This document shows, one piece after another, positions 1-34,812 of a stretch of DNA of 34,812 nt; the first letter of the stretch is position 1, and every line of letters starts with the position of its first letter. The notes beneath the pieces were generated by a model. That model was not told the DNA's origin and ran no database searches. It saw only the letters and a program-made list of their open reading frames with translations. The stretch comes from a virus. The DNA is taken from IMG/VR virus record IMGVR_UViG_3300028654_000043, positions 1 through 34,812 of that record. One strand, written 5' to 3'. The position numbers were made by a program, and so were the translations under genes.

Positions 1-2487
1 TCTAATACAGAAACCATCATAAATGCTCCTCGTGCCGAAATTTTGACCTATACTATCAACATCTCTACGGCTACACCAACCCCAAATCTATTACCAATAG
101 CAGCGGTATTGACAGATTCTGGTAATAATGTTCTAAGTGTTGAAGATATCAGATGGATGCTTTGTGGATTGGGAACTGGCGGATTAACCCCTGATCCCAC
201 CTATACCTATCCGTGGACACAAGGTAGAACCCCAGGACCGACTACAGCTTCGGCGCTTGGCGTAGACCCCTTTAGTGGTGGCGACAAAAGTATTGGCTCT
301 TTAAAAGAACTTCTCAATGCTATCATGAGTGAAATTAAACTCATGAAGGGCACGCCATACTGGAGTTCCTATGTCAGTGGCTCTGGTTCATTAATTCATT
401 TGAGAGAAGATCTTGGTAATACTGTTATCACCGGCAGTGGAAATATTTCTCATGGTATCTTGCCAAATGCCATTCCGCTTCTAACTACGACTGGCAATAC
501 GATTTACGCCAATAATCAACTCACTAATGTTCCCTCTGTAGTGGGACTATCAAACGGCGATTATATAATCGGATTTGGTATAGCACCCCTGTCAACGATT
601 GCTAGCATCGCAGGTTCTGGTCCGTACACTATAACGATGTCGGAAAACGCTACCGCTACCGCTACCGGCTCTACGGTTTCTTTTTATTCACCAAGCGTAG
701 TCACTTCTCCTGGACAGATCAACTGGAGCGAACCGATCAACTTACGTGTTATAGGTTCCTCGCTCGATTATGTAATTGCCGCCAATCCCACTTCAGCTGA
801 TGTTATTTTGGCCAATGATCAAGTGGCTTATATAACTTTAACAAGAGATGTTCCGGTAACGCCTAATTTGGTGTTTACCAATGCTTCGATGACAGTCACG
901 TCAGTTGGCTCTGTTCCTTGGACCACATCTTTGCTGGCAGGCGACTTTATCAGACTTGCCTCTGATACTGATGCTCATTATTATGAAATTGGAACTATCA
1001 ATAATTCTTACACCATTACGCTGACTGGTAATTTCACAGAAGCTTCTACCGGCCCCTCCGGTGTTCAAGCAGTGTATGCTTTTGGAAACTATTATGCTGC
1101 CGCACTGCCGTCCGTAGACCCGCGTGTGGTTCAGGTTTCTTCTAGAGAATCCGTCCCTTCTAGCGGAGACGTTTTTTGGTTATTCATTAGAGAGGACGAC
1201 GGTCTTCCGCAGGCAAAAGTTTATATACGAGTGCTGGGATCGGAATTAGCGTATGGAGAAAATGTTGATGTTGGTGATGGAATCTCCAATGAGTTACTCC
1301 AATATATCGGATCTCCATCTTTAAGCGCAGCATATCCGCAGTATGTCAATGCTTTAAATCCTGGTTCTGTTTCACAAATCACCCAAATCACAACTGGTCC
1401 TGGCTCTGGAATGACAGCTAGTCAGTATTTCCTTATTGATTCTTCTGCAGATGCCAGAACATACGAAATATATTGTGTGGTAAATGGCGTTGGAGTTCAA
1501 ACTACTTTAGGAAATGTAAACGAATATATTGCGTGGTCAGTACTTTCCACAGATACTGCGGCTCAAACTGCAACAAAACTTGCACTTGCCTTGGAAACTA
1601 CTGGAAATAGAGATTTTACAGCTACAGCTGCTAGCAATATAACTACTGTTACCAACAATTCTGCTGGTGCAACTACTGCACCAAACAACAGTACGATGTC
1701 TCCTGCGTTAACATTCAATATAACGCAAACTGGTACTGGATTGGGAAACTTCAATATTCAAGACGGCGACAGTCTTACGCTAGCTATCAAAGAATTGGAC
1801 AAGGCTATTGGCAATATTAACTTTTTTGTCAACTACAACTATGAAGAGCAAGTTACCGTTGTGTCTTCTGGAGCAACTCCACCTACTTCCATTACGGGAC
1901 CGATATCTCCTGGTACCGATATTACTTTGCCAAACAATACCAGAAATGGCGATGTAGCCCAGTATTATACGGTTAATTCAGCCAAATTAGAAGTATTCCT
2001 TAATGGTCAACTATTATTTATAAACGATGATTACGTGGAAGTTGGCGTAGCATATTCTACTAGTAATCAGATACAAACCCTGATTCCGTTAGTAGTCGGC
2101 GATGTTTTAGAATTTTGCATAGGCGCCACTGACGCTTCGGGTTCTCCCGGCCCCGTTGGCCCTCCGGGACCTGCCGGTCCTGCTGGTCCTCCAGGTCCAG
2201 GAAGTCCAGTAAATATCTCTACTAAAACTGCCAATTATACAGTTTTAACAACCGACAATGCTTTGTTGGCAAATTGTGCTAGCAATCCTATTACTTTCAC
2301 GTTGCCACCGGCAGCATCTGCTGTAGGGTATGTATTTTATTTCAAAAAGATAGATTCTACGGCCAATGCAATGATCATTCAAGCCTTTGGTGCAGAATTG
2401 ATTGATGGGTTGGGTTCTCAGACGAGAAATATTCAATGGGAATCGATTACTTTGTTAACAGACGGAACATCATGGTACATATTTTAA
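1..2487 (+). CDS. Tail fibre protein with collagen-like stretch, 5'-truncated by window edge
   Basis: Likely a structural tail-fibre or receptor-binding protein. The reading frame is open from base 1, so the gene begins outside the window; the in-frame TTG at 43 is probably not the true start. The visible part is Ser/Thr/Gly/Asn-rich, has no Walker or nuclease motif and looks beta-rich. Near the C-terminus (nt 2140-2208) lie about seven Gly-X-Y triplets (GSP GPV GPP GPA GPA GPP GPG), as in collagen-like phage fibres that trimerise. The last ~90 residues (NISTKTANYTVLTTDN start, SWYIF end) match the small C-terminal fold common in phage fibres, with its TFTLPPA and TLLTDGTSWY blocks. The next fibre gene starts 9 nt downstream after AGGTTAATT, a weak SD. 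The fibre role is well supported; the receptor is unknown. Confidence 0.8.
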   Translation, partial: SNTETIINAPRAEILTYTINISTATPTPNLLPIAAVLTDSGNNVLSVEDIRWMLCGLGTGGLTPDPTYTYPWTQGRTPGPTTASALGVDPFSGGDKSIGSLKELLNAIMSEIKLMKGTPYWSSYVSGSGSLIHLREDLGNTVITGSGNISHGILPNAIPLLTTTGNTIYANNQLTNVPSVVGLSNGDYIIGFGIAPLSTIASIAGSGPYTITMSENATATATGSTVSFYSPSVVTSPGQINWSEPINLRVIGSSLDYVIAANPTSADVILANDQVAYITLTRDVPVTPNLVFTNASMTVTSVGSVPWTTSLLAGDFIRLASDTDAHYYEIGTINNSYTITLTGNFTEASTGPSGVQAVYAFGNYYAAALPSVDPRVVQVSSRESVPSSGDVFWLFIREDDGLPQAKVYIRVLGSELAYGENVDVGDGISNELLQYIGSPSLSAAYPQYVNALNPGSVSQITQITTGPGSGMTASQYFLIDSSADARTYEIYCVVNGVGVQTTLGNVNEYIAWSVLSTDTAAQTATKLALALETTGNRDFTATAASNITTVTNNSAGATTAPNNSTMSPALTFNITQTGTGLGNFNIQDGDSLTLAIKELDKAIGNINFFVNYNYEEQVTVVSSGATPPTSITGPISPGTDITLPNNTRNGDVAQYYTVNSAKLEVFLNGQLLFINDDYVEVGVAYSTSNQIQTLIPLVVGDVLEFCIGATDASGSPGPVGPPGPAGPAGPPGPGSPVNISTKTANYTVLTTDNALLANCASNPITFTLPPAASAVGYVFYFKKIDSTANAMIIQAFGAELIDGLGSQTRNIQWESITLLTDGTSWYIF
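2140..2208 (+). repeat. Collagen-like Gly-X-Y coding repeat
   Basis: Seven consecutive Gly-X-Y triplets, rich in Pro and Ala, sit between the long beta-rich shaft and the ~90-residue C-terminal domain of the first fibre. The codons vary (ggt, ggc, gga; cct, ccc, cca, ccg), so this is a protein-level repeat, not a simple DNA slippage tract. Such stretches form triple helices in phage fibres and would hold three chains together next to the tip domain. Confidence 0.8.
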
Positions 2488-2496
2488 AGGTTAATT

Positions 2497-4983
2497 ATGT
2501 CGTATAATCCAAATTCAGCCATATTTGTAAATGATGTTTTGTCAGTTGTCGCCGCTACGGGCAATCAAAATACCTCATTGGCAATTTCTTCAGATTTTGA
2601 ACGAATACTGTTGAACGGAGCTACGGATGATGGTGTTTCTGCACTGCAAGTAAACGGCAACTTAGCATTCCAAGGCACCGGGCTGATTGGCACCGCTCCT
2701 TCTACGGATAATACGTCAATATCTCAAGCTAATTTAGTTTTCTACGATACTTATGGTGTTGGGGGCATTGTTGATGGCACCTACTTTGCTATAACCTTTC
2801 ATTCTGGTGTTCAGGGTGGAGCTAATGCTGGATTAACCTATACTGCAATTTATTATTTAGCAGATCAAGTATTGCATCTAACGACGCCCACAACCTATCC
2901 GGTTGCTGCTGGCGATCAATATTCTGTGACGGGAACCGGGTATTCCGGAAGCAACGGAAAGGTTGGAAGAGATGAAACTAATCATTACTATAACTTCTTC
3001 TATGTTGCAAGCATTCCTGCGGGATTGGTAAATGGTGAGAGTGTTTCATACACTATCACTAGTGGTCCCAATACTGGAGATAGTGCTATTGGCACTTTCT
3101 ACATTTTACCCGGCCCTGTTTATGAAATAGGTGGCCCAGTAACTACTGGGCAGTTTTCCACTCTAATGAGTAATGGGGACACCTTCACTATTACTGGTGG
3201 AGTTTCCGCCACTAGCATGGATATTGTTAACCGATTGCTTTATGCAAGTGATGGTATTACGACAGCGCTTAATTGGAGTACTCCAGGAACTATTTTAATA
3301 AACAACTTACAGGTCACTGGGAACGCATCCCTTCTTGGTCGAACCCTCTTAGGAGGAGCAACAGACGATGGATCAAGCGTCTTACAGTTAAATGGAAATT
3401 TAGTATTTCAATCGGGTCTTATCGTTACAGGTGGAGGCGTAGCAAACACTTCAATTAACTATACGGGCCAGATTGTAATGTGTCAATCTCTAACAGGTTT
3501 GGGATCTAGAACTATCACATTTACAAGCGGCGCCAATAATGGATTTTCTAGTACAGCAACTGGCTATAGTTGTTCTTTGCCAACATGTATTGTGTATTAT
3601 TTAGATAATCAACCTCCTTTTGTACCTGCAATTAACGATACATATACTAGAAGTGGCGACTTAACGACTTACATTGTTGGTCAAGATACGGGTGGAAATT
3701 GGTATTACCCATATATTTTAGGCGCGCAGCCACCTGGATGGACTGACGGCACTTCGGAAAATGCTACATTTACCAACGGCAGTGAAGTTGGAATTTCCTT
3801 TAATATAAATTTTGATGTTTTAACTTCAGGAATCTATGCCGGTATGATTCAGGTGCCACACGGTACTTCACCTAATCCCGCCGGAACATCTACAGAATTT
3901 AATGGCGGCGGCGGAACAGAGTCTATAGATACGATAAATCGTTTATTAATAGCTAATAATGGTGCCACAACCAATTTAGATTGGTCAAATCCAGGAAGAG
4001 TTCTAATCGCCGGTGCCACAGATGATGGTAGTTCCGCTTTGCAGGTTAACGGAAACTTATCACTGCAGGGATCTGGTTTTGTTATAGACAATACTAATGA
4101 TTTTAATAGTATAGATCCCACAAATCGCTTACTAATTGCCAATGACGGCTCTACAACCAACTTAGATTGGGCAAATCCCGGAAGAGTCTTGATTAATGGC
4201 GCCACAGATGATAGCGTTTCTGCACTGCAGGTAAACGGTGCAATTAACGTTGGAAATGGAAATCAATTTATCAATGCTGACGGTAGCATTGGTATAGGAG
4301 CGGTAAATTCTAATCCCGCCTCTTCAAACAATTTGGTTATCGGAAACGGTAGTACTTTAGGTTCTACTTCCTCAAATACAGTAATTGTTGGTCCCAATAT
4401 AATCCTATCGCCGGGCAATAATAATATGACGGTCATCGGATCGAATATTACGACGAACGATGATAATTCAGTTCTCATCGGCCATGCACTTACTGGAGGT
4501 TATGAAGCTGTCAACATAGGAGTCTTTAACAATGCTAATTCAGATAGCGTTGCTGTTGGTTCTGGATTAAATGTTGGATATTTAGGTATCGGAATCGGAA
4601 CTGCAAACATTGTTTCTCAGCAAAGTATCGGAATTGGTAACGAAATTACGATTGGTAATCAGTATTCTTGCGTAATGGGAATAGGTATTTATCCGACCAT
4701 TCTCACCGATGTTAATGCGCCAGGAGGTTGGACGTTTGGTGGAGTAAATTCTACCCTGTTGACTGGTGAAAACTGGCTAATGATAAATCCAGGAACTGCC
4801 GCAAATACGCCTAGGGTTATAATCGGAAGTACCGTAACTGATGATAACTCTTCAGCATTACAAGTTTATGGCGGCATTCGCCTTGCAGACTATACTACAA
4901 TTTCTACGCCTGTTGAGGGACAGTTGGCGTATAATTATACTACCCATGTAACCACTTACTACAACGGAACGGCGTGGGTATAA
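2497..4983 (+). CDS. Modular tail fibre with repeated GATDDxxSALQVNG units and YadA-like repeats
   Basis: A predicted 828-residue tail fibre. A motif GATDDGxSALQVNGNL recurs at about residues 41, 287, 506 and 568, with a diverged copy (STVTDDNSSALQVYG) at 777. Several copies are preceded by an NRLLxAxDGxTTxLxW block, giving a 62-residue unit in the third and fourth copies. Residues ~600-740 contain many short repeats (VIGNGST, VLIGHAL, SVAVGSG, GIGIGTAN, SIGIGNEI), which resemble the left-handed beta-roll of YadA-type adhesin heads. The C-terminus (EGQLAYNYTTHVTTYYNGTAWV) is a typical phage fibre end, often before a chaperone or tip domain. The start ATG is 9 nt after the previous fibre stop; the next gene follows after an AAGGAG site. 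It probably forms part of a host-range appendage. Repeat recombination could vary its length. Confidence 0.8.
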   Translation: MSYNPNSAIFVNDVLSVVAATGNQNTSLAISSDFERILLNGATDDGVSALQVNGNLAFQGTGLIGTAPSTDNTSISQANLVFYDTYGVGGIVDGTYFAITFHSGVQGGANAGLTYTAIYYLADQVLHLTTPTTYPVAAGDQYSVTGTGYSGSNGKVGRDETNHYYNFFYVASIPAGLVNGESVSYTITSGPNTGDSAIGTFYILPGPVYEIGGPVTTGQFSTLMSNGDTFTITGGVSATSMDIVNRLLYASDGITTALNWSTPGTILINNLQVTGNASLLGRTLLGGATDDGSSVLQLNGNLVFQSGLIVTGGGVANTSINYTGQIVMCQSLTGLGSRTITFTSGANNGFSSTATGYSCSLPTCIVYYLDNQPPFVPAINDTYTRSGDLTTYIVGQDTGGNWYYPYILGAQPPGWTDGTSENATFTNGSEVGISFNINFDVLTSGIYAGMIQVPHGTSPNPAGTSTEFNGGGGTESIDTINRLLIANNGATTNLDWSNPGRVLIAGATDDGSSALQVNGNLSLQGSGFVIDNTNDFNSIDPTNRLLIANDGSTTNLDWANPGRVLINGATDDSVSALQVNGAINVGNGNQFINADGSIGIGAVNSNPASSNNLVIGNGSTLGSTSSNTVIVGPNIILSPGNNNMTVIGSNITTNDDNSVLIGHALTGGYEAVNIGVFNNANSDSVAVGSGLNVGYLGIGIGTANIVSQQSIGIGNEITIGNQYSCVMGIGIYPTILTDVNAPGGWTFGGVNSTLLTGENWLMINPGTAANTPRVIIGSTVTDDNSSALQVYGGIRLADYTTISTPVEGQLAYNYTTHVTTYYNGTAWV
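3937..4257 (+). repeat. Tandem 186-nt fibre module (two copies)
   Basis: Two direct copies lie 186 nt apart: NRLL at 3937 and 4123, GATDD at 4012 and 4198. The DNA is similar between copies, including the shared run TTAGATTGG and near-identical GCCACAGATGATxG stretches. A more diverged related block starts at 3229. The spacing is an exact multiple of three, so unequal crossover would add or remove 62 residues without breaking the frame. Confidence 0.75.
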
Positions 4984-4992
4984 GGAGAAACA

Positions 4993-5259
4993 ATGACGAC
5001 AAGGACAATGAAACTAGCAGTAGGTACAACAACCCAATGCCGTCCTACTTTTTTGGACCAAAACAGTAGGCCGATGTATCCAGTTCCTACGGGCACTACA
5101 TATACTTCTAGTACTCCTACTATAGCAACGATAGATACTAATGGTAGGCTGACAGCGGTTGCTGCGGGGACAACTGTTATCACGGCAACTAATGGTAGTC
5201 TAACCGCTACATTGAATGTAACGGTATATACTCCGGCGCTCACAGCAATGACTATGTAA
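4993..5259 (+). CDS. Small Ig-like (BIG2) domain protein
   Basis: An 88-residue protein that is almost entirely one bacterial Ig-like group 2 (BIG2) domain. It shows the pattern TTYTSSTPTIATIDTNGRLTA followed by AAGTTVITATNGSLTATLNVTV, where the S-x-P-x-I-A-x-I-D-x-x-G-x-L-T-A and G-x-x-x-I-T-A blocks are typical. There is no signal peptide or membrane segment. Ig-like domains on phage particles usually decorate capsids, tails or fibres and bind carbohydrate weakly; here the position between fibre genes suggests an accessory of the adhesion apparatus. The start ATG follows AAGGAGAAACA, a strong SD. The fold call is secure; the virion location is inferred. Confidence 0.8.
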   Translation: MTTRTMKLAVGTTTQCRPTFLDQNSRPMYPVPTGTTYTSSTPTIATIDTNGRLTAVAAGTTVITATNGSLTATLNVTVYTPALTAMTM

Positions 5260-5263
5260 CTAA

Positions 5264-5282
5264 TATGATATAATACATCATA
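5264..5282 (+). promoter_or_regulatory. Candidate extended -10 promoter within a dyad
   Basis: The gap between the Ig-like gene and the 56-residue gene holds TGATATAAT (5266-5274), a perfect extended -10 (TGnTATAAT). No convincing -35 lies 16-18 nt upstream. The site sits inside an inverted repeat, TATGAT (5264-5269) and ATCATA (5277-5282), which could be an operator or simply a coincidence of AT-rich DNA. Initiation about 7 nt past the -10 would leave a very short leader containing the AGGAG of the next gene. The same nonamer occurs in front of a minus-strand gene at 29575-29583. Confidence 0.4.
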
Positions 5283-5292
5283 GGAGAAACAT

Positions 5293-5463
5293 ATGAAATA
5301 CACTATTACAAAAGATCAATTAGTTAAAGTTTTACAATTTCTTTCGGGAAAGCCATGGCAGGAAGTTCATCCTCTAATACAGGAATTGTCTAACTTGCCA
5401 CTGTATAAAGAAGCTAAACCTACAGAGGCTCCATCGGAAGAAACTAAGCCTACGGAAAAATAA
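5293..5463 (+). CDS. Small 56-residue hypothetical protein between fibre genes
   Basis: A short reading frame from ATG at 5293 to TAA at 5461-5463, preceded by AGGAGAAACAT. The product (MKYTITKDQLVKV at the start, TKPTEK at the end) has a helical N-terminal half (KDQLVKVLQFL) and a Lys/Glu/Pro/Thr-rich tail with the repeated motif KPTE(A/K). The next fibre gene starts 1 nt after the stop (TAATATG), which implies translational coupling. No family is recognised. Strong SD, tight packing and the candidate promoter just upstream support it as a real gene. It might be a fibre chaperone or minor structural protein, but nothing in the sequence shows this. Confidence 0.65.
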   Translation: MKYTITKDQLVKVLQFLSGKPWQEVHPLIQELSNLPLYKEAKPTEAPSEETKPTEK

Positions 5464-5464
5464 T

Positions 5465-7243
5465 ATGGCCAATTTCTTGGATATCAGACAGTCAATATAC
5501 AGACCAACGCCTGCAATGATAGGTACTGGTGTGGGCGGCGCAGCCGTTGACACCTTATTGGGTAGTATTGACTCTGAAATCCAAAAACTTTTCGAGGATC
5601 GCAACGCTATCATGACAGATGGCGGTGTCATTAGTTTAAGCACCAATGGACAAACACTGAGTTTTACCGAAGATGTTAATTTGGTATTAAATTCAACGGC
5701 TGCTGGCGGCAATGCTATATCTCTTAATCTGGGATCTGGAAACGTAGCTTCATTGCTCACCGGATATCTATGGTATGCTGTAGTTAATAGAACTGCACCC
5801 TCGGTAACAACCAATATCGCTTCTGGTACTATTGGGTTGCCAGCCACTACTTATGCCAATCAAGAAGTGTTCCTTTTGGCTGTTAGATTGGATTCTGCAG
5901 ATGGTACTAAAACCGTATATTTGCGTGGCGGAACTACTATCGTTGCAGGCCAATCAGTTAGACTCGGCAGTTCTTCTGGACTTGACAATTTCTTTTCTAT
6001 TGGTAATGCTTCCGATCCCACTAAACAGATTAAGTTTAGTACTGGAAGTGCTGTAACTGGTACCACCTTAACATTAGCTTCTCAGGCCCTTGTTAATCAA
6101 ACATTTTTCTTTCCTCAAACCAGTGGCACGGATTATTTAGTATCAAATACATCTACTTCCCTATTAACCAATAAAACGTTAGGATTTTTGCAAACTAGTA
6201 GCTTGACAGACCCCACTGTTTATGGTGCTGATGCTACATTACAGGCTGCCGATATAACTGTTGGGTTTGTTTCTCTCACTGGGGTTACTGGAACTACCAG
6301 CATAGCAGCTATTCCGGCTGGGGCTGCTGGCCAAGTTCTTACGGTTGAAAACCAAACCGCCAACACCATAACTGTTATAAACAATTACGGTGGTGCAAAT
6401 AAGCCTATTTATACTGGTACCGGCGGTACCGTAACGATGACCCCTTATTCTTCCCTCACATTTATCTATAATACCGCGCTTTCTGCGTGGTCAATAACTG
6501 GAGGAATCACCGGTTCGGTTTATGCCGTAGGCGCATTTGGCAGTACACCAAATGCTAATGGTGCGAGCATTTTAAATGGTGTCTTGACCCTACAGCCAGC
6601 TTCGAATACGCAACCCGGCGGTATTTCTACTACTACTCAATCATTTCTTGGAGATAAAACTTTTTTTGGTACAGTAGAAATAGTGGTAGGTGGCAATGCT
6701 AGCATATTTACTGTAAATTCTGTAAATGTAACAGGAATTTCTACTAATGCATTACAATTGGGCGGTACCGGCGAAGCAAAAATAGCCACATTGGGTCCCA
6801 CCACTATGGCTATTCAGAATCCTGGTAGCGGAAGTTATACCACTATTGTGGGAGGACCCGTAAACCAGACTCAGCCGCTCGTTACGATTAGGGGTACGAT
6901 TAATCTTGTTTATACCAATACCGGTGCTACCGATGCGGGAGCAAGCACCGTACACGGAACTGGCTTTACTATCCATAGTGGTCTTTTTAATTATACTGCT
7001 TTAGGTATAGCTTTCGATGTGCCATTTGCAAGTCAACCTACTATTGTTTGTACTATACAAGTACTAAGCCCCTCAACGCCTGCATCGCAAAATAACGACC
7101 TTTACTATACTAGCAGTGGCACTCTTGGTGGAACAACCGATGCGGCTTATGGCGGCGTCAATGGTTTTCTCACGGCGGTATTCGGTGCTGGTTCTAATGT
7201 GTATGTAATTGACTTTATAGCGATTGGACCAGCTGCATATTAA
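5465..7243 (+). CDS. Third tail fibre / appendage protein
   Basis: A 592-residue predicted fibre protein, Gly/Thr/Ser/Ala-rich with long beta-prone stretches. The N-terminus (MANFLDIRQSIYRPTPAMIG, then a short helix around SIDSEIQKLFEDRNAI) could be the attachment or trimerisation part. The middle has a TNKTLGFLQ block that recurs in many phage fibres. The last ~100 residues form a separate beta-rich domain ending IDFIAIGPAAY. There is no catalytic motif. It starts 1 nt after the upstream small gene. Its stop TAA (7241-7243) is part of a TTAA whose other strand is the stop of the convergent minus-strand gene, so the fibre transcription unit ends here. Role by composition and position; host receptor unknown. 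Confidence 0.75.
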   Translation: MANFLDIRQSIYRPTPAMIGTGVGGAAVDTLLGSIDSEIQKLFEDRNAIMTDGGVISLSTNGQTLSFTEDVNLVLNSTAAGGNAISLNLGSGNVASLLTGYLWYAVVNRTAPSVTTNIASGTIGLPATTYANQEVFLLAVRLDSADGTKTVYLRGGTTIVAGQSVRLGSSSGLDNFFSIGNASDPTKQIKFSTGSAVTGTTLTLASQALVNQTFFFPQTSGTDYLVSNTSTSLLTNKTLGFLQTSSLTDPTVYGADATLQAADITVGFVSLTGVTGTTSIAAIPAGAAGQVLTVENQTANTITVINNYGGANKPIYTGTGGTVTMTPYSSLTFIYNTALSAWSITGGITGSVYAVGAFGSTPNANGASILNGVLTLQPASNTQPGGISTTTQSFLGDKTFFGTVEIVVGGNASIFTVNSVNVTGISTNALQLGGTGEAKIATLGPTTMAIQNPGSGSYTTIVGGPVNQTQPLVTIRGTINLVYTNTGATDAGASTVHGTGFTIHSGLFNYTALGIAFDVPFASQPTIVCTIQVLSPSTPASQNNDLYYTSSGTLGGTTDAAYGGVNGFLTAVFGAGSNVYVIDFIAIGPAAY

Positions 7244-7947
7244 CCTTTAACCCCAGCATGGGTAGCTTCAATGAAGTTACCCGGCATAGCTTCTTGGGTT
7301 CTAACCAACTCTATAAGTTTTGCCCTCACATCTTTATCCTGAATAGTCTCTGCAAAATCATAAAAAGTCTTTAAAACATGAACAAAGACATTGCACAGAG
7401 ATTCGCCTACCGGCGTTAGTGTTGCCTTACTACCTCTGGCTAGATTTTTAACTCTAGCTGCTACCTTATAGATATCGTTATTGTTGTTTTGCTTAGCTTC
7501 CCATTCATTGATTTCTTCTAAAGTCATATCAGAAACCGACACTTCTACTTTTTTAGCGGGAAGTTTTTCCCCAAAATGTCTAGCCAATTCTTCTTCTGTC
7601 ATAGGAGTTTCCGGACCCATTGATGTATTTAGGGAGTCGAGCATATCTATAGGGGTAGATGCATCATTCACAACTTCATATGGGGAAATCACACCATCTT
7701 TATGGCCATTTTGTTGATCAAATCGCAAGTTGTCAAAGTCTTTAGCTCTGATATCCATTTCTTTTAACAACTTATCTGCTTCTTGAACCCATTCTTCGCC
7801 ATTTCTTCCATCTCGTTGTATGTAGGCTACGGCAATTTTCAGATGCTCAGATAGAAGCGAAATGAGTTTATCTTGAGCTTGATGATTGCGGACTAAATCG
7901 CTAGCCATATTTTCTATGGCTTTACCGTCCAGGGGATATTTGTTCAT
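7240..7947 (-). CDS. Hypothetical protein, downstream end of the early operon
   Basis: A 235-residue protein of no recognised family. It is mostly helical by composition and charged, with an N-terminal part (KAIENMASDLVRNHQAQDKLISLL), a loop-rich middle (STPIDMLDSLNTSMGPETPMTEEELARHFGEK) and a C-terminal part (VHVLKTFYDFAETIQDKDVRAKLIELV). There are no Cys clusters, P-loop or membrane segments. The start ATG overlaps the stop of the upstream AAA+ gene by 1 nt (TAATG), so translation is probably coupled and the protein could be a partner or substrate adaptor of that ATPase; this is inference. Its stop is shared with the convergent fibre gene in a TTAA. Confidence 0.6.
   Translation of the reverse strand: MNKYPLDGKAIENMASDLVRNHQAQDKLISLLSEHLKIAVAYIQRDGRNGEEWVQEADKLLKEMDIRAKDFDNLRFDQQNGHKDGVISPYEVVNDASTPIDMLDSLNTSMGPETPMTEEELARHFGEKLPAKKVEVSVSDMTLEEINEWEAKQNNNNDIYKVAARVKNLARGSKATLTPVGESLCNVFVHVLKTFYDFAETIQDKDVRAKLIELVRTQEAMPGNFIEATHAGVKG
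7260..7282 (+). terminator. Candidate hairpin terminator for the fibre operon
   Basis: GGGTAGCTTC, loop AAT, GAAGTTACCC forms a 10-bp stem with one G-U wobble when read on the + strand. On the - strand the same pair would be an A-C mismatch, so the hairpin favours the fibre transcript. It begins 17 nt after the fibre stop and lies inside the 3' end of the convergent gene. No U-tract follows, so it may act as a transcript end-protecting structure or a weak terminator. Confidence 0.35.
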
Positions 7948-8939
7948 TACTCTCTCCCAATTCCTATGGGCGCCTTATCGTCTGCTTTCGGGATCTTAAA
8001 AAGAAGTCTGAGCCGCTCTATTTCATCTGCTAAGTCCTTCTTTTCCCTGTATACTGCATTAACCAAGGCAGTAAGATGGTCGATGGTAAAACCACCACTA
8101 TTCTCAACAATTTGATCTACATCTCTATGATTCTTAAGAATCGCTTTGAGATAAGCTTCTCTAGCTTTAGGTCCCGGCAATCCGATTTTTATCACATGGC
8201 TAAAACGACCAGGACGATTGTAGATTCTAGGATCAAGGCGCTCTGGATAGTTAGTTGTAGCGATAAAGAGTACATTATCAATAGTTTTGGCACTATCAAG
8301 CATTTCCAAATATCTATCTTCACCAAAACTGCTAATGAGACTGTCAAGATCCTCAAGAATGACGATTGACTTTCTATTCTTTTCTATCCTAGCGAAATCG
8401 GTCAAAAAACTCTGAATTCTACCGGGATTTCCAGAAGCATAAAAGACTATTCCACCGCGCTCAACAAGCTTATTGGACACGATTTTGATCGTACAGCTTT
8501 TCCCCGATCCCGGAGGACCGTAAAGCATGATCCCAGCTTTGTAGGCTGCACCACCAATAACGAAATCGTTACCTTCTTTGTAATCCTTTTCACTATTCCA
8601 AAAAATATCGACCAGACGAATTACATCCTCTGATCTCATTTCCGGAAGCTCTAATAGAAGACCGGCAGGTGGTAAAACAGGTTCCGCCCAAATACATTTG
8701 GGATCGGCGAAGATATCATAGCATCCAGCTGGCATCGTTTTAACTGTGGGTGTAGTAGAAGTATAGCCCCCGCCGTAGAGCGCCCATTGCGTGGGCATAG
8801 AAGTATCTACGTTCGCCGACAGCGGGGCATTTTCTGATACTGGGGCACTTACATCTTCGGCTTTTGCGAAAGTTTTTTCTACAGGACTTTTAAAATTTTC
8901 CGCTATTTCATTGAATTCTTTGATGTCATCGTTAGTCAT
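7947..8939 (-). CDS. AAA+ ATPase
   Basis: A 330-residue single-domain AAA+ ATPase. It shows Walker A GPPGSGKS (141-148), Walker B IVILEDLD (192-199), sensor 1 in ATTNYPE (N230), and an NRPGRF arginine-finger block (240-246). This pattern is closest to the classic FtsH/BCS1/proteasomal clade, not to ClpX or clamp-loader types. The N-terminal ~90 residues are low-complexity with a Gly/Thr stretch and no membrane helix. A charged helix and a basic tail follow the ATPase core. The start has a strong AGGAGG site 6 nt upstream. It lies in a cluster with a CYTH enzyme and a ClpP-like protease. It may remodel or unfold proteins or complexes. I see no clear ClpP-docking IGF-type loop, so functional pairing with ClpP is unproven. 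Confidence 0.85.
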   Translation of the reverse strand: MTNDDIKEFNEIAENFKSPVEKTFAKAEDVSAPVSENAPLSANVDTSMPTQWALYGGGYTSTTPTVKTMPAGCYDIFADPKCIWAEPVLPPAGLLLELPEMRSEDVIRLVDIFWNSEKDYKEGNDFVIGGAAYKAGIMLYGPPGSGKSCTIKIVSNKLVERGGIVFYASGNPGRIQSFLTDFARIEKNRKSIVILEDLDSLISSFGEDRYLEMLDSAKTIDNVLFIATTNYPERLDPRIYNRPGRFSHVIKIGLPGPKAREAYLKAILKNHRDVDQIVENSGGFTIDHLTALVNAVYREKKDLADEIERLRLLFKIPKADDKAPIGIGRE

Positions 8940-8947
8940 GAAGCCTC

Positions 8948-9538
8948 CTAATTTCTAACATACATTTCAAATAGTGAAAGTTTCTTGCGATTTTGAGCCG
9001 TAATACCTAGTGGTAGTAGGAACTTTTCATACTTTTGTACCACTTCCCATCCTTGTTCTTGAGTAAAATTAGCTTCTTCGCTGGCTTCTACCTCTATAAA
9101 ACTAGCATATTTACCATCTTCATCCTCTACTGTGTAATATACCAACGTGGCATCTTCATAAATGTAAATATCGCACATCTTATAGACAACAAAATTCTTT
9201 TTATATCCCAATTCCACACAGAAAGCGTTTACTAAATCAGAATCATTCATATCTACCCGCAGATTGACTTCTGTTCTTACGATGTTGTTATTTACAGTAT
9301 GCTTTTTCTTTAGGGTCAGTTCAGCCCGCTTATCGTTCTCTCTACCTAGAGTATTGTACATGGGCATCCGATACCTGATGAATTCGGCCTCTCCCTTAGT
9401 ATAGTAGATATCCGGTGATTCAGCGTAAATGAAATGTTTTGGATTTAACTTCTTTGCGATGTCCTTGAATTTGATTCGATCAATACTGTCAGCATTGAAC
9501 TTTACTTCTATTTCTAGGTATTCTTTTTTTTCATTCAT
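8948..9538 (-). CDS. CYTH-domain triphosphate tunnel enzyme
   Basis: A 196-residue protein with the CYTH (CyaB/thiamine triphosphatase) signature. The N-terminal ExExK motif is E9-I-E11-V-K13. Basic and acidic tunnel residues follow in alternating beta strands: R55 and R57 (FIRYRMP), a LTLKKK strand at 75-79, R88-x-E90 and R94, K114, K120, then IEVEA with E149 and E151. The terminal KKLSLFEM resembles the conserved end of the family. Members hydrolyse inorganic triphosphate, thiamine triphosphate or nucleotide triphosphates, or make cAMP (class IV adenylyl cyclase), using metal ions in an eight-stranded barrel. The sequence alone does not decide between these. It starts after a TTAGGAGTATAGT SD, 1 nt past the ClpP-like stop, so it is co-translated with that gene. 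CYTH enzymes are unusual cargo for phages. Confidence 0.8.
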   Translation of the reverse strand: MNEKKEYLEIEVKFNADSIDRIKFKDIAKKLNPKHFIYAESPDIYYTKGEAEFIRYRMPMYNTLGRENDKRAELTLKKKHTVNNNIVRTEVNLRVDMNDSDLVNAFCVELGYKKNFVVYKMCDIYIYEDATLVYYTVEDEDGKYASFIEVEASEEANFTQEQGWEVVQKYEKFLLPLGITAQNRKKLSLFEMYVRN

Positions 9539-9539
9539 A

Positions 9540-10139
9540 CTATACTCCTAAAATCTTATCTGCTAATCCTAATCTAACCGACTCTTGAGCAGTAAGAAAA
9601 GTGTCATGGGCTAGTAACTTTTGTAATTCTACCAGAGTGTAATTGGGATGTTTAGCCTGTATTTTACTTAAATACAACTTTTCCATCCACTTATCTATAC
9701 GCTTGCTTTCATCTGCGTATTTGTAAGCTATTTTTGCATGATTGTCGAGATTCAAGGTACCATAGTGAATTAATTGAACGGCATTTGGGGCCATAACACG
9801 TTTGCTTGCAGCCTGCAAGATAACAGACCCCATAGAAGCTGCATTGCCAAAAACCTTGATCGTTACGGTAGCCTTGCAAGCCTTAACGGCATCATATATG
9901 GCCAGCCCATGATTAACATCCCCACCAATATTATTCATTACGATAGTTATTGGATCTTTAGATACGGATTCTAGAATAGTGATATTTTTAAGAAAACTCT
10001 CAGCCATTAAACCGTCTGTGCCATTTTCGCCACCATCATCGCTATAGTGTTCTGAGCCCATATAAATAGTACGAGCTGATGCGTACAGATTATAATCATG
10101 AAAACGATCAACCTCTTCCTTTACAAATCTTCTGGACAT
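9540..10139 (-). CDS. clpP: ClpP-like serine protease (S14)
   Basis: A 199-residue protein with a full ClpP fold signature and catalytic triad: Ser102 in GNAASMGSV, His125 in QLIHYG, and Asp179 in HDTFLTAQES, at spacings close to E. coli ClpP (97/122/171). The block GGDVNHGLAIYD matches the PGG-x-V-x-x-GLAIYD segment, and GLADKI matches the C-terminal G-L-(V/A)-D. The N-terminus (MSRRFVKEEVDRFHDY) is not an obvious ClpP propeptide. Phages use ClpP-like enzymes as prohead proteases or as true Clp-type peptidases; no capsid genes lie nearby, so the latter or a modulatory role is plausible. The ATG follows AAGGGGGCAAA and overlaps the end of the upstream HNH gene by 19 nt. The downstream CYTH gene follows by 1 nt. 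Confidence 0.85.
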   Translation of the reverse strand: MSRRFVKEEVDRFHDYNLYASARTIYMGSEHYSDDGGENGTDGLMAESFLKNITILESVSKDPITIVMNNIGGDVNHGLAIYDAVKACKATVTIKVFGNAASMGSVILQAASKRVMAPNAVQLIHYGTLNLDNHAKIAYKYADESKRIDKWMEKLYLSKIQAKHPNYTLVELQKLLAHDTFLTAQESVRLGLADKILGV

Positions 10140-10714
10140 TTTGCCCCCTTTTTAAAATTATCTAACATCCAGAGGGGTTGCATATTGGTGTAATGACAAG
10201 ATTTTAAAAATTGTTTTCTATCAGATAAATCAAACGACACAAGAGGCATAATATGATCTATATTCCATTTATTTTTACCAAAACCATAGTTTTCCCATGT
10301 CATGCCTGGTTGAAACTTAGATTCTAAATAATTTTTAAATTCATTTATAGTGCAACCCAAATCTTTCACTGCTGAACCGGCTTTTGAACCTCTTTTTATG
10401 GCTGTTACGAGTCTTCTTCTTAAATTAGAAGCTAATCTAGCATTTAAATTATTTTTCAAAAAAACAATACTTTTATCGTTTATACTTTTTTTATTATCTT
10501 GATAATATTGTCTTTTATATTCCCTTATGCTTTCCTTATTTTTCTGAGCATATGCTCGATCTCTTTTGGCAAAAACCTCCTTATTGTTTTTTCTTTGTTC
10601 AGCAGCGTATTGTTTTTTCTTATCTGAATTTTCTACATAGTAATTGGCATAATAAACCCTAAGTTTATTGGCATTTTTTATAGCCCATTCTTTTTTATAA
10701 GATGCTGAAGACAC
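10121..10714 (-). CDS. HNH homing endonuclease
   Basis: A 197-residue HNH nuclease, probably a free-standing homing endonuclease. The catalytic module is at the C-terminus: NIDHIMPLVSF, with the DH metal/general-base pair, then CHYTNMQPLWMLDNFKKG, the conserved N-x-Q-P-L-W-x-x-x-N-x-x-K signature of phage HNH enzymes. The N-terminal ~100 residues are very Lys/Arg/Tyr/Asn-rich with repeated Q-Y/Y-Y patterns, likely a DNA-binding extension. The start is GTG overlapping the stop of the primase gene (TAGTG), with AAGGAAAG upstream. It overlaps the ClpP-like start by 19 nt. The gene is inserted between primase and protease without breaking either. Confidence 0.85.
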   Translation of the reverse strand: MSSASYKKEWAIKNANKLRVYYANYYVENSDKKKQYAAEQRKNNKEVFAKRDRAYAQKNKESIREYKRQYYQDNKKSINDKSIVFLKNNLNARLASNLRRRLVTAIKRGSKAGSAVKDLGCTINEFKNYLESKFQPGMTWENYGFGKNKWNIDHIMPLVSFDLSDRKQFLKSCHYTNMQPLWMLDNFKKGAKCPEDL

Positions 10715-11625
10715 TATTCTTTCCTTTCATAGGCCCATTTAAATGCACTTCTAATGGTCGTTTCCCATTCTCTTTCCTTAAAATCTCTATCTGGGATAAA
10801 ATACTTTCCCAATATTCCTATAGTATATTCTTCTTCATGTCCCGTCAATGCAAATTCGACCCCTATGGCGAACCAAGTGCGGTTTCTATTTATTTTTACT
10901 CCATCCATTAAAGCCTTGCATATCCATCCCTTAACTTTGCCAAAGTCTGGAGTATCTGAAACTACACGTTCTTGTTTTTCTTGTGGTTTTTCATTGGGAT
11001 GTAGGTTTAACCACGCAACCAGATCTTCTATCTTTATGGCTCCATGAAATTCCACCGTAGTTTGCTTTTTGCCAGGTTCTCTAAAGGCACCGGGAACTCT
11101 AATGCTTCTAGATGGATTTTTGGTAGCCTGGTCTGCTAGGGTAACTATTTTAAGAATCCATTCAGAAAACACCCTGTAAACCTTTTCCGAGGGAAGGTCT
11201 CTATCTAAAGAAATAAGAAAATGCAAACTTTTGTTACCACTAAAAACCGCAGCGCTAAATGGCATGTTTATCTTTTTGATATATGCAAGCTGATGTTCGG
11301 TCGGACCTGAATCAAGTTCGACAAGAAAATTCCTATAGGCAGTACAGTTTGCGTCTTCACGAAAACCCTTTATTGGATTAAGGGCGCATAAGATAATCTG
11401 ATCTGTTCCAATATACTCTATGGCTTCTACGGCTGTTTTATTCTGCTTAATGGCGCTGTGTTCGGGAGGGACTAAAACCACGGGACCGTAAATGGCATTA
11501 TCCAGGGGGATGCTGTGATAACCATATTTATTATGGCTTACACAGATCGTCTCCCCTGGTCGAAACATCAAATTAAGAAGTTTCTTTCCTGTTTCATCCA
11601 TATCACGAAACAGCACGTCCAGCAT
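10714..11625 (-). CDS. PrimPol-type (archaeo-eukaryotic) DNA primase
   Basis: A 303-residue primase of the AEP/PrimPol superfamily. The N-terminal catalytic part has motif I around FLVELDSG (E103, D105), motif II SGNKSLH (129-135, with His135), and motif III around NPSRSIRVPGAFRE (170-183), as in phage and plasmid PrimPols. The C-terminal ~70 residues (NRNRTWFAIGVEFALTGHEE to the end) match a PriCT-like helical domain with its RN-x-x-x-F and late E-x-x-x-T-I-x-S-A elements. It makes primers for the phage replisome, most likely with the DnaB-like helicase encoded 900 nt upstream. The ATG follows CCAGGACA and overlaps the upstream gene by 23 nt. No DnaG-type zinc or TOPRIM motif is present. Confidence 0.75.
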   Translation of the reverse strand: MLDVLFRDMDETGKKLLNLMFRPGETICVSHNKYGYHSIPLDNAIYGPVVLVPPEHSAIKQNKTAVEAIEYIGTDQIILCALNPIKGFREDANCTAYRNFLVELDSGPTEHQLAYIKKINMPFSAAVFSGNKSLHFLISLDRDLPSEKVYRVFSEWILKIVTLADQATKNPSRSIRVPGAFREPGKKQTTVEFHGAIKIEDLVAWLNLHPNEKPQEKQERVVSDTPDFGKVKGWICKALMDGVKINRNRTWFAIGVEFALTGHEEEYTIGILGKYFIPDRDFKEREWETTIRSAFKWAYERKE

Positions 11626-11992
11626 TGTCCTGGTTCAGCTTCAATGCAAGAGCTTCCTGTTCTTTCTTGTTTTTTTCTTGTTCTTTAATTTGTGCAATCT
11701 GTGCTCGAACGTTATCCATAGCTTTCTTTTGTTCCAGCATGTATTCCTTAATGGAATCAACGGTATGATAGATTCTCTTAATCTGCTTAGCGCCAAAAGA
11801 ATTCAGGACGGGAACTCTCTCTGTATTTTTGACGTTTTCGCCACCTGTAGGAGATGGGTATTCTACTTCTTTTTCTTCCGTAAGAAGCTCTACATATCCC
11901 TTATCTACAACTTTTTGCCATCGACTTGATGTACCAAATACTTCTTTTGAGAGAGCATCTAATTCTTTTCGTTGTTTTCTATTGATTTCCAT
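11603..11992 (-). CDS. Hypothetical protein with C-terminal coiled coil
   Basis: A 129-residue protein not matched to a family. The C-terminal ~60 residues (TVDSIKEYMLEQKKAMDNVRAQIAQI and onward, Lys/Glu/Gln-rich) should form a coiled coil. The N-terminus is basic and helical (INRKQRKELDALSKEVF), and the middle (PSPTGGENVKNTERV) is likely disordered. It has a strong AAGGAG SD before ATG and overlaps the primase start by 23 nt. Position between the primase and small genes following the helicase suggests a replication-associated role, possibly a helicase-primase linker, but no motif shows this. Confidence 0.6.
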   Translation of the reverse strand: MEINRKQRKELDALSKEVFGTSSRWQKVVDKGYVELLTEEKEVEYPSPTGGENVKNTERVPVLNSFGAKQIKRIYHTVDSIKEYMLEQKKAMDNVRAQIAQIKEQEKNKKEQEALALKLNQDNAGRAVS

Positions 11993-11994
11993 TG

Positions 11995-12264
11995 TTACTC
12001 CTTATTGGCAAAGTGCGAACTAAGCCCTACATCTTCAGTATAGTCTGTTTCTTTGTCTGCTACAATACTAATTTTGATATCGTCATTGGTACCTACGCAC
12101 ATTACCCCAACTTTATTGTCAGGAAATAAGTTCTTAAGTTGTTTATATAGGGAACGCATACTTTCTGCATCAATATCGTCATCTTTAATAGTAATCATGA
12201 GGACCTCACCAGGCTTCAAGTTAATCCTTTGAGCGCTGACCTCGTTTATCTTGATTTCACTCAT
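11995..12264 (-). CDS. Small hypothetical protein
   Basis: An 89-residue protein when started at the second methionine (MSEIKINEVS), which sits 7 nt after an AGGAG and just beyond the upstream stop; an earlier in-frame ATG at 12282 lacks a site. The product looks like a small alpha/beta fold: LKPGEVLMITIKDDDID, a helix MRSLYKQLKNLFP, then strands NKVGVMCVG and IKISIVAD. No catalytic motif is recognised. The block of Asp (KDDDID) might bind metal, but this is only a possibility. It is separated by 2 nt from the next gene downstream and belongs to the helicase-primase group. Confidence 0.6.
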   Translation of the reverse strand: MSEIKINEVSAQRINLKPGEVLMITIKDDDIDAESMRSLYKQLKNLFPDNKVGVMCVGTNDDIKISIVADKETDYTEDVGLSSHFANKE

Positions 12265-12265
12265 C

Positions 12266-12535
12266 TTATTCTCCTGGCTCATACGTAAGCGTAAAAATGT
12301 CAGGTTTACATGGGTAGAATTCGCCCTTCACACCTTTGATAATCCAGTCGCCAACTTCTGCTCGCATTTCTCCTTCAAGTGTGGCGATATAAATATCGGT
12401 ATTATCATGCATGGCTCTTCCGCCGCCCCTGTTGATCCAATCAACAACGGCATTCATATTTGCGTTATCAGCTTCGTTATTTGTTTTGAATTGTACTGCG
12501 TCAATTACTACCGGTTTCTTTCTGAATTTACTCAC
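12266..12535 (-). CDS. Small conserved phage protein (KFRKKPVVIDAVQF family)
   Basis: An 89-residue protein of a family widespread in phages, recognised by the start V/MSKFRKKPVVIDAVQF and the end GDWIIKGVKGEFYPCKPDIFTLTYEP. The GTG at 12535 fits the family start and has AGAGGTGG just upstream. A TTG eight codons earlier extends the frame but has no support. The fold is a short alpha/beta domain with the repeating pattern I-x-T-L-E-G-x-x-x-A-x-x-G-D-W. Function is not established for the family as far as I know. It overlaps the helicase 3' end by 8 nt, so it is coupled to helicase expression. Confidence 0.75.
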   Translation of the reverse strand: MSKFRKKPVVIDAVQFKTNNEADNANMNAVVDWINRGGGRAMHDNTDIYIATLEGEMRAEVGDWIIKGVKGEFYPCKPDIFTLTYEPGE

Positions 12536-13676
12536 TTTCCACCTCTTCTGGTTCGACAACCATGGGGGCGATTTGCTTATTCAAATCAGAACTTTCCCTA
12601 GCTGCCTTTATTTGTGCTACTTTTTCTCTAAATCTATCATCGTATAAAACATAACTTCCTTTGTCATATCCAGTAATTATCTTCTCTCCGACAGATTCGT
12701 TGAAGCGACTCTTATGAATCCACCATTCTGTGGTCAGCTCTTTCCTATTGGCTACCATTTCCAAACAGCACGTACAAACGTTTAAAATGACTTTACGGCC
12801 TTCGATACGGGTTTTGAAGGGTATGCGACGGTCATCCTCTGTCTGTGCTACCTGAGCAAACACAATGATCGGGGCAGGGTAAATATTCTTATATTGGTCC
12901 AATTTCCTAGCTAAAGCAGATTGGACTTCCCACTCATTCATATGAGGATTTTTCCTAGATTCTTTACAATTTTGATAGTAATCTAGGATAATTACATCAT
13001 AATGCTGGTTATTAGCTATCAAGTTATCGAATACCTGACAAATCCCTTCCAAAGTGGTGGTAGTGCCAGAAGCGCCACCGAAATTGTCGTCTACCACCGT
13101 AATCATGCTAGAAAGGCCTTTTATATATTGATTGAACACTTCCACCTGTTCTTCGGTGAATTTATCGTGATTAGTATAAGGCCAACCCTTAATTAAACAC
13201 GTAACTCGATTGTACACATCTTCTGACTTCTCTTCATTGCTCAAAACCAAAGCCTTGAGGCGCTTTCCAGTATCTGGGTTGGTATGCCTCACAATTTCTC
13301 TTATGATATTGGCTACAGCCGTACTTTTACCTTCTCCAGTCTTGCCACCAATAAGAATGATGTTCTTTCTGAAAAATGGAACAGCCATATTAAAAGCATC
13401 ATTTATAAATTTCATCTTTTTCTTAGCTGCCTTCATGTAGAGAGTATTTTCTTTTTGCTTATTCTGAATTTCTTCTTCTGTCAACATCCCATAATTGGTT
13501 TTCTTAGCAATTTCCGCATTTTTATCGCTCTCAGAAATTTGATTGATGGAATTTTCTACACGACGTTCTCGTACAATAAGCTCCTTAGCCTGTAAATCAG
13601 TTTTTCTCTTCTCCAATAGAGCCTTTTCCTCTATTTGAGCATGAATCGGATCTATGAATTTATTCTCATCACTCAT
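12528..13676 (-). CDS. DnaB-like replicative helicase
   Basis: A 382-residue RecA-fold helicase (ATG at 13676; a TTG two codons earlier is less likely). Walker A is GGKTGEGKST and Walker B is DVIILDYYQN, as in DnaB/gp41-type hexameric helicases. Later elements include PAPIIVFAQVAQ, corresponding to the DnaB block near the Q-loop, and WWIHKSRFNE at the C-terminal core. The first ~90 residues are a charged helix-rich region and not a recognisable DnaB N-terminal domain, so the loading or primase-binding part has diverged. A Cys pair in NVCTCCLEM is curious but has no known role. The gene overlaps its upstream neighbour by 8 nt. It should unwind DNA for the DnaE-type polymerase together with the PrimPol primase. 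Confidence 0.85.
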   Translation of the reverse strand: MSDENKFIDPIHAQIEEKALLEKRKTDLQAKELIVRERRVENSINQISESDKNAEIAKKTNYGMLTEEEIQNKQKENTLYMKAAKKKMKFINDAFNMAVPFFRKNIILIGGKTGEGKSTAVANIIREIVRHTNPDTGKRLKALVLSNEEKSEDVYNRVTCLIKGWPYTNHDKFTEEQVEVFNQYIKGLSSMITVVDDNFGGASGTTTTLEGICQVFDNLIANNQHYDVIILDYYQNCKESRKNPHMNEWEVQSALARKLDQYKNIYPAPIIVFAQVAQTEDDRRIPFKTRIEGRKVILNVCTCCLEMVANRKELTTEWWIHKSRFNESVGEKIITGYDKGSYVLYDDRFREKVAQIKAARESSDLNKQIAPMVVEPEEVESE

Positions 13677-14238
13677 CGTCAAAACCTAAAAATTTATCCA
13701 TTTCAGGATCAGTATTGTCTATCACAGTGGGCTCATCGGTAACTCTACTGGGATCAAAAACCTTTGTAAATAGTGTTTCTACTTCCGTTTTAACTGGTTC
13801 TGATATGTCTGCTTTATCCATCTCAGATTCTAGTTCATTTTCTATTTTTTCCTGTAAAGATGGAACCTTAGATTCTTCTACAATTTTTTCTGGCTCATTT
13901 TTGCGATATTCGCTATCGGTACCAAAGACAGAGTATATGGCCCTGTCCAAATCTTTAAATCCGCAGGACATTATAGTATTGTAAGTTTTTTTAGACTTAT
14001 AGGAAGTTTTTGCACCGGCAGAAGCTTTAACTATCTTATCTCTTGTAGGGCCATTTTTGAAATTATCTTTTTCTGCTCCAAGATCTTTGAGAGTGTTCAG
14101 CAAAATAGTAAATAGTTCTTTTCTTTTTTTAAGATTGATTGTATGAGTTGTATAGCCTTTTTCGTTAGTGTAGTCTTCCCCATACTCCTCCACCCATTTA
14201 ATGAGTTCATCTTCTAGAAGTTGGGAAGATAATGACAT
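13669..14238 (-). CDS. Acidic hypothetical protein
   Basis: A 189-residue protein with a helical N-terminal domain (EDELIKWVEEYGEDY) followed by a Lys-rich segment and a strongly acidic, Ser/Thr/Pro-rich second half. It ends in FLGFDDE, an acidic tip with aromatics like those of single-strand binding proteins, which recruit partners through such tails. No family is recognised. The ATG overlaps the upstream stop by 1 nt (TAATG) and its end overlaps the helicase start by 8 nt. Position suggests a helicase loader or accessory protein, but this is inference from gene order only. Confidence 0.6.
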   Translation of the reverse strand: MSLSSQLLEDELIKWVEEYGEDYTNEKGYTTHTINLKKRKELFTILLNTLKDLGAEKDNFKNGPTRDKIVKASAGAKTSYKSKKTYNTIMSCGFKDLDRAIYSVFGTDSEYRKNEPEKIVEESKVPSLQEKIENELESEMDKADISEPVKTEVETLFTKVFDPSRVTDEPTVIDNTDPEMDKFLGFDDE

Positions 14239-15149
14239 TATTGCAATTCCTTTAAAAGTTTCCTCGCCGTCTTAATTTCTTCACGAAATGCCTTATTGTT
14301 CCTATTTGTTTTGATGAAGTTCCTGATAATGTTAACCTTAATTTCACATGGCTTATTTGTAAATTCTTTCTGACGTTGTTCCCACACCTGTCCGTCTTCA
14401 AATATAAAAAAAGCATCCTCTGGATTCATGTTATGGATATTATCATGAGGATTCATCCCAGCACCACTAAAATCGTCCATCTTGAGAGATTTCTGTTCTA
14501 ATGGCACCGCAACGTAATAGTTATCGTTGAAAAGGAAAGTAGATCCATAAAGAGTGCCGACCTTCTTTTTTATTGACTTGTAAACGGCGGTATCAAGCTT
14601 TCTAAATCCTAGTTTTTCATAGTTTTTGATGAGATCCCTCTTGATCTTTGGCGGCTTCTTGGGACCGTAGTAGTAATAGTACTCTTCTGAGGGCAATCCC
14701 TTAATGTTCCTAGCTTTTTGGCGACAAACCCTAACTACATCTTCCATTCTCTGCTTGAGAAATAGAGTTAGATTGGCCTGATTCTTATCCAACAAATCAA
14801 CTTCATCTGGAACCCTATTCTGTAGTCCCTTGAACTTGTTAATAAAATCATTATATTTTTCTGGCATCTTATCCAAAGAATAAAGTCCAAGAAAACTGAC
14901 CAAATGTACATTGGCTATATTTATAATATCTTCCACTTCAAATCCGACCATGTTGAATAGGTTTTTATAAACAGAATATGTATTCTTAGCCATATAAGAA
15001 GCTATCGGCATGAACGGTTTCATTTCTTCCAAGGTAGGATTATACTTAACCCTTCTAAAGTATTGATGTCTTAGATAGCATAATTCAAATTGATCTTTAG
15101 AGTGTATCTTCTTTTTTTCTGCTTCAGGTCTAATCACTTCAGCTTGCAT
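14238..15149 (-). CDS. Possible sigma-factor-like protein
   Basis: A 303-residue basic protein. Residues ~48-92 (FMPIASYMAKNTYSVYKN, then GFEVEDIINIANVHLVSFLGLYSL) resemble sigma-70 region 2, where a helix is followed by G-x-x-x-x-D-(L/I)-I-x-x-(G/A)-x-x-x-L. The rest has a Tyr-rich patch (YYYYYGPKKPPKIKRD) and a C-terminal helix-rich end (FREEIKTARKLLKELQ) without a clear region-4 helix-turn-helix. If it is a sigma factor it would steer host RNA polymerase to phage promoters, as T4 gp55 does for late genes. The similarity is short and I cannot test it, so this is tentative. The ATG follows AGGAACCTACC and lies directly downstream of a structured RNA element. Confidence 0.4.
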   Translation of the reverse strand: MQAEVIRPEAEKKKIHSKDQFELCYLRHQYFRRVKYNPTLEEMKPFMPIASYMAKNTYSVYKNLFNMVGFEVEDIINIANVHLVSFLGLYSLDKMPEKYNDFINKFKGLQNRVPDEVDLLDKNQANLTLFLKQRMEDVVRVCRQKARNIKGLPSEEYYYYYGPKKPPKIKRDLIKNYEKLGFRKLDTAVYKSIKKKVGTLYGSTFLFNDNYYVAVPLEQKSLKMDDFSGAGMNPHDNIHNMNPEDAFFIFEDGQVWEQRQKEFTNKPCEIKVNIIRNFIKTNRNNKAFREEIKTARKLLKELQ

Positions 15150-15165
15150 GGTAGGTTCCTATATT

Positions 15166-15351
15166 TTTTGGCGAGTTAGTCGCTACTCTAACCGGGGCTG
15201 TGACGGCTATTCGCCTTCGGCGTCCCTAAACGCGATATCACAGTGCGTGTCTCCAGTGACCGAATAGTGTCTCTTCTAGCCAACATAACATCTATCCTTA
15301 CGTTGGTTTATGGAAGAGGAAGTCACAGCGATTCCCACGCCGTCGCCAAAA
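15166..15351 (-). ncRNA. Structured ~186-nt intergenic RNA, family unknown
   Basis: The only long non-coding gap in the minus-strand block folds into a branched RNA. Numbering from 15351 as base 1: closing helix TTTTGGCGA (1-9) with TCGCCAAAA (178-186); GCTGTGAC (23-30) with GTCACAGC (148-155); CTCTTC (34-39) with GAAGAG (76-81); CCAACGTAA (46-54) with TTATGTTGG (64-72); CTATTCG (85-91) with CGAATAG (139-145); GTCAC (92-96) with GTGAT (111-115); GCGT (119-122) with ACGC (129-132); GTTAG (160-164) with CTAAC (173-177). Two helices need G-U pairs only available on the minus strand, which sets the strand. GC is about 51% by hand count, richer than the surrounding DNA. It starts 4 nt after a stop codon and ends 16 nt before the sigma-like ATG, so it may be a leader element or a processed trans-acting RNA. 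Confidence 0.75.
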
Positions 15352-15355
15352 CCTT

Positions 15356-15643
15356 TTAAAGCTTTTTGAAAAAATTCAACAGCTTAGTATACCAAGGGGT
15401 ATACGGGGCTGGCTTGAGGTTAAAATTTTCAAGTTTGATATACGCATCGTCAAATTTGGTATTAAAATCATTAACTTCTGAAATGCCAGGCACGCAAGAT
15501 TCACCAGAATTGTAAATTCCCGCTACAAACCCAGTGGATGCATCGGGCTTATACGGCACTGTCGTTACGTCTCCAGTCTTGAGCTTCCTCTTAAGAACCT
15601 TCTTAGATTTGCCTTTTCCTTTTCCGTTATACTTCTTTGCCAT
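15356..15643 (-). CDS. Small hypothetical protein with basic N-terminus
   Basis: A 95-residue protein. The first ~25 residues are strongly basic and Gly/Lys-rich (KKYNGKGKGKSKKVLKRKLK), suggesting nucleic-acid contact. The rest contains TGFVAGIYNSGESCVPG and an aromatic, Pro-rich end (PYTPWYTKLLNFFKKL). There is no known domain. The ATG follows AAGGAGTAAAT, an SD formed by the last codons of the upstream recombinase gene. The structured RNA begins 4 nt after the stop codon, so this gene and the RNA probably share a transcript. The basic tail next to an RNA element invites the idea of an RNA partner; that is speculation. Confidence 0.6.
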   Translation of the reverse strand: MAKKYNGKGKGKSKKVLKRKLKTGDVTTVPYKPDASTGFVAGIYNSGESCVPGISEVNDFNTKFDDAYIKLENFNLKPAPYTPWYTKLLNFFKKL

Positions 15644-15645
15644 AT

Positions 15646-16692
15646 TTACTCCTTATCGTCCAACTTACGGACTTCTTCTAAAATTGCCTTGTAAAGTTCT
15701 GGATTATCTCGAATTGCTAGGGCACATTCCTTCTTGCCATTGAAAGACTGTCCACCAAAATTGTAGGTACGATTATTTGGGGTGTTTATCACTCCGGTAT
15801 TCTTACCAAGCCAGAAAACTTCTTCATGTTGATTAATGATACCATGATCGTAAGACAAAGTAAATACTCCAGCACGACCAGAGGGGCCGATAGAAGATTC
15901 TTCCATCTTAACGTAAATTTTGTGGCCATTTAGCAATTTATTGCCCCTTGCATCAGTTGCATCATCTTCAAAAGTTTTACCTTCAAGATTTGCCTTATCC
16001 TCTGCTGCTCCAGCCTTTTTTAGCGAGATAAAATATTCAAAAGCATGACGTACAGCAAAACTAGCTTGCATTTTAGTCTTAGGGCCATATTGACCGGCAT
16101 CAAAATTGGCCCGCATTTGAGCTGTTCCAATAAGCAGGATCTTATTCCTTTTGCAAAAAGGGACCAATTTAGAAAATCCAGCTTGCAAAGTAAGGGCTGA
16201 ATCTCCCATAAGATGATTGGCAACTGAATCTGCGTCTTTACGCTTATTACCCTGTACGTTAGTGATAGAATCAATAACTATCATTCTAAGAGGCATTCCA
16301 TCTTGGACCAATGCTTTGATAGAATTTTCTACTCGGTCAAAAATTTCTACGGGATCAGAAGTGTCATAAATAACAAGACGTTCTTTGTCAACGCCAGTAA
16401 ATACTGGACTGAAGCTGCCCCTAATCTCTGTATTAAAATAAATAGCAATTCCTTCCGGATCTCGCTTGTGCATTTCGCCAATAAGACTATAGCAAGATAG
16501 ACTTTTCCCAGCCTTAGGTTCACTAAAAAACAAAACAGAAGCATTCTTTGGAATTCCATGACTACTATTAGAAAAAATCCAATTAAAATAGGGACTTGGC
16601 GTGTAAAGACAATTTTCAGGTGCAAACGGATCATATTTAAAATCTACTGCATCGTCATACGCTTTCAATTCTTTCATCCATTTATTGGCCAT
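15646..16692 (-). CDS. uvsX: RecA/UvsX-like recombinase
   Basis: A 348-residue strand-exchange protein of the RecA/UvsX family. The start at ATG 16692 (MANKWMKEL) is preferred because TTAGGAGAAAAA precedes it; an ATG 18 nt earlier would overlap that SD. Walker A is SEPKAGKS, with Ser in place of the first Gly, and Walker B is MIVIDSITNVQG. The segment ILLIGTAQMRANFDAGQYGPKTK matches the DNA-binding L2/motif 3 region of UvsX. In T4-like replication UvsX loads on ssDNA with a mediator and drives recombination-dependent replication. Here the 169-residue gene and the SSB gene directly upstream fit that pathway. It lies 2 nt from the next small gene. Confidence 0.85.
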   Translation of the reverse strand: MANKWMKELKAYDDAVDFKYDPFAPENCLYTPSPYFNWIFSNSSHGIPKNASVLFFSEPKAGKSLSCYSLIGEMHKRDPEGIAIYFNTEIRGSFSPVFTGVDKERLVIYDTSDPVEIFDRVENSIKALVQDGMPLRMIVIDSITNVQGNKRKDADSVANHLMGDSALTLQAGFSKLVPFCKRNKILLIGTAQMRANFDAGQYGPKTKMQASFAVRHAFEYFISLKKAGAAEDKANLEGKTFEDDATDARGNKLLNGHKIYVKMEESSIGPSGRAGVFTLSYDHGIINQHEEVFWLGKNTGVINTPNNRTYNFGGQSFNGKKECALAIRDNPELYKAILEEVRKLDDKE

Positions 16693-16709
16693 TTTTTCTC
16701 CTAAAATCA

Positions 16710-17219
16710 TTAATATAGATTTGTTCCAGAAAGTCCACTTCTGATAATTAAATCCATTCTTTTTTTCATGTAAGCACAGACACGTTCCATAACCTTAACC
16801 TTGCCATCGAAATTGCTTTCCAGTGCCTTAAGTTGTGCAATTCTATCTAATGCTGCACAATATTCTTCATCTCTAATCATGAAAGCCTTTCTTAGGTCTG
16901 CGTTGTCTTGCGTTTTAGGCTTATCTTTCATAAATTCTGGATACTTATCCAATAGAACATTTGCTTTTGCCTGTTCTAAAGCCTTCTCTGCCATCATTAA
17001 ATTGTATCCAATAGATGATAAGTATCTTTTTAAGTCTCTGTATGCTTCATTATAACAATGCTCCAAGTCAGAGTAAGTAGAGGGATTTACAGTTTTAGCT
17101 TCAATAAGCCTACTCTCTGCAAATCTAACATTGGACATATCCATTTTTAATGCGGGAGATCCCCCAAAAGGGGGAATCTCCAGGATATGATTGCTTGGTA
17201 ATGTAACGTTTTCGCTCAT
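16710..17219 (-). CDS. Helical hypothetical protein between SSB and UvsX
   Basis: A 169-residue protein, mostly alpha-helical. An antiparallel coiled coil is likely from NPSTYSDLEHCYNEAY through MMAEKALEQAKANVLLDKY and again from LDRIAQLKALESNFDGKVKVM. The N-terminus (LEIPPFGGSPALKMDMSN) is extended. The ATG directly abuts the SSB stop, so it is translationally coupled to SSB, and UvsX follows after 17 nt. This order and a small helical product match what would be expected of a recombination mediator (UvsY analogue). However, I see no sequence motif of UvsY, so the function is inferred from position only. Confidence 0.6.
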   Translation of the reverse strand: MSENVTLPSNHILEIPPFGGSPALKMDMSNVRFAESRLIEAKTVNPSTYSDLEHCYNEAYRDLKRYLSSIGYNLMMAEKALEQAKANVLLDKYPEFMKDKPKTQDNADLRKAFMIRDEEYCAALDRIAQLKALESNFDGKVKVMERVCAYMKKRMDLIIRSGLSGTNLY

Positions 17220-18287
17220 TTACAGACCAAGGTTCTTGAGGAACTCCTCGTCAGTTTGCTCAGAAACCGCTTGTGCAGTAGTCTTGGGCGCTGCTGAAGG
17301 AGCCGGTGCTGCAGGGGTCGGGGTCGCGACCTGAACAGCTGCCACTGGCGTCGTAGTCACTACTTCTGGCGTTTGAGGGCTCGCCGCAGGAGCCGTCGTA
17401 CTCTGGACAGTCTGGCTTGGTGCTGCCTGAGTAGGAGCCGGTTCATCGTCGCCTTCTAGGCCGCTATCATCCTGTTCAACCGGCTCATTTACATGTGCCT
17501 TAGAATCGAAGATATCGTCAACAGCCTTTTCTCCTTCTCGAACAATACGGGCAACCTGTTCCTCTGAAAGCTTCCTGAAGAGTGTATCAAGGCGAGCCGC
17601 TTCCTTATAAGTGAACTTGCCATCTTTAGAGATAGAGAAGCAACGCTTAGCCACATCCTCAGTGATAGTATGAACGACATCTTGCTCAACTTCACCAACG
17701 TTAGGAATGGTCATCTTCTTCTTGTAAACACTCACGGAATAGAGGGTATCTCGACCGGCTCCAGATCGGGTGAACACAAAATAACGACCAGATTCGGGGT
17801 CCAAAGGCTCAACACCTTGGTCACGAAGCTTCTTGATAACAGTATCAAGAGCTAGCTTAGCCTTGTGACGAATCTTGAGAATTCCAATATTACCCTGAAG
17901 ATCGATAACATTCAGATAGTGATTAGCGTCAAGATTATATCGAGATTTCTGGCCACCAGCAAATTCTTGCAACTTTGTAACCAAAGCATCGTTCCCGACC
18001 TCTTTAGCTTGCTCAATTTTAGCCTTGATATCGTTGATACGATCCAAAGCTGCATCGCGCACCTCGACCATCTTGGTCTTGCCATTCTTGATCTCAGGAC
18101 TAAGAAAAGTCCTCATCTCATTCTTTGAGTTACGATATCCATAATGAACCTTATGGTAAAAGCTCCATCGACCTTCTTCTTGAAGATCTCCAATAGGAGG
18201 AAGGATACGATAAACATTATCTCCATCCTTAATTTTAAACCAATTGCGCTTTCCGCCGCCATAATTTGCTTTACCGAATCCGTTCAT
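17220..18287 (-). CDS. Single-stranded DNA-binding protein, phage type
   Basis: A 355-residue SSB of the phage gp32-like type. The N-terminal part has the hallmark FKIKDGDNVYRILPPIGD (17-34), a block found at the start of OB-fold phage SSBs, then WSFYHKVHYGY. The core up to ~residue 265 holds aromatic strands (SGRYFVFTRSG, LYSVSVYKKK). Residues ~270-340 are a long Ala/Pro/Thr/Val-rich, presumably disordered linker. The chain ends in an acidic tip DEEFLKNLGL that should recruit other replication proteins. It coats ssDNA at the fork and for UvsX. The ATG has AAGGAGTAACAA upstream. The linker codes for many repeats of A, P and T with a high local GC content. Confidence 0.75.
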   Translation of the reverse strand: MNGFGKANYGGGKRNWFKIKDGDNVYRILPPIGDLQEEGRWSFYHKVHYGYRNSKNEMRTFLSPEIKNGKTKMVEVRDAALDRINDIKAKIEQAKEVGNDALVTKLQEFAGGQKSRYNLDANHYLNVIDLQGNIGILKIRHKAKLALDTVIKKLRDQGVEPLDPESGRYFVFTRSGAGRDTLYSVSVYKKKMTIPNVGEVEQDVVHTITEDVAKRCFSISKDGKFTYKEAARLDTLFRKLSEEQVARIVREGEKAVDDIFDSKAHVNEPVEQDDSGLEGDDEPAPTQAAPSQTVQSTTAPAASPQTPEVVTTTPVAAVQVATPTPAAPAPSAAPKTTAQAVSEQTDEEFLKNLGL

Positions 18288-18297
18288 TTGTTACTCC

Positions 18298-19071
18298 TTA
18301 TTTTTTAAGTGAATCGCTAATAGTTTTCAAAGCATTTTCTACATTTTCATTTGTCGGATCTTTTACAAAGATAACGCCTTCTGTGCTTTTAGCAAGCTTG
18401 GAAGTCTTACCCGCAGATACAATGAAAATCCTTTTACTCAGTCTCTCAAGATCCTTCGCCACTGTCAAGGCAAATTTATCATCGCCAGAAGGAAGCAAGA
18501 TGGGAGTAAATTTTGCAGCGTGCTCTCTCTTAATAGCCACATCAACAAGGTTATGTACGGCTTGAATTCCAACCACTTCTCCGCCAACCTGTTCTGTAAC
18601 AGCACGTTTAACCAAAGTCAAAAAGTCTTCTTTGGAACCGATATTTCCTGCATATTCCTGACGAAAAATAAGCTGTGGATATACAACGATATCCAGACTA
18701 GAAGCCTTATCTTCTAGATAACGACCCAAAACATCAAAGATATTAGACATTCCCTCTTTGCCTAGGTAAAGAGAGGGAGAAACCTTATCAACCAAGCCCT
18801 TGTAAAAGGATTCTGGATTGTCACTAAAACATTTATAGTTTTCAACGGCAACCGAGGAAAAAGCGTCTCGCTTATCGCCCACCACCACAATAAAGGCGGC
18901 AGATTGCAGAAGTTCTGCGACATAATCGCGTCTAAGGCGCTTCATAGACTCAATAGCCTGATTCTTTCGACCACGACGCCCTGTCATGGTCTCAACCGGT
19001 CCAGAATCTACATCCTCATTTACATATGGATACACTTTCTTGATTTCTTCTAGTACTTTACTTAGTGACAT
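18298..19071 (-). CDS. Hypothetical protein upstream of SSB
   Basis: A 257-residue protein from the ATG at 19071 (MSLSKVLEEIKKVYPYV), chosen because AAGGAGAAACA precedes it; an ATG 27 codons upstream lacks a site and would overlap the neighbour more. The fold seems alpha/beta: strand-rich pieces AAFIVVVGDKRD, DIVVYPQLIF, KRIFIVSAGKTS and GVIFVKDP alternate with helices, compatible with a Rossmann-like or toprim-like layout. There is no P-loop, and the basic patch GRRGRKNQ near the N-terminus may touch nucleic acid. I do not recognise the family. It precedes SSB and UvsX and is probably a replication or recombination accessory protein. Confidence 0.6.
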   Translation of the reverse strand: MSLSKVLEEIKKVYPYVNEDVDSGPVETMTGRRGRKNQAIESMKRLRRDYVAELLQSAAFIVVVGDKRDAFSSVAVENYKCFSDNPESFYKGLVDKVSPSLYLGKEGMSNIFDVLGRYLEDKASSLDIVVYPQLIFRQEYAGNIGSKEDFLTLVKRAVTEQVGGEVVGIQAVHNLVDVAIKREHAAKFTPILLPSGDDKFALTVAKDLERLSKRIFIVSAGKTSKLAKSTEGVIFVKDPTNENVENALKTISDSLKK

Positions 19072-19333
19072 TGTTTCTCCTTGCAAAATAGGCCTCAAAT
19101 TCATCGATGGACTTAAAGCTATTCTCAAAAGCTTTAGCGTCTTCTCGGCCATAATATGTGTCTTGAAAACTTCTATGTAGTATCATCTTACCATCTTTGG
19201 AGGTAAATTCAACGAAAATTCTTTCGCTAGCTTCATTTTTAATGACTTTTACGGTAAGTTCTTTGTCGAGCTTCTTCTTTCTTAGAACCTTGTTATCTAA
19301 ACTTGGCTGTAGACGTTGTTCTCTTGTTATCAT
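19058..19333 (-). CDS. Small basic hypothetical protein
   Basis: A 91-residue protein with a basic N-terminal third (KVLRKKKLDKELTVKVIKNE), a beta-rich middle (RIFVEFTSKDGKMILHRSFQ) and a helical end (DAKAFENSFKSIDEFEAYFARR). No domain is recognised. The upstream SD is weak (CGGGTAACAA). It overlaps the next gene's chosen start by 14 nt. It lies between the HNH/protease cassette and the SSB group, so it marks the cassette's downstream boundary. Confidence 0.55.
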   Translation of the reverse strand: MITREQRLQPSLDNKVLRKKKLDKELTVKVIKNEASERIFVEFTSKDGKMILHRSFQDTYYGREDAKAFENSFKSIDEFEAYFARRNNVTK

Positions 19334-19343
19334 TTGTTACCCG

Positions 19344-19736
19344 TTACGTATTGGTACGTATAAATTTTTTTATTATTTTCAAAAATTCCGATATACTGTA
19401 GTCTTTTTTAAGGAAATTGCAAATATAGCAGCACGGTAAACAATTATCTTTTTCGTATCCCAAATTATTATTTGCTCTATCTATTCCATTCATCTTTGCG
19501 GTGGCCCTATCTACGGTTACTTGAAGTCGATCTTTATGTTCGTGTTTTCGTTTGCCGGTGGCGTCCAAATACATATTGCTAATTTTTGGTTTTGCATTAC
19601 AATAATAACAATTTAGACTTACTATATCAACAAACTCTTCTTTAGTTAAACGAAATGTTCTTCCCATTCTCTTAGCATTTATTTTGTATCTATCGAAATT
19701 TCTCTTGTAAGTTACATATCCTTGTTCTTTTTTCAT
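19344..19736 (-). CDS. HNH endonuclease, CYYCNA-type
   Basis: A 130-residue HNH-type nuclease. It has CYYCNAKP and then NGIDRANNNLGYEKDNCLPCCYICNFLKK, where the paired Cys-x-x-Cys units bind zinc and the N-G-I-D-R block is the active-site strand. The N-terminal part (YKRNFDRYKINAKRMGRTFRLTKEEF) is basic and helical. The same C-terminal module occurs in the 232-residue gene at 20488-21186, so the two are paralogues flanking a protease gene. The ATG abuts the protease stop with no SD, so translation likely relies on re-initiation. It probably acts as a mobile homing nuclease. Confidence 0.8.
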   Translation of the reverse strand: MKKEQGYVTYKRNFDRYKINAKRMGRTFRLTKEEFVDIVSLNCYYCNAKPKISNMYLDATGKRKHEHKDRLQVTVDRATAKMNGIDRANNNLGYEKDNCLPCCYICNFLKKDYSISEFLKIIKKFIRTNT

Positions 19737-20495
19737 TTATTTTAATATATCACATTTGTTTTCATTTTGAAATAAAATTTTACCAGTGGCTACGGCAGTA
19801 CTTTGTGAAGTGCCGCTAGCCTGTAAACCAAATCCAATTACTTTTTCTCCAATCTCCCAACGACTTATGACTCTTCCATAATTAGAGACTCTGGCTACGG
19901 TACCGTCCCTGTTCAGCATTCCAACGGAAATCACCCTAGGATCATATGAAGATGGGTAGTGTCTGCGAAAAGGAAAGTCTAAATCTAATCCCTCGTTACC
20001 TGCGGCTGTAACAAAGGTACCACCACGGTCCAAAAAGCTAATCACAGCGATTCTTTCCTCTAAAGAAGGCGTATAACCGCCAGCGCTATAATTGATATAT
20101 TTGGCTCCTATAGAAGTGGCGTAATTGATTGCATCTATAGTACTTCTCAGGGTATCTCTACTTCTATCTTTTCTGTAAAATTTCAGTACAACGATGCAAT
20201 AGTTAATACCATGTGTATAATTATCTATAACTCCCACAATATTTGTACCATGACCAATGGTGTCCAGGGGAATCAGATCTTGCGTATGGTATGTGTTAGT
20301 GAAGATATTCTCTCCAGAATAATCTCGATGACCAGTTTGACACAATTTAGCGTCCAAACCCCTATCATCAAAACCAAAACCTGTATCTATCACTGCTACC
20401 TTGACAGGGTTACATTGTGCGTATAATATATTTAAATTTAAAACAACAAATAATAATGCAATTAACCGTGTTATATCTTTTGTTTTTTTAACCAT
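19737..20495 (-). CDS. Secreted subtilisin-like serine protease (S8), no propeptide
   Basis: A 252-residue subtilase with a complete catalytic set: Asp37 in VAVIDTGFG, His82 in GHGTNIVGV, oxyanion Asn167 in TAAGNEG, and Ser230 in SGTSQSTAVATG. The N-terminus (MVKKTKDITRLIALLFVVLN) is a signal peptide, basic then hydrophobic, with likely cleavage after LYA26. The catalytic domain starts almost at once, leaving no room for an I9 inhibitor propeptide, which is unusual. It has no SD; the ATG overlaps the end of the upstream HNH gene by 8 nt and sits in an A-rich run. Related HNH genes flank it on both sides, so it looks like cargo of a mobile cassette. The substrate is unknown; it could act on host envelope proteins or in the periplasm. 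Confidence 0.85.
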   Translation of the reverse strand: MVKKTKDITRLIALLFVVLNLNILYAQCNPVKVAVIDTGFGFDDRGLDAKLCQTGHRDYSGENIFTNTYHTQDLIPLDTIGHGTNIVGVIDNYTHGINYCIVVLKFYRKDRSRDTLRSTIDAINYATSIGAKYINYSAGGYTPSLEERIAVISFLDRGGTFVTAAGNEGLDLDFPFRRHYPSSYDPRVISVGMLNRDGTVARVSNYGRVISRWEIGEKVIGFGLQASGTSQSTAVATGKILFQNENKCDILK

Positions 20496-21186
20496 TTTTA
20501 TTTTTATATATAGTGTTGATTTTATTTAAAAATTCTTCTTCATCTATATCTTGTTTCATAAAGTTGCATGGAGCACAGCAAGGAACACATCTATTTAATT
20601 CATAATTATCAGAATTATTTTTTCTATCTATACCATTTACTAAAATTTTACGATCTATAGGAATATTATCTATTTTTTCTTGAGAAGTCAACGGTATTCG
20701 GACTGGAGATGCGTTGCAATAGTAGCAATTTTTAGAGATCAATATTTTAAATTGTTTAAAAGTTAACTTGAATTTCAAATTTCTCTTCTTGGCAGCATAT
20801 TTGTACATTTTATATCTAGCCCTATACTGATTTTTCTCTAAATTTTTTCTACGTAAACAGCCACAGGAATTTATGTTCATAGACATCAATACATCATATC
20901 TTACCGGCCTTTCGGCACCACACCTACATTTACAGTTATAAAATGTTATTTTATCTCCTCTTCCCGCATAAGATATTACTGTTAGTAGTCCTATTTTTCT
21001 ACCTATCATAGATTCACGTATAGTATTGGTTTTATTAATTTTTAGATATCTATCCATACGTTTATTGATAGAATCTAAACTCCTTTTGAGCTTTATGGCC
21101 ATTTCTTTGCGAGTCATGATCGTAAAATTATCTTTTAAAAATTGATCTTGCTCTTCTGACCATGGATTTTTTATACGTCCGTCCAT
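20488..21186 (-). CDS. HNH endonuclease with HTH and zinc-finger N-terminus
   Basis: A 232-residue homing-type nuclease in three parts. An N-terminal helix-turn-helix (WSEEQDQFLKDNF, then TRKEMAIKLKRSLDSINKRM) resembles the SANT/Myb-like DNA-binding modules of homing enzymes. A Cys-rich segment (CKCRCGAERPV and NSCGCLRRK) should bind zinc. The C-terminal HNH unit has CYYCNASP and NGIDRKNNSDNY...RCVPCCAPCNFMK. The last unit is shared with the smaller nuclease at 19344-19736. The ATG follows GGAAGGATAAT, provided by the end of the DnaE gene, 1 nt after its stop. It overlaps the subtilase start by 8 nt. Confidence 0.85.
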   Translation of the reverse strand: MDGRIKNPWSEEQDQFLKDNFTIMTRKEMAIKLKRSLDSINKRMDRYLKINKTNTIRESMIGRKIGLLTVISYAGRGDKITFYNCKCRCGAERPVRYDVLMSMNINSCGCLRRKNLEKNQYRARYKMYKYAAKKRNLKFKLTFKQFKILISKNCYYCNASPVRIPLTSQEKIDNIPIDRKILVNGIDRKNNSDNYELNRCVPCCAPCNFMKQDIDEEEFLNKINTIYKNKNG

Positions 21187-21187
21187 A

Positions 21188-24100
21188 TTATCCTTCCACC
21201 ACTATCTCTATGATATTCATATCTTTTTTACCAACCCTTTTTCTCATAAAAACTGTAGCAATACATCCTTTTTTGAATTCTTTGGGATATACAAGCTCTC
21301 CAGTGTTATAATCTGGCCACAAAACTCTTTCGATAGTATCGCTACCACTATCTAAGATTGTCTTCAGCGCCCTTTTGGTGGGGTTATTTTTGGGATATGA
21401 AAATTCCTTAGCTTCTACAACAAAACATGTCGATGCTACATAGATATCTTTTTGTAATGACTCTCCGGATATATCATCTAATCGTTTCAGACGTTCTCCG
21501 TCAATCAGCAGAGTATCATATCCGCGAGAGCTTGTTACGGTAGACTGTGCTTTGGTAGGATCAGAACTTAGGACTTTAGAATACTTCTTTCCAAGACCAT
21601 ACAAATCTACCGGCAGGCTGGGCAATACCGATTTTCTCATGGCGGCATCTTTAACAGGATGCAAATTGACGTATTCTTCTGGAATCTTACCGTCTTTTGG
21701 CTGTGTTGCTCTGATCTTTTTACCTTCTTTTTCTGCCTTAGCCAGCTTATTTTTAAAGTTTTTGCGTTCTACAGCATCTTCGTAAAGCTTCAACTTTTCC
21801 AGCAAATTGATCTTTGGAGGAAATAGACTATCCAAAAGGCCTACATGTATCAGTTTATGCGATAGAGAATTTCCAGCAACCTCTTTATCTACAAAATCTT
21901 GAATGTCTTTGTAGGGTCTTCCAGCTACGATGGGCTCGATAGTAGCCTCTCCAATACCTCTGATAACGCCAAGCTTCGAGCGAATTTTCTCATTGGAATA
22001 GTCTACAACCATAGTGTCGCTGGATAAATTGATGTCTGGTGGAGAAATGAACTCTTTAACATAAGGCCAAAAAGTTCCGGTGATTTCTTTTTCATCGGCA
22101 TTGGTCAATACGGCAGCCCACCATTCCAATGGATAGTAATGCTTGAGAAACATGCAGGCATAAGTGATCATGGCATATTCTACAGCATGAATGATGGAAA
22201 ATCCGTATCTACCGAAAGTAACCATTCGTTCCCAGATGGATTCTGCAGTTTCTTCGGAAACTTTATTTTTGGCACTTTTGATGAAATCAGGTTTCATATC
22301 CATGAGTTCTTTCATCTTTTTCTTGGCCATGTTCTTACGAAGTTTTTCTGCCTTTTCACCAGGAAATCCGGCTAAGTCACGAGCTATCTTGTTGAGTTGT
22401 TCCTGAAATACGATAATTCCGTAAGTTTCTGGCAGCAATTCAGCAAGTTCTACAATGTCTGGTGTAGACTCGCCACGCCTTCTCAAGATATATTCTTGGA
22501 CCATGTTTCGCCCGGTCTTTTCGTCAATGAAGTCCATAGGACCGGGACGGACCAGAGCTTGAATGGTAGCGATATCCATGATGTTTTTGGGCAAAATCTC
22601 TATAACGTTCGGAATCATTGATTTGGTGTTGATTTGGAAAAGAGTCTCACAAGCTCCGCCCCAGACGCTCTTAAATACTTCCGGAACTTCAGGAAGATCC
22701 CAAACATAGGCGAGTTCATTGTTGTGGGTAAAATATCCAACCGTATTTTTCTCATTATTCTTTTTATTGATTAAATCAAGGCATACGCGCACATCTCGCA
22801 ACTGATGGATAACTAGAAAGTCATATTTGATAAGACCGGCAGATTCGCATTCTTTAGCCTCATATTGAGTAACGTTGCCATCTTTTACCGGAACGATATC
22901 TTTAATCGGAATGTCACTCAAAACAAAAGCAGAAGCGTGTCGAGAAAATGATCTGGTTAAACCCATGGCTTTACTAACAATATCCCATTCTTCTGGCCTT
23001 TCTTGGGCATATTTTTGTAAATCATCAGATAATTCTACCAATCCGGGAATATGCTCGCCATCGCTATCTTCGTAACCAAATACGAACTGATGGTCATTTA
23101 CGCCCTGTGGTGGCGTTGGAAGGCCCGTACTGAACGTTTCTATAGCAGCCTCTACCTTACCATTAAAATATCTATTGGTGTCCTTTATGGCACTTTTAAG
23201 ACGTATTGTGGTGCGCGTGGATATCTGCGCCGCCTTACTTCCATAACGGCCATATAGATACCCAGAATGGCCGTCTTCTCCCACCAAAAGTTCGCGTGAT
23301 TCAAGGTCTACATCAATATCAGGAAGTTCTTTAGTCATGATACGATCCATAGAGAAGAAGCGAGTGAATGGCAAATCGTATTTAAATGGATTAACTTGAG
23401 TAATTCCCAATAGATAACAGAATAAACTACCGCCAGCGCTACCACGACCAGGACCGGCCAAAAGACCATTTTCCTTGTAGAAATTCAGAACATCTCTAAT
23501 AGGAAGAAAATATGGAGTCAAATCTTTTACTGGATTTTTTGCAATAACTTCAAGTTCTTCCCTAAGTCTAGCGGCATATCTGGGGTCGTCCCATCGCATA
23601 CGACCATTTTCTTTAATGATCTGCATCGCTTGCTTAATAGGTTCCGGTCCAGAATCAGCTAAACGCCAGTCATATTTGAGTTCTAGTTTATCGTAGCGCT
23701 TACAAAACAACTCCTGGTTGTCAGTTATGCTTGAAATTAAACTGTCACTTAGTTCCATCGCCTCTTTTAGGTATGTTGTCATTTCTTCCGATGACTTCAT
23801 GTAAAGGTTAGGCTGAAGTTTATTGGTTCCCTCTTGTCGCATCGTTTGAACGACCTTATCCTCTTTTTTGGCGTAATATGCGTAATCACTAACCAAAATA
23901 GGAACATTATATTTTTGCGCTAGGGTTAAAAGCAATTTATTGACTTTTAGAAGAATATCTCCGCCTGGCAACGGCAGAAACCCCTTATGAAGCTTTACGG
24001 AGGCGATATCGCTATTGATTTCTTTGTTTACATTGTTGGAGAAAATAGACTTTAATGTGGTATGGCCAGAACGCTCTGTCAAATCTAAGGCCTTAAATCT

Positions 24101-24739
24101 CCTAGCCCTATCGGTAGTTATTAAGTCATTGGCTAAGCAAGATACTTTGGTACCGTCTATAAGCTCTATTTCAATAACGCTATTCCATTTTTTAGTCCAT
24201 GGTTCGCAAATTAAAGAAACGAATAGGCGATCTGGAAATATCTGCTTTAGCTTAAGAAATACAGTTTCCCCAACATCAGTGCCAGCCAACAACGTTTTCC
24301 CAACCATACAATGGGGGCCGCCAAGGACTATATCAATGTCGAATTTAGCAATAGCCTCTAAATCCTTCCAAGACCAAAGTTGTTGAACTTCTTCGTAAAT
24401 TTCAATAGTTGGAAAGTCAGTTTGACTAACCACCCTACACAGTTCTTGATAAGCTTCCTGATTTTTACAGAAAAGAGTTGCCGTAAAATATTTGCAACGA
24501 TTGGCGGTAGTGCCCGACACAATTGGACAGGTAGAATCTTTAAAATAAATTTCTAGCCCAGGAATAAATTTTAGACCTTTTTTCTTAACTAAAGAATATG
24601 TTTTGAGACAAGAAGATAAGTGTCCATGGTCGGTGTAAGCAAAATGTGTGCGACCCAATGTTACCGCTCTATCAACCATGTTGGTGATAGTGCTACCGGT
24701 TAATGGTGATTCACAGTGAGTATGTAATGAAACTTTCAT
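21188..24739 (-). CDS. dnaE: DNA polymerase III alpha subunit (DnaE type)
   Basis: A 1183-residue family C replicative polymerase, near the full bacterial length. The N-terminal PHP domain begins with HTH (H6, H8) and TDHGH (37-40), but the last expected D-x-H appears as SDYAYY, so PHP catalysis is uncertain. Residues ~183-253 look like an insertion relative to the usual PHP. The polymerase core has GPGRGSAGGSL, the catalytic PDIDVDLE (D474, D476) and the third Asp in IKYDFLV (D640). FGRYGFSIIHAVEYAM matches the FGGYGFNKSHA block, then a helix-hairpin-helix (IRGIGEATIEPIV) and a C-terminal OB-like region. It replicates the phage genome with the separate DnaQ-like exonuclease. SD is weak (AAAAAGAC). 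Confidence 0.95.
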   Translation of the reverse strand: MKVSLHTHCESPLTGSTITNMVDRAVTLGRTHFAYTDHGHLSSCLKTYSLVKKKGLKFIPGLEIYFKDSTCPIVSGTTANRCKYFTATLFCKNQEAYQELCRVVSQTDFPTIEIYEEVQQLWSWKDLEAIAKFDIDIVLGGPHCMVGKTLLAGTDVGETVFLKLKQIFPDRLFVSLICEPWTKKWNSVIEIELIDGTKVSCLANDLITTDRARRFKALDLTERSGHTTLKSIFSNNVNKEINSDIASVKLHKGFLPLPGGDILLKVNKLLLTLAQKYNVPILVSDYAYYAKKEDKVVQTMRQEGTNKLQPNLYMKSSEEMTTYLKEAMELSDSLISSITDNQELFCKRYDKLELKYDWRLADSGPEPIKQAMQIIKENGRMRWDDPRYAARLREELEVIAKNPVKDLTPYFLPIRDVLNFYKENGLLAGPGRGSAGGSLFCYLLGITQVNPFKYDLPFTRFFSMDRIMTKELPDIDVDLESRELLVGEDGHSGYLYGRYGSKAAQISTRTTIRLKSAIKDTNRYFNGKVEAAIETFSTGLPTPPQGVNDHQFVFGYEDSDGEHIPGLVELSDDLQKYAQERPEEWDIVSKAMGLTRSFSRHASAFVLSDIPIKDIVPVKDGNVTQYEAKECESAGLIKYDFLVIHQLRDVRVCLDLINKKNNEKNTVGYFTHNNELAYVWDLPEVPEVFKSVWGGACETLFQINTKSMIPNVIEILPKNIMDIATIQALVRPGPMDFIDEKTGRNMVQEYILRRRGESTPDIVELAELLPETYGIIVFQEQLNKIARDLAGFPGEKAEKLRKNMAKKKMKELMDMKPDFIKSAKNKVSEETAESIWERMVTFGRYGFSIIHAVEYAMITYACMFLKHYYPLEWWAAVLTNADEKEITGTFWPYVKEFISPPDINLSSDTMVVDYSNEKIRSKLGVIRGIGEATIEPIVAGRPYKDIQDFVDKEVAGNSLSHKLIHVGLLDSLFPPKINLLEKLKLYEDAVERKNFKNKLAKAEKEGKKIRATQPKDGKIPEEYVNLHPVKDAAMRKSVLPSLPVDLYGLGKKYSKVLSSDPTKAQSTVTSSRGYDTLLIDGERLKRLDDISGESLQKDIYVASTCFVVEAKEFSYPKNNPTKRALKTILDSGSDTIERVLWPDYNTGELVYPKEFKKGCIATVFMRKRVGKKDMNIIEIVVEG

Positions 24740-24749
24740 GTCTTTTTAG

Positions 24750-24768
24750 TATTACACAAAAAGTAATA
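24750..24768 (-). promoter_or_regulatory. Small hairpin in the dnaE leader gap
   Basis: The 50-nt gap before the polymerase gene holds TATTAC and GTAATA, a 6-bp inverted repeat with a 7-nt loop, about 11 nt upstream of the ATG. The area is very AT-rich. It could modulate polymerase translation or bind a regulator. A good sigma-70 promoter is not evident. Confidence 0.3.
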
Positions 24769-24789
24769 TTATTCAATCCAAAAAATATT

Positions 24790-25038
24790 TTATCCATCTT
24801 TACCATCTTGTACTATTTCCCATCCTTTTTCTTGAAACTTTTTACACATTTTCTCTATAGATACTGCTATTCTAGCACTCTCAAATTTAAACTTATCTCT
24901 TAGATCATAGAAACTCATCCAAGATTGGATGTTATGCCATTGACCGTAGCTGTCAGTGTATCCAGATGCATGCAAGCCTAGATAGAAATTTTCTTTATCT
25001 TTACGAAGTAAGATGTCCTTACTTTCTAAATCTTTCAT
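24790..25038 (-). CDS. Small hypothetical protein before DnaE
   Basis: An 82-residue protein. It has a charged N-terminus (KDLESKDILLRKDKENF), an aromatic middle rich in Trp, His and Tyr (GYTDSYGQWHNIQSWMSFYDL) and a helical end (ARIAVSIEKMCKKFQEKGWEIV). No family is recognised. The ATG is 2 nt after the DnaQ stop with a weak SD (CGGAATAACA). It ends before the 50-nt polymerase leader, and may be cotranscribed with both exonuclease and polymerase. Confidence 0.6.
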   Translation of the reverse strand: MKDLESKDILLRKDKENFYLGLHASGYTDSYGQWHNIQSWMSFYDLRDKFKFESARIAVSIEKMCKKFQEKGWEIVQDGKDG

Positions 25039-25040
25039 TG

Positions 25041-25682
25041 TTATTCCGATTCCAACAAAACTATCAAATCTTGTGTTTGACCGCCATCTTTTTTACTATT
25101 CATAATTTCTAGGAGCTTCTTGTATACATCTAAAGTGGCAAGGGTATCTTCTTTTGCGTTGTGAAAATTACGTTTAGGTAATTGAAGATAATCAATAACT
25201 GTATTCAAACTTCCTAAATCCTGAGGAAACCAACCACAATCTTTCAGAAAATCAACATTTTGCATAACATCAACATGTTTATAGTGTAGGAGGCCTTCCC
25301 ATTCTTTAGGAGATAAAAGATAATGCTGACTCCATTTTACGTCAAATGGTACGTTATATCCCAAAGGGCGAATATTGATCGATCTACCAATTTTCTTTGA
25401 ATATCTTTTTAACATGGCCACAAGCTTATCGTGGCCCTCGGAGTAAGCAACAGTTTCTGGATCTGCCAGGTGAGCTTTAATGTCAATTCCATTAACCTTA
25501 AGGGCGCCAGCTTCAGCTATCGGTAACCTACCGTCATTAGGTTTCAATTTGAGATATAGTTCTTCAACCAATTTCAGATCTTCATCAAAAATGCCGCCAT
25601 AAAATGTAAGAAGGTCAGCATCTTGAGGATTTAACCCTCCAGTCTCAGTATCAAACGCCATCACAAACTTATCTCTAGTCAC
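25041..25682 (-). CDS. dnaQ: DnaQ-like 3'-5' exonuclease
   Basis: A 213-residue DEDDh exonuclease. Exo I is FDTETGGL (D11, E13), Exo II lies at YNVPFDVKW (D114), and Exo III is HNAKEDTLATLDVY (H174, D179). The His four residues before the last Asp is the DEDDh signature. It should be the proofreading (epsilon) subunit for the phage DnaE polymerase encoded just downstream. It starts at GTG, with the GTGA overlapping the upstream TGA stop by 4 nt. The C-terminal tail (KDGGQTQDLIVLLESE) has a hydrophobic-acidic tip that might bind the polymerase; clamp-binding motif is not obvious. Confidence 0.9.
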   Translation of the reverse strand: MTRDKFVMAFDTETGGLNPQDADLLTFYGGIFDEDLKLVEELYLKLKPNDGRLPIAEAGALKVNGIDIKAHLADPETVAYSEGHDKLVAMLKRYSKKIGRSINIRPLGYNVPFDVKWSQHYLLSPKEWEGLLHYKHVDVMQNVDFLKDCGWFPQDLGSLNTVIDYLQLPKRNFHNAKEDTLATLDVYKKLLEIMNSKKDGGQTQDLIVLLESE

Positions 25683-26218
25683 GCGCTCTCCTTGGATATA
25701 AAAGTACTCGGCTTAATGAGATTTCTGTATTCGATCTCATAGCGAGATTGGTCGTAAGTAAAGTTATTATTTCTAGTTCCAGCTGGGATGAGCTTTGCTT
25801 TATCTAGAAAACTCTTTTTTGAAATGAATCCGGTAATCCACACCTTACTAGAATCATTTTTAACCCTGCAAAATATGTAGAAGCCAACTTCTCTATCGGC
25901 CTGTTCCTCGTAAAGTGTGCCTACAAAACTGAGGCCTGGAGCGCTATTGCAACCCTGTGCTTTAACATCAAAAGTTACATCTTTCAAAAAGAAATCTACT
26001 TTTGGATCTTTACTAAACTCTAGCTTGCTATAAACTTCTTTAACAGCCATTTCTGCTAGATAGCCGGTCATTCTTTGTCTGGACTTATCTGTTCGGTGTG
26101 TTCCTGTGTTGCCTAGTTTCTTGAAGAATTCGTGATTACGCTTCTCAGCATTGGCAATCATTTCTTTAGTCAGTGTAACCTCTACAAAACCTGAATTATT
26201 GATTACCCAATTTTTCAT
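25679..26218 (-). CDS. PD-(D/E)XK-type nuclease, putative
   Basis: A 179-residue protein with the order expected of a PD-(D/E)XK nuclease: helix with Glu56 (TGYLAEMAVKEVY), then VDFFLKDVTFDVKAQG, giving Asp75 or Asp80 and the D84-x-K86 pair, followed by a strand pair (EVGFYIFCRVKND). This fold is common in phage DNA-processing nucleases. The assignment rests on motif spacing; the exact catalytic aspartates are not certain. It starts with an ATGA overlap with the RNase H stop and ends in a GTGA overlap with the DnaQ-like start, inside a nuclease trio. Confidence 0.6.
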   Translation of the reverse strand: MKNWVINNSGFVEVTLTKEMIANAEKRNHEFFKKLGNTGTHRTDKSRQRMTGYLAEMAVKEVYSKLEFSKDPKVDFFLKDVTFDVKAQGCNSAPGLSFVGTLYEEQADREVGFYIFCRVKNDSSKVWITGFISKKSFLDKAKLIPAGTRNNNFTYDQSRYEIEYRNLIKPSTFISKESA

Positions 26219-26865
26219 CTGAGCTTATCCTCTCGAATCTCCAAGAGACTGCCTCTAGTACCGTGGATACTTCTATCATAGTCTTCGCATATGTTGTTGT
26301 CAAGATCGATAACTTTTAATTTGTCTTTATAGTAAAAACAGACGACACCTAGCTTTTTGGTACCTATGGCTGTTTTACCAGAAATAAGTGCTTCTATCTT
26401 ATCTGCTTTTTTATTGACTTGAAGTCTGGCCTCGTTGGCAAGTTTATCGCAGCGTTCATTATGTTCGTCACCGGTATGACCTTCTACCCATCTAGTTTGA
26501 ACATTCATTAGGTTTACTAATAGTTTAAGTCGTTTATATTTTTCGATTTTATCTTGTTGTCGAAAGGTATACGTACCGTTAGTCCATCCTAAAACCAATT
26601 GACTATCGGCAACCAGGGTAACGGTCGGGTCAGATATACGTACAAATTTTGTTTTACTCAAATCTTGAGGTTGGTTAATAAAGCCATAGACTGCCTCTAG
26701 TCCCTGAATAGCGGCTTCTAATTCTGCATCATTATTGCTAGCTTTTTCTAAATGACCGGAGCCTTCTGAGTGTTTTATACCATCTACCAATACCACATAG
26801 CCCCAACCGCCAGGTTTACTATTGACAGTAGCTGAGCCGTCCGAGTAAACCTCGATGATGGTCAT
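26215..26865 (-). CDS. rnhA: Ribonuclease HI
   Basis: A 216-residue RNase H type 1. The four acidic residues are visible: Asp9 in VYSDGSA, Glu48 in NNDAELEAA, Asp87 in LVADSQLV, and Asp140 in NERCDKLAN. The block WVEGHTGDEHNERCD matches the family His loop. A C-terminal extension of ~65 residues (KADKIEALISGKTA, IGTKKLGVVCFYYKD) follows the catalytic domain and may aid substrate binding. It removes RNA primers during replication. The ATGA overlaps the upstream stop by 4 nt, and it is coupled to the PD-(D/E)XK-like gene downstream. Confidence 0.9.
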   Translation of the reverse strand: MTIIEVYSDGSATVNSKPGGWGYVVLVDGIKHSEGSGHLEKASNNDAELEAAIQGLEAVYGFINQPQDLSKTKFVRISDPTVTLVADSQLVLGWTNGTYTFRQQDKIEKYKRLKLLVNLMNVQTRWVEGHTGDEHNERCDKLANEARLQVNKKADKIEALISGKTAIGTKKLGVVCFYYKDKLKVIDLDNNICEDYDRSIHGTRGSLLEIREDKLR

Positions 26866-27107
26866 TTTGTTTCGACTTTCTCGATTGGTGTAAGGGGAGT
26901 GCCCACGCCAGTGACCTGAAGAAGGGCGTTTGCAATATAATGGGCCTCTTCAGGAGATCCAGAGAATACAAGTTCTGTGGGTTGCAAATTGTTGAGTCCA
27001 GGAAAAATCTTGGGATCTGGAATAAAAGTTCTATGAATGTACACGGTCCCATTCATTTCTTGAACATCAAACTTATTCTCTTTAGTATTAATAGTTATCT
27101 TATTCAT
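26862..27107 (-). CDS. Small hypothetical protein
   Basis: An 81-residue protein with a beta-rich N-terminus (KITINTKENKFDVQEMNGTVYIHR) and a helical stretch (GSPEEAHYIANALLQVTG). No family is recognised. Its stop overlaps the RNase H start by 4 nt and its start lies within the upstream HTH gene's end (8-nt overlap), so translation is tightly coupled. Confidence 0.55.
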   Translation of the reverse strand: MNKITINTKENKFDVQEMNGTVYIHRTFIPDPKIFPGLNNLQPTELVFSGSPEEAHYIANALLQVTGVGTPLTPIEKVETK

Positions 27108-27321
27108 CTTCGTTTACCATTCCTTCTCTTAGTTTCTCTATCGATTCCTCGTAAAGCTCTTCCACTTTCTCTTCTGGAATTGCCAGCAATCTGGCTATAA
27201 CCGTATTATCTACCCCTTCCGGATTTTTTGCAAGAAATTTTGTTATGGAATTGCTGCATTTAGGGCATCTGATGTAATCCTCTTCTTCAGCTATCTTTCT
27301 TTGAATTTCAACTTTGTCCAT
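27100..27321 (-). CDS. Small HTH-like protein with Cys-x-x-Cys
   Basis: A 73-residue protein from the ATG at 27321 (MDKVEIQRK), just after a GGGGGC site; an earlier TTG four codons upstream is less likely. It has a single CPKC pair and then a helix-turn-helix-like part (VDNTVIARLLAIPEEKVEELYEESIEKLREG). This resembles the fourth region of sigma factors or response-regulator HTHs, with its N-x-x-I-A-x-x-L and final K-L-R. It may bind DNA or RNA polymerase and act as a transcription regulator. The similarity is short, so function is tentative. Confidence 0.5.
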   Translation of the reverse strand: MDKVEIQRKIAEEEDYIRCPKCSNSITKFLAKNPEGVDNTVIARLLAIPEEKVEELYEESIEKLREGMVNEDE

Positions 27322-27697
27322 TTTTGCCCCCAAAATCTACCTGAATCACATTATTATTAATGGCGTTTTGCTTTTTTTCCAATTCTTTCTTCAAATTAGA
27401 TAAATAACCCTGAGTATCGCTTACCGCTTTACTCAAATCAGCCCTATTATTTACCATCATAACAATTCTGGTTCTGGTTTTTGCCAACTCATCCCTTACT
27501 TTCTTAAATTCATGGGCCAAAACTACTATCTGATGACTTTTAAGATATGTAAGATTGGTCACTAAATCAGTTTCTAGAGTTGACAGAGCTTGAATATCTC
27601 TGCTTATTCCAGAAATATTAATCTGAACAGTTTTTATTCTGATTTCAGTATCTTTAACTTCTCGTTCTAATTTTGCCAGTTCTTCTATTTTGCCCAT
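27308..27697 (-). CDS. Coiled-coil hypothetical protein
   Basis: A 129-residue, almost entirely helical protein. Two long coiled-coil arms are likely (residues 1-60 starting MGKIEELAKLEREVKDTEI, and ~80-115), separated by a short hydrophobic segment (HQIVVLAHEFKKVRDELAK), an arrangement typical of a helical hairpin. There is no enzymatic motif. It ends with FGGKNGQS, overlapping the downstream HTH gene by 14 nt. A weak GTGGA precedes ATG. Function unknown. Confidence 0.6.
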   Translation of the reverse strand: MGKIEELAKLEREVKDTEIRIKTVQINISGISRDIQALSTLETDLVTNLTYLKSHQIVVLAHEFKKVRDELAKTRTRIVMMVNNRADLSKAVSDTQGYLSNLKKELEKKQNAINNNVIQVDFGGKNGQS

Positions 27698-27738
27698 ATT
27701 CCACGTATGGCTTAAATCACGATTATTCCTTTTATGGC

Positions 27739-28482
27739 CTAAAGCGTGATCAGCTTCCCCTCAATCAGGCAAGTTCCTTTGATGATAGGAACTGGAATCA
27801 CATAAACGATACCAGTGGCCGTATCTAGATAGCCGATACCAAAACCCAAACTCCAGTCTTTCATGGCTTTAACCCTATGCATATAATCGATTTCTTCAAC
27901 ATCTCCGAGCCAGCCAAACATAGCTGAAACGTGTCTGTCACCATTCGCATTGCCTTCGACCATATATCCGATGCGATGGGTGTGACCGATAAGAACATTA
28001 TGCTGAAACGTATCTAATGCTTTTTGGTGTGCGACTCTTCCACAATTACCAGCATCATGGGTAATATTGAGTTTTCCGATCTTATATGCCTGCTTGTAAG
28101 GAACATACTTAAAGCCCTTTTCTTTCAATTCCAGAATCTTAGGAATAGAAATAAAATCAAACAGTTCCGGGGCACGATCTTGAAGATATCTAAGCAGGCG
28201 ATCTTCATGGTTTCCAGCGATGAATACATTATTTTTGGCACCAAGAGACTTGATTTGATCGAGAGCGGTCTTGGTAGATTCCACTTCTTCCTTAAGTTTT
28301 AAAGACCTATCGGGCGATTTGGAATGGCTGGAAACTCCATAAAAATCTGCGAAATCTCCCATTATAACAGTATGATGTGGTTTAAATTGTTTAGCCGCCT
28401 TTAACATCAAATTCCAGGCATTCAGGTCTACATATGGATGATGACAATCGGGAATGAACAGGATTTTTTCAAGTTTAGACAT
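27739..28482 (-). CDS. Calcineurin-like metallophosphoesterase
   Basis: A 247-residue phosphoesterase with the full metal-binding series: PDCHHP (D12, H14), MGDFAD (D43), AGNHEDR (N91, H92), ITHDAG and IGHTHR. It could act on nucleic acid ends, cyclic nucleotides or phosphoproteins. The SbcD/Mre11-type partner of the phage SbcC would have a similar core, but those proteins are longer and carry a C-terminal capping domain that I do not see here. So a separate role is at least as likely. SD is TAGGAGTAAATACTG. The ATG lies 8 nt inside the end of the upstream HNH gene. The gap to the next gene holds 41 nt. Confidence 0.85.
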   Translation of the reverse strand: MSKLEKILFIPDCHHPYVDLNAWNLMLKAAKQFKPHHTVIMGDFADFYGVSSHSKSPDRSLKLKEEVESTKTALDQIKSLGAKNNVFIAGNHEDRLLRYLQDRAPELFDFISIPKILELKEKGFKYVPYKQAYKIGKLNITHDAGNCGRVAHQKALDTFQHNVLIGHTHRIGYMVEGNANGDRHVSAMFGWLGDVEEIDYMHRVKAMKDWSLGFGIGYLDTATGIVYVIPVPIIKGTCLIEGKLITL

Positions 28483-28915
28483 CAGTATTTACTCCTAGTA
28501 AGTTATAGATTTCTTTCTTAGCTTTCATCGCTTTTACCGAAGCAGATAGTCCACAATTTTGAGAGTTAGTGACCCATTCTACGTTGTCGAGGGTGTATCC
28601 TTTTTGAGAATTAATCCTATTTACCGTAGGGGTCATTTTCCTATCAAATTCACACATTACCCATCTTTTATACATTTGTAGAAAATCGGGATGATTTTTT
28701 GCCCAAGTGAGGAAGATATCCTTGGGCATTATAGGTTTTCCAATATAAAGATCGGGACGATTAGTATTGGCCCCGGTAGTTACGCGATTTTTCATTGCAC
28801 TATAAAGATTGTTTAAGAATCTACCTATTGTCACTTTTCTCTCATGACTAGAGCAATAAACATCTTTATTACGAACATTCTTACTACAATCTTTATATTT
28901 GCAATTCTTCCTCAT
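28475..28915 (-). CDS. HNH-like homing endonuclease
   Basis: A 146-residue nuclease-like protein. An N-terminal zinc-binding knuckle (CKYKDCSKN and YCSSHERK) is followed by a basic middle and a C-terminal block VNRINSQKGYTLDNVEWVTNSQNC. This block fits the N/D-R-I-(D/N)-x-x-x-G-Y-x-x-x-N-x-x-W-V-T-x-x-x-Q-N signature of small phage HNH homing enzymes. It sits between the GreA-like and phosphoesterase genes, with only 5 nt before it and an 8-nt overlap after it. The SD is poor, as for other mobile genes here. Confidence 0.75.
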   Translation of the reverse strand: MRKNCKYKDCSKNVRNKDVYCSSHERKVTIGRFLNNLYSAMKNRVTTGANTNRPDLYIGKPIMPKDIFLTWAKNHPDFLQMYKRWVMCEFDRKMTPTVNRINSQKGYTLDNVEWVTNSQNCGLSASVKAMKAKKEIYNLLGVNTDV

Positions 28916-28920
28916 ATCAC

Positions 28921-29553
28921 TTAGTTAGCAGTAGTCGCGGTTGTAGGTGCTGCAGGAGCCGCTGCTGAAGAATCGGCTGGTGCCGCTTCTGTCGGAGCAG
29001 TGGTTTCTGTAGAAGTTGCCGCTGGCGCTGCTGCAGGGGCCTGAGGCGGAAGAATCGCGTAGGACTCCAAAATCTTGAAATCCAACTTTCCATCTTGAAG
29101 ATGAAGGGTATCACCAACATTGGCGCCCTTGATTTTGCCCTGAAGTTCCGGAGAAAGTGCCTTGAGAGCAAATTGCACTCGCGGATTCTTAACGGTCCCA
29201 TCAGTATCAAGTTCGCTACCAACAATGAAAGAATTCTCGCTAACCTGCGTCTCCGGAGCGATCACGCTCTGCAGAACCATATTATCGACCTTCTCCTTCA
29301 ACTCCGAAATATTATTCTCAACCATAATGCGGTCCAGAACGGGGTCTGTAAGTTCTTCTCCACCGGCAGAGGCTTGAACAATGGCATTAACCTTATTATT
29401 CAAAAGCTTCACGGCATCCTTAAGAACCATGAAATCCCTAGCAAGGTTGTCAGATACGTTATAGAGCGAAAGAACTGCATTTTCCAAATCCGACAACTTT
29501 TGCGTAGCGCTACGGTTGTCAGTCTTTTTTTGATTTGCGGGTACATTACTCAT
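28921..29553 (-). CDS. Possible GreA-like transcript-cleavage factor with disordered tail
   Basis: A 210-residue protein in three parts. Residues ~15-95 form a likely coiled coil (SDLENAVLSLYN, LKEKVDNMV). Residues ~105-167 resemble the FKBP-like C-terminal domain of GreA/GreB: GSELDTDGT, LSPELQGKIKGANVGD, LDFKILESY. Gre proteins have exactly this N-coil then FKBP order and reactivate stalled RNA polymerase. The last ~40 residues are an Ala/Pro/Thr-rich, presumably disordered tail like that of the SSB. The acidic tip of a normal Gre coil is not clear. The start ATG follows AAGGAGAGTAAA. The similarity is short; a coincidental match is possible. Confidence 0.5.
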   Translation of the reverse strand: MSNVPANQKKTDNRSATQKLSDLENAVLSLYNVSDNLARDFMVLKDAVKLLNNKVNAIVQASAGGEELTDPVLDRIMVENNISELKEKVDNMVLQSVIAPETQVSENSFIVGSELDTDGTVKNPRVQFALKALSPELQGKIKGANVGDTLHLQDGKLDFKILESYAILPPQAPAAAPAATSTETTAPTEAAPADSSAAAPAAPTTATTAN

Positions 29554-29574
29554 TTTACTCTCCTTATTTTGTTA

Positions 29575-29583
29575 ATTATATCA
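29575..29583 (-). promoter_or_regulatory. Candidate extended -10 promoter (TGATATAAT)
   Basis: On the minus strand TGATATAAT lies just after the upstream coding sequence (its TGA is that gene's stop codon) and 21 nt before the GreA-like ATG. It is identical to the nonamer at 5266-5274. No clear -35 is present. The distance to the AAGGAG and ATG allows a short leader. Confidence 0.35.
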
Positions 29584-30558
29584 CGTTTTGTTAGATATAT
29601 CTTTTAGTTTAGACAAAATGTTTCCTATTCCAGTACCTTGAGATGTTAGAGCGCTAGCAGCCCTAGCAGCCATTTGTTGGGCCAAAAACTCTTCTTGAGC
29701 CAATGTTGGCATGGGAATAGCGCTAGGATTCTTAACTTGCACTCCACGTCTGGCAGAGATTTGTTTATTTCTATCATGCTTTTCTTGTTCCGTAAGCTGA
29801 TATGCAGGCTTATCCAATGGAACATAATCTTCTTCCAAAAGTTCTCGCGGTACCCCTTCTTCTCTAGCAATTTGGTCTATGGTGGCATCTCGCTTTGTTC
29901 TCTTTACTGGCGCCTGTGTCCTAGCTGGCAATGGTTTATTAGTCTGCGGAGCTTTCTTTTGGCCAGTAGCACCACCGATAGGATTCAGGGTCTTTCGTTT
30001 AACAGGAGTTTCTTCAGTAACTCGTTTAACACTAGGAGTATAATCCTCAGAATTTTGAGTAGCTCCCTTGGTAGCAGTAAATGCTAATCTCTTAAGAACA
30101 TCTACTTCTAATGCATTGAACGGGAAATCGAATTCTAAATGTTCTACCTGAGTAACCTCTTTGCGCATGCCGAGCATGATTTCCATCTGTTCCTTTGCAA
30201 ACTTTCGAATTGCCCTTTGAACACTTTGAACAGCCTTAGGATCAGCATCCACACCTTCGAAAAGATCATGCCGCATTATCAATTTATACAAACTACCCTG
30301 TTCTAGTCGCAGATTGGCATCATTCAGAATAAGAGAAAAATCATCCTCCTCTTCCAATACCGCTTCACTCAAATCAAGTTCATACTCTTCCTCTTCCTGT
30401 GGCGGAAGTGGCGCGGACTGTCTAGGTGCTGGTGGGGCAGCAGGCCTAGGCAAACTAACTGGAGCGGCAGCAATAGGCTGTCCATTTCCATCTAGCTGTA
30501 CTTCATCCGGCATATCCGGAAATGTCGCTTCTTCATCATCCCAAAGATTTTGACTCAT
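29581..30558 (-). CDS. Pro/Ala-rich hypothetical protein
   Basis: A 325-residue protein of no recognised family. The first ~60 residues are Pro/Ala-rich (PVSLPRPAAPPAPRQSAPLP) and then strongly acidic (EEEEYELDLSEAVLEEEDD). A helical central domain follows (LRLEQGSLYKLIMRHDLFEG, then AIRKFAKEQMEIMLGMRK). A basic segment (VKRVTEETPVKRKTLNP) and a long mostly disordered, basic second half end with a helical tail (GIGNILSKLKDISNK). The ATG overlaps the end of the RuvC-like gene by 23 nt. Such charged linkers suggest a scaffold that binds several partners. Confidence 0.6.
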   Translation of the reverse strand: MSQNLWDDEEATFPDMPDEVQLDGNGQPIAAAPVSLPRPAAPPAPRQSAPLPPQEEEEYELDLSEAVLEEEDDFSLILNDANLRLEQGSLYKLIMRHDLFEGVDADPKAVQSVQRAIRKFAKEQMEIMLGMRKEVTQVEHLEFDFPFNALEVDVLKRLAFTATKGATQNSEDYTPSVKRVTEETPVKRKTLNPIGGATGQKKAPQTNKPLPARTQAPVKRTKRDATIDQIAREEGVPRELLEEDYVPLDKPAYQLTEQEKHDRNKQISARRGVQVKNPSAIPMPTLAQEEFLAQQMAARAASALTSQGTGIGNILSKLKDISNKT

Positions 30559-31168
30559 TTTTAACCCGCCTATAATGGTAACAAATTACGAGTCCTAAAG
30601 CGTCAGCTTCGTCCTCATCTTTCTTTCTCAATGGCACTTTGAGAAAATCCTTAAAAATTTCATTTACACGTCTTATATTAACATGCTTCCTACCAACAAG
30701 TCCAATTCTTTTTCCATTTAAATCGTAGGCAAGCTTACTTTTGTTCTTTTCTTTATACTTCCTAACCTGTTTGTTTCTCTCTTTCTCCTCTTTACTCATG
30801 GAACAGCCAATTTCTCTTCTCCAACTTTCTGTCATTATATACACGGCTTTGATTTGAGTTTCCTTGATGTATCTAGCCAATAGAAAGTGTATAAACTCTA
30901 ATATCTTTTGGCTCATAGCATTCTTTGAGCCTTTAGATGTTTCCTCAATCACCAGAACATCTGGCGCTGTTTGATCGATTAATTCTTCTATTTCTTTGTA
31001 GCAAGAATAGGCCCAATCTACATAAGATTCCGGATAGACAGCGGTTATTGGTTCGTGAATTTGTGTAAGTCTACCGTGAGATTCTAGGCGATACACATCC
31101 CCGCTTATCAGAAGAGCAAAACCCGTCTTTGTTGAAACATCCAAAGCAAGGACGCGTTCTTCGATCAT
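30536..31168 (-). CDS. RuvC-like Holliday junction resolvase / RNase H-fold nuclease
   Basis: A 210-residue nuclease of the RuvC/RNase H fold. It has ALDVSTKTGFAL with Asp10, LVIEETSKGSK with Glu75/76, and EDEADALGLVICYH with the final acidic pair (D186, D189). This D...E...D-E-A-D-A series is the RuvC signature. A basic stretch (EEKERNKQVRKYKEKNKSK) should contact DNA. It likely resolves recombination junctions before packaging. The ATGA overlaps the upstream TGA stop by 4 nt. Relation to SbcC and UvsX in the same operon fits a recombination unit. Confidence 0.8.
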   Translation of the reverse strand: MIEERVLALDVSTKTGFALLISGDVYRLESHGRLTQIHEPITAVYPESYVDWAYSCYKEIEELIDQTAPDVLVIEETSKGSKNAMSQKILEFIHFLLARYIKETQIKAVYIMTESWRREIGCSMSKEEKERNKQVRKYKEKNKSKLAYDLNGKRIGLVGRKHVNIRRVNEIFKDFLKVPLRKKDEDEADALGLVICYHYRRVKNESKSLG

Positions 31169-31446
31169 TCCCCACCCTTCTCTTTAAGCAACGCGATCAC
31201 ATACTTACTTTTTGCACGGATGGCTTTCTTGGCATCTCGATATGGGGCCGCAAGTTCTGCTGCTTCAGCTTTGGCCTGTTCAAGGGCTTCGTCATCTTCC
31301 TTAGCTGTCTCTGTTTCCTCGGCATATTTGGCCAGAGTGGCAAGTTTATTGTTGAGTTGGTCTGCGGACAGTCCCTCAACTTCTGTGGCAAACTCTGGAT
31401 AATTCTCTTGAACCTGTTCTCTATTGGACTTCTTTGATCGTGCCAT
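31165..31446 (-). CDS. Small helical hypothetical protein
   Basis: A 93-residue, almost all-helical protein, rich in Ala, Glu and Lys (LATLAKYAEETETAKEDDEA, EQAKAEAAELAAPYRDAKKA). A coiled-coil hairpin is likely. No family is recognised. Strong AAGGAGTAATT before ATG; the stop overlaps the RuvC-like start by 4 nt, so it may be a coupled partner. Confidence 0.6.
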   Translation of the reverse strand: MARSKKSNREQVQENYPEFATEVEGLSADQLNNKLATLAKYAEETETAKEDDEALEQAKAEAAELAAPYRDAKKAIRAKSKYVIALLKEKGGE

Positions 31447-31455
31447 AATTACTCC

Positions 31456-31689
31456 TTAAAAAGTAAGCGGTTTTTGTTCCTTAACACACATATCTTTATC
31501 AACTAAAACCTTTTGATAATCAGTAGGTTTTCCATCAACATGAAATCTCTTGACATCTTTACTAAAATCAACAACGTAGCGCAATTCATTTTCGAACAAA
31601 ATCTTACCTTCTACGTCGGCCTTTCTCTCATAAGAAAAAGATCCACCCGTATGAACGGTTATGAGGATAGTGCAAATGATATCAAACAT
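31456..31689 (-). CDS. Small hypothetical protein
   Basis: A 77-residue protein with a hydrophobic N-terminus (FDIICTILITVHTGGSF) that could be a short membrane or buried strand, then beta-rich charged parts (LRYVVDFSKDVKRFHVDG). No domain recognised. SD TAGGAGCTAAC precedes ATG. It is 1 nt from the upstream gene. Confidence 0.55.
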   Translation of the reverse strand: MFDIICTILITVHTGGSFSYERKADVEGKILFENELRYVVDFSKDVKRFHVDGKPTDYQKVLVDKDMCVKEQKPLTF

Positions 31690-31690
31690 G

Positions 31691-32032
31691 TTAGCTCCTA
31701 TCAGTATGGTCGAACTTTACTAGCTTCTTAAGCAGGTTCATTTTTGACAAATAGGATATGAATGACTCTATCATAACCACATGTGCCGTATCGTTTGGAG
31801 CCACTTCTTTCCTGCTGAGCGTAATTGGTAACTGTACTTTACTATAACTCCTTTTTGCTTCACTTACAACATTAAAAAAATCACGATAGGTAACCAAGTG
31901 TTCTAATTTGGTTACTTCGAGATGCTTATTAAATATGGTTTGAAGAAAGGCGAGTCGGTCTGCCCTATTCAAATTTGGTTCTTTTTCAAGGTATTCTCTG
32001 AGTTCTTGTTCAATCTGTTTCGGATCTGACAT
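31691..32032 (-). CDS. Hypothetical protein next to SbcC-like gene
   Basis: A 113-residue helical protein from the ATG at 32032 (MSDPKQIEQELREYLEKEP), chosen because a GGAG lies 8-11 nt upstream; an ATG five codons earlier overlaps that site. Helices follow (RADRLAFLQTIFNKHLEV, FFNVVSEAKRSYSKV), and the end is basic (LLKKLVKFDHTDRS). No family recognised. Overlaps the SbcC-like stop by 23 nt, so it is coupled to it and could be a partner of that ATPase. Confidence 0.6.
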   Translation of the reverse strand: MSDPKQIEQELREYLEKEPNLNRADRLAFLQTIFNKHLEVTKLEHLVTYRDFFNVVSEAKRSYSKVQLPITLSRKEVAPNDTAHVVMIESFISYLSKMNLLKKLVKFDHTDRS

Positions 32033-34070
32033 TGCTGGTTTCTCCATTTCTTATGACTAAAATCTTATCAGAAATTGATTCTTTTACAATAGGATTATGG
32101 TCAACTACTAAAATCTTTTTATTGGAATGCGTATTCTTCAATATCTCTAATGCCATCTCTGAACACGTACTGTCCAAACCGTTGAATGGTTCGTCCAAGA
32201 TGGAGACATTGATTCCTTTATTAGTTTCTCTTTCTATTAAGGTCATGACAGACAAATCTATAGCCAAATCAACAGAAGAGCGTTCTCCACCAGATAAACT
32301 GCGAATATCTATGTTTTCTTCCCCATCCATATGTAACACAGCATTAACTTCTTCTTTTAGCTTGCCTTCCTTTGTTTCTCTAATGCTAGTAAGTTGAATG
32401 GTAGAGTTAGCCATGTTGGGGACATTTCTAACTAATTTTGTAGCATTTTCGCTTATATCTTCCAATGTTTGTTCGAAAGAACAAGAAAGATAACTCTTTA
32501 TAGCCCTCTTCAATTCTTCACTTTTTAACAATTGTCCATCTTGTACTGCTAATTCTTGAGTTATCTTAGATATTTCTTCACTATAAGACTTCTTTTGTTG
32601 TTCGAGACTAGTTGAGGTTTTTTCATATCTAGTACGAGAATCCTCATACATCTTCATTTTAGTTACTGCAGATTCAAATAGTTTAGCATCCAACTGAGCT
32701 TGACCGCTGACTTGTTGAAGTTCTACTGCATGAGATGCCTTTAATTGTTTGTATTTGTTGTCAAATTCATCTTGCTCTTTCTTCTGCATTTCGAAATGGG
32801 CACTTCTAATCTTGGTTTCATCTGTCTTGTCCGATTCGATAGATGTTTTCAAATCTTGTATTTTTTTGGTTAATTCGGTATATCCATTTGGTATTTTAAG
32901 CTCTGTCTGCAATGATAATTCTGTTATTTCGGCTGTTAAACGTTCAGATTGTCCAATCCAATCAATTTTTGGATCTATAATTTCTTTATATTTCTTAATG
33001 GTTTCTAATAGTTCTGTTTCTTTTTTCTTGGCAGAATCAGTTAACCATTGTTGTTCACAGGTGAAACAGACATTCTCTCTAAGTTTTCTAATCTCTGTAG
33101 CAGTCTTTACGGCTTCTTTTGTGGCCTCTTCCGCTTTTAGGATTTTATTTTTAAGATCTGTTTTTTTAGCTTCTGTCTCTAAAATCCTCTTTTGTACTTC
33201 ATGAACTCTGACGGTTTCATCTATAAGTAATTGATTTGCTTGTTTTTCTATCAATTTCAATTCATTTTCTAGGGCATTTCTTGAAGAATTGTCGAAAGTA
33301 TATTGGGTTGAAACGGGCTTGGTCAACTCTAGATTTGCTATCTCTAACTTATGTTTGGTCACCAATTCGCTTAAAATGGCATTAGAGGCGTCCGATTTAG
33401 TTTTGAGAGTAAGTATCATTTCTTTAGAAATCTCTTTAACAGGAGTCTCTCCAAGTGATTCTATGGCACTTTGGGTGGCTAATAGGGCAGATTTCTTATT
33501 TTCCAAAGAAATGTTAAAAGATGATACTGTTTTAGTCAAATCAGCAATTTTTTCATCCAAATCAGTAATGTGTTTTTTAAACCGACTATATCCTAAACAA
33601 TCGGTAAGAAAATCATTAGTTTCCTTTGGCGTCAAAGAAAGAAAGAAGCCCTTTTCTCCTTGCTTCTTATGAAGCATCGGTCTAAATAAGTTTCTAGGAA
33701 TGGAAAGAATTTGATCTAATTTCTCTTCACTTAGTTTAGAACTTCCAGTAGTTACCTCACCATTTAATTCTATTTTGAGTTTTTTACTTCTAGTTATGAT
33801 TAAAGGAAGACCGTCGAAATCGAAAGTGCCCTCAACAAACATGGACTCATCAGTTAGTCTAGATTGAAGAACTGAATTGGGGGTTGTATTAAGGCCAAAA
33901 AGAAAATCCAAAGCATTGAAGATGGTAGACTTACCAGATCCACTAGAACCACCCGTATTACCATTCTCGCCATCTACTTGAACTAAATTGCCTAACTTTT
34001 CGACATCAATAACTTGCTCATCAACAAAACGACCGATAGCTCGTAATCGTAATTTTTTAAGAATAAGCAC
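32010..34070 (-). CDS. SbcC/Rad50-like ATPase
   Basis: A 686-residue SMC-type ATPase like T4 gp46. The N-terminal head has Walker A GSSGSGKST (41-49). Long coiled coils follow (residues ~160-320 and ~350-520) around a short Cys-x-x-Cys, VCFTCEQQ, with Cys at 335 and 338: a zinc-hook-like apex. The C-terminal head has the signature LSGGERSSVDLA (~590), Walker B VSILDEPFNGLD (~623) and a D-loop/His switch (VVDHNP). It is about 65% the length of E. coli SbcC. With a nuclease partner it would process DNA ends for recombination. It starts at GTG, overlapping the upstream TAG by 1 nt (TAGTG). No unambiguous gp47/SbcD gene is in the window. Confidence 0.9.
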   Translation of the reverse strand: MLILKKLRLRAIGRFVDEQVIDVEKLGNLVQVDGENGNTGGSSGSGKSTIFNALDFLFGLNTTPNSVLQSRLTDESMFVEGTFDFDGLPLIITRSKKLKIELNGEVTTGSSKLSEEKLDQILSIPRNLFRPMLHKKQGEKGFFLSLTPKETNDFLTDCLGYSRFKKHITDLDEKIADLTKTVSSFNISLENKKSALLATQSAIESLGETPVKEISKEMILTLKTKSDASNAILSELVTKHKLEIANLELTKPVSTQYTFDNSSRNALENELKLIEKQANQLLIDETVRVHEVQKRILETEAKKTDLKNKILKAEEATKEAVKTATEIRKLRENVCFTCEQQWLTDSAKKKETELLETIKKYKEIIDPKIDWIGQSERLTAEITELSLQTELKIPNGYTELTKKIQDLKTSIESDKTDETKIRSAHFEMQKKEQDEFDNKYKQLKASHAVELQQVSGQAQLDAKLFESAVTKMKMYEDSRTRYEKTSTSLEQQKKSYSEEISKITQELAVQDGQLLKSEELKRAIKSYLSCSFEQTLEDISENATKLVRNVPNMANSTIQLTSIRETKEGKLKEEVNAVLHMDGEENIDIRSLSGGERSSVDLAIDLSVMTLIERETNKGINVSILDEPFNGLDSTCSEMALEILKNTHSNKKILVVDHNPIVKESISDKILVIRNGETSNVRSETD

Positions 34071-34318
34071 TATTTATCCTTGAAATCTTTGGTGGATCTG
34101 TTGCGGATATCCTCAACAACTTCTAAATTCACTTCCACCTTCCTGGCCTGAAGGCCATTGTCCACTATCACGATACTACTATTGGCAGGAGCTTTCAAGG
34201 TTTTTTTAGCATTCTTACCACACTTTTCGCAAATAAAAAAGGCAGGTGCGTCTGGCACCCGCCTAAAGTATTTACTCATTGAATGGCTGCATTCGCAACT
34301 ATAATGAATAAGTGGCAT
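34070..34318 (-). CDS. Zinc-ribbon protein, FmdB-like
   Basis: An 82-residue protein beginning MPLIHYSCECSHSMSKYF, then FFICEKCGKNAKK. The two Cys pairs and the start M-P-L-I-x-Y-x-C are as in FmdB-type zinc ribbons, though the first pair is spaced C-x-C. Its beta-rich remainder (SSIVIVDNGLQARKVEVNLEVVEDI) has no known fold. Small zinc ribbons in phages often bind RNA polymerase or nucleic acid; this is not shown here. Start: ATG 2 nt after the ClpP-like stop; the stop overlaps the SbcC GTG. Confidence 0.7.
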   Translation of the reverse strand: MPLIHYSCECSHSMSKYFRRVPDAPAFFICEKCGKNAKKTLKAPANSSIVIVDNGLQARKVEVNLEVVEDIRNRSTKDFKDK

Positions 34319-34320
34319 AT

Positions 34321-34812
34321 TTAATACGTGGGCACGACAGTTCTTTGCCTGCTCATGTATTGCTCCACAAATTTGTTCTTGATTTCAATTTCCCTTTCCA
34401 TAGAAGCTTCTACACTCTTACTTTCCTTTTTGTTTACTGTGGAGTTTTCTGGCGACACAATACGAATATTCATCGGACTAGTATTGATGGGACAATTGTC
34501 CAAATCATAATCGATTCTGATACCCAAAAACTCTGTGGTGTGAGTGGTAAAACCATCTAGAGATGAATCACACTTAACTGCCACAATTCTATCTGCATAT
34601 CCGCCATCTACAGCTTGACCGCCAGTGAGCCAAAGCTCGTTAGCGTATGCTTTTTGATAGCTTTCCAAGGTCTGCTTGCCCTTAGAACGTTTAACTGTCT
34701 GTAGGTCCATTTCTGTCAGTCTACGAGTCCAAAAATTAAGTCTATTCTCAACTTGACTGGGACTTTGACCGCCAAAGCTTCCCTCGAATCCACCGGATGC
34801 CCTATGGCTCAT
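34321..34812 (-). CDS. ClpP/S49-like protease fragment, 5' end outside window
   Basis: The last 163 residues of a larger protein; the window edge cuts it and the ATG at the edge may be internal. The fragment begins SHRASGGFEGSFGGQSPSQ and runs RLNFWTRRLTEMD, matching the region of ClpP/SppA-type proteases from the catalytic His onward; a later WLTGGQAVDGGYADRIV matches their C-terminal G-L-A-D region. The nucleophilic Ser would lie upstream, outside the window. The expected Asp position seems to hold Asn (YANELWL), so it may be an S49-like Ser-Lys type or inactive. The C-terminal ~70 residues are a charged extension. A second protease of this superfamily lies at 9540-10139. Confidence 0.65.
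   Translation of the reverse strand: MSHRASGGFEGSFGGQSPSQVENRLNFWTRRLTEMDLQTVKRSKGKQTLESYQKAYANELWLTGGQAVDGGYADRIVAVKCDSSLDGFTTHTTEFLGIRIDYDLDNCPINTSPMNIRIVSPENSTVNKKESKSVEASMEREIEIKNKFVEQYMSRQRTVVPTY

Follow-up and report, generated by a model that had tools for sequence, protein, structure and literature searches.

GOLLD is a phage and prophage RNA of unknown function, with many members over 800 nt and a linker that sometimes holds tRNAs (PMC12286853). ROOL is a phage RNA that forms an octameric cage (PMC12286853). These two are the nearest known kind to the RNA family described here, without homology to it, and their Rfam models gave no match to its elements. Like GOLLD, the present family is phage-encoded, of unknown function and composed of a conserved and a less conserved part, and where GOLLD has tRNAs in its linker, this family has tRNA-like hairpins in the domains that we term P3 and P4. 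In contrast to GOLLD, its elements measure only about 110–290 nt, with a four-helix scaffold, independently exchanged domains and no Rfam match; they also lie outside tRNA islands, with few tRNAs nearby, and did not turn up in our searches of cultured phages. With ROOL the family shares being a phage-encoded structured RNA without a known protein partner, but it is much smaller, and Rfam searches revealed no match in sequence or structure.

Other described RNAs resemble the family in part. Its compact junction fold, variable peripheral helices and scattered phage contexts recall the hammerhead, twister, pistol, hatchet and HDV-like ribozymes, but it matches no Rfam ribozyme family. Some P3 and P4 domains contain hairpins like the T-arm of tRNA and tmRNA (e.g. 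GUGGG-UUCGAGU-CCCAC), but two inspected elements had no anticodon arm and most copies are without a T-loop. ARAGORN and Rfam found no tRNA or tmRNA at the elements, save one weak sub-threshold tRNA-Sec-like hit, and a tRNA or tmRNA identity was rejected as neither program gave a complete cloverleaf or a tmRNA. For a phi29-type pRNA there was likewise no Rfam match, nor any fixed link to packaging genes. Across Rfam 15 (4,227 families, at gathering and relaxed thresholds), no match reached the gathering threshold for the window's element and 25 other loci, save one ordinary tRNA outside an element, and a search of 20 elements plus the window's with a cutoff of E ≤ 5 gave nothing relevant. A literature search, beyond whose reach lay most subscription journals, found no account of the RNA family.

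The locus and its RNA

The stretch of DNA analyzed (the window) is a complete IMG/VR record of 34,812 bp. A run of minus-strand genes extends over 7240–34812, and 15166–15351 is its sole sizeable gap, which bears out for this run what a first-pass annotation of the sequence had described as the only sizeable non-coding gap in an operon of about 27 kb. The closing helix P1 begins 4 nt past the stop codon of a 95-aa ORF, and 16 nt separate its end from the ATG of a 303-aa ORF; both spacings, and the 9-bp stem itself, were the same on re-checking the sequence. The GC content of the element was computed as 0.51, compared with 0.37 and 0.40 for the 5-kb stretches flanking it, agreeing with the earlier hand count of about 51%, above the flanks. 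A G-U pair in the 9-bp hairpin CCAACGTAA/TTATGTTGG, from which the orientation had been deduced, is permitted on the minus strand alone, and all flanking genes also lie on that strand. The features are as follows (P2 and the internal loop as in the family fold, see below).

15166–15351, minus strand: structured RNA element, matched at full length by covariance model R1 (15349–15168, 75.9 bits, E 8.7e-16)
15343–15351, minus strand: 5' strand of P1, TTTTGGCGA, paired with 15166–15174; P1 covaries at all 7 modelled pairs
15166–15174, minus strand: 3' strand of P1, TCGCCAAAA, paired with 15343–15351
15341–15342, minus strand: conserved P1–P2 linker CG (C in 96/105 and G in 98/105 elements)
15336–15340, minus strand: 5' strand of P2, GCGTG, paired with CACGC at 15245–15249
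15245–15249, minus strand: 3' strand of P2, CACGC, from the R1 match and comparative fold
15327–15335, minus strand: 5' side of the internal loop, GGAATCGCT (GRAAGCU in the family, with a 2-nt insertion in the window's copy)
15250–15255, minus strand: 3' side of the internal loop, TGGAGA, conserved
15322–15326, minus strand: 5' strand of the P3 base, GTGAC, paired with GTCAC at 15256–15260
15256–15260, minus strand: 3' strand of the P3 base, GTCAC, paired with 15322–15326
15261–15321, minus strand: exchangeable P3 domain, including the CCAACGTAA/TTATGTTGG hairpin
15193–15244, minus strand: exchangeable P4 domain
15175–15192, minus strand: P5 hairpin, GTTAG-AGTAGCGA-CTAAC, covarying at all 5 pairs
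15180–15187, minus strand: 8-nt loop of P5, AGUMGCGN, conserved in the family
15356–15643, minus strand: upstream 95-aa ORF, its stop codon 4 nt ahead of P1, without a family match
14238–15149, minus strand: downstream 303-aa ORF ("sigma-like" in the first-pass annotation), with conserved counterparts in related phages and no match in Pfam, PHROG or PDB
15646–16710, minus strand: UvsX/RecA-like recombinase, two genes upstream of the RNA (PHROG 97, E 3.6e-30)

Searches of Pfam, PHROG and PDB with the 303-aa protein gave no match, leaving its "sigma-like" label unproven.

The minimum free energy (MFE) of the minus strand was −62.1 kcal/mol (z = −2.7; 1/200 shuffles as good). The plus strand was as stable (z = −3.2), each strand surpassing chance to a moderate degree only, so folding energy by itself could not have settled the case; the comparative evidence does. 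The comparative fold of the window's sequence (−60.2) lies 1.9 kcal/mol above the MFE structure, from which P2 is missing. The "at least eight helices" described earlier are present in the MFE structure of this one sequence, but family-wide only P1, P2, P3 and P5 are found.

A covariance model of the family

Relatives of the locus were reached via the neighboring UvsX-like and 303-aa proteins. In seven distinct phages, the window's included, a non-coding element bearing the motifs CGTGGRAAGCTG ... CTGGAGACACG ... AGTMGCG occupies the same spacer. Two of these shared motifs served as a search pattern which, scanned across viral contigs, gave 58 loci, and about 50 of the 58 had two features absent from the pattern, a closing helix and a hairpin at the 3' end. 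Two variants of the pattern gave 39 additional hits.

Four helices (P1, P2, P3 and P5) emerged from an alignment of 44 elements, with 97.4% of cells paired against 74.9 in shuffled and 30–44 in slid controls. Double-sided changes numbered 207, fourfold the 51 ± 8.5 of shuffled alignments, and sliding the partners by 1–3 columns abolished the covariation signal. P1, P3 and P5 lie outside the search pattern. P2 lies inside it and was for that reason invariant in this alignment; later copies found independently of the pattern change P2 on both sides (AUAUG/CAUAU in L153, GAGUG/CACUC in L037). The strong conservation of the internal loop is likewise partly an effect of selection by the pattern, and copies found without it keep most of the loop; diverged copies, the window's among them, tolerate insertions and losses there.

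The covariance model R1 was built from these 44 elements with the window's clade excluded. It found the window's element at full length (75.9 bits, E 8.7e-16) and recovered six diverged members of the same clade. R1 also confirmed 37/37 new loci from the two pattern variants and rejected all six pattern hits that had been judged chance (best E = 1). In mutual information over 105 elements, the modelled pairs of P1, P3 and P5 were the strongest signals. The structured RNA, its family and its fold are real. The undescribed multi-helix RNA of the first-pass annotation is thus upheld by covariation, by independent detection with R1 and by the lack of an Rfam match: a conserved fold with covarying pairs runs across the relatives, and no Rfam family explains the element.

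One association outside the helices was seen in alignment A6, where the variable purine of the internal loop (R of GRAA, column 15) is linked with the base just 5' of P5 (column 404); this is a hint of a possible tertiary contact. A pairing of the P5 loop with the P1–P2 linker was considered and dropped, as no covariation links the variable base of the loop to the linker.

Distribution

With the window counted, the family comprises 102 elements in 82 records, of which 80 are viral and 2 are MAG contigs; whole-record searches gave 59 elements in 42/50 records and 42 in 39/39, besides the window's, and some records are near-duplicates. Copy number is usually one in small phages and reaches three in large ones, with some copies in tandem. 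BLAST queries against cultured phages (50,697 records) returned chance matches only, with no convincing copy, as did a BLAST search of plasmids with a relative's element.

The two MAG contigs were the only hits in cellular genomes. Since, among 101 genomes of the phylum to which the Dependentiae MAG belongs, no other has the element, these contigs are likely misbinned phage contigs, and a cellular origin was rejected on the same grounds. The carrier genomes are metagenomic fragments. The RNA family appears to be limited to phages for which metagenomes are the only source, and this may explain why Rfam does not cover it. To our knowledge, a new class of structured RNA that has about a hundred members and such covariation is seldom missed.

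Exchange of the P3 and P4 domains

From element to element, P3 and P4 differ entirely in both sequence and length, yet some of these domains are common to otherwise different elements. Among 22 pairs of elements with a common domain, 20 shared only P3 or only P4, and the two pairs that shared both were of near-identical elements. Exact matches reached 32 nt in P4 (L027/L198) and 26 nt in P3 (L178/L167), and a 22-mer of the P4 domain common to L027 and L198 occurred in viral_contigs solely inside three such elements. Single elements can have different partners for their two domains: L083 shares P3 with L104 and P4 with L107, L167 shares P3 with L178 and P4 with L070, and L067 shares P3 with L124 and P4 with L073 and L150. 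L069 and L084 agree in P1, P5 and core but have unrelated P3 and P4, and the genes downstream of the two have similar protein starts, as read by eye. The family is a mosaic in which the scaffold is constant and P3 and P4 are exchanged independently. That two domains are swapped between phages on one scaffold suggests an RNA tool that acts freely rather than the leader of a neighboring gene. Hairpins with a T-loop occurred in 13/75 elements against 1.5 ± 1.1 in shuffled sequences, about an eightfold excess, and most copies are without one.

Gene context

Outside the window's own clade the neighboring proteins showed no clustering, and a common downstream gene was seen in that clade only; no one gene family lies consistently downstream, as it would for a riboswitch or cis-leader. 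The annotations of the neighbors include replication, DNA polymerase, nucleotide metabolism, thymidylate synthase, terminase, tail and integrase. No protein family was common to all 29 sampled carriers at a BLAST threshold of E 1e-6, in incomplete genomes and with diverged small proteins able to escape; the commonest families (terminase, capsid and portal) were each present in 14–15 carriers. A dedicated phage protein partner was rejected on this basis.

A same-strand ORF stops within 60 nt of the element's start in 70/101 copies (control 25%), mostly at 2–20 nt. TTTT follows P1 within 12 nt in 41/104 copies against a background of 6%; the window's copy is without a U-rich stretch after P1. 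In relatives that retain the 303-aa gene, the RNA can be missing from its place, replaced by another structured-looking sequence or located elsewhere in the genome. Together, the unrelated neighbors, the starts close to stop codons, the TTTT and the relocation speak against a cis-leader and favor an RNA that acts independently. The first-pass annotation had offered a cis-leader of the sigma-like gene among its options, which we rejected, as the RNA adjoins unrelated genes in unrelated phages and several relatives have the same gene without a recognizable copy there. Another of its options, a replication RNA, gained no specific support.

Proposed function and alternative explanations

With the fold, the family, the mosaic exchange and the lack of a fixed neighbor established by computation, we infer the expression of the RNA, its release from operon transcripts, its binding of a host factor, the specificity of P3 and P4 and its purpose as follows. 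We think it rather probable that the elements make up a class of structured RNA, so far undescribed, which phages encode and which acts in trans, with a scaffold for a host factor and exchangeable specificity domains. The constant scaffold consists of P1, P2, the internal loop GRAAGCU/UGGAGA and the P5 hairpin with its loop AGUMGCGN, and P3 and P4 are two exchangeable domains mounted on it. As there is little room for a promoter of its own, the RNA is probably transcribed inside operon mRNAs. Its release, either through processing or through termination at the U-rich run that many copies have, would probably take place where A/U-rich sequence borders P1. The scaffold probably binds a host factor, because no phage protein accompanies the RNA. 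What the RNA engages would probably be set by P3 and P4, which are tRNA-like in some copies; these domains are probably swapped because hosts or their defences vary.

The sense orientation within operons is also compatible with a cis-acting intercistronic element that serves to insulate, stabilize or process the polycistronic mRNA or to adjust how the next gene is translated. Such an element would sit, as these do, between a stop and the next start and mostly in sense, and a ribosome-binding-site-like motif with a start codon is found within 40 nt in 50/104 copies. However, the neighbors are unrelated, a single copy in most small phages would be odd for a general mRNA element, and insulation needs no complex scaffold with independently exchanged domains; we consider this explanation unlikely. 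A self-cleaving or otherwise catalytic RNA, its core made of the internal loop and the P5 loop, would account for two highly conserved unpaired sites joined by P1/P2, and its variable peripheral domains and scattered gene contexts would be like those of known small ribozymes. The absence of a match to the Rfam ribozyme families, the insertions and losses in the internal loop of diverged copies, the window's included, and the flanks outside P1, in which no invariant cleavage-site sequence was seen, make catalysis doubtful, and to our minds less likely than a cis-acting role.

The scattered sites, the tandem copies and the closely related sequences in unrelated phages might instead point to a mobile or selfish element, small and RNA-encoding, that moves from one intergenic site to another. 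We hold this to be a little less likely still than catalysis: there is mostly one copy per genome, the common stretches are inner domains rather than whole elements with conserved ends, no enzyme is associated, and L069 and L084 hint that the same site is kept while only the domains change. A packaging or replication RNA, such as a pRNA-like molecule or an origin primer, would fit a phage-encoded RNA with about one copy per genome that lies among replication genes in the window, but no Rfam pRNA family matches and the position relative to packaging and replication genes varies, making this the explanation to which we give very little credence.

Returning to the trans-acting RNA, its swappable domains suggest a role of the host-targeting or antidefence kind. 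Counter-defence or host takeover would be the most likely purpose, although at less than even odds, because host-directed arms races yield exchangeable specificity parts without a fixed partner gene. More tentatively, and as a possibility rather than an expectation, the RNA may be a chassis, common to phages of many uncultured lineages, that docks on a conserved host factor and displays two interchangeable domains, and so an RNA-only modular device for counter-defence or host takeover. Its domains would then be exchanged by recombination, like phage tail-fibre modules, to neutralize or redirect host functions. We know of no close parallel for two domains being exchanged independently on one conserved RNA scaffold without an accompanying protein. 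What is new is the RNA family and its architecture, absent from Rfam and apparently undescribed, while the biological role is a proposal. Domain exchange on a conserved scaffold points to a selected, presumably host-directed function, and the family offers ready-made natural variants for testing.

Other sequences in the spacer and the window

The spacer upstream of the 303-aa gene holds, in related phages, other structured-looking non-coding sequences that R1 does not recognize (L006 7047–7250, L018 5849–5990, L028 5302–5800, L030 5563–6000, L047 5845–5960 and L048 5720–6000), and it looks like a hotspot for several RNA families. Possible diverged members of the present family were seen at L029 5789–5914, L041 5852–5986 and L020 5671–5824 and 5838–5976 (R1 with filters off, E 0.0009–0.006 within a few hundred bases); they keep the layout of P1 and often of P5, with the core lost or altered. 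The two L020 candidates are in tandem, one having a tRNA-like body that lacks an anticodon loop. The 17-mer GCTAAACAATCCGAGGC is identical at L017 5842 and L020 5724, in non-coding elements, and no other viral_contigs record has it.

The 303-aa gene is kept in dozens of environmental phages. As a single query in a direct protein search its product found nothing, an alignment of relatives being needed, and a distant match exists in Myxococcus phage Mx1 (30% over 150 aa). Four ORFs of the window (10121–10714, 19344–19736, 20488–21186 and 28475–28915), dispersed across its replication operon, look by eye like free-standing HNH or endonuclease-VII-like genes. Three long ORFs on the opposite strand (43–7243) are tail- or fibre-like, and one of them has a collagen-like GPPGPAGPAGPPGPG stretch.
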